From NCBI RefSeq assembly GCF_001723685.1, contig NZ_MCBX01000005.1, positions 62,001-126,000 on the forward strand: 64,000 bases of DNA, in the 5' to 3' direction. Numbering within the stretch: position 1 is the first letter of the stretch; each line of letters starts with the position of its first letter. A program made the position numbers and the translations under genes. The notes beneath the pieces were generated by a model that saw only the letters and a program-made list of their open reading frames with translations, did no database searches and was not told the origin of the DNA. Below are positions 1 through 64,000 of the stretch, piece after piece. The stretch is from Candidatus Marithrix sp. Canyon 246 (GTDB lineage: Bacteria > Pseudomonadota > Gammaproteobacteria > Beggiatoales > Beggiatoaceae).

Positions 1-2
1 AT

Positions 3-1019
3 CATATTGCTGGTAATGCTTATGATTATTATGATGAACAAGGTATATTGGTACATAAATATGGACCACATATTTTTCATGCTAATGCACAGTATATTTG
101 GGATTATTTAGCTCAATTTACTGAATGGCGCAGTTATTATCATCAGGTTTTAGGAGTTGTTGATGGTAAAGAAGTACCAATTCCTTTTAATTTAAATACT
201 TTATCTGCTTTATTTCCAAGTCATTATGCTGAGAAATTATCACAGCAATTAATTGAGGAATATGGCTTTAATGTTAAAGTGCCGATTTTGAAAATTCGTG
301 AAACTGCTAAAAATAATGATTTAAAATTTTTAGCTGATTATATTTATGATAATGTGTTTCATAAATATACCTTAAAACAATGGGAATTAAAACCAGAAGA
401 GTTAGCACCATCAGTAACGGCGCGGGTGCCAATTTATATTAGTCGTGATAATCGCTATTTTCAGGATAGTTATCAGGGTTTACCTAAGCATGGTTATACG
501 GCTTTGTTTAGAAGTATGTTAAATCATCCTAATATCAAAGTGTTATTGAATACTTCATATCAAGAAATAATGAATGATATTCAATATAAGCGTATGATTT
601 TCACTGGACCAATTGATGAGTTTTTTGAACATACACATGGGGAATTGCCTTATCGTAGCTTAGATTTTAAGTTCCATTATACTGAACAAGATCAAATGCA
701 AGCGGTTGGAACTGTGAATTATCCGAATGAGTATAATTATACTAGAATCACAGAGTTTAAACATTTAACTGGTCAACGTAGTTATGGCAGTAGCTATATA
801 GAAGAATATCCACAAGCTTATAAACGTGGTGAAAATGTTCCTTATTATCCAATTCCAAAAGATGAATATAAAGAATTATATAAAAAGTATCAGCAAGAAG
901 CGGAAAAACTGAAAGGTGAAGTGTTATTTGCGGGGCGTTTAGCTGAGTATCAATATTATAATATGGATCAAGCTGTTGCGCGAGCTTTGCATTTGTTTAA
1001 AAACCTGACAGGTTTTTAA
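3..1019 (+). CDS. glf: UDP-galactopyranose mutase, 5'-truncated by window edge
   Basis: This enzyme converts UDP-galactopyranose to UDP-galactofuranose with a reduced flavin, supplying galactofuranose for surface glycans. The reading frame is open from base 3, and the first visible residues (HIAGNAYDYYDE, then VHKYGPHIFH) match the region just after the FAD-binding motif of Glf, so roughly the first 40 residues lie outside the window. The C-terminal half carries the expected R-rich and aromatic motifs (ARVPIYISRDNRYF, FAGRLAEYQYYNMDQAV). The last residues (NLTGF) and the stop codon are encoded by a dispersed palindromic repeat, so the native C-terminus may have been altered by it. The gene is convergent with the giant secreted protein downstream. 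Confidence 0.95.
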   Translation, partial: HIAGNAYDYYDEQGILVHKYGPHIFHANAQYIWDYLAQFTEWRSYYHQVLGVVDGKEVPIPFNLNTLSALFPSHYAEKLSQQLIEEYGFNVKVPILKIRETAKNNDLKFLADYIYDNVFHKYTLKQWELKPEELAPSVTARVPIYISRDNRYFQDSYQGLPKHGYTALFRSMLNHPNIKVLLNTSYQEIMNDIQYKRMIFTGPIDEFFEHTHGELPYRSLDFKFHYTEQDQMQAVGTVNYPNEYNYTRITEFKHLTGQRSYGSSYIEEYPQAYKRGENVPYYPIPKDEYKELYKKYQQEAEKLKGEVLFAGRLAEYQYYNMDQAVARALHLFKNLTGF

Positions 1020-1033
1020 AACCTGTCAGGTTT
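1001..1033. repeat. Dispersed double palindrome, flavour A (copy 1)
   Basis: AAACCTGACAGGTTT and AAACCTGTCAGGTTT stand side by side, separated by TTA. Each half is a near-palindrome and the whole is one larger inverted repeat. It spans the glf stop codon and lies between convergent genes. A stem with flanking A and T runs on both strands could terminate transcription in both directions (inference). Confidence 0.9.
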
Positions 1034-1045
1034 ATATGCTAACTA

Positions 1046-4000
1046 CTATTCAGTAGCTGCTTCTGCAGGTGGCAAAGCAAATAGTTTTTGCTTGTCACCT
1101 CGAGGATAAGTAATCAAAAAGTCTTTTAAGCCATCTCCATTGCTATCTTCAATGTCGGTAACTCCATAACTTTCTGTTGCTTCTCCTTTTTCTACAAAAT
1201 AATCCAATTTGCCTGTATAAGCTTTTTCACCAAGTTTAAAGGATAAAATTCCTTTTTCGGTTAATGATGCTTCTTCAGCTTGTTGAATTAAGGCATTTGA
1301 GGCTGGTGCTGGATATAGCACTTGTTCACGTTTTTGCCCGTCTTTTTCAAAGACTAATACAACTAAATCGCCTTTAACTTTGAAGCCAACTTTCTCTTCA
1401 GCTTCAGCTGGTTCACTTGCTAATGCTGCTCTGCCACTAAACCAAACTGTGTTGTTGACAGGTACTTGAATATTACCTTCTTCAGTGATATTGATTTTTG
1501 ATATTTCAATTGCAGCTAATAAAGCTTTTAGCGTTGCTAAGTCTTGCGGCGCTGGATGAGATTCAACTTCGATACCATAATCAGTTTTAAAGTACACTGT
1601 ATTTCCAAATCCTAAGCGTAGTGATTGATCAGCAGCGGGGGTTTGAGAATCATCAACACGTTTTACTTTAATTGGAGTAACTGCAAAAGTTACATCGCCA
1701 ACTTTAAGTTGTAGATTTCCACTCTTATCGTTTTGATCCATAATAAAGTTATTAGCTGCAAATACTTGTAGAGCATTAATAGTAATTAACAAACCTTTAC
1801 CATCTACAACTAGATCAGCAGATAAATCTACTGCTAGAGAATCTATAAAGCCCGGTAGAGTTTGAGTTAAGTCAACATTGAAAGGTATATTATCTGCTTT
1901 GCTAAATTTAACGCCAGTACCTAATTTAGCATCAGCAAGAAAATCTACACCATCACCAATGATAATATCAGTGACTTCACTATTTGCTGCAATTGTTAAG
2001 AATTCTAACAATGCAGGAGCAGCACTATCACCTTTAATTATACCAGCTAATTTACCACCAATAACTTTAGCGTTAGCTTTTAATGTGGCATTTGTGATCA
2101 CAGTTCCAGAACTAGAAGTTCTAATAGTACCTTCTAATATCACATCAAATATAGATGCACCTAAGAATACAACGTCTTTAAGAGTAACACCTTTACCAAA
2201 AGTAACATTTTTACCAAAAGTTACATAACTGACTTGGCTATTAGCGACAATTTCTAAATTATCTAATTTAGCAAATCCATCAGCTGATCCAGTAATAGTA
2301 CCTTGTAGAATACCACCATCTATCACAGTATCTTTTGATAAAGCAATATCTTTCAAGATTCCAGTATTGTCAATACTACCGTTTACTTGCTCAAGATTAC
2401 TAGTCTCTTCTTCATCAGTAGTTGTGCCTGAACCACCGTCTGTTTGTTGAACAGGGGGTGTTATAATAGGATCAGTTTCAGAACCCGGAACCTTAAATAG
2501 TTTTTGTTTAGTACCATCAGTATAGATAATTAAGTAGTGATCTGAATTATCAGCAACAGTGATTCCGGGTGCTCTTGTTGACGCTCCTTCTTCTACATAA
2601 TAATCCCATGTACCTTCATAAGTTTTACCATTCAACTCAAACTTAATTTTACCATCTTCTGGATAAGAATCAGCCATTTCAGAATCTTTCTGAGTCAGAA
2701 TAGTAACAGAATCATCAGTTATGTCATCAAGTGATGCTGGCGCAGGATATAGATCTTGTGCACGTCTTGTGGTTCCATCTTCTTCATCTACATCATCAAA
2801 GATAAATGTTGTTAGTACATCTTTTTCAAATAATTTATTATCTTTGAATCCAAGCGGTGTGTTTGGATCATCCACTTCATCACTTGTTATTGATGGTCTG
2901 GAGTTAATAGTCTTACCATCTTTTTCTACAGATATATTACCATTATCTTTGACAGTTAAATTTGAATATCCCATCTCTTTTAACTTAGCTGTTAAAGCTT
3001 CTAAGTTTTGTACTGATGGCTGATTTTTAATTTCTACACCATTAGCTGTAAGATATAATGCATTTCCAAATCCATATTCATTTCCAGTAGAAGCGCGAAG
3101 AGTTCTTCTTCTTTCACCACCTGAACCTGCACTAGATGGTCTAAATCCACACATAGCTGGTCTTTTATTGGGCTTTGCCTTAAGCTTAATTTTTAGTCTT
3201 CCTTTTTTTAAGCTGATTTTTGCCTCAGATCCAAAAACTGCAACTGTGCTTACCGGAGTTATCGCTAAGAATAAGGTTGGATCACCTACTACAATACTAG
3301 TAGTTAAACTTATTATTGGCGGTAAAGTCACGCCTACTATAACAGGAGGAACAAAGACTGGTAGAATTGAAGTTAAGTCAAAACCAATAGGTAGAATTGA
3401 TAAGCTAGTAAATTGAACTCCTATACCTAAAATAATATTAAGAGGTAAAGTTGTTATATTAGCACCAAGAATGACATTACTTAATATGGCACCAGCAGAA
3501 ATTGAAGTCACATTCAAAGTAGGAGGATTTAGCGCATTACCTATGATTGCACCACCTAATATGCCACCTGTTATAGTTGCACCAGCAGGAATACTCACAT
3601 TATTTATAATAGTAGTACTTGTAATAATACTTGGAGGAGGATTCAATGTCTGTGTGATAACCTGCACTCCAGCACCTTGAATTACACCAGAACCAAGAGT
3701 TATACCTTGTAATACAATACTATTAGCGGCAATATTCAAATTTGTCAAAGTAATAACAATATTTGGTGTAAGAGGTTGGATTGTACCTGCTAGGCTAATA
3801 CCAGTACCAGTTATTGTTACGCCAGTTCCAAATGTTACATTTGTAAGAGTAATTGTAGAAGTTGTTGTAAAAATACCTTGTAATGTAACATTAGTTACTG
3901 ATATACCGACTATTGTAAAGCTTGTCACATTTAGCAGAGTTAAACCTGTCAATGAAGCAGAACCTGAGAAACCAGTTGCTGTTGCAATTGTACCAGATAA

Positions 4001-6523
4001 AGTACCACCACTGAATGATGTGAAATTAAGCCCAAATATTACATTTGTAAAAGTAACTGTAGAAGTAGCTATAAAACCGCCTTGGAATGTAGCATCAGAT
4101 ACAGATACACCAACTGCTTTAAAGTCTGTAACATCTTTCAGAGTTAAACTTGTCAATGATGCAGAACCTGAGAAACCGGGAGCTGTTGCAACTGTACCAG
4201 ACAAAGTACCACCACTGAATGATGTGAAATTAAGCCCAAATATTACATTTGTAAAAGTAACTGTAGAAGTAGCTATAAAACCGCCTTGGAATGTAGCATC
4301 AGATACAGATACACCAACTGCTTTAAAGTCTGTAACATCTTTCAGAGTTAAACTTGTCAATGATGCAGAACCTGAGAAACCGGGAGCTGTTGCAACTGTA
4401 CCAGACAAAGTACCACCACTGAATGCTGTGAAATTAAGTCCGAATATTACATTTGTAAACACAACCGTAGTAGAAGTAGTTGTAAAGCTTCCTTGGAATG
4501 TAGCATCAGATACAGATACACCAACTGCTTTAAACTCTGTAACATCTTTCAGAGTTAAGCTTGTCAATGATGCAGAACCTGAGAAACCTGTTTCTGATTT
4601 AATTATACCAGATAAGGTACCACCACTTAATGCTGTGAAATTAAGTCCAAATTGTACATTTGTAAACACAGTGACAGAAGTCTGAACTATTGTAATAGTT
4701 CCTTTTAATGTTACATCAGCTAAAGTTATATTTGCACCCTCAAATCTAACATCTATAAGAGTTACACCGGGTTCAAAAGTTACACCATCACCAATAATGA
4801 CATTAGTTAATGTTGCATTAGCACCAATTGTTACATTTATCAACATAGCTGGATTGTTGACATCACCTGTGATTGTACCTTCTAGCCTACCACCAGTTAT
4901 TGAAGCGTTAGCTGCTAATGTTAGATTATTTAGAGTTACATCTAAACTACTAAAATCAAAAGTACCATTTAATGTACCATTACTTATGGTTGTAGTTCCA
5001 GTAATTGTATCACTAGGAGTAATAGTATTACCTGCATTATCATAAGCGCCTGTAATATTATTACCATTAGATGCAAAAGTAGTAAATTCTATTGGAAATG
5101 TTCCAGCAGTTGCAATATTACCAGCGGCATCTTCTGCTACTACATAAATATCATAAGCAGTTCCTGCTGTTAAACTAGAAATAGTATCACTAGCTTCTGT
5201 ATCTGCTTTTAATGTAAATTCTACTTTATTAGTATGTGTTTTAACAACTGTTGGAGCTGTTGTACCATCAGTTAAAAGTACATAATAAGCTTTACCAGCT
5301 TCATTAGTTTGAACTTTTAAGTTTGCTGTTGTTTGTGTAATTCCATCAACTTTAGGATAAGTTGCTGCAAAAGTTGGTGCAGTGGTATCTGCTAATGTTA
5401 ATACATCCAATTTATAAGTAGTACTAACATTACCACTTGAATCTTCAGCCATGACAAATACATCATAGTTAGTTGTAGCAGTTAAACCTGTAATATTAGC
5501 AGTTCCATCAGTATTTGCTGTTAAGACTACATTACCTGTTTTACTAACAGCAGTGCCAATATTATCTTGTCCAGCTTTTACTTGTGCGGCAGAAGGATCA
5601 ACTGCATTATCATCAAGAACAACATAATATGCCGTACTATCTTTATCAGTTTGTACTGTTAAATCGAAAGCGTCTTCTGTAATATTTGCAGCTTCTTTCT
5701 TATTAAAGATTGGAGCAGCAGCACTGGCTAATGTCAAGACATCAAGCTTACTTATAGTTGCGACATTACCTTCAGCATCTTCTGCTATAACGAAAATATC
5801 ATAAGGAGTTGAAGCTGCTAAACCAGTGATAGAAGCAACAGCCCCGGTATTAGCAGTTAATGTTAATTCACCTATTTTAGTAGCATCTACATCAGTGTTA
5901 GCATCATCTTGTCCATTTTTAATTTGTGCCTTTGTTGGTTCTGTGGCACCATTGCCTAAAATGACATAATGAGCTTTACCAGTTTCATCAGTTTTCACTG
6001 TAAACTCAATTGTAGTTTCTCCAGCAGTAATAGGATTACCAAGATCATCAAACACTGGCGGAGTAGTATCAATCGGTGCTACCGCTGTAGTTACACTTCC
6101 TAGCATTGGAGTAGTATTTAGAGTAGCAGCAGAATCTTCAGCTACTACATAAATATCATAATCTGTATTTGCTGTTAAACCTATAATATAACTACTAGCT
6201 TCAGCATTAGCAGTTAAAGTTAAAACACCTTTTTTATCAGCGTTAACAGCACTACCAGAATTATCTTGCCCAGCTTTGACTTGAGCATCACTAGGTGCGG
6301 TTGCACCGCTTGCTAATACAACATAATAAGCTTTACCAGTTTCATTGGTTTGAACTTTTAGCTCTAAGGAACTATGTTTGGTATCAGCAGTATCTACTTG
6401 AGGATAACCAACTGTAAAGGTTGGTGCCGCTGCATAAGCTGGCACTTGTGACAGGAATATAAAAGCAAATAGCAACCACCTAAAAATCGGTGGTGCTGCT
6501 TTTTTAAATTGGTCAGGTTTCAT
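1046..6523 (-). CDS. Giant secreted repeat protein, putative adhesin
   Basis: This 1825-residue protein begins with a signal peptide ending near VPAYA. Residues about 35-480 hold four related modules of about 110 residues with the recurring elements KAYYVVL, ADNTDYDIYVVAEDS-like strands and APTF, resembling fibronectin-III/Ig-like sandwiches. Residues about 480-1080 are short hydrophobic repeats rich in N, T and G (LTLKDVT, VSDATFQG, NVIFGLNF), suggesting a parallel beta-helix; part is a perfect tandem repeat at DNA level. A C-terminal module of about 190 residues occurs twice (near 1100-1310 and 1600-1825), sharing LGFGN, LYPAPAS and DYxVExG. The architecture suggests an exported surface or matrix protein. 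I see no transporter helix, LPXTG or PEP-CTERM anchor, and the family is not recognised. Confidence 0.85.
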   Translation of the reverse strand: MKPDQFKKAAPPIFRWLLFAFIFLSQVPAYAAAPTFTVGYPQVDTADTKHSSLELKVQTNETGKAYYVVLASGATAPSDAQVKAGQDNSGSAVNADKKGVLTLTANAEASSYIIGLTANTDYDIYVVAEDSAATLNTTPMLGSVTTAVAPIDTTPPVFDDLGNPITAGETTIEFTVKTDETGKAHYVILGNGATEPTKAQIKNGQDDANTDVDATKIGELTLTANTGAVASITGLAASTPYDIFVIAEDAEGNVATISKLDVLTLASAAAPIFNKKEAANITEDAFDLTVQTDKDSTAYYVVLDDNAVDPSAAQVKAGQDNIGTAVSKTGNVVLTANTDGTANITGLTATTNYDVFVMAEDSSGNVSTTYKLDVLTLADTTAPTFAATYPKVDGITQTTANLKVQTNEAGKAYYVLLTDGTTAPTVVKTHTNKVEFTLKADTEASDTISSLTAGTAYDIYVVAEDAAGNIATAGTFPIEFTTFASNGNNITGAYDNAGNTITPSDTITGTTTISNGTLNGTFDFSSLDVTLNNLTLAANASITGGRLEGTITGDVNNPAMLINVTIGANATLTNVIIGDGVTFEPGVTLIDVRFEGANITLADVTLKGTITIVQTSVTVFTNVQFGLNFTALSGGTLSGIIKSETGFSGSASLTSLTLKDVTEFKAVGVSVSDATFQGSFTTTSTTVVFTNVIFGLNFTAFSGGTLSGTVATAPGFSGSASLTSLTLKDVTDFKAVGVSVSDATFQGGFIATSTVTFTNVIFGLNFTSFSGGTLSGTVATAPGFSGSASLTSLTLKDVTDFKAVGVSVSDATFQGGFIATSTVTFTNVIFGLNFTSFSGGTLSGTIATATGFSGSASLTGLTLLNVTSFTIVGISVTNVTLQGIFTTTSTITLTNVTFGTGVTITGTGISLAGTIQPLTPNIVITLTNLNIAANSIVLQGITLGSGVIQGAGVQVITQTLNPPPSIITSTTIINNVSIPAGATITGGILGGAIIGNALNPPTLNVTSISAGAILSNVILGANITTLPLNIILGIGVQFTSLSILPIGFDLTSILPVFVPPVIVGVTLPPIISLTTSIVVGDPTLFLAITPVSTVAVFGSEAKISLKKGRLKIKLKAKPNKRPAMCGFRPSSAGSGGERRRTLRASTGNEYGFGNALYLTANGVEIKNQPSVQNLEALTAKLKEMGYSNLTVKDNGNISVEKDGKTINSRPSITSDEVDDPNTPLGFKDNKLFEKDVLTTFIFDDVDEEDGTTRRAQDLYPAPASLDDITDDSVTILTQKDSEMADSYPEDGKIKFELNGKTYEGTWDYYVEEGASTRAPGITVADNSDHYLIIYTDGTKQKLFKVPGSETDPIITPPVQQTDGGSGTTTDEEETSNLEQVNGSIDNTGILKDIALSKDTVIDGGILQGTITGSADGFAKLDNLEIVANSQVSYVTFGKNVTFGKGVTLKDVVFLGASIFDVILEGTIRTSSSGTVITNATLKANAKVIGGKLAGIIKGDSAAPALLEFLTIAANSEVTDIIIGDGVDFLADAKLGTGVKFSKADNIPFNVDLTQTLPGFIDSLAVDLSADLVVDGKGLLITINALQVFAANNFIMDQNDKSGNLQLKVGDVTFAVTPIKVKRVDDSQTPAADQSLRLGFGNTVYFKTDYGIEVESHPAPQDLATLKALLAAIEISKINITEEGNIQVPVNNTVWFSGRAALASEPAEAEEKVGFKVKGDLVVLVFEKDGQKREQVLYPAPASNALIQQAEEASLTEKGILSFKLGEKAYTGKLDYFVEKGEATESYGVTDIEDSNGDGLKDFLITYPRGDKQKLFALPPAEAATE
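3820..4690 (-). repeat. Tandem repeat inside the giant protein gene, 204-bp period
   Basis: Units begin near 4017, 4221, 4425 and 4632 (periods 204, 204 and 207 bp), after a more diverged unit from about 3820. Each encodes 68 residues including SGSASLTSLTLKDVT and VSDATFQG. The units at 4017 and 4221 are almost identical at DNA level, which points to recent expansion or gene conversion. Confidence 0.9.
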
Positions 6524-6857
6524 ATTAAAAATACTCTCAATATTAAAATGAATTAATCACAGTAAGATTACCGCAATTAGTAAGGAATCTGCATGTAATA
6601 ACATTTTGCAACATTCCTAATACATAATACCATGATTATACATAAATTAACAATTAAATTTATGTATAATATATATATATATATATATATTATACACCGA
6701 TATTATCTAAACTTTCTTGTCATTATCCAGCTATGATTGGAATATATCTGGATATGCTAATAGACTTTTAGAAATGGTGCTACAAAACAGCTACTTTAAA
6801 TTTGGACATCATAACCCAATAATATATGAATTTACAAGGCTTTTCAACTTAAGTTAA
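6524..6857. other. Intergenic region with TA microsatellite and possible element left end
   Basis: This gap separates divergent genes. It holds the upstream region of the giant protein gene, a TA dinucleotide tract at about 6665-6694, and a hairpin at 6724-6754 (TATCCAG, 17-nt loop, CTGGATA) that may belong to the left end of the TnpB element. No other gene is seen. Confidence 0.6.
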
Positions 6858-8197
6858 ATGAAAAAAGCTAAAAAAGTTACCAGAATTGCTTACAGCGAAG
6901 ACCTCAATCAAGCTAAATATGACAAGTTAGTTAAAATAGCTAAACGCTGTGGTGCTGTTAGAACAGAGGTATGGCGCAGCTATGGCGGCGCTCAGTTGGC
7001 GGCTATTGTGCTAAGTTCCGTCCGGTGCGTGACAGGTGGATTGCTGATCAAAAAGTGTGCGACTTACCACAACGGATATGGCGAGTTACATTATCCGATG
7101 CCTTAAATGATATAAAAGCCAATAGAGAAGCAGCTAAAGAAAAAGTTATTCGTTATATTTTCAGGAATGTAGATGATAAGGACAAACCTAAAGAATTATT
7201 TAAAAAGCTAAAAAATGATTGGGTAAATGATTCGTATTTGCGCAGGTTAATGCGAAAATACTGGAAACATGGAAAAAACCACACTAAAGATCAAATAGTC
7301 TTAGAACCCGGCAGCTATAAATGTTTTTCGCATAACAATAAAAATTATCTTGAAGTTATAAGTTTAATAAGGCGTAAGCGCATTGCTATTCCTATAGGAA
7401 CAAATTTTTCTATTACCGGACAAATAAGATTAATTCTACGTGATAAACGTGTGGAAATTCATTACACAATAGATAATACTGACGGTCATGTTTGTGGTGA
7501 TAAGGAAATAGGTATTGATAAAGGCTATACTGAAGCTTTTGTTGATTCTGAAGGTGATTTTTATGGAAAGGGCTTAGGTGAAGTTTTATCAAAGGAACCT
7601 GATTATCTAAAGATAAAATATCAAAGGCGCAATAAGATCAAAGCAGTTTTGGGCAAGCTTGAGCAGAAAAATCCGAAAAAGGTTAAAAGAATTAGAAAAA
7701 ATAATTTGGGTCGAAAAAAGCTTAACAGACGATCACAACTACATCAAGCCAAGGTAAAAACGATTGTTTTTACGGCAGTTAATGGTGTTGTTGATAAAGC
7801 TAAAATAATAGTTTGTGAGGACTTAACAAAAACTTTCAAATCAAAGAATTTAGGTAAAAATACCAATCGTCGTTTAAGCGGTTGGGTCAAAGGTTTAATG
7901 GCTAAAGCCATTAATATTGTGGCATCCCTAAGAGGTTCTAGGGTAGTTCAAGTCAATGCGGCATATACTTCTCAAACGTGTTCAAAGTGTGGTTGCCTAG
8001 GTAAACGCACTGGAGACACGTTTCATTGTGCCTCTGGGTGCGGGGCGGTTATGCAAGCGGACTTGAATGCAGCGATCAATGTGAAAGCAAGATCAGATGA
8101 TAAGGAACTTCATCGTTGGCTTCCTTTTCAGAAGGTAAAGCAAATCTTGTTAGAACGTTGTCGCCAATCGGATGAGACAGCCCATCCAGTGGTCTAG
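6858..8197 (+). pseudogene. tnpB: TnpB (RNA-guided nuclease family), frameshifted near residue 45
   Basis: The first frame starts at 6858 with MKKAKKVTRIAYSED and reads family-like sequence up to VWRSYGG. Family-like sequence then resumes in another frame (CAKFRPVRDRW onwards) and stays open to 8197. The frame change lies within about 6985-7015. The C-terminal part keeps a complete-looking RuvC nuclease: GIDKGYTEAFVDS (first Asp), VCEDLT (Glu) and QADLNAAINVKA (last Asp). It also has a zinc ribbon, CSKCG followed by CASGCG. TnpB proteins are RNA-guided DNA nucleases that act near their element ends. Here either the gene is inactivated, or an internal start at 6971 gives an N-terminally altered product of 408 residues. 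Confidence 0.85.
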
Positions 8198-8285
8198 TTG
8201 CAGCTTATGCTATCAACAGACTGTGATACGAAGTCAGCGAAGCTAATTATCAAGGATACTTTTACCTATCTCTGATAGGTGTCAA
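8100..8285 (+). ncRNA. Possible omega (guide) RNA of the TnpB element
   Basis: In known TnpB elements the guide RNA scaffold overlaps the 3' end of tnpB and runs to the right end of the element. Here the segment after the zinc ribbon continues into a non-coding tail with the hairpin at 8264-8280. The position and structure fit, but the boundaries are inferred and no homologue was compared. Confidence 0.3.
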
Positions 8286-8654
8286 GGAATGTCCAAAAAA
8301 AAAGAAGCTGAATATTACTATGTCAGTACGTATAAATCTTTTAATTTAAATAATTTGTTTATCCACGTAATTCGTTGTACTTATTTTTGTTAATAAACTT
8401 TTGTGTACCTACTTATATAGTTTTTCAGATAAAGATTTTGGTCTAAAAACCTGTCAGGTCTGAGAGTTTTTCTTTTTCTTAAAAGCTATAGATAGTGATT
8501 TAGCATCATTTTTTCATATTAATAGTGATAAACTTGATACTGGTTATAAAAATGTAATTCCATTGTGGTTGTTTGGATTTTTGTATTAAGTTATTATTTA
8601 GAATGGTAAATAAATTGCTTAATAATATATATTTGATAATGAAGGATTTAAGTC
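8286..8654. other. Gene-free stretch with MITE and palindrome relics
   Basis: Bases 8389-8416 match 55273-55300 with two mismatches (core TACCTACTTAT), marking a relic shared with the small element at 55233-55362. Bases 8447-8463 are half of the dispersed palindrome. From about 8479 to 8590 one frame is open and ends with PLWLFGFLY and a stop. This resembles the tail of a lost gene but is too short to name. A ribosome site (GAAGGA, 8641-8646) for the next gene closes the stretch. Confidence 0.6.
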
Positions 8655-11510
8655 ATGAATATAAGAAAATTTTTACTTATTAGTAGTTTAATATTGATAC
8701 CCAGTATATTACAAGCCAGCTTTATATCCTTTTCACAAACTAAATCTACTGTTAATGAAAATGCCAGTTCTATTAGAATAGCAGTGAATCGTTCTAATGG
8801 CAAGGAAGCAGCTTCAGTAAATTATACAACTAGTGATGGTAGCGCAAAAGCTGGTAATGATTACACTAAAAAATCTGGCACTTTGAAATGGAAAGATGGT
8901 GAAAGTGGTAATAAATTTATTTCAATTCCAATTCTTAATGATAATGAACTAGAAGCGAAGGAAGATTTCACTATTAATTTAAGTAAAATTTCTGGTGATG
9001 CAAGTTTTGGTATCCTTACCAGTATGACTATTATTGTTAATGATGATGATGATCCTTGTGAGAAGAAGTATCTTAATAATATTATACGTTCACAAAATAG
9101 CGGTTTATGGAATCAAGCAAAAACTTGGAATCAAGCTAGAATTCCTCGTGCAGGAGATATTGTGATTATAGAACATAATGTTATTGCTCCAGCAGAACCA
9201 ATTAAATTAGATAAAGGTGAATTTTGTATTCAAAAGCAAGGGCAACTCATAAGTCAAGCTAGTTTAGAAATTCATGCCGCTGTAATTCATAATTATGGCA
9301 CGATACGCGGTGCGGATGGTAAAAATGGTTTTGCTAAACCAATTGAAAAATGTAATTTTTTTCAACATGCTACTGCTGGAAGTCGCATCGAAATTCGGAC
9401 TGATAAACTTATCAATAAAGATACTGGAAAAATTATCGCTGGTAAAGGTGGTGATGATTTGACTTATCAATATCTTAGTAATTCTATAGGTAAATGTCAA
9501 GGTACACCAACACAAGGTGGTTTAGGCGGTAGTGTCGAAATATATTCCACTAATATGGAAAATCGCGGAGTTATTAAAGCAGGTGATGGTGGTAAAGCAG
9601 AAGGAGAAGGTACTAGAAATGATGATAAAACTTATGTAGTTGATGGTCCAACCAATGGTGGTAATGGTGGTTTTATACATATTTGGACTAATTTGAAGCA
9701 ACAAGCTATTTCTGCAAATTATGGAACTATTGAAAGCGGTATAGGTGGTGACGCGCTGATTTCTAAAGAATTTTTATCTGGAAATATCGCAGGGCAAGTG
9801 AATAATGATTTTTCTAAATCTGGTAAAGGTGGTAATATCAAGCTATTCTTGGATTTGCAAGATGGTATTGTTAAAGCACATCAGGGTAGTTTAATTTATT
9901 GGGGTAATCATCCAAATAAGCTTATTGCAGGTAAAAATGCCAGTTTTAGTGCAGAAAAAATTATCTTTGCTGGTGATAGTAGCGAATTTGATTTAAGCCA
10001 ATTACAAAAAAATAGCGTTGTTGCTGATGAGATGACTATAGCAGTTTGGAAAACAGGTATTGTTAATTTTATAATTAATAAGCTGACTAAAGATAATCAT
10101 TGTCAACACACTATTAATGATGCCTTTAATATTACTAGAAAATTTGAAATTTTTGCTGATCAGATAAATAAATGTAAAGGCAATACTGTAGCTGATATAG
10201 ATGAAAGTCAAACAGTTAATTTGGCTCAATTGTCTGTGACTAATACTAGATCTTTTCCATTGACAGAAGTTGCCGGAACTAAGGTGCCAATTGAATTAAG
10301 GTTGTTTAATAATGGTACAAACACTGATAATTATATTTTAACAACTACTAGTGAAGCAGATGATTGGCAATTTTCAGCTTTAACTACTCCAATTGAAATT
10401 GAAGCTAAAGAACCTAAAAATTTTACTTTAAATGTCACTTTAGCTAATACTCAAGGCGTAGAAAATACCATTACTGTTAAGGCGACTTCAAAAACTGATC
10501 CTAATGCAGTGGCAAAAATAAAAATTAAGATGAAAGTAGCTCCAGCAAATACTGAACAGCCTATAGCTAAATTTCACTTTTCTGCAAAAACATTCGATGC
10601 ACCCACATCGATAAAATTAGATGCAACAGCTTCATCTGATTCTGATGGAGAAATTGTTGATTATAAATGGTTTTCATCCAATGGATTAGAAGCATCAGGT
10701 AAAATAGCAAATATGCAATTTAATCATCCGGGTATATATAAAATAACTTTGAAAGTTAGAGATAATGATGGAGCTATAGCGAATTTTTGGCAACAAATTA
10801 CTGCACAACCTTATGATCCTGAACCAGCGGCACCAAAACCAGCCAGTTCTTGCCAACTTTTCTATGTCAAACAGAATACACAACAGCAATCTCAGTTTTT
10901 TACTATTAGTGTACCTGAATTTAAATTAACAAAATTAAGCAAACTAAATAAAGATTTTGATATTCAGGATATAGCAATTGATCCTAAAACTCATTTTATA
11001 TATGCCTCATCAGGTAAAAAAGGCAATCTCTATAAAGCAGATAGTTTAACTGGCAAACTGTTTTTGGTTGGAGACATTGGTTTTAAACAAGTTGATAGTT
11101 TAGCCTTTCATGCTAATGGCACTTTGTATGGATGGGCACAAGGGCATGGAATGATTACTATTGACCTTAAAAAAGGTAATGGTACTGTAGTTATACCTAC
11201 GCCGCTATTTGTAGAAACTCTAACTTTAACAGATAAATCTATATTTTATGGTAGTATAGAGAACGATTTATGGAAATATGATCAAGATAACGCAATTTTC
11301 GATAAAATTTGCCCTAATTTAATAGGCGGCAAAAAACATTCAATTGAACTAATTCAGGATTGGATATTATTTAGCACCAATGAAAATGAAACTCTAAAAT
11401 GGCGTTTAATAGAGATTAAAACTTGTAAAGAAATTTTTACTCTTGACAATCCTCGCCGTAAATCTGATAAAATCATTGGTGCAGCATTTCCTATTAATTT
11501 ATGCCCATAG
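8655..11510 (+). CDS. Secreted multidomain protein with Calx-beta and PKD domains
   Basis: The 951-residue product starts with a signal peptide (cleavage near LQAS). Residues about 22-135 form a Calx-beta domain: SFSQTKSTVNENASS at its start, NYTTSDGSAKAGNDYT inside and IIVNDDDD at its end. Residues about 145-460 include a G8-like opening (GLWNQAKTWNQARIPRAGD) and glycine-rich strands suggesting a beta-helix. A CARDB-like Ig fold follows at about 505-625 and a PKD domain at about 635-715 (LDATASSDSDGEIVDY, GIYKITLKVRDNDG). The C-terminal 220 residues resemble a beta-propeller. Calx-beta and PKD domains occur in calcium-stabilised adhesins and matrix proteins, so a surface role is inferred. 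GAAGGA precedes the ATG. Its last 17 bp overlap the convergent rhodanese gene. Confidence 0.85.
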   Translation: MNIRKFLLISSLILIPSILQASFISFSQTKSTVNENASSIRIAVNRSNGKEAASVNYTTSDGSAKAGNDYTKKSGTLKWKDGESGNKFISIPILNDNELEAKEDFTINLSKISGDASFGILTSMTIIVNDDDDPCEKKYLNNIIRSQNSGLWNQAKTWNQARIPRAGDIVIIEHNVIAPAEPIKLDKGEFCIQKQGQLISQASLEIHAAVIHNYGTIRGADGKNGFAKPIEKCNFFQHATAGSRIEIRTDKLINKDTGKIIAGKGGDDLTYQYLSNSIGKCQGTPTQGGLGGSVEIYSTNMENRGVIKAGDGGKAEGEGTRNDDKTYVVDGPTNGGNGGFIHIWTNLKQQAISANYGTIESGIGGDALISKEFLSGNIAGQVNNDFSKSGKGGNIKLFLDLQDGIVKAHQGSLIYWGNHPNKLIAGKNASFSAEKIIFAGDSSEFDLSQLQKNSVVADEMTIAVWKTGIVNFIINKLTKDNHCQHTINDAFNITRKFEIFADQINKCKGNTVADIDESQTVNLAQLSVTNTRSFPLTEVAGTKVPIELRLFNNGTNTDNYILTTTSEADDWQFSALTTPIEIEAKEPKNFTLNVTLANTQGVENTITVKATSKTDPNAVAKIKIKMKVAPANTEQPIAKFHFSAKTFDAPTSIKLDATASSDSDGEIVDYKWFSSNGLEASGKIANMQFNHPGIYKITLKVRDNDGAIANFWQQITAQPYDPEPAAPKPASSCQLFYVKQNTQQQSQFFTISVPEFKLTKLSKLNKDFDIQDIAIDPKTHFIYASSGKKGNLYKADSLTGKLFLVGDIGFKQVDSLAFHANGTLYGWAQGHGMITIDLKKGNGTVVIPTPLFVETLTLTDKSIFYGSIENDLWKYDQDNAIFDKICPNLIGGKKHSIELIQDWILFSTNENETLKWRLIEIKTCKEIFTLDNPRRKSDKIIGAAFPINLCP

Positions 11511-11919
11511 AACTGACAGGATAACCTTGTTTAATCCATCCCATAATACCATTTTGGACATTATAAACATTTTTATATCCCAATTTGCTAGTGATGAAGT
11601 CACTAGCAACACCACTACGCCCACCACTGCGACACATTACAATTAGATGATCATCCACTTTAACTAGCTGTTGTAATTGCGGCACAAAATCTGGATTGAT
11701 CTTACCATTAGCTAAAAAGAAACTAAGAGTCTTACTACCAGCAATAACACCGGTGTGTTTCCATTCTTGAGCAGTGCGCACATCTACTAAAACCGCACCA
11801 TTTGCCATCAATTTCTTTAAATCAGCATAATCAATATTAGTATAAGAAGAAGTCTGATTGTTACATGCGCTTAGGATTAATATAATTAATATTAATTGCA
11901 AAGATTTAAATATATTCAT
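11494..11919 (-). CDS. Rhodanese-domain lipoprotein
   Basis: This small protein (141 residues) has a hydrophobic leader ending in the lipobox LSAC (Cys19), so it is probably anchored in an envelope membrane. The rest is a single rhodanese domain: VLVDVRTAQEWKHTGVI near residues 43-60 and the active-site loop CRSGGRS at 96-102, whose Cys96 would carry the persulfide. A sulfur-transfer role in the periplasm fits a sulfur oxidiser, but the substrate is unknown. It converges on and overlaps the preceding gene by 17 bp. Confidence 0.9.
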   Translation of the reverse strand: MNIFKSLQLILIILILSACNNQTSSYTNIDYADLKKLMANGAVLVDVRTAQEWKHTGVIAGSKTLSFFLANGKINPDFVPQLQQLVKVDDHLIVMCRSGGRSGVASDFITSKLGYKNVYNVQNGIMGWIKQGYPVSSMGIN

Positions 11920-11965
11920 GATTGATTGAAATTAAAAATTTTATTATAACTGATGTTTGGAATCA

Positions 11966-14900
11966 TTATCGTAAGATATCCTCATCCTCTTCACAATAGT
12001 AAATTGAATCTTGACTTATAGAATAGTCTGATTTAACTTGAGTTAGATGTTTGTTATAATAAGGATCAGCATCTATGAATTTTTTCCAACGTGTTTGTAA
12101 AATTTCAACTTCTTTAGCAAAACGTTGTTGTTTTAATGGAGTATCTTCTATTCCTCTACTTTTTGACTCATGATGATACATCAATACATCTGGTATAACT
12201 ACATGTCTATAACCGCGATCTAATAATTTTAAGCAAAAATCTACATCATTAAAAGCTACTGCGATTTTTTCGTCAAATCCATTCACTTCTTCCCATAAAC
12301 TGCGTTTAATCATCATACAAGCCGCAGTTGTAGCAGAATAATTTGCGACTATAGTTAAACGACCAACATAGCCAAAACTTTCTACTGGAAAATTAACATG
12401 ACTGTGCCCAGCAACACCGCCTAACCCACTGACTACTCCTGCATGTTGTATTGTTTCATCATCATATAAAAGTTTACAACCCACACAAGCAATAGCTTCA
12501 CGTTGTGCATAACCAAGCATTTTTTCTAACCAAGCAGAACTAATGACTTCAGTATCATTGTTCAACAACAAAATAATACTACCTTGTGCAGCTTTAACTC
12601 CTTGATTTACCAAATAAGAAAAATTAAATGGACCGGGTTCATGGCATATTTTAAAAATCTCAGTGCCTAGCTGTTTTTGATAATTTTTAAATAAACGGAA
12701 AGTTTGTTCTTCTTCACTACCATTATCTACTATAATGATTTCCCAATTGGAATAAGTAGTATTACTCAGAATAGAATCAATACAAGCTTTTAATAATTCA
12801 CTCTTATCTTTAGTTGGAATAATAATAGATACTAAAGGTTTTGCTTTAACAGGATAATCTACTGAAATAAAATTATTACCTTTATTTAAAACAGCTTTTC
12901 CGCCTTCAGCTTCTCGAACTAGTGCGTCTTTAACGGCTCTTAAACCAGCTGTAGCTGCATATGTTTTATTATCAGAATTAACAGCAGTAGAATTACTGTG
13001 TTTACGCCAATGATATAAAATTTTTGGAATATGTCTGATTCCTTTAGCTTTTTCTGTGAATCTTAAGACTAAGTCCCAATCTTGACTACCTTCTAAGCCT
13101 TCCCTAAAACCGCCAATTTCATTTACCAAACTTCTACAATATACACCAAGATGACCAATATACATTTGCCCTTTAAGAATTTCTGGTGCCCAATCTGGTT
13201 TAAAGAAAGGTTCATCAAAACACTCTAATGTATCATCCCATTTATCTTCATCTGAATAAATAAGATCAATCTGCTCATCTTCTTGATTTAATAACTTAAC
13301 CACTTCAAATAAAGCATCTTCTGTCAACAGATCATCATGATCTAACAATGCTATAAATTCACCTGTTGCTAATTCCAGCGCGGCATTGCTGGTTGCAGAA
13401 ATATGCCGATTAGTTTCACAGTAAGTGATTTTAATTTTCTCAGGAAAACGTTGTTGATAAGAATCCAAGACTTTATGTACTTGAGGTTCTGTAGAAGCAT
13501 CATCTGCTATGCAAAGTTCCCAATTAGGATAAATTTGATTTACAACAGAATCCAAACATTCTATTAAAAACCTCTCTGGAGTATTATAAGTTGGCATCAC
13601 TATACTTATAATCGGCAAATAATCAAATTTATCTAAGCTATTAGTCAGAACTGCACGATTTGGTGATACATAGTTATAATTTTTTACTATAGCACCACCT
13701 TTCGCTTTATGATTTGTGGTTAGCCACACAGCTAATACATTATTAAGATTATCTGCATTAGGAGAACTTAACTGACAGATATAAGAACCCGTTTTTAAAG
13801 GTTGATCTAATGAAAAAGCTGCATAAACACTATCTTTAGCAAATTCGCCATTTAATTGAGCTGTTATAGGTTCATCAATTTGTTCATTAACAGGCGTAAT
13901 AGATAAACACAAATGACAGCGATTAACTCGACAATAAGTACCAATTTTAAGCATCAAGGTATTGACTAATAAAGGACCCTGCCAAGTAAATGACCATTGT
14001 AGAGTTTTTCCTTGAAGTACGGGTATGGGAAAATCTAAACCTTCATAAGGTGGAACAATTTTTGGTATTTCACTAGATTCAGCAATTAAACCTCGCAATT
14101 CTATGGTTAAACCAAAAGCAGATAAATCTAACAGTTCCGCATTAGTATCAAATACAACAGGCATCAGAGTACGTCTCATTACCTCACGCATTCTATCTAC
14201 CCAACGTTGATTATCTCTATTTATCTTATGAGTAAGTTGGTTGACTTGAATTTGTAGATTTTGAGTTTGTTGTTGACATTGTTGGAATGCTCCTACTTGT
14301 TCTGCACACCACTGTTTTTCTTGCAGTGTGGCGTTTAGTTGTGCTTGCGATTCAGCTAGTTGTGTTTGTATTTCAGTAAGTTGCGCCTTTGTTGTATTAA
14401 GTTTTTCAGTCAGTTGCGCATTTGTTGTATTCAGTTTTTCAGTAAGTTGCGCCTTTGTTGTATTAAATTCAGAGTCTAACTGTAATATGTTATCATGTTG
14501 TTTTTGATTAGCTTCTATTAAGGATTTATTATGTTGATTAGTGGCTTCAATTTCTTTTACTTTCTGCTCAAAAGCAGCTTGGATATGCCGCAGTTCTATA
14601 TCCAACTGTAGCATTCTGTCATGCTGTTTCTGATTCGATTGAACGAGAGATTGATTAGCTTCTGCTAAGGATTTATTATGCTCATTAGCGGCTTCTATTT
14701 CTTCGGATTTGCGCTCAAAGGCTGTTTGCACATGAGCTAGTTTATTGGCATGTTCTGCTTCAGCTTGACTGATTAAGTTATGATAATGAGAGTGTACATC
14801 ATCCCTTTTACGATTCATAATCTCAAAAAAATTGAGACTAGTGCGTTGCAGAATATCTGGCGAAAATGAAGATAAATGTTTTTCAAAAAACTTACGACGA

Positions 14901-15601
14901 TAATGTACTTCTAATTCACTATTTTTACCTGTTATATGAGAATCACCCCAAATACAATAATTGGCTATTAATTCAGCTACATAATGTACTAATCCTTGCT
15001 GAGATAAGCGGTAAAAAAACTCCCAATCTTCAAGAAATTCAAATTTTTCATCAAATTCACCAACAGCAATTGCTAACTCACGTTTACAAATATAGGCACA
15101 AATAGGAATCGTATTATTCAGTAATAAGCTATCCATATCATGAGGATCGCCAAATATTCCTCCTTTACAAATTTTTTCTGGTTCAGCCGCCATGTGCAAT
15201 ACTTGCACCTGTCCATAAATAATATCTTTATCCCAATCAATAAACTTAGCTAAACGTGCCAAACCCTCAGGTTCTAAGGAATCATCATCGTCAAGAAATG
15301 AAACCCAAACACCACGCGCTGCTTGCAAACCACTATTAGCAGCCGCTGAACGTCCACGTATTTGTTCATGCTCAATTAATTGTACACCTTGGCTAATCAA
15401 GGATTTAAAACGTGACACTACATCTGCAACATCACTACCTCCATCATTAACCACAACCGTTTCAACCAATGGATAAGTCTGAGCGGCAATGCTTTGCAAA
15501 GCTTTAGCTAACAAATGAGGTCGATTTTGAGTACGAACAATTACAGAAATCAACGGACGATTTGACTGTTTTGATTTTTTTTGGTTTGTTGATTTTGACA
15601 T
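11966..15601 (-). CDS. Three-domain family 2 glycosyltransferase with central coiled coil
   Basis: The 1211-residue protein holds three GT-A/GT2 modules. The first (about 14-235) has VRTQNRPHLL and FLDDDDSLEP. The second (about 665-900) has VMPTYNTPERF and ALLDHDDLLTED. The third (about 925-1180) has IIPTKDKSELL and LLLNNDTEVIS. Between the first two lies a long heptad-rich coiled coil (about 265-475) containing near-exact 11-residue repeats (LTEKLNTTKAQ), encoded by a 33-bp DNA repeat around 14385-14465, and then a beta-rich segment that may be a carbohydrate-binding domain. There is no membrane segment, so it is probably cytoplasmic or peripheral. Such multi-GT proteins build O-antigen, capsule or glycoprotein glycans. 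The sugars cannot be predicted. Confidence 0.9.
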   Translation of the reverse strand: MSKSTNQKKSKQSNRPLISVIVRTQNRPHLLAKALQSIAAQTYPLVETVVVNDGGSDVADVVSRFKSLISQGVQLIEHEQIRGRSAAANSGLQAARGVWVSFLDDDDSLEPEGLARLAKFIDWDKDIIYGQVQVLHMAAEPEKICKGGIFGDPHDMDSLLLNNTIPICAYICKRELAIAVGEFDEKFEFLEDWEFFYRLSQQGLVHYVAELIANYCIWGDSHITGKNSELEVHYRRKFFEKHLSSFSPDILQRTSLNFFEIMNRKRDDVHSHYHNLISQAEAEHANKLAHVQTAFERKSEEIEAANEHNKSLAEANQSLVQSNQKQHDRMLQLDIELRHIQAAFEQKVKEIEATNQHNKSLIEANQKQHDNILQLDSEFNTTKAQLTEKLNTTNAQLTEKLNTTKAQLTEIQTQLAESQAQLNATLQEKQWCAEQVGAFQQCQQQTQNLQIQVNQLTHKINRDNQRWVDRMREVMRRTLMPVVFDTNAELLDLSAFGLTIELRGLIAESSEIPKIVPPYEGLDFPIPVLQGKTLQWSFTWQGPLLVNTLMLKIGTYCRVNRCHLCLSITPVNEQIDEPITAQLNGEFAKDSVYAAFSLDQPLKTGSYICQLSSPNADNLNNVLAVWLTTNHKAKGGAIVKNYNYVSPNRAVLTNSLDKFDYLPIISIVMPTYNTPERFLIECLDSVVNQIYPNWELCIADDASTEPQVHKVLDSYQQRFPEKIKITYCETNRHISATSNAALELATGEFIALLDHDDLLTEDALFEVVKLLNQEDEQIDLIYSDEDKWDDTLECFDEPFFKPDWAPEILKGQMYIGHLGVYCRSLVNEIGGFREGLEGSQDWDLVLRFTEKAKGIRHIPKILYHWRKHSNSTAVNSDNKTYAATAGLRAVKDALVREAEGGKAVLNKGNNFISVDYPVKAKPLVSIIIPTKDKSELLKACIDSILSNTTYSNWEIIIVDNGSEEEQTFRLFKNYQKQLGTEIFKICHEPGPFNFSYLVNQGVKAAQGSIILLLNNDTEVISSAWLEKMLGYAQREAIACVGCKLLYDDETIQHAGVVSGLGGVAGHSHVNFPVESFGYVGRLTIVANYSATTAACMMIKRSLWEEVNGFDEKIAVAFNDVDFCLKLLDRGYRHVVIPDVLMYHHESKSRGIEDTPLKQQRFAKEVEILQTRWKKFIDADPYYNKHLTQVKSDYSISQDSIYYCEEDEDILR

Positions 15602-15624
15602 AAATAGTTTATAGTAATATTTTA

Positions 15625-17280
15625 TTAATTTTTATCAATTTTGATTGCATTCCAAAACGACCAGTCACTGTTGCCATTAGCACCGGGGTTAGTACGTAAG
15701 ACCAATTCAGCATTATTTTTGGTTTCAAAGGAAACAATCATAAAATTCTGTAATCCCCTATCCTGCGCTACCAATCGTGGATTCAAAAACCTTTTAAATA
15801 AGATTGATTCTTGACCATTTTGATCCGTAATTATAGCACTAAATTCTACACCATCAGTAGGAAATTTAGTTTCTGCACTATATGCTCCCTTAAGAATACC
15901 AAATTGACCACTGAGTTTATGTTTACCAACAGAAAGTTTAAAACGCATTTCACCGGGAGCATGTACCATCAATACTAAGTGAGTATTTTCTATTGCTTCT
16001 TGATTAGGTGAACTTACTTTATAGGGTGTTGAATGAAGCATTGGGTATACATTTTTATTCTGACAATTATTGAAACATAATGACCAATTTGGATTAATTG
16101 GAACTTTTACTGCGTCTCCTTGTTCAATATGTTTATAGTATTTTTCCCAATGATAATTTGTTAAAGGAGTAGCTTGAAAGTGAGTAAATGTAGAAAGTAA
16201 GAATATCAATAATAATAAGGCAGAGATATATTTAATAATTCCATTTGAATTAAGTAACAAAATGAGAGACCAGATTGTAAAAAGATGTAAAATATAAAAG
16301 TAGCGTGTTCCATAATCAAATTGTATTAGAGGATCTAAATCATATCTGAACTTATAAAGAGTACTAACTATGACTATAATGCCACTAATCAGAAAAATTA
16401 AAATTGGTAATTGTCGATTATTAAGATTTAATATTCCTAATATCAATAATCCAAATAATATTATTATGCTTATGAATAATAATAGATTATAGTTCATAGC
16501 AAGCGAAATATCTTCTCCAAAAAAAAGTGTTCCTGAAAAACGCATTGCTAATATTTGTCCTAAAATTTCTAGACTATAACTTGAATTTGCTCCGCTATTT
16601 ATATTTCCTGTTTGGAAGATAAAATATCCTTGAATAAAACAAAGTAGTAAAGCAATACAAAAAATATATATACTATAATAACTTCGACAAATATAAATAA
16701 AACGAAAAACAAATAAGGGAAGAAATAGAAGAATAAAAGGACCTGTTAAACCAATGATTGTTATTATTATGGTATCCAATAATAATTGTCGATTAGTATT
16801 TGCTTTTTCTTGAATAATAAATAAAATTATTATAATAGCTAGTAACCATTGTATATGGCTAATACTCATAAGTATTTCCCCATTATATGGAACAAGTACT
16901 ATAGCAATAGTTAGTAATGGTTTAAAAGACAGATCTATTCTTGAACTTAATAAATAATTTATTACAAAAAGTGTTAGGATAACAAAACTTAAATTATATA
17001 GTGCTGGAATAAATAAAGTAGGAAAAAGACCACTTATATAAGCTATCAATCTAGGTACAAGATGTAAATAGCCTGCATAAGGTTGCCAAATAGCTTCCAA
17101 ACCTAAAGTCAGATTTTGTTTAAAAAATATAGTTCCATCTTCAGCCCAAAACTGAGGATTAAAAAAAGCATCTGGTTCACGAGAAAATAAAATAATAAGA
17201 CACAAAAAAAGGATAAATAAGTTATAGTGCTTATTAATACCACTATTATATAAAATGTTTATTTTTAATGATTTTAACAT
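15625..17280 (-). CDS. Polytopic membrane protein, possible GT-C glycosyltransferase
   Basis: The product has about ten hydrophobic segments followed by a soluble C-terminal domain of about 170 residues. After the first membrane segment comes a loop with FWAEDGTIFF and GYLHLVPRL. An acidic motif in the first outer loop is typical of GT-C enzymes that use polyprenyl-linked sugars, so that class is inferred. The ATG at 17280 is chosen rather than the longer frame to 17340, because the longer form would overlap the upstream gene by 53 bp and lacks its own ribosome site. The gene lies between a glycosyltransferase and a lipoprotein gene on the same strand, suggesting a glycan operon. No exact family is recognised. 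Confidence 0.75.
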   Translation of the reverse strand: MLKSLKINILYNSGINKHYNLFILFLCLIILFSREPDAFFNPQFWAEDGTIFFKQNLTLGLEAIWQPYAGYLHLVPRLIAYISGLFPTLFIPALYNLSFVILTLFVINYLLSSRIDLSFKPLLTIAIVLVPYNGEILMSISHIQWLLAIIIILFIIQEKANTNRQLLLDTIIITIIGLTGPFILLFLPLFVFRFIYICRSYYSIYIFCIALLLCFIQGYFIFQTGNINSGANSSYSLEILGQILAMRFSGTLFFGEDISLAMNYNLLLFISIIILFGLLILGILNLNNRQLPILIFLISGIIVIVSTLYKFRYDLDPLIQFDYGTRYFYILHLFTIWSLILLLNSNGIIKYISALLLLIFLLSTFTHFQATPLTNYHWEKYYKHIEQGDAVKVPINPNWSLCFNNCQNKNVYPMLHSTPYKVSSPNQEAIENTHLVLMVHAPGEMRFKLSVGKHKLSGQFGILKGAYSAETKFPTDGVEFSAIITDQNGQESILFKRFLNPRLVAQDRGLQNFMIVSFETKNNAELVLRTNPGANGNSDWSFWNAIKIDKN

Positions 17281-17287
17281 TGTTGTA

Positions 17288-17932
17288 CTAAACTCCCATC
17301 CTCTGATTAATCTCATCAAATCGCTGTTCAACAATTTCACGCGCAGATTTCACCCAACGTGTTTCTATTTCCTTATATTTTGGCATTGTTTTTTCGTTTA
17401 ATACCGAATTCGCGGCTAAGGTAATTAGTATTGCTTGTGCTTTTTGAGTTTGCAAGTATTTTTTTGGTAATGCCGCCCAATCAATTACTTCTTTTGATTT
17501 GTTGATTAGAGATATTAATATATATTGATCACTTTCAAGTGCTGTAAAGCTATATTCTTCATTTAGTAGTTTTTTGAGAAACTTATTGGTTTGTTTTATT
17601 CCTTTGTATTTAATACCGGTATTACCGCTTACTGGTGGTACTTCTTTGAATGTTTTGCCATATACTATTTGGTAAGTTTTATCCAAGCTGATTTCTGCTT
17701 GAACTTCAATTAAAGCTTTATTAATAGTTATAATAGGAATGTTTAATAGATAGGGAAGGGCGGCAATTCCCTCCAATAAGCCGCTAGCAATTTGTAGTTT
17801 GGTTGGTACAAAGTTTTCTAGTTTATCTATCGAACTTGTTTGTTTGACAGTATTAGTCGGTTTTACTGATTCTGTACAGGCAGAAATTAAACCTATAGAT
17901 AATAATATTATTATTGATGTTTGTTTTAACAT
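17288..17932 (-). CDS. Lipoprotein of unknown function
   Basis: The 214-residue product has a lipoprotein signal with lipobox LISAC (Cys19). The mature part is lysine-rich, without a recognised domain. It includes a conserved-looking central stretch (QIVYGKTFKEVPPVSG) and a C-terminal helix (EIVEQRFDEINQRMGV). Its start overlaps the end of fimV by 7 bp, so the two are probably translated together. An envelope role linked to FimV or the neighbouring glycan genes is a guess from position only. Confidence 0.7.
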   Translation of the reverse strand: MLKQTSIIILLSIGLISACTESVKPTNTVKQTSSIDKLENFVPTKLQIASGLLEGIAALPYLLNIPIITINKALIEVQAEISLDKTYQIVYGKTFKEVPPVSGNTGIKYKGIKQTNKFLKKLLNEEYSFTALESDQYILISLINKSKEVIDWAALPKKYLQTQKAQAILITLAANSVLNEKTMPKYKEIETRWVKSAREIVEQRFDEINQRMGV

Positions 17933-19407
17933 GCCAATTCCTTAGTATAAATTTCATCCAAGCTTAAAGATGTAGATTCATCAGCAAGCGATAATTCATC
18001 TAACATATCATCACCCACCTTTTTTAAAAATAATTCTTCATCTTCTATCAGCTTTCCTTCTAATACTAATAGCTTATCTAATGATATTTCATTCTTTTCT
18101 GGTGCTAATTCTACTGGGTAATTATTATCAAAATCTAAAAAATAGCATTCTTCACTTAAAGATAAGAGTTCTTCTTCATCATCTTCATCTTCATCTTTTT
18201 CTTCTTCAACAGATAAAGCATCTGATAATTCTTGTTCTAAAGATAAAGCTGATTCTCCCTTTAAATATTTTTCTAATTCATCTGTAATTCCTGTTGATAA
18301 ATCATCGTCATAATCATTAAATTCTTCATTTTTTGCATCATTTGCCACTAATTTAGCCACATAATTAGGTTCATTATCACTAGAACGAAAAATTTTAATT
18401 ATAAAAAATATTAGCAATAATAACAGTATCATAGCACCAATACTTAACCAAGCTAAGGGTGAATTCAACCATTCTTTTGTCGTATCCTTTTGTTGTGGTT
18501 GCAGTCTCTTATTTGTCTCTACTTGTTGATTTAACTGAGTTTGCAATTCTGATAATTGTTTATTTTGCAGCACAATCATCTTATTCATGTCATCCAACTG
18601 TTTTTTCATAGCCGCTAATAATTCATTATTTTTTGACAATTCTTGTTTCAAATAACCATTTTCAGATTCAATACTAGTATTTTTTTCTATCAGTTTATTA
18701 ATTTGATTAATTAGTTTTTCATCATATTTAGGTGCAATTATATGTAATCGTGGTGATGAATCTACCGGCATTATTACTGGTTTTTGTTTAACTTCAGCTG
18801 TTTCTGGTGCAATCGGTATATTTTCAGTTAAACTAGCAATTTTTAATCTCGCACCCACCTTCAGCAAACTCATATCTTCTCTAGCAAAAGCCTGTTTATT
18901 AGTATTAAATATATTCAACATTTGTTGTCTTACAGTTTTTCCCTTGCGACGAGTTTTATCTGCTATTTTCCATAAACTATCATCCTTAGTCACAGTATAA
19001 AAATTATCCTTTTTTTTCTTATACAATGGAAGATCTAATAATAGTGCATATTCACGTAAAATTCGCCCACCTCTCCAATTTAATTGAATTAAAAAATTTA
19101 ATACCCGTTCCTTAACAATTTCCTTACTAGTAATATTAATATTAGCTGAAGTCTCACTAGTATTTTCAATAGCAAATTCTAGTGTTTCTAAAAATGCAAC
19201 TGGCTTAATACCAGCTCGATTAAAATTACTAGTTGATGCCAGTTGAGCTTTAAGATTAGAAATACTGTTTTTCGGAATAGATGAAACTTTTATTTGAGCT
19301 TTTAAAGGTTCATTAAATTTAGAATTTAATGTAATATGACTTAATTCTAAGGCATAACTATTTGTAATAAAAAAGCTGGTTATTATTACATAGACTATAT
19401 GTCTCAT
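17926..19407 (-). CDS. fimV: FimV/HubP-type peptidoglycan-binding inner-membrane protein
   Basis: FimV/HubP proteins organise cell poles, type IV pili and twitching. This one has a signal peptide, the FimV N-terminal domain (LELSHITLNSKFNEPLKAQI, about 22-135), a LysM-like segment (YTVTKDDSLWKIADK, about 147-200), a coiled coil (about 235-305), one membrane helix (about 318-342) and a very acidic cytoplasmic tail. At 493 residues it is shorter than many FimV proteins, and I see no C-terminal TPR motif. The ATG at 19407 is preferred over the TTG just before it. Position downstream of asd and leuB matches the conserved gammaproteobacterial order. Confidence 0.85.
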   Translation of the reverse strand: MRHIVYVIITSFFITNSYALELSHITLNSKFNEPLKAQIKVSSIPKNSISNLKAQLASTSNFNRAGIKPVAFLETLEFAIENTSETSANINITSKEIVKERVLNFLIQLNWRGGRILREYALLLDLPLYKKKKDNFYTVTKDDSLWKIADKTRRKGKTVRQQMLNIFNTNKQAFAREDMSLLKVGARLKIASLTENIPIAPETAEVKQKPVIMPVDSSPRLHIIAPKYDEKLINQINKLIEKNTSIESENGYLKQELSKNNELLAAMKKQLDDMNKMIVLQNKQLSELQTQLNQQVETNKRLQPQQKDTTKEWLNSPLAWLSIGAMILLLLLIFFIIKIFRSSDNEPNYVAKLVANDAKNEEFNDYDDDLSTGITDELEKYLKGESALSLEQELSDALSVEEEKDEDEDDEEELLSLSEECYFLDFDNNYPVELAPEKNEISLDKLLVLEGKLIEDEELFLKKVGDDMLDELSLADESTSLSLDEIYTKELAC

Positions 19408-19424
19408 CAATTTAGTTCCTTCTA

Positions 19425-19446
19425 AAACCTACGATATCGTAGGTTT
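19425..19446. promoter_or_regulatory. Perfect 22-bp palindrome between asd and fimV
   Basis: AAACCTACGAT is followed directly by its exact reverse complement. It sits 6 bp after the asd stop and about 17 bp before the fimV start. There is no T run after it, so an operator, processing site or attenuator is possible. The function is unknown. Confidence 0.6.
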
Positions 19447-19452
19447 ATTTAA

Positions 19453-20463
19453 TTAAGCTAGATAGTCTTTTACTAAAATTTCTGCAATTTGCACACTATT
19501 CAGTGCTGCACCTTTGCGAATATTATCAGAAACTACCCATAAATTTAATCCACGTGGATGAGAAATATCCTCACGAATACGCCCCACAAACACTGGATCT
19601 GTACCAGCTCCATCGGTAACTGCGGTAGGATATTCATCCATCAAAACGACACCGGGAGCATTTTTTAACACTTCACGCGCTTGTTCGACGCTGATTTTAT
19701 CACGAGTTTCAATATGCACCGCTTCAGAATGCCCATAAAATACTGGAATACGAGCCGCTGTAGGATTTACTAAAATTTTATCATCCTCAAAAATCTTTTG
19801 CGTTTCCCACACCATTTTCATTTCTTCCTTGGTATAACCATTTTCCATGAAAACATCAATATGTGGTAAAACATTAAACGCTATTTGTTTTGGATAAACT
19901 TTAGCTGTAATCGGTTTAGCATTTAGCAAATCAGCAGTTTGTTTAGCCAGTTCTTCAAGCGCATTTTTACCAGTGCCTGACACTGATTGATAAGTTGCAA
20001 CATTAATTCGTTCAATTCCTACCGCATCATAAATTGGCTTTAATGCTACCAACATTTGAATAGTAGAACAATTAGGATTGGCAATAATATTGCGGGGTTT
20101 ATAATTAGCAATAGCATGAGGATTAACCTCTGGCACTACTAAAGGAATATCAGGATCACGGCGAAATTGTGAAGTATTATCTATAACTACACAACCAGCC
20201 TCACCAGCACGCGGTGCATGAATTGCTGAAACTGAAGCACCCGGTGAAAACAAAGCAATTTGCGCCTTAGAAAAATCAAATTTCTCTAAATTACCAACAA
20301 CTACAGATTTACCTTTAAACTGAATACGCTTACCAGCAGAACGCTCACTAGCTAAAGGATATAAATTATCCACTGGAAAATCGCGCTCTTCCAAAATGGA
20401 CATCATAGTTTCACCAACTGCACCAGTAGCACCTACTACTGCAACATTAAACTTTTTACTCAT
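19453..20463 (-). CDS. asd: Aspartate-semialdehyde dehydrogenase
   Basis: Asd reduces aspartyl phosphate to aspartate semialdehyde with NADPH, the branch point to lysine/diaminopimelate, threonine and methionine. The sequence has the N-terminal nucleotide motif [12 protein letters not shown], the catalytic cysteine in NPNCSTIQM (near residue 130) and the histidine motif [12 protein letters not shown]. The length of 336 residues is normal. Its ATG overlaps the leuB stop (ATGA), indicating translational coupling in a leuD-leuB-asd unit. Confidence 0.97.
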
Positions 20464-21539
20464 TTATTTTCCTTAATCGCTGCAACTACAGCGTCACCCA
20501 TTTCACTAGTAGTTACTAATTTAGTATTTTCACTTGCAATATCTTGAGTGCGTAAACCAGCTTGTAAAACCTTACTGACAGCAGTTTCAATTCGTTCAGC
20601 AAATGTCTCTTGATTAAAACTATAACGTAATAACATAGCAACTGATAAAATTGTTGCCAAAGGATTAGCCAGATTTTTTCCAGCAATATCAGGAGCTGAA
20701 CCATGTATTGGCTCATACATACCCTTATTATTAGCATCCAAAGATGCAGAAGGTAACATCCCAATCGAGCCAGTTAATTGAGAAGCCAGATCAGATAAAA
20801 TATCACCAAACATATTAGTTGTGACTATCACATCAAACTGTTTAGGCTCACGCACCAACTGCATAGCGGCATTATCAACATACATATGACTAAGTTCCAC
20901 ATCTGGATAATCCTTACTCACAGTTGTTACTACTTCGCGCCATAACTCAGTAGATTCTAATACATTAGCTTTATCTACTGAACAAAGACGTTTATTACGT
21001 TTTTGGGCACTATCAAACGCCACTCGCGCAATTCGCTCAATCTCAGTTTCAGTATAAACTAAAGTATTAAAACCTTGTCTTTCACCACTATCGAAAGTAC
21101 GAACACCGCGTGGTTCCCCAAAATAAATACCACCAGTTAATTCCCGTACTATTAGTAAATCTAAATTCTCTACCACCTCAGCCTTTAAAGTTGACGCTGA
21201 AGCTAATTCAGGAAATAACAAAGCTGGTCTTAAATTAGCGAATAGTTCAAGTTCTGAACGTAAACCTAATAAACCCTTTTCAGGGCGAATAGCAATATCT
21301 AACTGCTCCCATTTATATCCACCAACTGCCCCTAATAAAACTGCATCAGCTTGTTTTGCTAATGCCAAAGTTTCAGCAGGCAAAGGATGCCCAGTAGCAT
21401 CAATAGCAGCACCACCAACTAAGGCTTGCTCTAACTGTACATCTAAACCATCTTGCTGTAAAACTTCTAATACCTTAATAGCCTCAGCAATGATTTCTGG
21501 ACCAATGCCATCACCGGGTAATATCGCAATCGTTTTCAT
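20460..21539 (-). CDS. leuB: 3-isopropylmalate dehydrogenase
   Basis: LeuB oxidatively decarboxylates 3-isopropylmalate with NAD in leucine synthesis. Family motifs include [10 protein letters not shown] at the start, [13 protein letters not shown] near residue 135, and the metal-binding region [20 protein letters not shown] near 230-250. The length of 359 residues is typical. It overlaps both neighbours by four bases (ATGA), so it is the middle gene of a coupled operon. leuC is not in the window. Confidence 0.97.
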
Positions 21540-22177
21540 TTATTAAATATCCAAGGTTCTGTTTGCTTACGTCGCTGTTCATAAGCTACAATTTCATCCG
21601 TATATTGTAAAGTTATTTCTATATCATCTAAACCATTGATCAAACAATGTTTTCTAAAATCATCAACTGAAAAAGTAAAAACATCCTCAGTTGGAGTGGT
21701 TATAGTTTGGGCTTCTAAATCAATAGTAAGTTTATAATCAGGCGTAAATTCAACAGCCTTAAATAAACTATCAAGCTGATTTTCATCTAAAATAATTGGC
21801 AAAATACCATTTTTAAAACAATTATTATAAAAAATATCAGCAAAACTAGGAGCAATAATAGCCCGAAAACCATAATCTAACAAAGCCCAAGGTGCATGTT
21901 CACGACTTGAACCACAACCAAAATTACGACGCGCTAATAAAATTTCAGCACCTTGATAACGAGGCAGATTAAGTATAAAATCTGTATTTAAAGGGCGATT
22001 AAAACAATCCTGCCCCGGTTCACCATGATCTAAATACCGCCACTCATCAAATAAATTTGGACCAAAACCACTACGATGAATGGACTTTAAAAACTGTTTA
22101 GGAATAATAGCATCAGTATCGACATTTGATCGATCCAAAGGTGCTACTAAACCTGTTAAAATTGTAAATTTTTGCAT
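21536..22177 (-). CDS. leuD: 3-isopropylmalate dehydratase small subunit
   Basis: LeuD is the swivelling subunit that pairs with LeuC to isomerise 2-isopropylmalate to 3-isopropylmalate. The 213 residues include [10 protein letters not shown], the substrate-contact loop [15 protein letters not shown] and [13 protein letters not shown]. The first ten codons are intact but now lie directly beside a small inserted palindromic element. The same start region is repeated 154 bp upstream, next to tyrS. No strong ribosome site stands before the present ATG, so expression may have changed. LeuC must be encoded elsewhere. Confidence 0.96.
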
Positions 22178-22336
22178 TATTTTTACGAACGTTGATCGTT
22201 ATTACTGATGTAGATGTAGTAGATGTAGGGTGGGTAGAGCGGTAGCGAAACCCACCAAAATAGCCGAAATGGTGGGTTTTGCTTCGCTCTACCCACCCTA
22301 CAATATCTGTTAAAATTGTAAATTTTTGCATTATTT
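22153..22336. mobile_element. MITE-like palindromic insertion with 30-bp flanking duplication
   Basis: A 30-bp sequence covering the leuD start (22153-22182) is repeated exactly at 22307-22336. Between the copies lies a palindrome with arms 22224-22256 and 22271-22302 (TGTAGGGTGGGTAGAGC and its near-complement). The insertion separated leuD from the tyrS end by about 160 bp while recreating the start codon. The first copy of the start opens a frame that runs out of phase with leuD and stops after 72 codons. Confidence 0.85.
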
Positions 22337-22337
22337 A

Positions 22338-23537
22338 TTATTTTTCATTCACCGAAACTCGTGCAAAACGGCGTTTTCCAACCTGATAAACATGTTCTGA
22401 ATTACTAGGAATTTTCAAACTACGATCACTAACGCGCTCACCATCAATTCTAACCGCACCTTGTTTAATCATACGCATTGCATCTGAAGTGCTAGGAGTT
22501 AAGCCAGCGTCTTTGAGTAAATTAGCAATCGGTATTTGTTGTGCCACTAAAGTAATTTCTGGCATATCTGATGGCATTTGCCCTTTTTTAAACCTAGCTA
22601 CAAATTGTTCATAAGCATCTTTTGCCGCTGCACGACTATGAAAACGTTCCACAATTTCCTGAGCAAATTCTACCTTAATATCACGTGGATTTGCACCATC
22701 ATCTACCGATTGTTTCCAATTTTTAATTTCTGCCGGCGTTTTAAAACTCAATAAATCGATATAACGCCACATTAATGTATCAGAAATTGACATTAATTTA
22801 CCAAACATCTCATTTGCTGGCTCATCAATACCAATATAATTATTTAAAGATTTAGACATTTTTTGTACACCATCTAAGCCTTCTAAAATCGGCATCATTA
22901 AAACTACTTGTGGAGTTTGCCCTTCACTTTTTTGTAATTCACGCCCAACTAATAAATTAAATTTCTGATCAGTGCCGCCTAATTCAACATCAGCTTTTAA
23001 CATCACTGAATCATAGCCTTGAATTAATGGATATAAAAACTCATGAATAGCAATAGGCTGCCCACTAGTATAACGCTTATGAAAATCATCGCGCTCTAAC
23101 ATCCGTGCCACCGTATGTTTAGCAGCTAACTTAATCAAATCACTAGCTGACATTTTATCCATCCACGATGAATTAAAACAAATCTCAGTTGTATCTGGAT
23201 CAAGAATCTTATAAATTTGCTCTTGATAGCTGCGAGCATTTTCTATGACTTGTTCAGGCGACAAAGGTTTACGAGTGACATTTTTGCCAGTTGGATCACC
23301 AATCATGCCAGTAAAATCACCAATTAAAAATAAAATTTTATGACCTAACTGTTGAAAAGTACGTAATTTATTTAATAATACTGTATGTCCTAAATGTAGA
23401 TCAGGAGCAGTAGGATCAAAACCTGCCTTAATACGCAAAGGCTTACCAGTTGCTAATTTTATACGTAATTCGTCTTCAAGTAAGATTTCAGAACAACCTA
23501 ATTTGATTTGTTCTAAATTTTCTGTTATATTTAACAT
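22338..23537 (-). CDS. tyrS: Tyrosyl-tRNA synthetase
   Basis: TyrRS charges tRNA-Tyr. The class I signatures are present: [12 protein letters not shown] (HIGH equivalent) near residue 38 and KMSKSLNN near residue 228. A C-terminal S4-like RNA-binding domain follows ([14 protein letters not shown]). The length of about 399 residues fits the bacterial TyrRS type with DLHLGH. The ATG at 23537 is chosen; a TTG two codons earlier is also open. It lies upstream of leuD on the same strand, and originally the two genes were probably only a few bases apart. Confidence 0.97.
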
Positions 23538-23586
23538 AATCAATTATTAATATATTTTAAGTACTTATTTTAACATAATTAAAATT

Positions 23587-23871
23587 ATGAAAACTTTCAG
23601 ATGTTCTGGCATTGAGCTGGATCCACTGACTGGTTTAAAAAAAAAACCCCTCAAGTGTATCTTTAGCTCAGAGCCTAAAAATGGAAAACGATTTAACATA
23701 GTAAGTGATGAGAATCGTTTTTTTGACTATACCGTTATTATACTATTTTATCGTCGTTTATTATTTAAGATAAAAGTAAATCCAAATTACTATCGTTACA
23801 AATTTATAATACAAGCTAAGAAATTAAAAATACAAACTATAATGGAAGATATAAAAGATTGGTGGGATTAG
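23587..23871 (+). CDS. Hypothetical small basic protein (doubtful)
   Basis: The 94-residue frame starts with ATG and is rich in K, R, Y and I, without a recognised motif, signal or membrane helix. It lies at the edge of a relic zone and has no clear ribosome site, so it may be a remnant or not a gene. No function is proposed. Confidence 0.3.
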   Translation: MKTFRCSGIELDPLTGLKKKPLKCIFSSEPKNGKRFNIVSDENRFFDYTVIILFYRRLLFKIKVNPNYYRYKFIIQAKKLKIQTIMEDIKDWWD

Positions 23872-23884
23872 GATGAGGTATTTT

Positions 23885-23937
23885 ACCAGATGAGTATCTG
23901 GTGGAAGCAGCTTATTCCCCCTTTTTACAAGGGGAAT
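23885..23937. repeat. Two adjacent small hairpins
   Basis: Bases 23885-23902 form ACCAGAT, a 4-nt loop, ATCTGGT. Bases 23914-23937 form ATTCCCC and GGGGAAT arms around a 10-nt T-rich loop. They could end transcription or be relics of a mobile element. Confidence 0.5.
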
Positions 23938-23943
23938 CAACTA

Positions 23944-24237
23944 TTAATTAAACATCTCATAAGTAATATTATTAAACCAACTATGAGCATAAGCTACTTC
24001 ATGCTTTCGAGTTGCTGTTGAACTATAACAAGTATTGTTGCTTGAGTATTAGCAGCATAAGCTGATTTAGGCATCGGACCAGCTATACAGGCATCACCAA
24101 TAACATAAATATCTTTATGCAAACTTGATTCAAATGTCTTCTGATTATCACCAGCAATAACTGCATTTGCCTTAACATTGACTTCAACGACTTCACCTTC
24201 TTCATGAGAAGGAATCCATTCGATCATACTATTATCA
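23944..24237 (-). pseudogene. fccB: Decayed third copy of fccB
   Basis: This segment matches the 3' part of the two intact fccB genes, including [20 protein letters not shown] and [11 protein letters not shown], but with large internal deletions. One joins VIAG directly to NQKTFES, removing the conserved GWCPVN cysteine region. Others remove most of the C-terminal domain and shift the frame. The N-terminal two thirds are missing. It resembles the first copy at some positions and the second at others. It documents an earlier fccB copy beside the present array. Confidence 0.9.
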
Positions 24238-24369
24238 ACCTAAAGGGATAGCAACAGATCAGGAAGGCTCAAAATATGGATGATTGCATTGTTTTGAGTG
24301 CTTGCCCTAAAGAAACTTTTCGTTTATCATATAACCAATTATTAAATCACAATCAATAACAATATAAAA

Positions 24370-24576
24370 ATGCAAGCAATTGAATTTAAGTATAACTATT
24401 GTAGTAGACGTTCTGATATTTCTAGGCGTGCTGAAGAACTTTTGTTCCAGAAGATAGAGAATAAAAAATGACAGTTATTACTGATACTGGAGCGTTGATT
24501 GGCTTGTAAATTATCTCAAGTAGTTGCAGATGTTAAATCAGCCAAAGCTGGTGATAAAATTGAAACCACTACTTAA
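24370..24576 (+). pseudogene. Three gene fragments: antitoxin-like start, PIN toxin start, XseA tail
   Basis: At 24370-24471 a 33-codon frame starts MQAIEFK and ends in an AELL...KIENKK tail, resembling a shortened small antitoxin. At 24468-24509, overlapping by ATGA, MTVITDTGALIGL matches the start of a PIN-domain toxin but stops after 13 residues. From 24508 the frame KLSQVVADVKSAKAGDKIET matches the C-terminal end of exodeoxyribonuclease VII large subunit. All are truncated and fused end to end, so none is functional as read. The assignments come from pattern recognition of short stretches. Confidence 0.55.
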
Positions 24577-24597
24577 CCAATATTAAAAGGATAAATT

Positions 24598-24813
24598 ATG
24601 CAAACTTTAAAAGTAGAAATTCAAGACAGTTTGGTAGAAAAAATATTGTTTTTGTTAAATCGTTTTGATGGAGTAAAAGTTGAAACTATTGATAAAAGAG
24701 AGGAATTTTTAGAAGAACTTAAAAATTCTGAAGATGATATCTTAAATGGTAGAGTTCATAAAATAGATGATGTTGATAAATATATTGAAGAGTTAAAAAA
24801 TGCAATTGATTAA
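24598..24813 (+). CDS. Antitoxin of a RelE/YafQ-type module
   Basis: The 71-residue protein starts MQTLKVEIQDSLVEKILFLL and ends in an acidic helix (DVDKYIEELKNAID), the layout of small antitoxins that wrap around RelE-fold toxins. It begins after AAGGATAAATT and overlaps the toxin gene by 14 bp. It would neutralise the toxin and probably repress the operon (family knowledge). The antitoxin family itself is not firmly assigned. Confidence 0.8.
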   Translation: MQTLKVEIQDSLVEKILFLLNRFDGVKVETIDKREEFLEELKNSEDDILNGRVHKIDDVDKYIEELKNAID

Positions 24814-25069
24814 AACTTCTCAATATGAGAAAAATGAAAAGAAGTTTTTTAAGCAACACAAAGATTTGTTTGTGAAATATGCAAAAGTTTTAAAACAACT
24901 TCAAATTGACCCTTTTCACTCTTCACTCAGAACTCATAAATTAAAAGGGGATTTAAGTAAATATCATTCTTGTTCTTTGACTTATGAATATAGAATAGTT
25001 TTAACTCTTAAAATAGTTGATGAAGAGATAATTTTAGTCAATATAGGTTCGCATGATGAGGTTTATTGA
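24800..25069 (+). CDS. RelE/YafQ-family mRNA interferase toxin
   Basis: This 89-residue protein has the RelE-superfamily layout: a first strand and helix (LIKTSQYEKNEKKFFKQH), the central LRTHKLKGDLSKYHSCSL, the YRIVLTL strand and the end IILVNIGSHDEVY with a C-terminal His and Tyr. YafQ-type toxins cleave mRNA on the ribosome. The gene looks intact and overlaps its antitoxin. It is flanked on both sides by relics, so the module may be what keeps this segment from being lost. Confidence 0.88.
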   Translation: MQLIKTSQYEKNEKKFFKQHKDLFVKYAKVLKQLQIDPFHSSLRTHKLKGDLSKYHSCSLTYEYRIVLTLKIVDEEIILVNIGSHDEVY

Positions 25070-25346
25070 TAAGATCAATTTTTATGATGGAGAATCAAAA
25101 GGTCAAAATAGAGGTAGAACATTAGTTTATGATATTGCTATTTTATTACACACTATCAAAAACCAGATCAATTGCCCAAGATTTTTGATTCATGATGGAC
25201 TATTTGATGGCATGGATAGAGCGCATTTTATTGAATTATATAATTTAATTGAAAATACCTTATCACAAGGAATCAAGTTTCAATATATAATGACCCTAAA
25301 TGAAGAAGGTACTTTAAATCAAAACTTTGGTGATTTTGAAAAGTAA
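25053..25346 (+). pseudogene. C-terminal fragment of a DUF2326 (ABC-3C-type) protein
   Basis: From about 25071 the frame reads NFYDGESKGQNRGRTLVYDI, then PRFLIHDGLFDGMDRAHF and FQYIMTLNE. These are hallmarks of the C-terminal end of DUF2326 proteins, long coiled-coil ATPases of ABC-three-component systems. The usual Walker A and coiled-coil parts are absent; the frame simply enters from the end of the toxin gene. It is therefore a relic of a predicted defence or conflict system. Confidence 0.75.
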
Positions 25347-25352
25347 AAATGA

Positions 25353-25511
25353 TTTTTCTGGTTAGCTGGCACTGACTAGAAAAAATGAAATGCACAGATT
25401 AGCAGTGTATGACACTACCGCGCGTGAGGAGTGCGTGCCATAAGGCACTCCTCACTAGATCCAACTTCACTGACTTTAGCTTTTTTCTAGTCAGCACAAG
25501 CTAACTAGAAA
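25353..25511. mobile_element. MITE-like element with 30-bp terminal inverted repeats
   Basis: The ends TTTTTCTGGTTAGCTGGCAC (25353 on) and the near-complement at 25481-25511 form imperfect inverted repeats of about 30 bp. Inside is a second hairpin (25424-25455, GTGAGGAGTGC and GCACTCCTCAC). It contains no gene and sits between the DUF2326 relic and fccB copy 1. The inner hairpin core resembles the one at 54955-54978. Confidence 0.75.
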
Positions 25512-25513
25512 CC

Positions 25514-26812
25514 CTAATTAAACATCTCATAAGTAATATTACTAAACCAACTATGAGCATAAGCTACTTCATATTTTCGAGTTTGTGCTGAAGCATCTAT
25601 AGGTGAAATACCACCAGAATCTGGAACTGATATTATCTTACCATTGTCTAAACGATAAATAGCCGCTACTGAAATACCAAAATCATCTCCTACAACACTA
25701 TAACAAGTATTGACATAAGATGGTGTTGCCATTTCTCGCCCTTGCAATTCAGATAAAATTGCTTCAGCACAGACTTTTGCTTGAGTATTCGCTGAATAAG
25801 CTGATTTAGGCATCGGACCAGCTATACAAGCATCACCAATAACATAAATATCTTTATGCAAGCTTGATTCAAATGTTTTCTGATTAACTGGGCACCAACC
25901 ACTATCATCTGTTAAACCACTATCAAGAACAATTTTAGCGGCTGTTTGTGGAGGAATTATATTGAGAACATCTGCTGGATATTCATCTTCAAATTCACCA
26001 GCAATAACTGCATTTGCCTTAACATTGACTCCAACGACTTCACCTTCTTCATGAGAAGGAATCCATTCGATCATACTATTATCAGTGCCATATCCATACA
26101 TCTTTTCCCATCCCTGAGTAAACAAACCTTGTTTAGAAAATGCTTGATTGGCATCAAACAGCAATACCTTTGACTTAGGCTTATGATGTTTAAAATAATT
26201 AGCTATCTGACTAGCACGTTCATAGGGTCCGGGAGGGCAACGAAATGGCTTAGGTGGTGCAGAAATAATTACAGTACCACCATCTTTCATCTCTTCTAAC
26301 TGTTTTCTTAAAGTAACAGTTTGTGATCCTGCTTTCCAAGCATGAGGTATTTTTTCTGCAACCTCAGCATTATAACCATCAATCGCATCCCACTTAAATT
26401 CAACACCCGGTGACACTATTAATTTATCAAAAGCAACTTCTTCTCCACCAGCAAGACGAATTGTTTTAGCAACAGGATCAATATTCATAGCCCGGCTATA
26501 AATAAAATTTATAGCATATTTATTTAAGCCTTTATAACTAAACTTAATGGAATCTATTGTCCGTTCACCGCTTAAAACTTCATTACTCATAAAACAAGTG
26601 TGGTAATACTTATTTTGTTCAATCAGCGTCACATCAATAGTCGGATCTGCCATACGAATATATTTAGCGGCAATAGCACCACCTGAACCACCACCAATTA
26701 CAACCACTTTTTGATTAGCACCTCGTGCTATAAATGGAAAACTGACCATACCAGCCGCTGCTACACTACCTGCCGCTATCGTTACAAATTGTCTTCTACT
26801 TAGATTTGACAT
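25514..26812 (-). CDS. fccB: Sulfide dehydrogenase flavoprotein subunit, copy 1
   Basis: FccB is the FAD subunit of flavocytochrome c, which oxidises sulfide in the periplasm and passes electrons to the diheme subunit FccA. The 432-residue protein opens with a twin-arginine signal (SRRQFVTIAAG), then the FAD motif VVVIGGGSGGAIAAKYI. The two expected redox cysteines are present: RCPPGPYERAS (Cys192) and GWCPVNQKTF (Cys307). A second FAD contact is [14 protein letters not shown], and the C-terminal FCSD domain is complete. It follows fccA by 10 bp on the same strand. It is highly similar to copy 2 at 30807-32096. Confidence 0.96.
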   Translation of the reverse strand: MSNLSRRQFVTIAAGSVAAAGMVSFPFIARGANQKVVVIGGGSGGAIAAKYIRMADPTIDVTLIEQNKYYHTCFMSNEVLSGERTIDSIKFSYKGLNKYAINFIYSRAMNIDPVAKTIRLAGGEEVAFDKLIVSPGVEFKWDAIDGYNAEVAEKIPHAWKAGSQTVTLRKQLEEMKDGGTVIISAPPKPFRCPPGPYERASQIANYFKHHKPKSKVLLFDANQAFSKQGLFTQGWEKMYGYGTDNSMIEWIPSHEEGEVVGVNVKANAVIAGEFEDEYPADVLNIIPPQTAAKIVLDSGLTDDSGWCPVNQKTFESSLHKDIYVIGDACIAGPMPKSAYSANTQAKVCAEAILSELQGREMATPSYVNTCYSVVGDDFGISVAAIYRLDNGKIISVPDSGGISPIDASAQTRKYEVAYAHSWFSNITYEMFN

Positions 26813-26822
26813 ATTTTATTCC

Positions 26823-27419
26823 TTATTGTTCTTTTTGACTAGCGTAAAAGTGAACCAATTCATCAATACTATCTTTGCCATAACTGTCAACGATGAATTC
26901 TAAACGTTTATTCATCTTAGTAGGAGCAGGGCGACCAGATAAAAATTCTAACAAGCTAATTTTCAGGTAAGGCATCCATTGCCCAGCAAGAATACCTGAA
27001 TTATGCTCATCTTTTCGACCATTATCTCTATGACAACTTTCACAATAATATTTATGAAGTCTTGCACCTTTCTTAGCTTTTTCGGCATTTACTCGTTGTG
27101 GATAAACTACAGGTTTCTGTTTAGAAAAGAAATCTGCCATAGTTTCAATTTCTGTATCCGTATAACCGCGTGCTAAACGTCCCATAATAGTAGTTGGACG
27201 TTCATTAGTTTTTGCTTCTTGCATTGCTTGAATAAAAGCAAATTTAGACATTCCTGCAATAGATGGTGTTGCTGGACCAAGACTAGAACCATCAGGACCA
27301 TGACAACCTACACAAGTATTAACTAACATCAATGTATTTATATCTACCGCCATAACAGGAAGACTGAAAATCAGCCAAGTTATAGCAAATAATATATACC
27401 TTAGTATTTTAGTAAACAT
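26823..27419 (-). CDS. fccA: Sulfide dehydrogenase diheme cytochrome c subunit, copy 1
   Basis: The 198-residue protein has a Sec signal peptide (cleaved near VMAVD) and two heme-binding motifs, CVGCH (near 36-40) and CESCH (near 120). This is the arrangement of the diheme FccA subunit that takes electrons from FccB. It is the first gene of fccA-fccB and is transcribed away from hao across a 391-bp AT-rich gap. AAGAAGG precedes the start. Confidence 0.93.
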   Translation of the reverse strand: MFTKILRYILFAITWLIFSLPVMAVDINTLMLVNTCVGCHGPDGSSLGPATPSIAGMSKFAFIQAMQEAKTNERPTTIMGRLARGYTDTEIETMADFFSKQKPVVYPQRVNAEKAKKGARLHKYYCESCHRDNGRKDEHNSGILAGQWMPYLKISLLEFLSGRPAPTKMNKRLEFIVDSYGKDSIDELVHFYASQKEQ

Positions 27420-27810
27420 ATTGTTACCTTCTTTATTATATATAAATAGAACTTTATTAAGATAAATCTACCAGCTTGCTAGTTTAATCAAAATTTTCAA
27501 AAACTGCAATAAAAATTATAATCATATTTTTATCTCTATATATTAGAATATATTAATATTAACAAACCATGATAATAAGGTATTAAGCTGTATTTTCAGC
27601 ATTATATATTAGAATTTAATAACATTAACAATAATAATAATTATCATTAACTAAGCAATTACTAATACACTAACTTAACATATGTAAAAAATATTAATCT
27701 ATGATAAATAAATATTTTTTAAGTAAAAAAATAAAAAATTGCTAAAATATATTTTTATTGGTATTATAGGAGACTAATCCATATTTCATATTCATATAGG
27801 AGGACGATTT
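27420..27810. promoter_or_regulatory. AT-rich divergent control region between fccA and hao
   Basis: This 391-bp gap drives two operons in opposite directions. A promoter-like pair for hao lies at 27739-27744 (TTGCTA) and 27762-27767 (TATTAT), 17 bp apart. A strong ribosome site AGGAGG is at 27798-27803, seven bases before the GTG start. An imperfect repeat (TATATTAGAAT with a following AACATTAACA-like part) occurs at about 27538 and 27605 and could bind a shared regulator. No gene is seen in it. Confidence 0.55.
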
Positions 27811-29292
27811 GTGATCATCCGAAAAAACATTATAAATTTAGGTGTAATATTAGTAGGTTTACTAATATTATTTTCAGGAATGGCAAATGCAGCTCGCCCA
27901 GCTGGTCAAATTGGAGTAGATTGGGGTAAGAAGGAAGGACAGTTTTGTACAAATTGTCACATGACAGAAACACCGGGTATTTATCACCAATGGAATAATA
28001 GTCAACATGGTCAAAGTGGTGTAAATTGTCTGGATTGCCATCAAGCAGAAAAGGCTGAGAAAGATGCTTTTTTACATGAAGGTCAATATATTGCTGTGAT
28101 TGTCAGTCCAAAAGATTGTTCTAAATGTCATCAAGCTGAATCGAAGGAATTTCAACGTTCTCATCATTCCAGTGCTGCTGAAATTTTATCATCTTTAGAT
28201 AACCTATTAGGCGAAGTTCTTGGTGGACCAGAAGCTGTAACAGTAGGCTGTAAGCAATGTCATGGTAATAAAATTGAGATTGATGAAAAAGGTAAACCCA
28301 CACTTGAGACATGGCCAAATACTGGTATTGGTCGCATAAATACAGATGGTTCACGCGGAGCTTGTACAGCATGTCATGGTCGTCATAAGTTTTCTCGCGC
28401 TCAAGCCCGTACTCCTGATACTTGTGGTAAATGTCACTTAGGTCCAGATCATCCACAAAAAGAAATTTATGAAGAATCTAAGCATGGTATTATTTATAAA
28501 GCCAGTATTGCTGAAATGAATCTTGGTTCTGATAAATGGGTTGCTGGTATTGATTATAGTGCCGCTCCTACTTGTGCTACTTGCCATATGAGTGCAGCAC
28601 CTTTATTACCAAAAACTCATGATGTTGGTGAACGTATATCTTGGAATTTACGTACTCCTATTTCTAATAAAATTAATTTGGTACGTTTAGATAATGATCA
28701 TCAATATGATGTACCTGAAGGCAAACCTTTACCTAAAGTAGGTGATAAACCTGATCATCCTAAAGCCAAAGGTGGTACAGTTATAGAAATTATGACTTGG
28801 AAAGATCGACGTGAAAATATGGAAATGGTATGTAATGCTTGTCATACCAGCGGCGTAATCAAAGGGCATTATAAACAATTTGATGACTTAGTTAATTTAT
28901 ATAATAATAAATTTGCTAAACCAATTGCAGCGATTATGGCTGAACTGAAAAAGACTGGTAAAATCACTCCATCACCTTTTGATGAAACAATTGAATGGGT
29001 TTGGTGGGAAATTTGGCATCATGAAGGTCGTCGCGCTCGTCACGGTGCTGCTATGATGGGTCCAGATTACGCTTGGTGGCATGGTATGTATGAAGTAGCA
29101 AAACATACTTACTTTGAATTTATTCCTGAGCTAAAAGAATTAGTCGGTGACAAAGAAGCAGAGCATTTACTTGAAAAATACTTTAAACCAATTAAAGGTC
29201 ATGCTTGGTTCTTTGATGGCTTAAATAAAGATGCAATTGATCAGGTTCGTAAAGGCTATGAAGCTCGTTACGGTAAAGGTTCAATGAAATAA
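27811..29292 (+). CDS. hao: Octaheme cytochrome c of the hydroxylamine oxidoreductase family
   Basis: The 493-residue product has a signal peptide (cleaved near ANAAR) and eight CxxCH motifs, near residues 46, 73, 103, 147, 185, 205, 255 and 341. The C-terminal block EGRRARHGAAMMGPDYAWWHG is characteristic of the HAO family (20 of these residues lie at 405-425). Members oxidise hydroxylamine or reduce nitrite and hydroxylamine to ammonium, depending on whether a tyrosine is cross-linked to the active heme. Tyr420 is a candidate to check, not an assignment. A related abundant octaheme protein is known from orange Guaymas Beggiatoa. It starts at GTG after AGGAGG and heads a unit with a TPR protein and soxYZ. 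Confidence 0.92.
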   Translation: MIIRKNIINLGVILVGLLILFSGMANAARPAGQIGVDWGKKEGQFCTNCHMTETPGIYHQWNNSQHGQSGVNCLDCHQAEKAEKDAFLHEGQYIAVIVSPKDCSKCHQAESKEFQRSHHSSAAEILSSLDNLLGEVLGGPEAVTVGCKQCHGNKIEIDEKGKPTLETWPNTGIGRINTDGSRGACTACHGRHKFSRAQARTPDTCGKCHLGPDHPQKEIYEESKHGIIYKASIAEMNLGSDKWVAGIDYSAAPTCATCHMSAAPLLPKTHDVGERISWNLRTPISNKINLVRLDNDHQYDVPEGKPLPKVGDKPDHPKAKGGTVIEIMTWKDRRENMEMVCNACHTSGVIKGHYKQFDDLVNLYNNKFAKPIAAIMAELKKTGKITPSPFDETIEWVWWEIWHHEGRRARHGAAMMGPDYAWWHGMYEVAKHTYFEFIPELKELVGDKEAEHLLEKYFKPIKGHAWFFDGLNKDAIDQVRKGYEARYGKGSMK

Positions 29293-29301
29293 AAATGACT
29301 T

Positions 29302-29333
29302 AATATTCAGGGTTTATTTAAACCTTGAATATT
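29302..29333 (+). promoter_or_regulatory. 15-bp-arm hairpin between hao and the TPR gene
   Basis: AATATTCAGGGTTTA is followed after two bases by TAAACCTTGAATATT, pairing throughout with one G-U pair. No T run follows, so it looks less like a terminator than an RNA-stabilising or processing structure that could set hao expression apart from that of the genes downstream. Confidence 0.7.
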
Positions 29334-29342
29334 GGAAATATT

Positions 29343-29768
29343 ATGCGAAAAATTATTATTTTAATTTTTATTGCTATACCAATATTTGCACAAGCAACTA
29401 ATATAGATACACTTATTTTAGATGGTAATAAATATTGGAAAGCTGGTAAAATGAAACAGGCAGAACAAAGTTATCTGCAAGCACTTAAATTAAATGAAAA
29501 ATCCTTAGCTATTAATTTAAAACTAGGTGCATTGTATTTAAATCAACATCGCTTAAAAGAAAGTATTTCCTATTTTCAACGCGCTTTGAGTTTAGATACT
29601 AATAATGCTAAACTATTTACTATTCTTGGTATAGCTTATTGGCATAATGGAGCTTATTCTTTAGCACAAGCTACTTTCCAACAAGCACTAAAGATAGATG
29701 CAAACCAACAAGAAGCTAAGAAATTACTAGAAAGAATTAATAAAAAGCTTAATCACCACAGTAAATAA
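29343..29768 (+). CDS. Periplasmic TPR protein
   Basis: The 141-residue product has a signal peptide (IFAQATN cleavage) and about three tetratricopeptide repeats, for example DGNKYWKAGKMKQAEQSYLQ and ISYFQRALSLDTNNAKLFTI. TPR proteins act as assembly or docking platforms. Position between hao and soxY suggests help with maturation or interaction of one of these, which is an inference. The ATG at 29343 is preferred because a TTG start at 29325 would lie inside the hairpin and delay the signal peptide. Confidence 0.85.
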   Translation: MRKIIILIFIAIPIFAQATNIDTLILDGNKYWKAGKMKQAEQSYLQALKLNEKSLAINLKLGALYLNQHRLKESISYFQRALSLDTNNAKLFTILGIAYWHNGAYSLAQATFQQALKIDANQQEAKKLLERINKKLNHHSK

Positions 29769-29780
29769 GGAGATTAATAG

Positions 29781-30224
29781 ATGAGTTTATCACGTAGAAC
29801 GATTTTAAAAAGCGTTAGTGGAGTACTAGCCTTAGCATTACCATCAGCAGTACTGGCAAAATGGCCACAAACAGCCTTTGAATCTAAAAATGTTGAGGCT
29901 GTTTTAAAAAACTTATATTCTGAGTCAGAAGCAATAGAAAGTTCTGATATAACCATTAAAGTTCCAGCTATTGCTGAAAATGGTAGATTTGTTCCCGTTG
30001 AAATTGAAACAACTTTAGCTAAAGTAGAATCAATTAGCATTATATCAGAAATTAATCCAGTGCCATTACTAGGTGAATTTAAATTTGCTGATAATGTTCT
30101 ACCTTGGATTAAAACTCGTGTAAAAATTAGTAAAACTGGTAATGTAATTGTAATGGTCAAAACAAATAATCAATTATATACTGCACGTAAACAAATAACA
30201 GTAAATCTTAGTGGTTGTGTATAG
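29781..30224 (+). CDS. soxY: Sulfur carrier subunit SoxY, copy 1
   Basis: SoxY carries sulfur intermediates on a C-terminal cysteine during thiosulfate oxidation in the periplasm. The protein has a twin-arginine signal (SLSRRTILKSVSG), then the SoxY core with SDITIKVPAIAENGRFVPVE and LPWIKTRVKISKTGNVIVM. The C-terminus is VNLSGCV, so the carrier cysteine is the penultimate residue and the usual trailing GG of GGCGG is missing. AGGAGA precedes the ATG. soxZ follows after 9 bp. Confidence 0.93.
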   Translation: MSLSRRTILKSVSGVLALALPSAVLAKWPQTAFESKNVEAVLKNLYSESEAIESSDITIKVPAIAENGRFVPVEIETTLAKVESISIISEINPVPLLGEFKFADNVLPWIKTRVKISKTGNVIVMVKTNNQLYTARKQITVNLSGCV

Positions 30225-30233
30225 GGGCATAAG

Positions 30234-30512
30234 ATGGCAAGAATTAGAACACGTATTTTATCTAGGATAAAAGGTGATGTTACTACAGTGAAAGCATTAG
30301 TGAAACATCCAATGACAGGAACACATTTTATTAAAGAAATAACTTTTGAACATCAGGGCAAAGTTATAATGTCAGCTAATTGGGGTATGGGTATATCATC
30401 TAACCCTTATTTTTCTTTCAAATTTAAAGGTGGCAATAAAGGCGAACCGGTAAAATTGAGTTGGAAAGATAATAAGGATCATACGGGTGAAATTGTGAAG
30501 AATATTAAATGA
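30234..30512 (+). CDS. soxZ: SoxZ, copy 1
   Basis: SoxZ is the structural partner of SoxY. The 92-residue protein has the family motifs VKALVKHPMTGTH and the ANWGMGISSNPYFSFKFKG region, and ends with a short basic tail. It is nearly identical to copy 2. A dispersed palindrome follows five bases after the stop and probably terminates the unit. Confidence 0.93.
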   Translation: MARIRTRILSRIKGDVTTVKALVKHPMTGTHFIKEITFEHQGKVIMSANWGMGISSNPYFSFKFKGGNKGEPVKLSWKDNKDHTGEIVKNIK

Positions 30513-30516
30513 ATAA

Positions 30517-30551
30517 AGACCTGTCAGGTTTTAAAAACCTGACAGGTCTGA
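30517..30551. repeat. Dispersed double palindrome, flavour B (copy 2)
   Basis: AGACCTGTCAGGTTTT and AAAACCTGACAGGTCT lie around a central A. It is placed just after soxZ and before the convergent fccB copy 2, consistent with a bidirectional terminator. Confidence 0.9.
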
Positions 30552-30607
30552 TAGCCTTCCCTACAGATACTTGCGGGAGAATCATATTTTATGTTGGACT
30601 ATGTATT

Positions 30608-30812
30608 AATTACTGATGTTACGCACAGTTCTTCTATCTGTTTATAATATATTTTGTAGGTTGGGTTAGATTATCAAGCGTAGCGCGATAACGTAACCCA
30701 ACATTTGATGGCACATTCTTGTTGGGTTACGTTTTTTTACTACGTAAAAAAATCTAACCCAACCTACAGGATATATCAATGTTAGAAGAGTTCTGCGTAA
30801 CATCAGTTAATT
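30608..30812. mobile_element. Nested palindromic element downstream of fccB copy 2
   Basis: The outer inverted repeats are 30608-30638 (ACTGATGTTACGCACAG) and the near-complement at 30782-30812. The inner ones are TGTAGGTTGGGTTAGA at 30655-30670 and its exact complement at 30753-30768. The outer right arm contains the fccB stop codon. No gene is inside. It looks like one MITE inserted into another, or a single element with two layers. Confidence 0.8.
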
Positions 30813-32096
30813 AAACATATCATAAGTAATATTATTAAACCAACTATGAGCATAAGCTACTTCATACTTTCGAGTTGCTGCTGAAGCATTTAAAGCTGAA
30901 AGACCACCTGAACCTTTAATTGATACTATCTTACCGTTTTCTAAACGATAAATAGCCGCTACTGAAATAGCAAAATCATCTCCGACAACACTATAACAAG
31001 TATTAAGGTAAGATGGTGTTGCCATTTCTCGTTCTTGTAATTCAGATACAATTGCTTCAGCACAGACTTTTGCTTGAGTATTCGCAGCATAAGCCGATTT
31101 AGGCATCGGGCTAGCTATACAAGCATCACCAATTACATGAATATCTTTATGCAAGCTTGATTCAAATGTTTTCTGATTAACTGGGCACCAACCACTATCA
31201 TTTGTTAAACCGCTATCAATAGCTATTTTACCTGCTGTTTGTGGAGGAATGATATTTAGCACATCTGCTGGATATTCATCTTCAAATTCACCTGCAATAA
31301 CTGCATTTGCCTTAACATTAACTCCAGTAACTTTTCCTTCGGAATTAGAAGGAATCCATTCAATAATACTGTTATCAGTACCATATCCATACATCTGTTC
31401 CCATCCTTGAGTAAACAAAGCTTGTTTAGAAAAGGCTTGATTGGCATCAAACAGTAATACCTTTGACTTAGGCTTATGATATTTAAAATAATTGGCTATC
31501 TGACTAGCGCGTTCATATGGTCCGGGAGGACAACGAAATGGCTTAGCTGGTATAGAAATAATTACACTGCCACCATCTTTCATCTGTTCTAACTGTTTTC
31601 TTAAAGTAACAGTTTGTGAGCCAGCTTTCCAAGCATGAGGTATTTTTTCCGCAATTTCAGCATTATAACCCTCAATAGCATCCCAGTTAAACTCTATACC
31701 CGGTGACACAATTAATTTATCAAAAGCAACTTCTTCTCCACCAGCAAGACGAACTTTTTTAGCAACAGGATCAATATTTATTGCCCGACTATGAATGATA
31801 TTGATACCATATTTGTTTAAGCCATCATAACTAAACTTAATAGAATCTATTGTGCGTTTACCACTTAATACTTCATTACTCATAAAACAAGTATGGTAAT
31901 ACTTATTTTGTTCAATCAGCGTCACATCAATATTCTGATCCGCCATACGAATATATTTAGCGGCAATAGCACCACCTGAGCCACCACCAATTACAAGCAC
32001 TTTTTTACTAACACCTCGTACTATAAATGGAATACTGACTATACTAGCAGCAGCAGCGGCTATAGTTATAAATTGTCTTCTGGTAAAATTTGACAT
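30807..32096 (-). CDS. fccB: Sulfide dehydrogenase flavoprotein subunit, copy 2
   Basis: This is the second FCSD flavoprotein, 429 residues, with the same twin-arginine leader (TRRQFITIAAA), FAD motif (VLVIGGGSGGAIAAKY), RCPPGPYERAS and GWCPVNQKTF cysteine motifs and C-terminal domain. Differences from copy 1 are scattered substitutions, with a three-residue shorter leader. All expected functional motifs remain, so both copies are probably active. The stop codon is in the inverted repeat of the element downstream. Confidence 0.96.
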   Translation of the reverse strand: MSNFTRRQFITIAAAAASIVSIPFIVRGVSKKVLVIGGGSGGAIAAKYIRMADQNIDVTLIEQNKYYHTCFMSNEVLSGKRTIDSIKFSYDGLNKYGINIIHSRAINIDPVAKKVRLAGGEEVAFDKLIVSPGIEFNWDAIEGYNAEIAEKIPHAWKAGSQTVTLRKQLEQMKDGGSVIISIPAKPFRCPPGPYERASQIANYFKYHKPKSKVLLFDANQAFSKQALFTQGWEQMYGYGTDNSIIEWIPSNSEGKVTGVNVKANAVIAGEFEDEYPADVLNIIPPQTAGKIAIDSGLTNDSGWCPVNQKTFESSLHKDIHVIGDACIASPMPKSAYAANTQAKVCAEAIVSELQEREMATPSYLNTCYSVVGDDFAISVAAIYRLENGKIVSIKGSGGLSALNASAATRKYEVAYAHSWFNNITYDMFN

Positions 32097-32106
32097 TTTC
32101 TATTCC

Positions 32107-32679
32107 TTATTTTTGACTAGCATAATAATGAACCAGTTCATCAATACCATCTTCACCATACTTATCAAACATTAATTGTAACTTTTTCATCATCTTAGTA
32201 GGAGCAGAACGAGTTTTATTTAAAAATTCTAATAAACTAATTTTCAGATAAGGCATCCTTTGCCCTGCAAGAATACCAGAACGACTATTATTTCTATGAC
32301 ATCTTGCACAATAATATTTATGAAGTCTTACACCTTTCTTAGCTTTTTCGGCATCGAATTGTTGTGGATAAATTACAAGTTTTTGTTTAGAAAAGAAATC
32401 CGCCATAATTTCAATTTCTGCATCTGTATAAGCAGGTGCTATACGTCCCATAATAGTAGTTGGACGTTCATTATTTTTTGCTTTCTGCATTGCTTGAGTA
32501 AAAGCAAATTTAGACATTCCAGCAATAGAAGGCGTTGCTGGACCAAGACTAGAGCCATTAGGACCATGACAATTAACACAAGTATTAACTAACATCAATG
32601 TGTCTATTGCCATAACTGGAATGCTGAAAATCAGCGAAATTATAGAAAATAATATATACTTTACTAATTGAGTTGACAT
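32107..32679 (-). CDS. fccA: Sulfide dehydrogenase diheme cytochrome c subunit, copy 2
   Basis: The 190-residue second FccA has a signal peptide and two heme motifs, CVNCH and CARCH. Compared with copy 1, a segment after the second motif is shorter (NNSRSGILAG). It is divergent from soxY copy 2 with only 28 bp between the start codons, a gap that can hardly contain two normal promoters. Confidence 0.92.
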   Translation of the reverse strand: MSTQLVKYILFSIISLIFSIPVMAIDTLMLVNTCVNCHGPNGSSLGPATPSIAGMSKFAFTQAMQKAKNNERPTTIMGRIAPAYTDAEIEIMADFFSKQKLVIYPQQFDAEKAKKGVRLHKYYCARCHRNNSRSGILAGQRMPYLKISLLEFLNKTRSAPTKMMKKLQLMFDKYGEDGIDELVHYYASQK

Positions 32680-32707
32680 ATTTTTTACCTTTAGAGATGA
32701 TTAAGAT

Positions 32708-33151
32708 ATGAGTTTATCACGTAGAACGCTTTTAAAAAGCCTTAGCGGAATACTAGCTTTAGCATTACCATCAGCAGTAATGGCAAAATGGCCACAAATA
32801 GCCTTTGAGTCTAAAAATATTAATGCTGTTTTAAAAAAACTATACCCTGATGCAGAAGCGATAGAAAGTTCTGACATCATCATTAAAATTCCAAATAATG
32901 TAGAAAATGGTAGATTTGTTCCGGTTGAAATTCAAACAAATTTAGCTAATGTAGAATCAATTAGCATTATATCAGAAACGAATCCAGCACCATTACTTGG
33001 TGAATTTAAATTTGCTGATAATGTTCTACCTTGGATTAAAACTCGCGTAAAAATAAGTAAAACTGGTAATGTAATTGTAATGGTAAAAACCAAGAATCAA
33101 TTATATACTGCACGTAAACAAGTAACAGTAAACCTTAGTGGTTGTATATAG
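32708..33151 (+). CDS. soxY: Sulfur carrier subunit SoxY, copy 2
   Basis: This copy is 147 residues like copy 1, with the same twin-arginine leader, core motifs and the unusual end VNLSGCI. Substitutions cluster in the middle (KIPNNVENGRFVPVE). The upstream gap is too short for an independent standard promoter, so transcription may start inside fccA copy 2 or in an overlapping site. Confidence 0.93.
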   Translation: MSLSRRTLLKSLSGILALALPSAVMAKWPQIAFESKNINAVLKKLYPDAEAIESSDIIIKIPNNVENGRFVPVEIQTNLANVESISIISETNPAPLLGEFKFADNVLPWIKTRVKISKTGNVIVMVKTKNQLYTARKQVTVNLSGCI

Positions 33152-33163
33152 GAGTATAATAAG

Positions 33164-33442
33164 ATGGCAAGAATTAGAACACGTATTCTATCAAGGGTAA
33201 AAGGTGATGTTACGACAGTGAAAGCACTAGTGAAACATCCAATGACAAGAACACATTTTATTACAGAAGTAACTTTTGAACATCAGGGCAAAGTTATAAT
33301 GTCAGCTAACTGGGGAATGGGTATATCATCTAACCCTTATTTTTCCTTTAAATTTAAAGGTGGCAATAAAGGTGAACCGGTAAAATTGACTTGGAAAGAT
33401 AGTCAAGGTGATGCTGGTGAAGTTGAGAAAAATATTAAATGA
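33164..33442 (+). CDS. soxZ: SoxZ, copy 2
   Basis: The 92-residue protein differs from copy 1 at only a few positions (for example HPMTRTHFITEVTFE and the tail SQGDAGEVEKNIK). TAGGAG precedes the start by 12 bases. It forms a SoxYZ pair with the gene before it and is followed directly by a dispersed palindrome. Confidence 0.93.
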   Translation: MARIRTRILSRVKGDVTTVKALVKHPMTRTHFITEVTFEHQGKVIMSANWGMGISSNPYFSFKFKGGNKGEPVKLTWKDSQGDAGEVEKNIK

Positions 33443-33446
33443 ATAA

Positions 33447-33481
33447 AGACCTGTCAGGTTTTCAAAACCTGACAGGTCTGA
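33447..33481. repeat. Dispersed double palindrome, flavour B (copy 3)
   Basis: The sequence is the same as the copy at 30517 except for a C at the centre. It sits between soxZ copy 2 and the convergent HNH-like gene. The two downstream flanks of the soxZ copies match only through this element, so it may have been part of the duplicated unit. Confidence 0.9.
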
Positions 33482-33485
33482 AAGA

Positions 33486-34151
33486 CTATAGTAGGTTTTG
33501 TTTCAACATTTCAAATGCTGTGAAAAATTGATAAACTGGTTCTATTTCTTTACCTAATAACAGGCTCTTTTTTTTAGGTTCCAAGTATGCTCTTCGATTA
33601 TCTTTGATAGTACCTTGGTTTAAACCTAATACTAAAATCATATTTTCAATTCTTTCAACTATATTTTCATCTTTAATATCAGGATGGGCATGAAATAGAT
33701 GCCTTTTTTCATTATAGTCTAATAGTTTGTAAGGATTATATTTAGGAAAATCAGGTTTCAGAATTTCATCTACTGGTTGAGCACCTTTTTCAATGTTTAT
33801 TTTATCGGAAATGGCAAAAAAATTTTCCCAACGCCAACCATATTTTTCTTTGAGGCTGCTATCAAAATGATCTAATTGAGCCGAAAAACTGGATTCTTGT
33901 TTTGTCTTTTCGATATATCTTCCAGCTTGATCAAAGTTATTTGGACTACATCTTTCTGTTTCAGCAATCATAATTTCTGTATAGGCACATAAACCTTGCT
34001 GACAAAAAAGTAAGCTAACTAACACATCTTTATAGTATTTATGTGATGAATAATATTTAGAATGTATTTGATTGTTCTTTTCTAATTGTCTGATCCACGA
34101 TTTATATGCTGTCGCTAGAATTTGAGTTTTATCAATCTTCCTCATATTCAT
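33486..34151 (-). CDS. HNH-like partner of an ATPase cassette (PtuB-like, degenerate zinc site)
   Basis: The 221-residue protein begins MRKIDKTQ after a two-residue lead and has a single CQQGLC (Cys50, Cys55) followed by AYTE. Further on are QLDHFDSSLKEKYGWRWENF (Asp94, His95) and SDKINIEKGA (Asn119, Lys122, Gly123). This order matches the HNH fold of PtuB/TIGR02646-type proteins, where the second pair of zinc cysteines would stand in the ISDKIN region. Here they are missing. It overlaps the ATPase gene by 20 bp. PtuAB (Septu) and retron-linked pairs are anti-phage systems. Assignment to that class is an inference. Confidence 0.65.
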   Translation of the reverse strand: MNMRKIDKTQILATAYKSWIRQLEKNNQIHSKYYSSHKYYKDVLVSLLFCQQGLCAYTEIMIAETERCSPNNFDQAGRYIEKTKQESSFSAQLDHFDSSLKEKYGWRWENFFAISDKINIEKGAQPVDEILKPDFPKYNPYKLLDYNEKRHLFHAHPDIKDENIVERIENMILVLGLNQGTIKDNRRAYLEPKKKSLLLGKEIEPVYQFFTAFEMLKQNLL

Positions 34152-35472
34152 CTAATCTCCAAGCGAGTTTCGTCGCTAGTTTTTTATAATCCGCCCATAT
34201 TTTTTGACCTTCTTCAGTATCTATCTTGTTTTCAGCCTTGAGTTTTGAAAGAATAGTTTCTAATCTAGCCGCTTGGGTAAGTGCTTTATTCCTGAATTTT
34301 TCGTTACCTTCAACGGCTAAATCAAAAACACGCATTAATATAACATCCCACCGCAAATAACGCGGATCTATAAAATAATTATCAACATGTCTTTCACCTT
34401 CATAATATTTTTCTTGATAAACCGTACCTTGGTTATTAAATTTCAATTCTACAATTTCCCAAGGTTCAAATGCCGAGGCGATAATTGGTGAGTGTGTGGC
34501 AAAGAGTAATTGTGCTTTAGGTGCTAATCCTGTGTAATAGTTGATAATTTCATATTGAATATCAGGGTATAATGATCTTTCTGGTTCATCAAGCAAAATA
34601 ATGCTATCCTCAGTATTCAATTTAAACAATGGTGTCATGGTTAATATTATTTGTTTAGTACCAGTACTCCAGCCACTATAGGGAATATCCTTACCATCAA
34701 TAGATTGTATTTCAATGAATTTTAAATCATCCGCCGATTTAAAATCAAATGAAGTTTTGACAGCTAAAGAAAATTTATTCAAGATGAGATTCAATTGTTG
34801 GGCTAATTCTTCAAGCGGATTAGGATTTTCCTTTTTCCACCGCTTATAATTTTCAAAAGCACGCCCACCTTCGTCAGCACTTATGCCAAGGGCTTTGGTA
34901 ATCTGCTGACTGTATTTTAACTCTTTTATTTTATAAGCATTGATGTCGGTTAAAATATCATTCCAGATTGCTAATACATTATCATTTTCAAAATCAAAGA
35001 TTTGTTTATCTTTATACTGCTCTTGTTCAAATTTTTCTATTTTAAAATGGGATTCGAAAGATAGCGGTTTTTCTTGTAAAATTTGATTAATATTGGTGAT
35101 TATTTCGGCTGGAAACGATATTAATTTATTTTTACCTAGATAAAATTTTTCAAGAAAATTTTGAGGTGGAAGCGTTTTCCAATCCCATAAAATATCATCC
35201 TCATTGCTGATTTTGATAATACTTTTGAATTCTTTAAAATAAGCGGTTATCAGTATGCCTTGCAAATCGTAATTATGTTCTATAGTCAGATTTCCTGTCA
35301 AAGTTGCCCTGATAACATTCAGCAAACTTGTCTTTCCCGTACCACTTTGCCCAAGAAAACAAATCTTATCCAAAGGCTTACCTTCTTTTTTATGTCCTTT
35401 AGGATAAGTTAAGTCAAGTGTAAGGTTTTTAAATTGGTTATAATCTTTAATGTCTATTTGACTTATTTTCAT
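34132..35472 (-). CDS. RecF/OLD-like AAA ATPase of a two-gene cassette (PtuA-like)
   Basis: The 446-residue ATPase has Walker A GQSGTGKTS (41-49), a signature-like GWSTGTKQIILT (267-278), Walker B IILLDEPERS (291-300) and the histidine switch ATHSP (His327). The middle part is helical. The C-terminal 100 residues are charged and helical, without a TOPRIM motif, so it is not a classic OLD nuclease. It resembles the ATPase halves of defence pairs such as Septu PtuA. It is the first gene of the pair and shares 20 bp with the HNH-like gene. Confidence 0.8.
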   Translation of the reverse strand: MKISQIDIKDYNQFKNLTLDLTYPKGHKKEGKPLDKICFLGQSGTGKTSLLNVIRATLTGNLTIEHNYDLQGILITAYFKEFKSIIKISNEDDILWDWKTLPPQNFLEKFYLGKNKLISFPAEIITNINQILQEKPLSFESHFKIEKFEQEQYKDKQIFDFENDNVLAIWNDILTDINAYKIKELKYSQQITKALGISADEGGRAFENYKRWKKENPNPLEELAQQLNLILNKFSLAVKTSFDFKSADDLKFIEIQSIDGKDIPYSGWSTGTKQIILTMTPLFKLNTEDSIILLDEPERSLYPDIQYEIINYYTGLAPKAQLLFATHSPIIASAFEPWEIVELKFNNQGTVYQEKYYEGERHVDNYFIDPRYLRWDVILMRVFDLAVEGNEKFRNKALTQAARLETILSKLKAENKIDTEEGQKIWADYKKLATKLAWRLDEYEED

Positions 35473-35501
35473 GATTTTATTAACTTTATGGTTTTCTTAT
35501 T

Positions 35502-38569
<3,068 letters not shown>

Positions 38570-38577
<8 letters not shown>

Positions 38578-39940
38578 ATTCTACTAAGCTTCCCATCTCT
38601 TCTATTCCAATTGGTTTAATTGGTGATCTAATTTTCAAATATTTTAATTCTTCTATAGGTGTATTTGTATGTTTTGAGATAACTTCCAGTAAAGTTAATC
38701 CACAGAATCTTGATTGGCAACTTCCCATACCACATCTAGTAAAGCTTTTTATGCTATTGGTTTCTTTACAGTTCCGTTCTAAACCATTCTTTATCTGTTT
38801 TAATGTTACTTCTTCACATCTACAAATAATTACATCATCATCACTTGGAGATAAAAAATTTTTATGAGGTAAATATAAGGTGTTTAAAAAATCTCTGATT
38901 TGCATATGAGATTTTAATTGTTTTTGATATGTAGTAACTTTTTGAATTTTATTAAAATCATTTAATATTTTATTCGCCGCAATTTTTGCTTCTACTATAG
39001 CAACATCAACACCCCTAATACTCTTGCCATCTCCTACAACAAATATATTATCAACTGAACTTTGCATAAATTCATCAGTTTTGATATTTACAGTTCTTGT
39101 TGCTTTAGAATATTCATAATCACATCCAACTTGCAGTTGTAAGTTGATATTTGGAGCTAATCCATTATGTATAAAAGCTATATCAGTATCAATTTTGACT
39201 TGCTTTGAACCTTTTTTAAATACTACAGTTTTTAGTTCATCATCACCTTCAAACATAAGTTCATCTACAAAATGATAGACTTTTAACTTATGTTTTCTAA
39301 ATTTGGCAAAGAATCCTAGTGCCTTGATAAAAAACCCAAATTTCAATAATGCTTTTGGCAGATGCTTAGCGGCTTTAAAATAATTATTTAAAGGAGTTGT
39401 ATCTATAACTGCTTTAATCTTGGCTCCAGAATCTAAATATTGAGAAATAACATAGTAAAATAGTGCGCCACTACCTATAAAAACTGCATCATCTTTTACA
39501 ATCAAAGATTCTTTTAAAAGAATTTGTGCAGCAGTTGTTCCAATAACTCCCGGAAGTGTCCAACCTTTTACAGGAAATGGTCTCTCTAAGGAGCCAGTTG
39601 CTATCAGTATTTTTTTAGCTTTTATTTTATAAGATGTGCCTTGTTGTGAATAGTAAATCTCTAGTTTTGGATTAATGTTCCAAACATAAGAATTATTTAT
39701 GTAGCTAATTTTATTTAAATTTATCTGTTTGATTAAGTCGAATCCTTTTAGATAATCCTGTTCAAAAAAATCGGTTTTTGTACTATTTTTTTGAACTTCT
39801 TTATATATATGTCCACCTAGAGTTGAACTGTCATCTAAAAGGGCAATCTTTAAGCCATAACCTTGTAAATTAATAGTAGCTTGAATTCCAGCGGGTCCAG
39901 AACCAACAATAACAACATCATATATCTCTGTATCAGGCAT
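38570..39940 (-). CDS. FAD/NAD(P) oxidoreductase alpha (HcnB-like) subunit with [2Fe-2S] site
   Basis: The protein has VVIVGSGPAGIQATINLQG at the start, a second nucleotide-binding region (DDAVFIGSGALFYYV), GDGKSIRGVD and a C-terminal BFD-like iron-sulfur module CRCEEVTLKQI ... CGMGSCQSRFCG. It is the electron-transfer subunit of a three-part amine or opine dehydrogenase. The ATG at 39940 is chosen because the longer frame to 40003 would overlap the ferredoxin-like gene by 71 bp, and GGAG lies before the ATG. It overlaps both neighbours by 8 bp. Confidence 0.88.
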
Positions 39941-40202
39941 CTTCTTCAATCTCCATTCCTTCACGAAGTTTAGTTCTACAGCCTTGAATTGCTCTAACTC
40001 CATCTATTTTGACTAAGCACTCAAAACATACCCCCATAAAACAAAAACTTCCTCTTGGGGTATTTTTGCCAAATGTTTTTCTATTGGTTCTAATGCCATT
40101 AGCAAATAGTGCTGCTGCAATACTATCTCCTTCTTTGGCTTTGTATTTTTTATTGTTAAAGCTAAAAGATATATCTTTACCTTTATCAATTAATCTGGTC
40201 AT
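39933..40202 (-). CDS. Ferredoxin-like [2Fe-2S] gamma (HcnA-like) subunit
   Basis: The 89 residues carry GDSIAAALFANGIRTNRKT and the cysteine set Cys54, Cys59, Cys62 and Cys75 (CFMGVCFEC, then GCRTKL), typical of the small subunit of HcnABC and hydroxyproline dehydrogenase complexes. It is the first gene of the operon, 137 bp from the divergent cyclodeaminase gene, so both may share control sequences. Confidence 0.88.
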   Translation of the reverse strand: MTRLIDKGKDISFSFNNKKYKAKEGDSIAAALFANGIRTNRKTFGKNTPRGSFCFMGVCFECLVKIDGVRAIQGCRTKLREGMEIEEDA

Positions 40203-40339
40203 TAATTTTCCTTTTTGCCTATTAAAGACAATACAATATACCCATTAAATAATATAGTCAAGCATCAACAATGTTCAACACTGTGGCATAAAAACTGCTA
40301 GGCTCGTATTTTGATCCATCAATTTTAAGGAATGCAAAT

Positions 40340-41395
40340 ATGACAAACAAAATACAAAGCCTTTATCTTTCACAAGAAGATCTTCTTAAAGCAGGATGTT
40401 TTGATATGCGTCTGGCTATATCTACAGCAGAAGCTGCAATACTTGCTTTTCAAGAAAAAAAGATCCTTTTTCCTGATAAAATTGTCCAAATATTTTACAA
40501 AAATAGTCAAGATAGGATTAACTGCTTACCTGCCACCCTTTTGTCAGAAAAAATATGTGGTGTTAAATGGGTATCAGTTTTCCCCGGCAACCCTCAAAAA
40601 TACGGAGTTCAAAACCTTTCTGCTGTAATGATTCTTTCCGAGATTGAGAAAGGCTTCCCACTCGCATTTATGGACGGAACACTATGTTCAAATATGCGCG
40701 TTGGTGCCATGGGCGCAATTGCAGCCAAGCATTTTGCACGGCAGGATTCTAAGAGTATCGGTTTTATTGGAGCAGGGGAGCAAGCCAAAATGCAGTTTAT
40801 AGCCATGAAGACAGCAGTGCCTTCGATTGAAGAATGCCGAGTATCAGCCAAATATGACTACGAAGAACAGCAGTTCATTAAAGAAATGAGTGCTATTTTT
40901 CCAAATATACATTTCATCGCAGCAAACACAAAGGCACAGGTTGCCATAGAAGATGCTGACATCATTGTTACTGCCACAAGTACACAGGCGCCTCTACTTA
41001 AAGCAGCATGGATGAAGCCCGGAGCTTTCTACAGCCATGTAGGCGGTTGGGAAGATGAATATAATGTTGCAAAACAATGTGACAAGATAGTTTGTGATGA
41101 TTGGGAAAATGTTAAGCACAGAACACAAACTCTCAGCCTCATGTATAAAGATGGAGAACTAGCGGACAGTGACATTCATGCAAACTTAGTTGATGTTTTG
41201 ACTGGAGAAAAAAGCGGGCGTGAGACAGATGAAGAACGAATCTACTTCAATGCTGTTGGCCTTGCTTATGTCGATGTTGCTATTGCTCATGCGATGTATA
41301 AGCGTGCCAAAGAAGCAGAAGCAGGACAGAATCTCAACATTCAAGAATCTATGATATTCCAACATGAAGAGCTAAAAGATTGGATACGGGTGTAG
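40340..41395 (+). CDS. Ornithine cyclodeaminase / mu-crystallin family protein
   Basis: The 351-residue protein has the NAD(P) fold of the family: KSIGFIGAGEQAKMQFIA near residue 135, ADIIVTATSTQAP near 210, and the substrate loop MDGTLCSNMRVGAMGAIAAKH near 110. Members include ornithine cyclodeaminase, pyrroline-2-carboxylate reductase and opine-type dehydrogenases. Next to an HcnABC-like dehydrogenase, a role in hydroxyproline, opine or related imino-acid breakdown is plausible. Codon use is visibly richer in G and C than most neighbours, suggesting recent acquisition. TAAGGA lies before the ATG. Confidence 0.88.
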   Translation: MTNKIQSLYLSQEDLLKAGCFDMRLAISTAEAAILAFQEKKILFPDKIVQIFYKNSQDRINCLPATLLSEKICGVKWVSVFPGNPQKYGVQNLSAVMILSEIEKGFPLAFMDGTLCSNMRVGAMGAIAAKHFARQDSKSIGFIGAGEQAKMQFIAMKTAVPSIEECRVSAKYDYEEQQFIKEMSAIFPNIHFIAANTKAQVAIEDADIIVTATSTQAPLLKAAWMKPGAFYSHVGGWEDEYNVAKQCDKIVCDDWENVKHRTQTLSLMYKDGELADSDIHANLVDVLTGEKSGRETDEERIYFNAVGLAYVDVAIAHAMYKRAKEAEAGQNLNIQESMIFQHEELKDWIRV

Positions 41396-41419
41396 CAATA
41401 ATTTAGCTATAATTCAAAT

Positions 41420-41565
41420 TTGGGGACACTTCATGAGGAGGCACATATACTGTTTCCTGTCCTTGCTTGGTTCCCCATTCGGAACGATACATCATCCAAA
41501 GAAAGTTAGTTTTTATCCACGTCATTCTGTCAAAACTAAACTGCCCTCCAAAATATCCATTCTCT
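41420..41565 (-). pseudogene. Fragment of a DUF4291 protein
   Basis: Read on the minus strand, one frame gives [20 protein letters not shown] followed by [12 protein letters not shown], the hallmark of DUF4291 proteins. Both ends of the gene are missing. It abuts a fragment of sdhA, so the segment is a fusion of broken genes. Confidence 0.75.
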
Positions 41566-41655
41566 CCTTCGGCGGAATTACTTCTACATCATCAGTCAAA
41601 GTAAACATATGAACAGGGCGATAATCAATCTTAACTTTGCCTTCAGCATTTTTCC
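41566..41655 (-). pseudogene. sdhA: Duplicated 3' fragment of sdhA
   Basis: On the minus strand the frame reads [20 protein letters not shown] and then DVEVIPPKE, almost identical to the last codons of the complete sdhA at 42738-44510. Synonymous and a few amino-acid differences show that it is not brand new. It now forms the 3' side of the vapC-like frame. Confidence 0.85.
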
Positions 41656-41988
41656 ATTTAAACTTAAACGTGCGCGTTCTTGAGCGTGCCATTCTGCTGC
41701 TTCTTGAATGTACAAAATCGGCATTTGAGTTACAGTTTCATATAAATATTGTTCAAGTATCTTACGTTTACGTGAAACTGGTAAGCGTTGGCAACCAAAT
41801 AGCAATTCATGCCAAACTAAGGTAGCTGTTGCAAGTTCATCTTGATGTTGTTCAAGTTTGTTTAATATTTGTTGATTTGGTTTAGGACGTATTGGTTCTG
41901 AAAGAACATTAGTATCAAGTAGATACTTTACATAAAAATACCTCACGCCCTGTACTGCGATTACGTACATTATAAAAAATGTATTCAT
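41596..41988 (-). pseudogene. VapC-type PIN toxin, 3' end replaced by sdhA fragment
   Basis: The frame contains KYLLDTNVLSEPIRPKPNQQ with the first catalytic Asp, an ELLFG acidic motif and WHAQERARLSLNGK. Family members continue with a segment holding another catalytic Asp. Here the sequence runs out of frame into the duplicated sdhA tail and ends in an unrelated LRLIIALFICLL. The usual start (ATG before KYLLDT) is also damaged, ATGTAAAG being present. It is probably inactive, and no antitoxin gene is adjacent. Confidence 0.75.
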
Positions 41989-42020
41989 CTAATTCAAAGT
42001 TTGTTATATAATAGTATTGA

Positions 42021-42725
42021 TTATATCAAACCTTTGAGATATTTTTGCCGTTCTTCTTTGTTAAATTTTTCAATAGCATATCTTAACATAGTTCTTGGCA
42101 TTGTTTTATAATACAATTTCAAGAATTCAGTTTCTTTCAATAAATTTCTCTTGCCAATTTCTCTTAACATCCATCCTACCGCTTTATGAATTAAATCTTC
42201 TTGATCATTTAGTAACAGCTCTGAAATTTGTAATGTTTCTTCAAAATCATGATTTCTAATGAAAGTAAATGTGGACATAATTGCTATTCGTCGTTTCCAT
42301 AGACAACTTGACTTAGATAGTTCATGCAATATGGATTTATCCTTATTATCTAGGTACTTTCCAACAATATGTGGAGCAGTTGTATCAACTAAATCCCAGT
42401 TATTTATATACTGTGTGTTAGCCAAATAGATTTTATAAATTTGATTCTGCTGATCAGCATTAGCTTTAGAAAATTGCTCAACTAAAACAAGTAATGCAAA
42501 TAGACGAATTTCATGATAGTTGGATTGTAAAAGTTTTTGTGTAACTTCTAATGAAGTATTTTTATACTTCTTGACAGTTTGACGAATCATTGGAACTCGA
42601 ATACCCAGAAATTTATCACCATATCCATATTCTCCCTTTGCAGTTTTAAAAAAATGCTGAGAATGCTTGGCTATTTCTGGATTGGATAAACTGTGTAGGT
42701 GATCAAGTATGGTTTGATATATCAT
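42021..42725 (-). CDS. DNA alkylation repair protein (AlkD-like HEAT repeat)
   Basis: AlkD-type proteins are HEAT-repeat DNA glycosylases that remove bulky or positively charged alkylated bases. The 234-residue protein has the motifs YGYGDKFLGIRVPMIRQ, HEIRLFALLVLVEQF, NNWDLVDTTAPHIVG and WKRRIAIMSTFTFIR. These include the conserved Trp and Asp of the substrate cleft. It is 12 bp downstream of sdhA on the same strand and may be cotranscribed with it. Confidence 0.9.
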   Translation of the reverse strand: MIYQTILDHLHSLSNPEIAKHSQHFFKTAKGEYGYGDKFLGIRVPMIRQTVKKYKNTSLEVTQKLLQSNYHEIRLFALLVLVEQFSKANADQQNQIYKIYLANTQYINNWDLVDTTAPHIVGKYLDNKDKSILHELSKSSCLWKRRIAIMSTFTFIRNHDFEETLQISELLLNDQEDLIHKAVGWMLREIGKRNLLKETEFLKLYYKTMPRTMLRYAIEKFNKEERQKYLKGLI

Positions 42726-42737
42726 AAAATGGATAAA

Positions 42738-44510
42738 CTAATAAACCCTCTCTTTAGGCGGAATTACTTCAACATCATCAGTCAAAGTAAACATATGAAC
42801 TGGGCGATAATCAAGTTGAACTTTGCCTTCAACATTTAGCCATGCTAAACTGTGTTTTAGCCAGTTTTCATCATCGCGTTTTGGATAGTCTTCACGGGCA
42901 TGGCTGCCTCTACTTTCGGTGCGATTTAGAGCTGAATTCATGGCTACTACTGCTTGCCCGCGTAGGTTGTCTAGTTCCAAAGTTTCAATTAAGTCAGAAT
43001 TCCAAATTAGTGATCTATCTGTAACTTTTACATCACTAAAGCTATTATAAACTTGTTCAATTTTATCTACGCCTTGTTCCAGACTTTCTTGAGTTCTAAA
43101 TACTGAGGCATGGTGTTGCATTACAGTTTGCATATTCTGGCGAATTGCTGCGGTATTTTGATTGCCATTGGCATAGCGTAATTTATCTAAGCGTTCTAAA
43201 GCTTCTTCACCAGCATTTTTAGCTAATGGTTTGTGTGGAGCTTTGCGTGCCATAATTTGGGCACAACGTATTGCTGCCGCTCTTCCAAATACTATGATGT
43301 CGAGTAAAGAATTAGAACCTAAACGATTGGCTCCATGAACTGAGACACATGCGCATTCTCCAATTGCCATTAATCCGGGTATTACTCGATCTTTCAGTGT
43401 CACTACTTCGCCATAGTGATTAGTAGGAATGCCGCCCATATTATAATGAACTGTCGGTAAAACTGGAATTGGCTGTTTAGTAACATCAACCCCTGCGAAA
43501 ATTTTGGCTAATTCAGCAATTCCGGGTAATCGTTCACTAATTATTTCTGAACTTAGATGTTCTAGGTGTAAATGAATATAATCTTTATGTTCTCCAAAGC
43601 CACGCCCTGCACGTAATTCCATAGTAATAGCGCGACTTACAACATCACGTGAAGCCAAATCTTTAGCATGAGGAGCATAGCGTTCCATAAATCGCTCACC
43701 CTCAGAATTCATTAAAAATCCACCTTCTCCGCGCACACCTTCACTAATTAAACATCCAGAACCATAAATACCTGTTGGATGAAATTGTATAAATTCCATA
43801 TCTTGTAATGGCAAACCAGCACGGAGTGCCATTCCATTGCCATCACCAGTACAAGTATGAGCAGAAGTACAAGATAAATAAGTACGCCCATAACCACCAG
43901 TTGCCAACACCACCATATGGGCACTAAAACGATGAATAGTTCCATCAGCCATATTTAAAGCCATGACTCCGCGACAACTACCATCATCATCCATAATTAA
44001 ATCAAGTACAAAATACTCAATAAAAAATTCGGCGTGATGTTTCAGTGATTGCTGATAAAGAGTATGTAAAATAGCATGACCAGTTCTATCAGCGGCAGCG
44101 CAAGTGCGTTGAGCAGTGCCTTCGCCATAATTAGTAGTCATACCACCAAATGGACGCTGATAAATTTTACCATCCTCAGTACGTGAAAATGGAACACCAT
44201 AATGTTCCAATTCAATAACTGCTGGCACTGCCTCACGACACATATATTCAATAGCATCCTGATCACCCAACCAATCAGAACCCTTAACAGTGTCATACAT
44301 ATGCCAACGCCAATCATCCTCACCCATATTACCCAATGAAGCACTAATACCGCCTTGAGCGGCAACAGTATGACTACGAGTAGGAAAAACTTTGGTAATA
44401 CAAGCAGTTATCAAGCCCTTTTCTGCCATACCCAAAGTAGCACGTAAGCCGGCACCACCAGCACCGACAATAATTACATCATAACGATGATCTATAATTT
44501 TATAAGACAT
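42738..44510 (-). CDS. sdhA: Succinate dehydrogenase flavoprotein subunit
   Basis: SdhA oxidises succinate to fumarate in the TCA cycle as part of complex II. Motifs include [15 protein letters not shown], the FAD-linking His in [30 protein letters not shown] and the C-terminal [12 protein letters not shown]. The length of 590 residues is standard. sdhC, sdhD and sdhB are not beside it: a dispersed palindrome and rnfH lie upstream and a repair gene downstream. The other subunits must be elsewhere or the operon has been split. Confidence 0.96.
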
Positions 44511-44555
44511 TAGGAATTATTAAATGTATTCTCCGCAAATAACTCTAACGGAGTT

Positions 44556-44588
44556 AAACCTGACAGGTTTTTAAAACCTGTCAGGTTT
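44556..44588. repeat. Dispersed double palindrome, flavour A (copy 4)
   Basis: The 33-bp sequence is the same as at 1001-1033. It lies between rnfH and sdhA, both on the minus strand, so here it would end rnfH transcription or separate it from sdhA. Confidence 0.9.
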
Positions 44589-44607
44589 GTTTAAAAAGTT
44601 GACAGGG

Positions 44608-44922
44608 TTATTTATTACCACCTTTTTTCATGACTTTCCCTTGTGCAGCGCGTTGTTTACGCAATTCTTTTGGATCTGCAATCAATGGGCGGTAAATTTC
44701 TACACGATCTGATTCTCGTAGTTGCGTTTTTAGGCTACAAGGTTTACTAAAAATACCTATCTTCTTTAGTTCAATTTCTGGAAATTTGCTTAAAATATCC
44801 GACTTTTCAATTGCTTCTTCTGCTGTGCAGCCACTTGCAACTTTTAAAGATATAATCATTTGTTCTTCAGGTTTTGCATAAGCTACTTCTATATCAATGG
44901 TGTTATTTTCCATGTATTTCAT
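44608..44922 (-). CDS. rnfH: RnfH-family (UPF0125) protein
   Basis: The 104-residue ubiquitin-fold protein has IDIEVAYAKPEEQMI at the start and GIFSKPCSLKTQLRESDRVE in the core, with EIYRPLIADPKELRKQRA at the end. The ratA-rnfH pair beside smpB is conserved in gammaproteobacteria; the molecular function is unsettled. It overlaps ratA by about 20 bp. A later ATG (MENNT, 44913) is an alternative start. Confidence 0.9.
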   Translation of the reverse strand: MKYMENNTIDIEVAYAKPEEQMIISLKVASGCTAEEAIEKSDILSKFPEIELKKIGIFSKPCSLKTQLRESDRVEIYRPLIADPKELRKQRAAQGKVMKKGGNK

Positions 44923-45337
44923 TAGCTCGGTTTATAAAACCATCAAGTAAACTGCTACAAATTTTAGTAAAAACTGGTCCCAAGCTCATATTTAACAGTC
45001 GATTTTTAATTTCAAAGTCCAGATTTAAAGATATTTTACAGCCTTCATTACCTAGTTGATCAAATTTCCAAGCACCAGATAAATGATCAAATGGTCCATT
45101 TACTAGCGACATTTGAATTGTTTTATTGGGTGTAAGGATATTTTTGGTGGTAAAACTTTGCTGTAAACCAGCCCCCCCCATTTGAATGCTTGCAACTATT
45201 TCTGAATCTGTTTGAGATATTAATGTAACTGATTTGCACCAAGGTAAAAATTTTGGATAATCCTTAACATTATTAACTAAATCAAACATTTCAGAACAGT
45301 TGTACGGCACTAAAGCCGTTTTATTAATATGCTTCAC
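44903..45337 (-). CDS. ratA: RatA/COQ10-type START-domain protein
   Basis: The 145-residue protein belongs to the polyketide-cyclase/COQ10 family, implicated in quinone handling and described in E. coli as the ribosome-association toxin RatA. Motifs are ALVPYNCSEMFDLVNNVKDY, PKFLPWC and LDFEIKNRLLNMSLGPVF. The GTG at 45337 is chosen: it overlaps the preceding stop as TAGTG and starts exactly where the family starts (VKHINKTALV). A longer frame upstream runs inside the symporter gene. Confidence 0.88.
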   Translation of the reverse strand: MKHINKTALVPYNCSEMFDLVNNVKDYPKFLPWCKSVTLISQTDSEIVASIQMGGAGLQQSFTTKNILTPNKTIQMSLVNGPFDHLSGAWKFDQLGNEGCKISLNLDFEIKNRLLNMSLGPVFTKICSSLLDGFINRANEIHGK

Positions 45338-46719
45338 TAAAAGATTCCGATTGCATTTAAAAATACTAAAGTTACTGCCAATGGAATGATATAACGTAAT
45401 AGGAAGTTCCAGATTTGATAGCCGAAATTTTGCGCTGATACTTTTAATTCGCTGGTAACATCTTCGGATTTCATCAACCAAGCAACAAATATAGCCATTA
45501 ATATTCCGCCTAATGGCAACATGATATTACTGGTAACATAATCTATGAGTTCAAACATATTCATTGAGAATAGTTTGAATTCGCTCCATTCATTAAATGA
45601 AAATATAGTTACAAATCCAAGCAACCAAGTCGCTATACCAATTACAATTGTAGCACTTACACGAGCGCATTTACCAGTTTCAACTAGCCATGCAATTGCG
45701 GGTTCAATTAATGATATTGCTGAACTTAATGCCGCTAATGTTAATAACAGAAAAAACAAACTGCCAAATATATTGCCAAATGGCATTTGTCCAAATGCTA
45801 TTGGTAAAGTTTGAAATACTAATCCAACTCCAGCATTGGGTTCTAAACCATTACTAAATACGATTGGGAATATAATCAAGCCTGCTAAAATTGCAACTAA
45901 AGTATCAGCGAAAGCAACTATTGCGGTTGTTTTAGCAATCGAGGCGTCTTTTGGTAAATATGCACCATAAACCATAATGGCACCCATACCCAAACTCAAG
46001 CTAAAAAAGGCTTGCCCCATTGCCACTAATATGCCTTTGCCACTGAAATTTTCACCATCTGGATAAAAAAACTTGTTGAAATTTATATCAAACATAAAAT
46101 GCACACCATCCATAAATTTTGGTGTGCTGATAGCATATGCTAATAACATTATTAATACAACAAATAAAGCAGGAATCATGAATTTAACAGCGCGTTCTAA
46201 ACCGCCTTGTACTCCACGGGCTAATATTATGATGGTAACAAGCATGAATATGCTATGTAGAATTAAGAGATAGGTGGGATTACTGGTTAAATCAGTAAAT
46301 ATTGATTTTATAGCTGCGGGGGTATTATTTGTGGCAAATGTACCTGATGCTGAATTCCAAACATAATCTAAAGTCCAACCTGCGATGACACTATAATATG
46401 ATAAAACTAGAAAACCAGCTATCACACCTAACCAACCTAATAATTGCCATAATCGAGATTGCCCAGCTTCTTTAGCAAGATTGCGCATACTAGCAACTGG
46501 GCTACCAGCACCACGTTTTCCTAATAGAACTTCTGCCATCATAATGGGTAAACCCATTAAAACTACACATATTAAATAAATAATAACAAAGGCACCGCCT
46601 CCATATTCTCCTGTTAAATAAGGAAATTTCCAAATATTACCTAAACCAACCGCTGAACCAATCGCGGCAAGTATAAAGCCCATTTGAGATGACCATTGAT
46701 TCTGTATATTCGTTGTCAT
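45337..46719 (-). CDS. Sodium-dependent transporter (SNF/NSS family)
   Basis: This 460-residue membrane protein has about 12 helices and the NSS signature GSAVGLGNIWKFPYLTGEYG in helix 1, followed by GGAFVIIYL and MAEVLLGKRG. Bacterial members transport amino acids with sodium. It sits between smpB and ratA, which in many gammaproteobacteria are adjacent, so it was probably inserted there. It shares one base with ratA (TAGTG). Confidence 0.92.
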   Translation of the reverse strand: MTTNIQNQWSSQMGFILAAIGSAVGLGNIWKFPYLTGEYGGGAFVIIYLICVVLMGLPIMMAEVLLGKRGAGSPVASMRNLAKEAGQSRLWQLLGWLGVIAGFLVLSYYSVIAGWTLDYVWNSASGTFATNNTPAAIKSIFTDLTSNPTYLLILHSIFMLVTIIILARGVQGGLERAVKFMIPALFVVLIMLLAYAISTPKFMDGVHFMFDINFNKFFYPDGENFSGKGILVAMGQAFFSLSLGMGAIMVYGAYLPKDASIAKTTAIVAFADTLVAILAGLIIFPIVFSNGLEPNAGVGLVFQTLPIAFGQMPFGNIFGSLFFLLLTLAALSSAISLIEPAIAWLVETGKCARVSATIVIGIATWLLGFVTIFSFNEWSEFKLFSMNMFELIDYVTSNIMLPLGGILMAIFVAWLMKSEDVTSELKVSAQNFGYQIWNFLLRYIIPLAVTLVFLNAIGIF

Positions 46720-46781
46720 ATTATTTGCTCTATTAAAATTAATGATATAATCATAGTAAGTTTAGCAAAAATACAACCATT

Positions 46782-47249
46782 ATGAAAAAAAAATCTAAAA
46801 TACCCAGCAGTACAATTGGTCTAAATAAAAAATCGCGCTTTGATTATTTCTTAGGTGATCGCTTTGAAGCTGGTATCGCTTTACAAGGTTGGGAAGTAAA
46901 AAGTTTACGTGCTGGGAAATTGCAATTGAATGATACCTATGTGCTTATGAAAGATAATGAAGCATGGTTACTAGGTGCAATAATTACCCCTTTACCTACT
47001 GCTTCTACGCATATTCATCCTGAATCACAACGTACTCGTAAATTACTTTTACATCGTTCTGAATTAACTAAACTGTTTGAGATTGTAGAACGTAAAGGTA
47101 ATTCATTAGTACCAACTGCGATGTATTGGAAAAAGGGATATATCAAATTAGAATTTGCTGCCGCTACAGGTAAAAAAGACTATGATAAACGTGACACTGA
47201 AAAGAAACGCGATTGGGATCGTGAGAAAGAACGTTTATTTAAGCATTAA
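46782..47249 (+). CDS. smpB: SsrA-binding protein SmpB
   Basis: SmpB delivers tmRNA to stalled ribosomes in trans-translation. The 155-residue protein includes [40 protein letters not shown] and the basic C-terminal tail [20 protein letters not shown]. The length and motifs are typical. It is divergent from the symporter and overlaps convergent cysE by four bases. Confidence 0.97.
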
Positions 47250-47974
47250 TTGTCAGGTTTAATTTGACGAATTTGGCAAGATTCTAAGTCTAGCGGTAAT
47301 TTATCTCCAGAAGTTTCTTTTAAGATTTGACAGATTTTTTGCATTTTATCATCAATATTATGAATATCATCCAGCATATTATTAATAGCATATTGCATTG
47401 GGTCAATATCTGAAGTATCTTGAGGCATTCCATAAGCGTCAAAAATTTTATGATTTTTATCAACTTTAACAATACGCCCGGGAATACCAACAACTGTTGC
47501 GCCTTTGTCACATACAGATTTTACTACTACTGCATTTGAACCAATACGTGTGTCATCGGCAATATTAATGGGTCCTAATACTTTTGCGCCTGCGCCCACA
47601 ACTACATTATTACCTAATGTAGGATGACGCTTACCTTGTTGCCATGAAGTACCGCCTAAAGTTACACCATGATAAAGTGTGCAATCATCACCAACTGTTG
47701 CAGTTTCACCAATCACAATACCCATACCATGATCAATAAAAAAGCGTCGTCCAATAGTGGCACCGGGGTGAATTTCTATTCCTGTCAACCACCGACTAAA
47801 GGTAGAAAATATGCGTGCTAACCACAGAAAGCCAGCATTCCATAAGCGATGATTAAAACGGTGCATTAAAATCGCATGTACTCCCGGATAAGTTGTAAGG
47901 ATTTCAAATTTATTGCGAGCAGCAGGATCGCGATCAAATACACAATTTATATCTTCTTTTAAATTTTTTAACAT
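47246..47974 (-). CDS. cysE: Serine O-acetyltransferase
   Basis: CysE makes O-acetylserine for cysteine synthesis. After an N-terminal helical region ([20 protein letters not shown], then [13 protein letters not shown]) comes a left-handed beta-helix of hexapeptide repeats: [32 protein letters not shown] and [19 protein letters not shown]. The length of 242 residues is normal. It would feed sulfide assimilation. Confidence 0.95.
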
Positions 47975-48059
47975 ATTGATTATAATACTTTACTATTTTA
48001 GTATATTATGAAATAATTATACTACTTTCAATTTATTATAAAATTATATAGACTAAGAG

Positions 48060-48080
48060 TCTAGGTTATTTTAACCTAGA
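48060..48080. promoter_or_regulatory. Perfect palindrome upstream of sqr, candidate operator
   Basis: TCTAGGTTA, a central TTT, then TAACCTAGA form a perfect inverted repeat about 42 bp before the sqr start. No T run follows, and the position suits a transcription factor site. A strong ribosome site (AAGGAAGGAG, 48108-48117) follows. The regulator is unknown. Confidence 0.6.
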
Positions 48081-48122
48081 TCACACAGAATTAGTAATTT
48101 TATATATAAGGAAGGAGTTGGT

Positions 48123-49394
48123 ATGGCTCATGTTGTCGTATTAGGTGCAGGTACAGGCGGAATGCCCGCAGCTTATGAAGCAAAAGCGGAATTAGGTAGA
48201 AAACATGAAGTAACTGTTATTAATGCCGCTGAATATTTTCAGTTTGTGCCTTCTAATCCATGGGTTGGAGTAGGTTGGCGTAAACGTAAGGATATTACTT
48301 TTAATATTGAACCAGCTTTAAAAAAGAAAAAAATCAATTTCATTGCTCAAATGGTGACTCAGATTGAGCCAGATAAAAACCGTTTGACTTTAGAAAATGG
48401 TGAAAGTGTTGATTATGATTATTTAATCGTAGCAACTGGACCTAAATTAGCGTTTCATGAAATAGAAGGTACTGGACCAATTGATGGTCATACTCATTCT
48501 ATTTGTACTATAGATCATGCTGAAAAAGCCCATACTGGATTTAAGGAATTATTAGATAATCCCGGTCATACCATCATAGGTGCAGCTCAAGGTGCAAGTT
48601 GTTTTGGTCCAGCTTATGAATATGCTTTGACTATAGATACTGCTTTACGTAAGAAGAAACGTCGTGATAAAGTTCCTATGACTTTTGTTACATCTGAACC
48701 TTATATTGGTCATTTAGGCTTAGGTGGTGTAGGTGATTCAAAAGGCATGTTAGAAGCTGAGATGCGTCAGCGTCATATAAGTTGGATTACTAATGCTAAA
48801 GTTCTAAAAGTTGAAGCTGGCAAGATGTTTGTTGATGAACATGATAGACATGGTAATGTAATTCAAAATCATGAATTACCTTTTAATTATTCAATGATGT
48901 TGCCTGCATTTAAGGGCGTGGATGCAGTTGCTGCAATGGAAAATCTGTGTAATCCACGTGGTTTTATCAAAGTTGATCAATATCAACGTAATCCTACTTA
49001 TAAAAATATTTATGCAGTAGGTGTATGTATTGCGATTCCTCCAGTTGAAGTAACACCTGTAGCAACAGGTACACCAAAAACCGGTTATATGATTGAGTCT
49101 ATGGTGACTGCTGCGGTGCATAATATTGAGCATGATCTCAAAGGTGAAGAAGCTGAAAAATTAGGTACTTGGAGTACTATCTGTCTAGCTGACTTTGGTG
49201 ATACTGGTGCTGCATTTGTGGCGATTCCACAAATTCCACCACGTAATGTTACTTGGGCTAAGAAAGGTAAATGGGTACATTTAGCTAAAATAGCATTTGA
49301 GAAATATTTCATACGTAAGATGAAGAAAGGTAGTTCAGAGCCTATATATGAAAAATATGTTCTCAAAATGATGGGTATTAAACGTTTAAAATAA
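48123..49394 (+). CDS. sqr: Sulfide:quinone oxidoreductase, type I
   Basis: Sqr oxidises sulfide to polysulfide and reduces quinone at the periplasmic face of the membrane. The 423-residue protein has the FAD motif VVLGAGTGGMPAAYEAK, FQFVPSNPWVGVGW, and three cysteines at 128 (HSICTIDHA), 160 (GASCFGPAYEY) and 354 (STICLADFGD). These match the catalytic Cys128/Cys160/Cys356 set described for the Acidithiobacillus ferrooxidans enzyme. The C-terminal amphipathic helices (WVHLAKIAFEKYFIRKMK) would attach it to the membrane. A possible operator palindrome and a strong ribosome site precede it. Confidence 0.96.
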   Translation: MAHVVVLGAGTGGMPAAYEAKAELGRKHEVTVINAAEYFQFVPSNPWVGVGWRKRKDITFNIEPALKKKKINFIAQMVTQIEPDKNRLTLENGESVDYDYLIVATGPKLAFHEIEGTGPIDGHTHSICTIDHAEKAHTGFKELLDNPGHTIIGAAQGASCFGPAYEYALTIDTALRKKKRRDKVPMTFVTSEPYIGHLGLGGVGDSKGMLEAEMRQRHISWITNAKVLKVEAGKMFVDEHDRHGNVIQNHELPFNYSMMLPAFKGVDAVAAMENLCNPRGFIKVDQYQRNPTYKNIYAVGVCIAIPPVEVTPVATGTPKTGYMIESMVTAAVHNIEHDLKGEEAEKLGTWSTICLADFGDTGAAFVAIPQIPPRNVTWAKKGKWVHLAKIAFEKYFIRKMKKGSSEPIYEKYVLKMMGIKRLK

Positions 49395-49399
49395 GAATT

Positions 49400-49434
49400 A
49401 GACCTGTCAGGTTTTCAAAACCTGACAGGTCTGA
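49400..49434. repeat. Dispersed double palindrome, flavour B (copy 5)
   Basis: The copy begins six bases after the sqr stop and covers the last codons and stop of the convergent vanZ-like gene. Confidence 0.9.
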
Positions 49435-49805
49435 TTTTCAATATATAGTAAAATATAAGCCAATTTAGTTTTAGTTAATACAAAAGCTGATACAACTCCA
49501 GCACTATTGGCAAGCATATCAACCCAATCTCCATGTCTTACTCCACCTAATCCTTGTAGTATTTCTAATAACAATCCTAATATTAAAAATGCTATCAGAT
49601 ACAACCAACGCTGTTTATTGGTATGATAAATCTGTGCAAACCAGCCCATTAATGCAAAGTAGGCAATAAAATGTCCAAATTTATCATTAGGTAGGGCATC
49701 CATAATATCTGTTGGTGGTGCCATTAAAGAAAGTGCTATGACTGTAATGATTAGGCTCATGCCTATGCTAAGCCATAAGGTTTTATAACGTAAAGTTTGT
49801 TTCAT
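49407..49805 (-). CDS. VanZ-family membrane protein
   Basis: The 132-residue protein has about four membrane helices and the VanZ-type motif LPNDKFGHFIAYFALMGWF, with ILQGLGGVRHGDWVDMLANS further on. The family is linked to teicoplanin resistance in Gram-positives; in Gram-negatives the role is unknown. The last seven residues (TCQVLKT) and the stop are encoded by the dispersed palindrome, so the C-terminus is repeat-derived. It is 13 bp downstream of uppP on the same strand. Confidence 0.85.
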   Translation of the reverse strand: MKQTLRYKTLWLSIGMSLIITVIALSLMAPPTDIMDALPNDKFGHFIAYFALMGWFAQIYHTNKQRWLYLIAFLILGLLLEILQGLGGVRHGDWVDMLANSAGVVSAFVLTKTKLAYILLYIENQTCQVLKT

Positions 49806-49818
49806 GATTATTTAAAAC

Positions 49819-50583
49819 TTATATAATTATCAATAGAAAAATTCCAAACAATATTCTGTAGATACCGAATGCAACAAATGTAAATCGTTGTAAAAACACT
49901 ATAAATAGTTTGATGGTCAAATATGCCACTACAAAAGCTACGATAAAACCGATTATAAATGCAGTTAAATCAGCACCGAGAAACTCATCATAGTGCTTTA
50001 ACAAATCATAGCCACTAACTGCCATCATTACAGGAATTGCCAATAAAAAAGAGAACTCTGTTGATGCTTTACGGTTGACTCCTGAAAGCATTCCGGTGAT
50101 AATTGTGGCACCAGCTCTACTGGTTCCGGGAACTAGTGACAGAACTTGTCCAAATCCAATCAATAATGATTGACGCCATGTTACATCATCAATATCTTTA
50201 GCTTTAGAATTTTCTTCTTTATGAAAATATTCAACAATCAAGAATATTATACCGCCAATAATAAACATCCATGCTACAGTTGAGATAATAAAGATTTCTT
50301 TGATCCAATCTTTCAATAAAAATCCAATAATGGCAAGAGGTAAAAATGCGACGATTATTTTTGTCCAAAGATTAATTTCTTTGATATTTATCTTATCTCT
50401 ATACAATAACATTACAGCTAATATAGCGGCAAATTGTATGATAACCTCATATGCTTTGAATACAGCAGTCTGTTCTATGCCTAAAAACTGACTTGCAACA
50501 ATCATATGACCAGTTGAAGAAATAGGCAGAAACTCTGTAAAACCTTCAATAATACCTATTATTATGGCTTGTAAAATATCCAT
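49819..50583 (-). CDS. uppP: Undecaprenyl-diphosphatase
   Basis: UppP (BacA) recycles undecaprenyl diphosphate for peptidoglycan and O-antigen synthesis. The 254-residue protein has the two catalytic motifs, IEGFTEFLPISSTGHMIVAS near residue 13 and LVPGTSRAGATIITGM near 155, and about eight membrane helices. The length is slightly below that of E. coli UppP. Confidence 0.95.
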   Translation of the reverse strand: MDILQAIIIGIIEGFTEFLPISSTGHMIVASQFLGIEQTAVFKAYEVIIQFAAILAVMLLYRDKINIKEINLWTKIIVAFLPLAIIGFLLKDWIKEIFIISTVAWMFIIGGIIFLIVEYFHKEENSKAKDIDDVTWRQSLLIGFGQVLSLVPGTSRAGATIITGMLSGVNRKASTEFSFLLAIPVMMAVSGYDLLKHYDEFLGADLTAFIIGFIVAFVVAYLTIKLFIVFLQRFTFVAFGIYRILFGIFLLIII

Positions 50584-50667
50584 TCATTTATATCCAATGT
50601 TAAGTTAATTAAATCCAAATTTAGTTGTAGCAAAAGCCAAGCCACATCTTTATTATATATAAATATA

Positions 50668-50998
50668 TCATTTTTGTTTTACAATTTCCCACACTACTCG
50701 TTCAAAGCTAACTGCTACCACACTAATTAGTTGTAATCGCAAGCCTTTATATTTTGATTTTAGGCGCGTTTGATAATCTAGTAGTTGTTGTTCAGATTCG
50801 GCAAGTTTCTCCTTTACGGTTTTTAATTGCTTTAATTCTTCTATACTTCGTTGTTTTACTTGTTCGCGTTCTGATGTTTGAGGTAAAACCATCTCAAAAA
50901 TTCGCTCTACATAAAGTTTCTAACATTTCATCAACACTAAGGTAGGATTATAAATCAATTCCTGAACTCTTTCTAAACCTCGCCCACTAGCAGCTGAC
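50668..50998 (-). pseudogene. Broken gene with coiled-coil C-terminus, family unknown
   Basis: A 74-codon open part reads MVLPQTSEREQVKQRSIEEL and a coiled coil, ending FERVVWEIVKQK. Upstream, family-like text (GRGLERVQELIYNPTLV, then a shifted DEMLETL) can be read only by changing frame, so the gene is decayed. It follows the AAA-type relic on the same strand. I do not recognise the family. Confidence 0.45.
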
Positions 50999-50999
50999 T

Positions 51000-51267
51000 T
51001 TACTGTTTTGAAAAATGTTTTGGCGTGGGATTTTTGCCAATGGCTAAATTTCCAAATAATGTTTCAAAGTCATCAGCTTTGGCGACATCGTAGTAATTTT
51101 CTAGCATTGATAAGAGCAAAACTTTTACCAAAGCGGCGGGGGCGCAGGAATAGTATTTGATGCCCTGCTTGTTCAATTAATCGAATATGTGAACTGCGAT
51201 CTACAAAAAAATAGTTTTCAGTTCTGATTAGATGAAAGTCGCTAAATCCGTAGGGAAATTTTAACAT
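51000..51267 (-). pseudogene. N-terminal relic of an AAA-ATPase-like/nuclease protein, frameshifted
   Basis: The start MLKFPYGFSDFHLIRTENYF and LFLRPRRFGKSF (Walker A equivalent) match the N-terminus of the AAA-ATPase-like proteins that usually carry a C-terminal PD-(D/E)XK domain. The match continues in another frame as MLENYYDVAKADDFETLFGN and AIGKNPTP, then stops at 51000. The rest of the gene, normally over 400 residues more, is gone. Confidence 0.8.
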
Positions 51268-51291
51268 GGATTCTCTCTTGTGATTTTTTTT

Positions 51292-51306
51292 AGACCAGAC
51301 AGGTCT
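51292..51306. repeat. Degenerate half of the dispersed palindrome
   Basis: AGACCAGACAGGTCT differs from the flavour B half by one base. It lies 24 bp upstream of the AAA-type relic and before the propeller gene. Confidence 0.6.
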
Positions 51307-51371
51307 TTCAAATATATATGGAATAGCATTTGCTTCAATACAACAATTAAACTTCCTTTAAGGTATATCCT

Positions 51372-54300
51372 ATGAAAAGTGTAATCTTATTATTCTGTAT
51401 TTTTACTGTTTCGGTTGTTTCAGCGGCTGATTTAGTCTTCACTCCTGCCAATCCTAAAGTTGAAATTAATCAGAAAATTAATTTATCTGTTTCTGGCACT
51501 AGTAGTGAAATTAAATGGACTCCAATTAATGGCAAAATTCAGGGTTCTGGTTCTCAAGTAACTTATATCGCGCCTTCTGATGTAGGTATTGATGTAGTTA
51601 CTGTATTAGATGCTGCCGCTAATGTTGGTACTGTAAAAATTACTATTATTCCTACAGTGTCTTTAGAAAATCCTAAATGGCAAGTTTTTACTAATCGAAA
51701 TGAAGTTCAAGATATAGTTTTATCTAAGGATAACACAACTTTATGGATAGCTACTGAAGGTGGGCTTGAGCAACGCGATGCTAAGACTGGAACATTAAAC
51801 AAATTCTTTACTAATTTAGATGGTCTGCCAAGTAATCAAATTACCGCGCTTGTCATTGCTGATGATGGTAATTTATGGTTGGCTAGTGGTACAGAATTAG
51901 TTCGTCTAAACAACAATAAGTTTGAATCAGTTAATAAATTTAAAGCTAAAATTGCTGCTTTGATTAGCGATGGAAATGGCGGATTATGGATAGCAACTTT
52001 TGGTGCTGGGCTGGTTCATAAAAATACTAGCTTGACAACTTATAATAATTTACCTAGTCAGAACATTACATCCTTATTAAAAAATCAAGATGGTTTATGG
52101 GTAGGCACTGATAAAGGTTTAGCCCATTTGAATAATGAGAATTATTTGCCAAATAATAAGATTAATGCTCTATTGTATAACAAGGATGGTTTATGGGTAG
52201 GAACTGATGACGGTTTAGTTCATTTTAAGTCTAAAAAGCGGTTTATGCCAAATAAGAAAATTATTAGTTTGGCTAGTGATGATAATGATGAATTATGGTT
52301 AGGAACTTTAAATCAAGGCTTAATTCATATGAAAAGCACTAGTCAATTTTTAACCCTCAATCAAGACAATTCCAAATTACCAAATAATATTATTAACGCT
52401 TTGATTAGTATTGATAATAAATTATGGATTGGTACTTGGGGTGCTGGTTTAGTTCAACTGTTTGATGATAAATGGTTAATTTTAAAAAATAAATTAGGAT
52501 TGCCATATACTCAAATATCAGCATTAGCTAGCGATAATAACGGTGGAGTCTGGGCTGGCAATATTAATAGTCAGAATATTACTCATATTGATAATCAGGG
52601 AAAATTAAAGGTAATTACTCATGATAATTCTAAACTATCAGTTAATGCTAAAGTTTTTGCTCTTTTAAATCAACAAGCTGATAATGGTGTTTGGTTAGCT
52701 ACCAGTGAAGGTTTAGCTTTTATTACAGCTAATGATCAATGGTTTTTAACCAAAACTAATAATATTTTTAGTCTTGATGATGATGGGCGTGATGGATTAT
52801 GGCTTGGTAGCTTAGGATTAACTCATGTAAGTGGTCATACTTCTTTGTTTACGCCTATTAATATGAAACAGTTTGCTAATAAAAACATTAGCACTATTGC
52901 CAGAGATGATAGCGGCAAATTATGGCTAGGAACAGTAAATAGTGGCATAGCTGAATACAATACTAATGATGAAACATGGCGATTTTTCAATACAGATAAT
53001 TCTAATTTACCATCCAACGCAATTACAGACTTAGTCACTGTTCCCAATGGTGGCTTATGGGTAGCAACTGAAGCTCATGGTTTAGCTTATCTAAATAGCC
53101 AAGCGAAATGGCAAATTTTTAATAGCAACAATTCCGATTTACCAAATGATAATGTTACCAGTTTGCTTAGTGATGGTAGTAATGGTTTATGGATAGGAAC
53201 TTTAAATGGCTTGGCTCATCTCAATGCGAATTTTAAATTCACGATTTTTGATCAACAAGTTTTGGCTTTAGCCAGTGATGGCAATAATGGTTTATGGATA
53301 GGGGGCATGGGCTTAGCTCATCTGAGTTTTTCTCAAACAACTAAAGTTAATAATACAGCTATTATAATAGCTGGTAATGATAAAACCAGTCAAACTATAA
53401 GTAATAAAATTTATCAAGTTCTACAACAAGCAGGTTTTTCTAATGAAACTATTGATTATTTATCTCCCAATTTATGGACAGATATAAATGCAGACGGCTT
53501 AAATGATCATATTGTTGATGCCCCAGTTAATCTGAATAATCTACGTAATGTTTTATCTAAACAGCCGCTTTATTTATTTATAATTGGGCAACAAAATTTA
53601 AAAGCATCTGAATTGAAACCATTATTAGATGATAAAGTAGTAATAGTGGTTGATGGTGCAAATTTGAATTCTATTGCAAGCATTAGCAGTACATCAGATA
53701 ATGAATTAGCCTATTTTGATCGACAACATCAACAAGGCTTTAGTAGCTTTTTTGCTAATGCACTATTAAAAGGTAAAAATTTTGCTGAAGCTTTTGAAGA
53801 AGCTAAACAAGCACAACAACAAATGCTAGGACATTTATCACAAAATCCACAAATATTTAATGAGGAATCACTAAGCAAGATTTCTCTAAAAAATAATACA
53901 GCAGTCAGCGACTTAAAAATTGAAGCAATTGACAAATTAACTGCTAAAGTCAGCCTTAGTAAGGGGCGTATTAATCGTGTTTGGGCAGTATTAATACCTC
54001 CAAAAGTAAAAGCAATCATAGATAACAAAGGCAATACTATTTTACCAATTCCACATTTAAACCTGACTCCTAGCAACACAAATGAATGGCAAACTAATTG
54101 GAATCAAGCAATTTACAATGGCGACTATCATATTACATTCTATGCTGAAGACAATGCAGGCAATTTAGCTATCAGTAAATCAATAATAATGAACATAAGC
54201 AATGGTATAGAAGCACCAGAACAAGCTGAAATAAAACTAATTTTAGACAAACAGAAAGATCAATTAAAAGCTGAAATCGTTGAACAATTAGGCTGGGGTT

Positions 54301-54569
54301 ATGACTTATATGCCGCTGTAATATTACCAGACGGACAATTTATAACATTTAAAAACAGCAATGATCTAATGCCAGCAAATAAAGTGCAACACTGGCAAGG
54401 CGATAGAACACCAAATAAGCGACAAATCTTATTATATTTACAATTACCTAAAGATTTAGCCGCTGGTGAATATTGCTTATATGGAATATTATCTCCAGAA
54501 AAAGCAGCAGTTTTAGAAAATATCAAATTATGGGTGCAGGATAAATTGTGTATAAATCTTGGTAAATAA
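51372..54569 (+). CDS. Secreted Reg_prop-type beta-propeller protein with inactive caspase-like (C13) domain
   Basis: The 1065-residue protein has a signal peptide (cleaved near VVSAAD) and an Ig-like unit (about 20-100). About a dozen two-component-regulator-propeller repeats follow (about 105-650: LWIATEGGLE, LWVGTDKGLAHL, GLWIGTLNGLAHL). At about 660-836 there is a fold matching the C13/caspase-like domains of related bacteria: AIIIAGNDKTSQTISNKIYQ, TDINADGLNDHIVDAP, LAYFDRQHQQGFSSFFANAL. The catalytic His position reads LFIIGQQN (near 735) and the Cys position VVDGANLNS (near 757), so both catalytic residues are absent. The C-terminus adds Ig-like domains. It is probably exported, as a binding or scaffold protein. 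Confidence 0.8.
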   Translation: MKSVILLFCIFTVSVVSAADLVFTPANPKVEINQKINLSVSGTSSEIKWTPINGKIQGSGSQVTYIAPSDVGIDVVTVLDAAANVGTVKITIIPTVSLENPKWQVFTNRNEVQDIVLSKDNTTLWIATEGGLEQRDAKTGTLNKFFTNLDGLPSNQITALVIADDGNLWLASGTELVRLNNNKFESVNKFKAKIAALISDGNGGLWIATFGAGLVHKNTSLTTYNNLPSQNITSLLKNQDGLWVGTDKGLAHLNNENYLPNNKINALLYNKDGLWVGTDDGLVHFKSKKRFMPNKKIISLASDDNDELWLGTLNQGLIHMKSTSQFLTLNQDNSKLPNNIINALISIDNKLWIGTWGAGLVQLFDDKWLILKNKLGLPYTQISALASDNNGGVWAGNINSQNITHIDNQGKLKVITHDNSKLSVNAKVFALLNQQADNGVWLATSEGLAFITANDQWFLTKTNNIFSLDDDGRDGLWLGSLGLTHVSGHTSLFTPINMKQFANKNISTIARDDSGKLWLGTVNSGIAEYNTNDETWRFFNTDNSNLPSNAITDLVTVPNGGLWVATEAHGLAYLNSQAKWQIFNSNNSDLPNDNVTSLLSDGSNGLWIGTLNGLAHLNANFKFTIFDQQVLALASDGNNGLWIGGMGLAHLSFSQTTKVNNTAIIIAGNDKTSQTISNKIYQVLQQAGFSNETIDYLSPNLWTDINADGLNDHIVDAPVNLNNLRNVLSKQPLYLFIIGQQNLKASELKPLLDDKVVIVVDGANLNSIASISSTSDNELAYFDRQHQQGFSSFFANALLKGKNFAEAFEEAKQAQQQMLGHLSQNPQIFNEESLSKISLKNNTAVSDLKIEAIDKLTAKVSLSKGRINRVWAVLIPPKVKAIIDNKGNTILPIPHLNLTPSNTNEWQTNWNQAIYNGDYHITFYAEDNAGNLAISKSIIMNISNGIEAPEQAEIKLILDKQKDQLKAEIVEQLGWGYDLYAAVILPDGQFITFKNSNDLMPANKVQHWQGDRTPNKRQILLYLQLPKDLAAGEYCLYGILSPEKAAVLENIKLWVQDKLCINLGK

Positions 54570-54793
54570 AGTAGGGAATTCTTTTTAATGGAATTAAGAC
54601 TTTAGGCCCATACTCTCACAAACAGGCCATTTCAAATATTCTTTTAAATGTTTTTCAATACTAACATCAATAAAAATTATGACTAAATTTAAGTTAATAA
54701 ATACTATGCTTTTATTTGCTGTATTAAGCTGATAACAAAGGAATCTTTGATGCTCAATTGCAAGAAAAAACTAAACTTAAAAACCAACTTTAA

Positions 54794-54928
54794 CATCACT
54801 TGGTTGCATTATATGATGGAACAAATGAAAAAATTTTTATCAATGGTATAATTGATGATCTTAGAATCTACAACCGTGCCTTATCAGAATATGAAATTAA
54901 GCAACTCTATAAAATGGAACAACAGTAG
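54794..54928 (+). pseudogene. C-terminal relic of a LamG/concanavalin-like domain
   Basis: The frame reads HHLVALYDGTNEKIFING, then IDDLRIYNRALSEYEIKQLY and a stop. It matches the last strands of LamG-type domains, apparently with an internal deletion joining FING to the IDDLRIYNRALS motif. No start or upstream domain remains; the preceding 220 bp show no open gene. Confidence 0.7.
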
Positions 54929-54954
54929 CTCATAGGGTGTATCCCGCAATAGGT

Positions 54955-54978
54955 TTGGAGTGCCTTATTGCACTCCAA
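54955..54978. repeat. Small hairpin, shared core with the element at 25353
   Basis: TTGGAGTGC and GCACTCCAA pair around a short CTTATT loop. The GGAGTGC core and its complement also occur inside the MITE-like element at 25424-25455. Confidence 0.55.
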
Positions 54979-55069
54979 TATCAAGCAATTTACCACCTAA
55001 GTAGAAAATTTTACACACATATTTTCTATCTGTTATATATTCTGTAGCTTGGGCTTAGTGTCGGGTTTT

Positions 55070-55104
55070 AGACCTGTCAGGTTTTTAAAACCTGACAGGT
55101 CTGA
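55070..55104. repeat. Dispersed double palindrome, flavour B (copy 6)
   Basis: This is a full copy located between the LamG relic and the AAA-type relic. It is the only complete copy here not directly attached to an intact gene end. Confidence 0.9.
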
Positions 55105-55149
55105 TATGATATAGTATAAAAAATTCCTATTTCACCTCAAGGAAAAAAA

Positions 55150-55541
55150 ATGCAATATCCCTTAGCAGAAAAAATCGGCAATCCTGATTTACTGGTAGGT
55201 CGTGAATCAGAATTTAAAGTAATTATATATTGGTGGGATAGGTTCATACCTCTTAAATTAAGTATCCTTTCTGTTAAGAAACTTTTGCGTACCTACTTAT
55301 CAAGTACAATCTTTATGGATTCGATAATGCTCATTAGTCCATTTTACATGAACCTATCCCACTATTGAATTTCGGGGCTTACAAGATGGTACACTCAAGT
55401 ATTTAATTTCTGAATTTAAAGCGCAAATTGAAAACTTGAAGACTGAGAATAATAAATTGCGCGGCTTGCTAAATAATATCAATAATAGGTATAATTTTTG
55501 CCAAGACTATCAAGATAAATATTTTATAAGGAAAAGTTATC
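55150..55541 (+). pseudogene. AAA-family relic interrupted by a small element
   Basis: MQYPLAEKIGNPDLLVGRES (55150 on) matches the N-terminus of a family of AAA proteins that continue with a P-loop. The match is cut at about 55232 by the element at 55233-55362. After the element, a frame reading FRGLQDGTLKYLISEFKAQI and a coiled-coil end resembles the C-terminus of another or the same protein. The P-loop is absent, so the gene is dead. Confidence 0.6.
55233..55362. mobile_element. 130-bp MITE-like element with 15-bp inverted ends
   Basis: GTGGGATAGGTTCAT at 55233-55247 and its exact complement at 55348-55362 bound a 130-bp non-coding segment. The internal part 55273-55300 recurs with two mismatches at 8389-8416. 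It lies within the AAA-type relic. Confidence 0.8.
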
Positions 55542-56852
55542 TTGAATGTGCAGTCTGATCTGAAAAAATTAGCGTTTAGTAGTTCTATCTGGGTGATGAT
55601 TGATACTGTGATTGGACAAGGTTTACGCTTTGTTAGTAATGTTATTCTAACACGATTATTAGCCCCTGAAGTATTTGGTTTAATGGGGATTATTAGTGCT
55701 GTGCTAACAGGTTTAACCATGTTTTCTGATGTTGGATTAAAACCAAGTGTCATTCAAAACCCCCGTGGTGAAGAACCAGCGTTTTTACGCACTGCATGGA
55801 CTATTCAAGTTATTCGTGGGGTTTTACTGAGTTTAGCAGCCGCACTATTAGCATGGCCAATAGCATTATATTATAATGAACCTAGTTTAGTTTTATTAAT
55901 TGCAGTCGCTGGAGTTACCGCCATAGTAGCAGGCTTTGAGTCAACATGGTTGTTAGTGTTATCGCGTCGTATGAATATTGGTAAAATGACAGTTTTAGAG
56001 TTATCTGCTTATATTGTCAGTCTAGTTGTGATGGTTAGCTGTGCTTGGTATTTTAATTCAATTTGGGCATTGATTGTCGGTGAATTTACTAGTGCCATTT
56101 TAATATTAATTTTTAGTCATACTCTCTTAGCTGGATTAACTATGAGCTTTCAATGGGAAAGTACAGCAGTTAAAGAGTTAATCCATTTTGGTCGTTGGAT
56201 ATTTATAAGTACAGCTTTGACTTTTTTAGTTTCTAGTCTTGATATATTTATTTTAGGAAGTTTTGGTGGTTTGGCGGTATTAGGAATTTATATTTTAGCT
56301 AAAAATCTATCGCGTGTAGCAATTACTGCTTTACTAGAATTATCTTCAACAGTATTATTCCCGGTATATTCTCGTCTTGCTGAACAAGGATTTGACACTT
56401 TGCGTGATCAAACATTTAAAACACGAGCTTTATTATTATTAGTATTTTTACCTCCACTGTGGTTAATGGTTTTTCTAGGAGATGATTTTATTCACTGGGT
56501 TTATGATGATCGTTATGCAGATGCTGGTTGGATGTTACAAATTTTAGTAGCTGGTAGTATAGCAAGCGCGATAATAGCGACGATTAGCCCAGTATTATTA
56601 GCGGTTGGTAATTCATTTAAAAATCTGATTTTTACTGCCAGCCAATTAGGTTTTCAAATTATAGGAATGGCTGTAGGAGCTTATTTAGCAGGAATTGAAG
56701 GCTTTATAATTGGTATTGCAATAGCGGAAATATTCTGTTATCCAGTATTGGTGTATCTGATACTTCCTTATAAGGTATGGCTACCCATGCTGGATATGAT
56801 AGCTTTTGCTAGCTCATTTATTGTTGTTGGATTGGCTTTTTATAAATTTTGA
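55542..56852 (+). CDS. Oligosaccharide flippase (Wzx-like, MOP superfamily)
   Basis: The 436-residue protein has about 12 membrane helices and the opening LKKLAFSSSIWVMIDTVIGQ followed by GLRFVSNVILTRLLAPEVFG, typical of polysaccharide flippases. They turn lipid-linked repeat units to the periplasm. TTG at 55542 follows AAGGA; a GTG two codons on is the alternative. It probably works with the glycosyltransferases and UppP. A dispersed palindrome follows 10 bp after the stop. Confidence 0.92.
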   Translation: MNVQSDLKKLAFSSSIWVMIDTVIGQGLRFVSNVILTRLLAPEVFGLMGIISAVLTGLTMFSDVGLKPSVIQNPRGEEPAFLRTAWTIQVIRGVLLSLAAALLAWPIALYYNEPSLVLLIAVAGVTAIVAGFESTWLLVLSRRMNIGKMTVLELSAYIVSLVVMVSCAWYFNSIWALIVGEFTSAILILIFSHTLLAGLTMSFQWESTAVKELIHFGRWIFISTALTFLVSSLDIFILGSFGGLAVLGIYILAKNLSRVAITALLELSSTVLFPVYSRLAEQGFDTLRDQTFKTRALLLLVFLPPLWLMVFLGDDFIHWVYDDRYADAGWMLQILVAGSIASAIIATISPVLLAVGNSFKNLIFTASQLGFQIIGMAVGAYLAGIEGFIIGIAIAEIFCYPVLVYLILPYKVWLPMLDMIAFASSFIVVGLAFYKF

Positions 56853-56862
56853 AGATTAAACC

Positions 56863-56895
56863 AAACCTGACAGGTTTTTAAAACCTGTCAGGTTT
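56863..56895. repeat. Dispersed double palindrome, flavour A (copy 7)
   Basis: The sequence is the same as at 1001 and 44556. It lies between the flippase gene and convergent ychF, nine bases before the ychF stop. Confidence 0.9.
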
Positions 56896-56904
56896 TATCA
56901 ATAG

Positions 56905-57993
56905 CTAAACATTAAACCTAAAGTGCATTACATCTCCATCTTGCACTATATATTCTTTGCCTTCTAGTCGCCATTTGCCTGCTTCTTTGGCTCCTTGTTC
57001 GCCTTTATTCGCTACAAAATCATCATAGGCAATTACTTCTGCTCTGATAAAGCCTTTTTCAAAGTCAGTATGAATCGCGCTGGCGGCTTTTGGGGCTGTT
57101 GCTCCGTTGAAAGTTGTCCATGCACGCACTTCTTGTACTCCGGCTGTGAAAAAAGTTTGTAGCCCTAATAAATTATAACCAGCTTCAATTACACGATTTA
57201 ATCCCGGCTCGGTTAAGCCCATATCTTTTAAAAATTCTTGTCTTTCTTCGGCATCTAACGAAATTAATTCTGCTTCGGTTGCAGCGCATACTGCTACTAG
57301 TTGAGCATTTTCTTTAGCCGCTAGTTCGCGCACTTTATCTAAATGTGGATTATTTTCAAAACCGTCTTCGGCTACATTGGCAATATATAACGTCGGTTTT
57401 GCGGTTAATAAATGTAAATCATATAATAAACTTTGTTCTTCTTCATCTAATGATCTAATTGGTAAAGCTTGATTTAGCAGTTTATTAGCTTTTTCATATA
57501 GCTCTTTTAAAGCTACAACTTCTTTTTTATTACCACTTTTTAGGGTTTTATTTACTTTTTGCATTGCGCGATCAACGGTATCTAAATCTGCTAACGCTAA
57601 TTCAGTATTAATCACCTCAATGTCATCCAAAGGATTAATTTTACCTGCTACATGAATTATATCGTCATCTTCAAAGCAACGTACTACATGCGCAATTGCT
57701 TGAGTTTCACGGATATTAGCTAAAAATTTATTACCTAAACCTTCACCTTTAGATGCTCCTGCAACTAAACCAGCAATATCAACAAATTCCATGGTGGTAG
57801 GAATAGTTTTTTTAGGTTTCACAATCTCAGTCAATAGATCTAAGCGTTTATCAGGTTTCTGTACAATACCAATATTAGGATCAATGGTACAAAAAGGGTA
57901 ATTTTCGGCTTGTATATCCGCATTTGTTAAAGCATTAAATAATGTAGATTTTCCTACATTAGGTAAGCCTACAATACCACATTTAAATCCCAT
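56905..57993 (-). CDS. ychF: Redox-regulated ATPase YchF
   Basis: YchF is a conserved OBG-family P-loop NTPase that prefers ATP and binds ribosomes. The 362-residue protein has [15 protein letters not shown] at the start, [20 protein letters not shown], an NVAE motif replacing NKxD ([11 protein letters not shown]) and the TGS domain near the end ([20 protein letters not shown]). Confidence 0.97.
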
Positions 57994-58017
57994 TATATTT
58001 TTATGCCTTTCATTAAA

Positions 58018-58728
58018 TTATAAATTCATTTTCTTAAATTGAAACTCTGGAATAGTCTTAATAATCAACATTATCCATTTCCATATCCATTTGGTATAAA
58101 GCACATTTTTTCCATTTTGTTGGGCTTTATAAATATCTGTTGCTACATCTTCAGGCTTAGCAGTCAACTTCTTAGGTAAATCCATGCCTTCGGTCATTTT
58201 GGTTGCTACAAAACCCGGTTTAACTGTAAGTACATGCACATTGGCAGCATAAAGTCTATTTCTAAGCCCAGATAGATAAGTAGTTAATGCCGCTTTGGCT
58301 GAACCATATATATAATTACTTTTTCTGCCTCTATCACCAGCCACTGAACTTATAGCTACTATAAATCCACTTTTGCGCTGTTCAAAATCATTAGCTATGA
58401 TGTTAATAAAATGCACCACGCCAGTATAATTAGTATCAATGATCTTCTGGGTTTCAGACAATTCACCAAGATAACCAACCGCTGAAATTATGCCTAATGG
58501 TTTCTCTTCCAAACCATCATAAATAGATTTATGAGATATATAATCTAATATATCCAATTCAATACATTTAACCTTTCTATCAAATCGTATTGTTATATCA
58601 TTAGCAAATGTTTCTAATTCACTTACATTTCTAGCCGCTAAATAAAGATCATATCCATGCTTAGCATATTCTCTAGCAGTAGCTTTTGCTATGTCGCTTT
58701 TGGCACCGATTATCAGTACATAACTCAT
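58018..58728 (-). CDS. dprE2: SDR oxidoreductase, DprE2-like
   Basis: DprE2 reduces the 2-keto intermediate made by DprE1, producing decaprenylphosphoryl-arabinofuranose in mycobacteria. The 236-residue protein has the Rossmann motif VLIIGAKSDIAKATAREYA, the serine region VAISSVAGDRGRKSNY and the YIYGSAKAAL catalytic Tyr/Lys. KPGFVATKMTEGMDLP is typical of this subgroup. The DprE1-like partner is 2.4 kb away on the same strand, separated by two opposite-strand cytochrome genes. The lipid and sugar used here are unknown. Confidence 0.82.
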   Translation of the reverse strand: MSYVLIIGAKSDIAKATAREYAKHGYDLYLAARNVSELETFANDITIRFDRKVKCIELDILDYISHKSIYDGLEEKPLGIISAVGYLGELSETQKIIDTNYTGVVHFINIIANDFEQRKSGFIVAISSVAGDRGRKSNYIYGSAKAALTTYLSGLRNRLYAANVHVLTVKPGFVATKMTEGMDLPKKLTAKPEDVATDIYKAQQNGKNVLYTKWIWKWIMLIIKTIPEFQFKKMNL

Positions 58729-58853
58729 GTTATATCACCATTTTATAATATATTTACATATTATTTTATAATATATAAATAAATATATCAGAATACCAAA
58801 TTTTTGTACATTTGTTATAATATAATTTTATTATTAATAGGAATAAAAATTAT

Positions 58854-60506
58854 ATGAAAACACTCATGTTTGTTAGTGTATTTATTGCTTTATTGCTGAC
58901 AGGTGGTAAGGTAATCGCTGAAGATGAGCCAAAAGTAGAAATGGGAATTTCTGAATATAGTCATACAGATCAAGATCATATTCAGAAAACTCCAAAGGAA
59001 AGTAAATCTACAACTGATCATTCCAAGCTCAAAGAATTACAAGGTCCATTTTCAAGCGGACCAGAAGTCACCAAAGCCTGTCTTAAATGTCATAATAAGG
59101 CTGGGCACCAGTTTATGAAAAATAAACACTGGACTTGGAAACATACACATCCTAAAACAGGTCAAAAGTTAGGAAAAGGTGTGCTGATTAATAATTTCTG
59201 TACTAACGCTAAAGGCAATGAGGGCATGTGTGCCCAGTGTCATGCTGGTTACAATATGACAGATTCAAACTTTGACTTTAGCAATCAGGAAAATATGGAC
59301 TGTCTGGTTTGTCATGAATCAACTGGAACTTATTATAAGACCCCAACAACAAAAGGGAATAAATCCTGTTCTGTCATGTTTGAAGGTAAGCCACCTATTG
59401 AATGGGCGAAGGTAGCGCAAAGTGTCGCAATGCCTAGTCGCAATAATTGTGGTAAATGTCATTTTTATGGTGGCGGTGGCGATAATGTCAAACATGGTGA
59501 TTTATCCTCTGTATTGTTGAATCCACCCAAAGATGTTGATGTTCATATGAGTGCCGATGGTGAAGATTTTACCTGTGTTACATGTCATGTTGGTGAAGGA
59601 CATGAATGGGCTGGTAGTCGTTATGAAATGTTAGTTAATGATAAAGTAGGTACTGGTAAACCGGGTATGCCGCGTGAAGTGGCTTCCTGTGAAAGTTGTC
59701 ACAGTGCTTCACCACATTCCACCAATACAATAGCAGGGATTAAACTTAATAATCATACCAAAGTGGTAGCTTGTGAAACTTGCCATATTCCAGAAATAGC
59801 CAGAGGTGGAGTTGCCACTCAAATTGATTGGGATTGGCGTACTATGGGCAAGCTTAAAAATGGCGAAGGTTTTAAGCTTAAAGAATATACACAAGGTGAT
59901 GGTCATCATCGTGCTACCTATAAATCAATTAAAGGAACATTCACTTATGCGGAAAATCTCGAACCCATGTATGCTTGGTTCGATGGCACTATGCGCTATA
60001 TAACCATTGATACTAAATTTGATCCCTCTAAAGGTCCAATAGATATCAATAGTTTTTCTGGTTCTCATGATGATCCAAATTCACGTATCTATCCTTTCAA
60101 ACGTATGCACACAACCATGCCCTATGACAAAGGTAATAATACCTTGGTTTATATGAACTTATGGGGCAATGATGGCAATGCTTTGTGGGGAACTTATGAT
60201 TTTAGTAAAGCGATTGAAACTGGAATGAAAAAAAATGGTATCCCTTATAGTGGAGAATGGGGTTTTATTAAAACTTATTCTTATTGGCCTATCAATCACA
60301 TGGTTGCACCTAAAAAAGATGCCTTGGAATGTGCAGAATGTCATTCAAAAGCAGGACGACTTAGCCATCTTAAAGGCTTTTATATGCCCGGAACTGGCAA
60401 CAAATTACTTGATATAATTGCTTTATTAGCTATTTTGGGAACACTCGGTGGTGTTTTGGGTCACGCAACTTTACGCAAAATAACCAGCAGCAGGAGAAAA
60501 AAATAA
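58854..60506 (+). CDS. otr: Membrane-anchored octaheme cytochrome c, tetrathionate reductase (Otr) family
   Basis: The 550-residue product has a signal peptide (cleaved near VIAED) and eight CxxCH motifs, near residues 76, 126, 150, 199, 241, 279, 307 and 498. A single C-terminal helix (about 513-535) with a basic end would anchor it to the membrane. The KHWTWKHTHP motif between the first two hemes and the overall spacing resemble Shewanella octaheme tetrathionate reductase, which reduces tetrathionate, nitrite and hydroxylamine in vitro. It is followed directly, with one shared base, by a cytochrome b gene that could supply quinol electrons. Confidence 0.88.
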   Translation: MKTLMFVSVFIALLLTGGKVIAEDEPKVEMGISEYSHTDQDHIQKTPKESKSTTDHSKLKELQGPFSSGPEVTKACLKCHNKAGHQFMKNKHWTWKHTHPKTGQKLGKGVLINNFCTNAKGNEGMCAQCHAGYNMTDSNFDFSNQENMDCLVCHESTGTYYKTPTTKGNKSCSVMFEGKPPIEWAKVAQSVAMPSRNNCGKCHFYGGGGDNVKHGDLSSVLLNPPKDVDVHMSADGEDFTCVTCHVGEGHEWAGSRYEMLVNDKVGTGKPGMPREVASCESCHSASPHSTNTIAGIKLNNHTKVVACETCHIPEIARGGVATQIDWDWRTMGKLKNGEGFKLKEYTQGDGHHRATYKSIKGTFTYAENLEPMYAWFDGTMRYITIDTKFDPSKGPIDINSFSGSHDDPNSRIYPFKRMHTTMPYDKGNNTLVYMNLWGNDGNALWGTYDFSKAIETGMKKNGIPYSGEWGFIKTYSYWPINHMVAPKKDALECAECHSKAGRLSHLKGFYMPGTGNKLLDIIALLAILGTLGGVLGHATLRKITSSRRKK

Positions 60507-61165
60507 TGTCTCATACAGTAAAACTACGAGTTTTTAAACGCTTTGAAAGATTATGGCACTGGAGTCAGATGGCACTTATTTTTACTCTGATATTCACGGG
60601 TTTTGGCGTTTATGGCGTTCATGATTTAATTAGTTTTAGCGATGCTGTCACTATACACACAGGATCTGCACTTATCCTGTTAGTAATTTGGGCTTTTGCA
60701 ACCTTCTGGTTATTTACAACCGGAGAATGGCGGCATTATATCCCGACTAGGAAACATTTTATAAAAGTTGCGCGTTATTATGCCTTTGGAATTTTCAAAG
60801 GTGAACACCACCCTTATATAAAAACCTACCGCCGCAAGCATAATCCACTGCAAGCATTAACTTATCTAATGGTTAAGACTGTGATCTTTCCTGCGATCTG
60901 GATATCAGGTATAGCCTATCTGCTGATAAGCTTTGGCTTAGGCGATTTCTTAAGTGGTATTGGGATAGGATGGATAGCACTGATTCATACCCTATCAGCT
61001 ATTGCGATTGTGATGTTTGTCATTGCCCATGTCTATCTACTCACGACTGGGCATTCTTTTGTAGAACACGTCAAACCAATGATTACTGGTTATGATGACG
61101 TGGATTTAACGGATGAAGAACTAGCTTATTTACGGGCTAATGAGCCAAATACAATCAAAGAATAG
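60506..61165 (+). CDS. Cytochrome b561-like membrane subunit paired with Otr
   Basis: The 219-residue protein has about four membrane helices and histidines in the positions of b-heme ligands: RLWHWSQMALIFTLIFTG, TIHTGSALILLV, ALIHTLSAIAI and IAHVYLLTTGHS. It belongs to the Ni,Fe-hydrogenase/thiosulfate-reductase cytochrome b group that links periplasmic c-type partners to quinones. Its ATG overlaps the otr stop. A perfect hairpin follows the stop. Confidence 0.88.
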   Translation: MSHTVKLRVFKRFERLWHWSQMALIFTLIFTGFGVYGVHDLISFSDAVTIHTGSALILLVIWAFATFWLFTTGEWRHYIPTRKHFIKVARYYAFGIFKGEHHPYIKTYRRKHNPLQALTYLMVKTVIFPAIWISGIAYLLISFGLGDFLSGIGIGWIALIHTLSAIAIVMFVIAHVYLLTTGHSFVEHVKPMITGYDDVDLTDEELAYLRANEPNTIKE

Positions 61166-61178
61166 CTATGATTTATAA

Positions 61179-61207
61179 GAGTGGGGATTTAAATCCCCAC
61201 TCTTTTT
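61179..61207. terminator. Perfect hairpin terminator shared with dprE1
   Basis: AGAGTGGGGATTT and AAATCCCCACTCT pair without a gap and are followed by TTTTT on the plus strand. It ends the otr-cytochrome b unit. The stop codon and last residues (KRVGI) of the convergent dprE1-like gene lie within it, so it may work in both directions. Confidence 0.85.
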
Positions 61208-62487
61208 GATTGTAATGAATGAAATTTTTGATCCATTTTATACTGTTTTCTGAGCTGTCTAAATTTATCTATATCCTTATAACCAGCTTCAAATGTCTGT
61301 TTACTAACTCGTACATCTTTACTTAAATAAAATCGCCCTTCATATTTCAAGACTATTTTATCCAATTCATTCAATAGCTCAAATAAGCCCGGTTCGATTT
61401 TGAAATCCAAAGCTAGAGTATAACCTTGAATCGGGAAAGAGAGCCAATTGGCATTAGCCTTACCAAACAGTTTCAGAACCGCCAAAAATGAACCTTTACC
61501 TGATGCCGCTATTTTACTAAGGATTTGTTCTAAACCTTCATAACTTTTTTCTAATGGCAATACAAATTGATACTGAGTAAAGCCATTTTTGCCATATATG
61601 CGATTCCAATTACCAATAGCATCAAGAGGATAGAAAAAACTATCAATTCCTATTTTCTGTTGAGATACCGCTTGTCTAACTTTAGCATAATAGAGACTAT
61701 TAAAGGATTTAACCGTCAGATTGTTTAGTACAAAGGAAGGAAATTGAAACGGAATCGAAATTTTATTAGTATTGACATAATCAAGATTACCATCATCAGC
61801 ATGTTCACCTACCATCAGCAAACACCTGCCTAAACTATCTCCTTTAGCCATACAATCAATCCATGCAACTGAATAAGTATAATCTTTATACTGTTCAAAT
61901 GCTTCAAAAGTATCTTGAAGATTTTTTGTCTTGATAGTAAGCTGATCAATCATGGATGAATTAATAGGCAGAAACTTAATTTTAGCATCAATAATAATAC
62001 CCGTCAAACCCATACCACCACAAGTAGCTTGAAAAATATCAGGGTTTATAGAATGGGAACAAATAATGATTTCCCCATTTTCCAACATCATAGTAAATTC
62101 AACAATAGAATCACTAAAAGAACCTTTTACATGATGATTTTTTCCATGCACATCACTAGCAATAGCACCACCAACAGTAATCAACTTAGTTCCGGGAGTA
62201 ACAGAGACAAACCATCCTTTGGGAATAAAAGTTTCCAATATTTCCGAAAGCAACACACCTGCTTGACAATGCAAAATACCAGTATTTTGATCAAAATCTA
62301 AAAAATAATTATATGATTTAACATCAATCTGATGTTTATTTAACGCGCTATCACCATAACTTCTACCATTTCCACTAGCAATAATATTATTATGTTGATT
62401 TATAATATTTTTTAATGCTTGCCTATTCTCAAACTTATAAGCAATTACATCTATATTTGGATAATTTCCCCAACTTAGTAAAGCCAT
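61189..62487 (-). CDS. dprE1: FAD-linked oxidase, DprE1-like
   Basis: DprE1 oxidises decaprenylphosphoryl-ribose at C2 as the first step of epimerisation to arabinose. The 432-residue protein has the PCMH FAD-binding fold: IIASGNGRSYGDSALN near residue 40, GVLLSEILETFIPKGWFVSV, then VTPGTKLITVGGAIASDVHG with the KNHHVKGSFSDSI stretch. GGMGLTGIIIDAKIKFLP follows near 160. The match to the family is good. The protein could serve arabinofuranose or another C2-epimerised sugar. Its DprE2-like partner lies beyond the otr insertion. Confidence 0.85.
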   Translation of the reverse strand: MALLSWGNYPNIDVIAYKFENRQALKNIINQHNNIIASGNGRSYGDSALNKHQIDVKSYNYFLDFDQNTGILHCQAGVLLSEILETFIPKGWFVSVTPGTKLITVGGAIASDVHGKNHHVKGSFSDSIVEFTMMLENGEIIICSHSINPDIFQATCGGMGLTGIIIDAKIKFLPINSSMIDQLTIKTKNLQDTFEAFEQYKDYTYSVAWIDCMAKGDSLGRCLLMVGEHADDGNLDYVNTNKISIPFQFPSFVLNNLTVKSFNSLYYAKVRQAVSQQKIGIDSFFYPLDAIGNWNRIYGKNGFTQYQFVLPLEKSYEGLEQILSKIAASGKGSFLAVLKLFGKANANWLSFPIQGYTLALDFKIEPGLFELLNELDKIVLKYEGRFYLSKDVRVSKQTFEAGYKDIDKFRQLRKQYKMDQKFHSLQSKRVGI

Positions 62488-62546
62488 CTTGTATTCAGCT
62501 CCTTATAGACTATAATAACCAAATTTGCTAATTTAACATTTTTTTT

Positions 62547-63854
62547 ATGAACATTGGTTTTATATCTCTAGGTTGCCCCAAAGCAACCGTAGATTCTGAA
62601 CGTATTCTTACACAATTACGCGCTGAAGGTTATGCCATTAGCCCTAATTATAATGATGCTGAACTTGTAGTTGTTAATACTTGTGGTTTTATTAATGAGG
62701 CAGTTGAAGAATCCTTAGAAGTTATTGGTGAAGCCTTAGCAGAAAATGGTAAAGTCATAGTTACCGGTTGTTTAGGTGCGCGTGGTGATTTGGTTAAGAA
62801 AACTTTTCCAGAATTATTAGCTGTAACTGGTCCAAATTCTGTAGATGAAGTCATGACAGCAATTCATACAGAATTACCTCCAGAGCATGATCCTTACATT
62901 GATTTAGTTCCTCCCGGGGGAATTAAACTTACTCCGCGTCATTATGCCTACCTTAAAATTGCAGAAGGTTGTAATCAAAAATGTAGTTTCTGTATTATCC
63001 CTAGCTTACGTGGGCGTTTAGTCAGTCGTCCAATTGGCGATATTTTAGACGAAGCAGAAAAGCTAGTTAGCGCAGGAGTGCGGGAATTATTAATAGTATC
63101 TCAAGATACAGCGGCTTATGGAGTAGATACTAAATATCGCCTAGACTTTTGGCAAGGTAAACCATTAAAAACTCGTATTACCGAATTAGTACGTAATTTA
63201 GCTACTCTAGGAGCATGGTTACGTTTACATTATATTTACCCTTATCCTCATGTAGATCAATTAGTTGAACTAATGGCAGACGGTTTAGTTTTACCATATT
63301 TAGATGTGCCATTACAACATGGAAGCCCTAAAATTCTAAAGGCAATGCGTCGCCCAGCTAATAGTGAAAATATGCTAGCTCGAATAGCCAATTGGCGTGA
63401 AATTTGTCCAGATATTACACTTCGTAGTACGTTTATTGTAGGTTTTCCCGGCGAAACCGAACAAGAATTTGAAACTTTATTGGATTTTATCCAACAAGCA
63501 CGTTTAGATCGTGTCGGTGCCTTCGCCTACTCAGCAGTAGAAGGAGCCACAGCCAATCAATTAGCCGGTGCAATACCAGAAGAACTAAAACAAGAACGCC
63601 TAAATCGCTTCATGGAAATGCAAAGTCAAATTAGCGCGGAAAAGCTACAACAAAAAATTGGACAAAAAATCACAGTAATAGTAGATGAAATTACCGACAC
63701 TGAAATTTATGCACGTAGTGCCGCCGAAGCCCCTGAAATAGACGGATTAATAATCATAGAAAAAACAAAGGATTTATTACCGGGCGCATTAGTAGATGTA
63801 AGAATTACAGACGCTGATGAACATGACTTATATTCTAAAATTGAAAATTCATGA
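62547..63854 (+). CDS. rimO: Ribosomal protein S12 methylthiotransferase
   Basis: RimO is a radical-SAM enzyme that adds a methylthio group to Asp of ribosomal protein S12. The 435-residue protein has the N-terminal cluster cysteines ([32 protein letters not shown]), the radical-SAM motif [20 protein letters not shown] and a C-terminal TRAM domain. It is divergent from dprE1. Confidence 0.97.
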
Positions 63855-63933
63855 AATAGATAATATAATAACTGAACGATTCAAATTAGTTAAATTAACC
63901 AATTTACTAATTTCATTATAAAAGGGGCTTCTA

Positions 63934-64000
63934 ATGAGTTTATCAGAAAGGTTACATATAAAATATCCAGCAAGTATTGGCAAACGTTTGGGTAAAAAAG
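63934..64000 (+). CDS. Start of an unidentified gene, cut by window edge
   Basis: After AAAGGGG an ATG opens MSLSERLHIKYPASIGKRLG, and the frame continues to the window end. Twenty-two codons are visible; the basic N-terminus has no recognised motif. It lies 79 bp downstream of rimO on the same strand. Confidence 0.5.
   Translation, partial: MSLSERLHIKYPASIGKRLGKK

Follow-up and report, generated by a model that had tools for sequence, protein, structure and literature searches.

A gene pair of Candidatus Marithrix as a probable type I Septu system with a zinc-poor PtuB

The 64,000-nucleotide stretch of Candidatus Marithrix sp. Canyon 246 analysed here (the window) contains two overlapping genes that very probably constitute a Septu type I (PtuAB) anti-phage system belonging to a zinc-poor branch of PtuB, an assignment made because both genes are homologous to PtuA and PtuB. 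The pair is a divergent yet recognisable Septu and no new kind of defence; its role against phages is presumed by analogy with known systems. The sequence-only reading of this DNA had raised the possibility of an undescribed defence system. This does not hold, given the homology of both genes to Septu, the presence of the ATPase clade and of a sister zinc-poor PtuB among the existing PADLOC models, and a PtuB structure (PDB 8EE7) that lacks the same cysteines. The features discussed below are the following.

34132..35472, minus strand: ptuA-like gene, the upstream gene of the pair, encoding a RecF/ABC-type ATPase of 446 aa (PADLOC, Pfam, phmmer, relatives)
33486..34151, minus strand: ptuB-like gene, encoding a predicted zinc-poor HNH nuclease of 221 aa (PADLOC, NCBIfam, hhalign, conserved family)
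34132..34151, minus strand: overlap of ptuA and ptuB, 20 nt (ORF coordinates)
35471..35504, minus strand: upstream junction with the symporter gene (blastn against locus L023; search for the symporter 3' end)
33447..33479, unstranded: palindrome separating soxZ from ptuB and recurring throughout the genome, a 16-nt perfect inverted repeat, AGACCTGTCAGGTTTT (repeat search)

The gene pair and its ATPase

Both open reading frames are real genes, well beyond chance, because they have relatives in locus L001 of a Thiotrichaceae genome (79%/75% amino acid identity to the window pair), and the dN/dS values between the two pairs (NG86) are 0.16 for ptuB and 0.15 for ptuA. Both genes are under purifying selection. 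The ptuA gene lies directly 5' of ptuB, in the order of type I Septu, in the window and in those relatives where the ATPase is readable, and overlaps of a like kind occur in L001, L003 and L004; the 20-nt overlap likely couples translation of the two genes.

The upstream product is an ATPase of the kind that type I Septu requires, namely, a RecF/ABC-type protein with Walker A (GQSGTGKT) and Walker B (ILLDEPE) motifs, a THSP H-motif, and no match to TOPRIM in Pfam across its 446 residues. It matches the PADLOC PtuA1 model PDLC00274 over residues 1-352 (E=3.1e-77) and the Pfam families AAA_15/AAA_21 above cut-off, and a phmmer search of the PDB yielded weak matches to AriA and PtuA chains. The AlphaFold model of PtuA, with a pLDDT of 46, is too poor to be informative. 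An OLD or Gabija reading, which calls for a TOPRIM nuclease domain fused to the ATPase, was rejected because the 446-aa protein has no TOPRIM match. The initial description of an OLD/RecF-like ATPase without TOPRIM, overlapping a 221-residue protein, was thus accurate, and both frames were found where it had placed them.

The PtuB-like partner and the zinc-poor family

The partner contains C50, C55, C68, D94-H95, N110 and N119..K122-G123, and no CxxC. In an alignment of 18 sequences comprising zinc-poor and canonical PtuBs, C55, Y57, H95, N110 and K122 are invariant; N119 is conserved as well. The first zinc knuckle corresponds to C55-A-Y-T58, with the second cysteine replaced by threonine, and the second zinc cysteine pair of canonical PtuB aligns to SDKI, whereas C50 is found only in the long subfamily of zinc-poor PtuBs. 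Thus, among the HNH landmarks read from the letters, DH, N..KG and the missing second cysteine pair stand, and the CxxxxC formed by C50 and C55 fails as a zinc pair. The protein appears to be an HNH homologue of TIGR02646/PtuB with the catalytic histidine and asparagine in place, as type I Septu requires; two structural CxxC, a common but non-defining feature of PtuB, are missing. They are non-defining because 8EE7 and the members of PDLC00347 also lack CxxC.

Homology of the partner to PtuB was detected at several levels. In PADLOC, it matches HNH_I-A (3.5e-11) and PtuB (4.8e-10). The curated models respond more weakly: NCBIfam PtuB NF041761, a model for the retron Ec78 effector, gives 6e-6 and 26 bits against a cut-off of 150, and TIGR02646 gives 17 bits against a cut-off of 52. 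The mixed profile that reached PtuB in the PDB was partly circular because canonical PtuB was included in it, and therefore a profile built from zinc-poor sequences only was compared with one built from canonical sequences only; hhalign relates the two with a probability of 97.7% (E=1.4e-12). The partner's zinc-poor profile likewise matches that of short zinc-poor PtuBs (97.9%, E=3.5e-13). On its own, the profile of the long zinc-poor form found no PtuB in the PDB and produced one short, weak match to TagE. The AlphaFold model of PtuB, with a pLDDT of 51, falling below 50 in the HNH part, is likewise too poor to be informative. The PADLOC and hhalign matches bear out the PtuA-PtuB-like layout proposed from sequence.

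The zinc-poor PtuB is a conserved subfamily. CxxC is absent from 14 of 14 zinc-poor members, which come from the window's family and from Bacteroidota, whereas each of the four canonical PtuBs recovered in the same searches has two. The 13 readable ATPases next to zinc-poor PtuBs form one clade apart from canonical PtuA (100/99 support, with long canonical branches). These results confirm that the nuclease is a distinct variant and answer affirmatively whether the cysteine-less form is a conserved family. They point to a zinc-poor branch that is stable, has an ATPase clade to match and is shared by Bacteroidota and Thiotrichaceae-family genomes, and they suggest that PtuB can do without its zinc knuckle.

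Within this branch, a long form of about 220 aa, to which the window protein belongs, and a short form of about 195 aa can be distinguished. Three members of the short form score 308, 241 and 182 bits against the PADLOC PtuB model PDLC00347, so PADLOC already lists the zinc-poor branch under Septu. The Bacteroidota systems described by PDLC00274 and PDLC00347 (short zinc-poor) share with the window pair the ATPase clade, the N-terminal motif LTYPxGHxKxGxPLDKxCFxGQSGTGKT and the gene order; the PtuB of PDLC00347 also has CAYTE, (D/E)HF, N and N..K, and no CxxC. The window subfamily differs by about 25 additional residues after CAYTE (GxY..LDHF..GWxW) and by the C-terminus of its PtuA. A further zinc-poor PtuB is the molecule of that name in PDB 8EE7/8EEA, which we take to be the Septu of E. 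coli ATCC25922. It has the pattern CCYSE..IEH..N..N, in which another residue takes the place of the second zinc cysteine, and its residues 42-190 contain no CxxC, but it is only about 20% identical to the window PtuB in pairwise comparison and has a long insertion after N. Loss of zinc is therefore no novelty within Septu, as 8EE7 and PDLC00347 also lack CxxC. No paper on zinc loss in PtuB was found in the openly available literature. Because curated models miss the nuclease of the long form, with an NCBIfam score well below cut-off, long-form Septu may be under-annotated.

Proposed mechanism and alternative readings

If the pair works like the PtuAB systems characterised so far, its two proteins would form a complex that stays inactive in uninfected cells, and infection would alter its nucleotide state or supply a nucleic-acid trigger. 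PtuB would then cleave nucleic acid, either phage DNA or host tRNA, and halt phage growth. Both kinds of target have precedents: retron-Eco7 cuts tRNA-Tyr (PMC11555353), as does Septu EcB88 (PMC13096335), and PtuAB of E. coli ATCC25922 Septu is reported to target nicked DNA, as cited in PMC11555353. For EcB88, mutations at positions of the corresponding kind have shown that the H-N-H residues H75/N91 of PtuB and the Walker A/B motifs of PtuA are essential for defence (PMC13096335). In the window PtuB, cleavage would proceed at a one-metal HNH site formed by H95, N110 and N119, and a metal-free scaffold, CAYT plus SDKI, would stand in for the two-CxxC zinc knuckle seen in canonical PtuB, so that only the structural metal would be lost. 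The conservation pattern is best read as a structural metal that is probably dispensable and catalytic residues that are kept.

Points counted against the Septu assignment are the NCBIfam PtuB score of 26 against 150 bits, pLDDT values too low to support an HNH fold, a search that turned up no phage assay for this subfamily, and the location of some Bacteroidota copies inside biosynthetic operons, which is compatible with defence, yet atypical of defence islands. Tentatively, and with the odds clearly against it, one may consider that zinc-poor PtuB of the long form, together with a PtuA that has a C-terminal module of its own, makes a functionally separate Septu subtype with another assembly or target (e.g. 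DNA rather than tRNA), in which zinc loss would mark a substrate switch.

A catalytically degenerate or regulatory HNH subunit, with PtuA alone or another activity as the effector, would fit the retention of a single zinc ligand, all others being gone, and the low-confidence AlphaFold model of the HNH core. We consider this quite improbable, given that every subfamily keeps the catalytic His, Asn and N..K motif with little or no variation, that selection is strongly purifying, and that 8EE7, a solved PtuB, is just as zinc-poor, with nicked DNA as the reported target of E. coli ATCC25922 Septu PtuAB (cited in PMC11555353).

The pair could also represent the effector genes of a type I-A retron whose RT and msDNA have been lost or are distant. 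The best PADLOC match of the partner is indeed HNH_I-A, slightly ahead of PtuB, and the type I-A/Ec78 (Eco7) PtuAB is likewise an ATPase and HNH pair with the same residue order. However, Ec78 PtuB has CAYC and two more cysteines after Asn, along with an RT/msDNA antitoxin, and the window pair has none of these. There is no RT partner on the contig (C42), as expected of type I Septu, and all nine RVT_1 matches lie on other contigs; no Rfam family matches positions 26000-44000; no RT was seen beside the ATPase in the loci of relatives that were read; and the best ATPase models are PtuA1, not ATPase_I-A. The retron reading was accordingly rejected as highly implausible, and with no RVT_1 on the contig, no Rfam family nearby, and soxYZ and a symporter gene as neighbours, the pair is assigned to type I Septu. 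Least probable of all is convergence on PtuAB by a separate two-gene system, previously undescribed and either defensive or toxin-antitoxin-like. The approximately 20% identity of the partner to canonical PtuB and the long-form PtuA C-terminal motif WEIVELKF..HVDNY..PRYLRWD (absent, by eye, from short-form and canonical PtuA) might point to it. Against it stand the profile comparisons, in which each gene is significantly similar to its Septu counterpart, a gene order and overlap shared with PtuAB, and the related short form, which is firmly PADLOC PtuB at up to 308 bits.

Distribution and genomic site

The distribution of the Septu-like pair in the family is patchy, with decay in some genomes. 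Matches were found in five of 144 related genomes, including the window's own, and the pair occurs in four of the 126 genera in the sample of relatives (the loci surveyed were drawn from sampled genomes). It is absent from the same-genus genome G001, broken or partial in G007, G018 and G038, and rare in class- and phylum-wide samples. No relatives of the partner were found in viral contigs or in phage and plasmid collections. Genomic contexts differ, with soxYZ and the symporter gene in the window, a second ATPase pair in L001, and a location within trp or pur operons in a number of Bacteroidota, and no conserved non-defence partner gene was seen across the loci read. In Bacteroidota, zinc-poor ptuAB sits within biosynthetic operons, after trpB in L003 (3161-6902) and L004 (3738-5673) and before purE in L041 and L044. 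In L001 (1512-3208), another ATPase gene (PADLOC HEC-02A, 1e-40) lies directly upstream of the pair, together with a 207-aa partner that has no match in Pfam or PADLOC.

In the window, the pair is flanked by soxZ and a gene for an SSF (sodium:solute) symporter. In a blastn comparison with the sister genome G001 (L023, G001:C9:198500-218000), homology stops where ptuA begins, at 35471. At the corresponding G001 site (L023, 9590-15528), the symporter 3' end is followed by a ParA-like gene, unknown genes and a canonical ptuA (PDLC00271, 366 bits), with incomplete copies of the end of the symporter gene (944 bp and 67 bp) interspersed. After this ptuA comes what looks, on reading, like a truncated PtuB C-terminus (no significant match). 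The symporter 3' end thus holds a zinc-poor Septu in the window and a canonical Septu, apparently decayed, in G001, so that two Septu branches have used one site in sister species.

The palindrome between soxZ and ptuB, GACCTGTCAGGTTTTNAAAACCTGACAGGTC, occurs four times in the window (at 30518, 33448, 49401 and 55071), and dozens of copies are present in each of the window's genome (G000) and G001. With so many copies, its location at the edge of the array carries no information, and the palindrome was rejected as evidence of an insertion hotspot, although the initial reading had called it a repeat at a typical spot for insertions.

The window's genome also encodes a canonical, zinc-type Septu (G000:C4, L029:1174-3138), so that both forms of PtuB are present in one genome. 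This system is likewise an adjacent ATPase-HNH pair, with the motif CSYCE..VEH..N..CKNCN..K, but it retains the four zinc cysteines and its PtuA belongs to another clade (PDLC00278, 406 bits). The two systems offer a natural comparison of zinc content with DNA or tRNA targeting.
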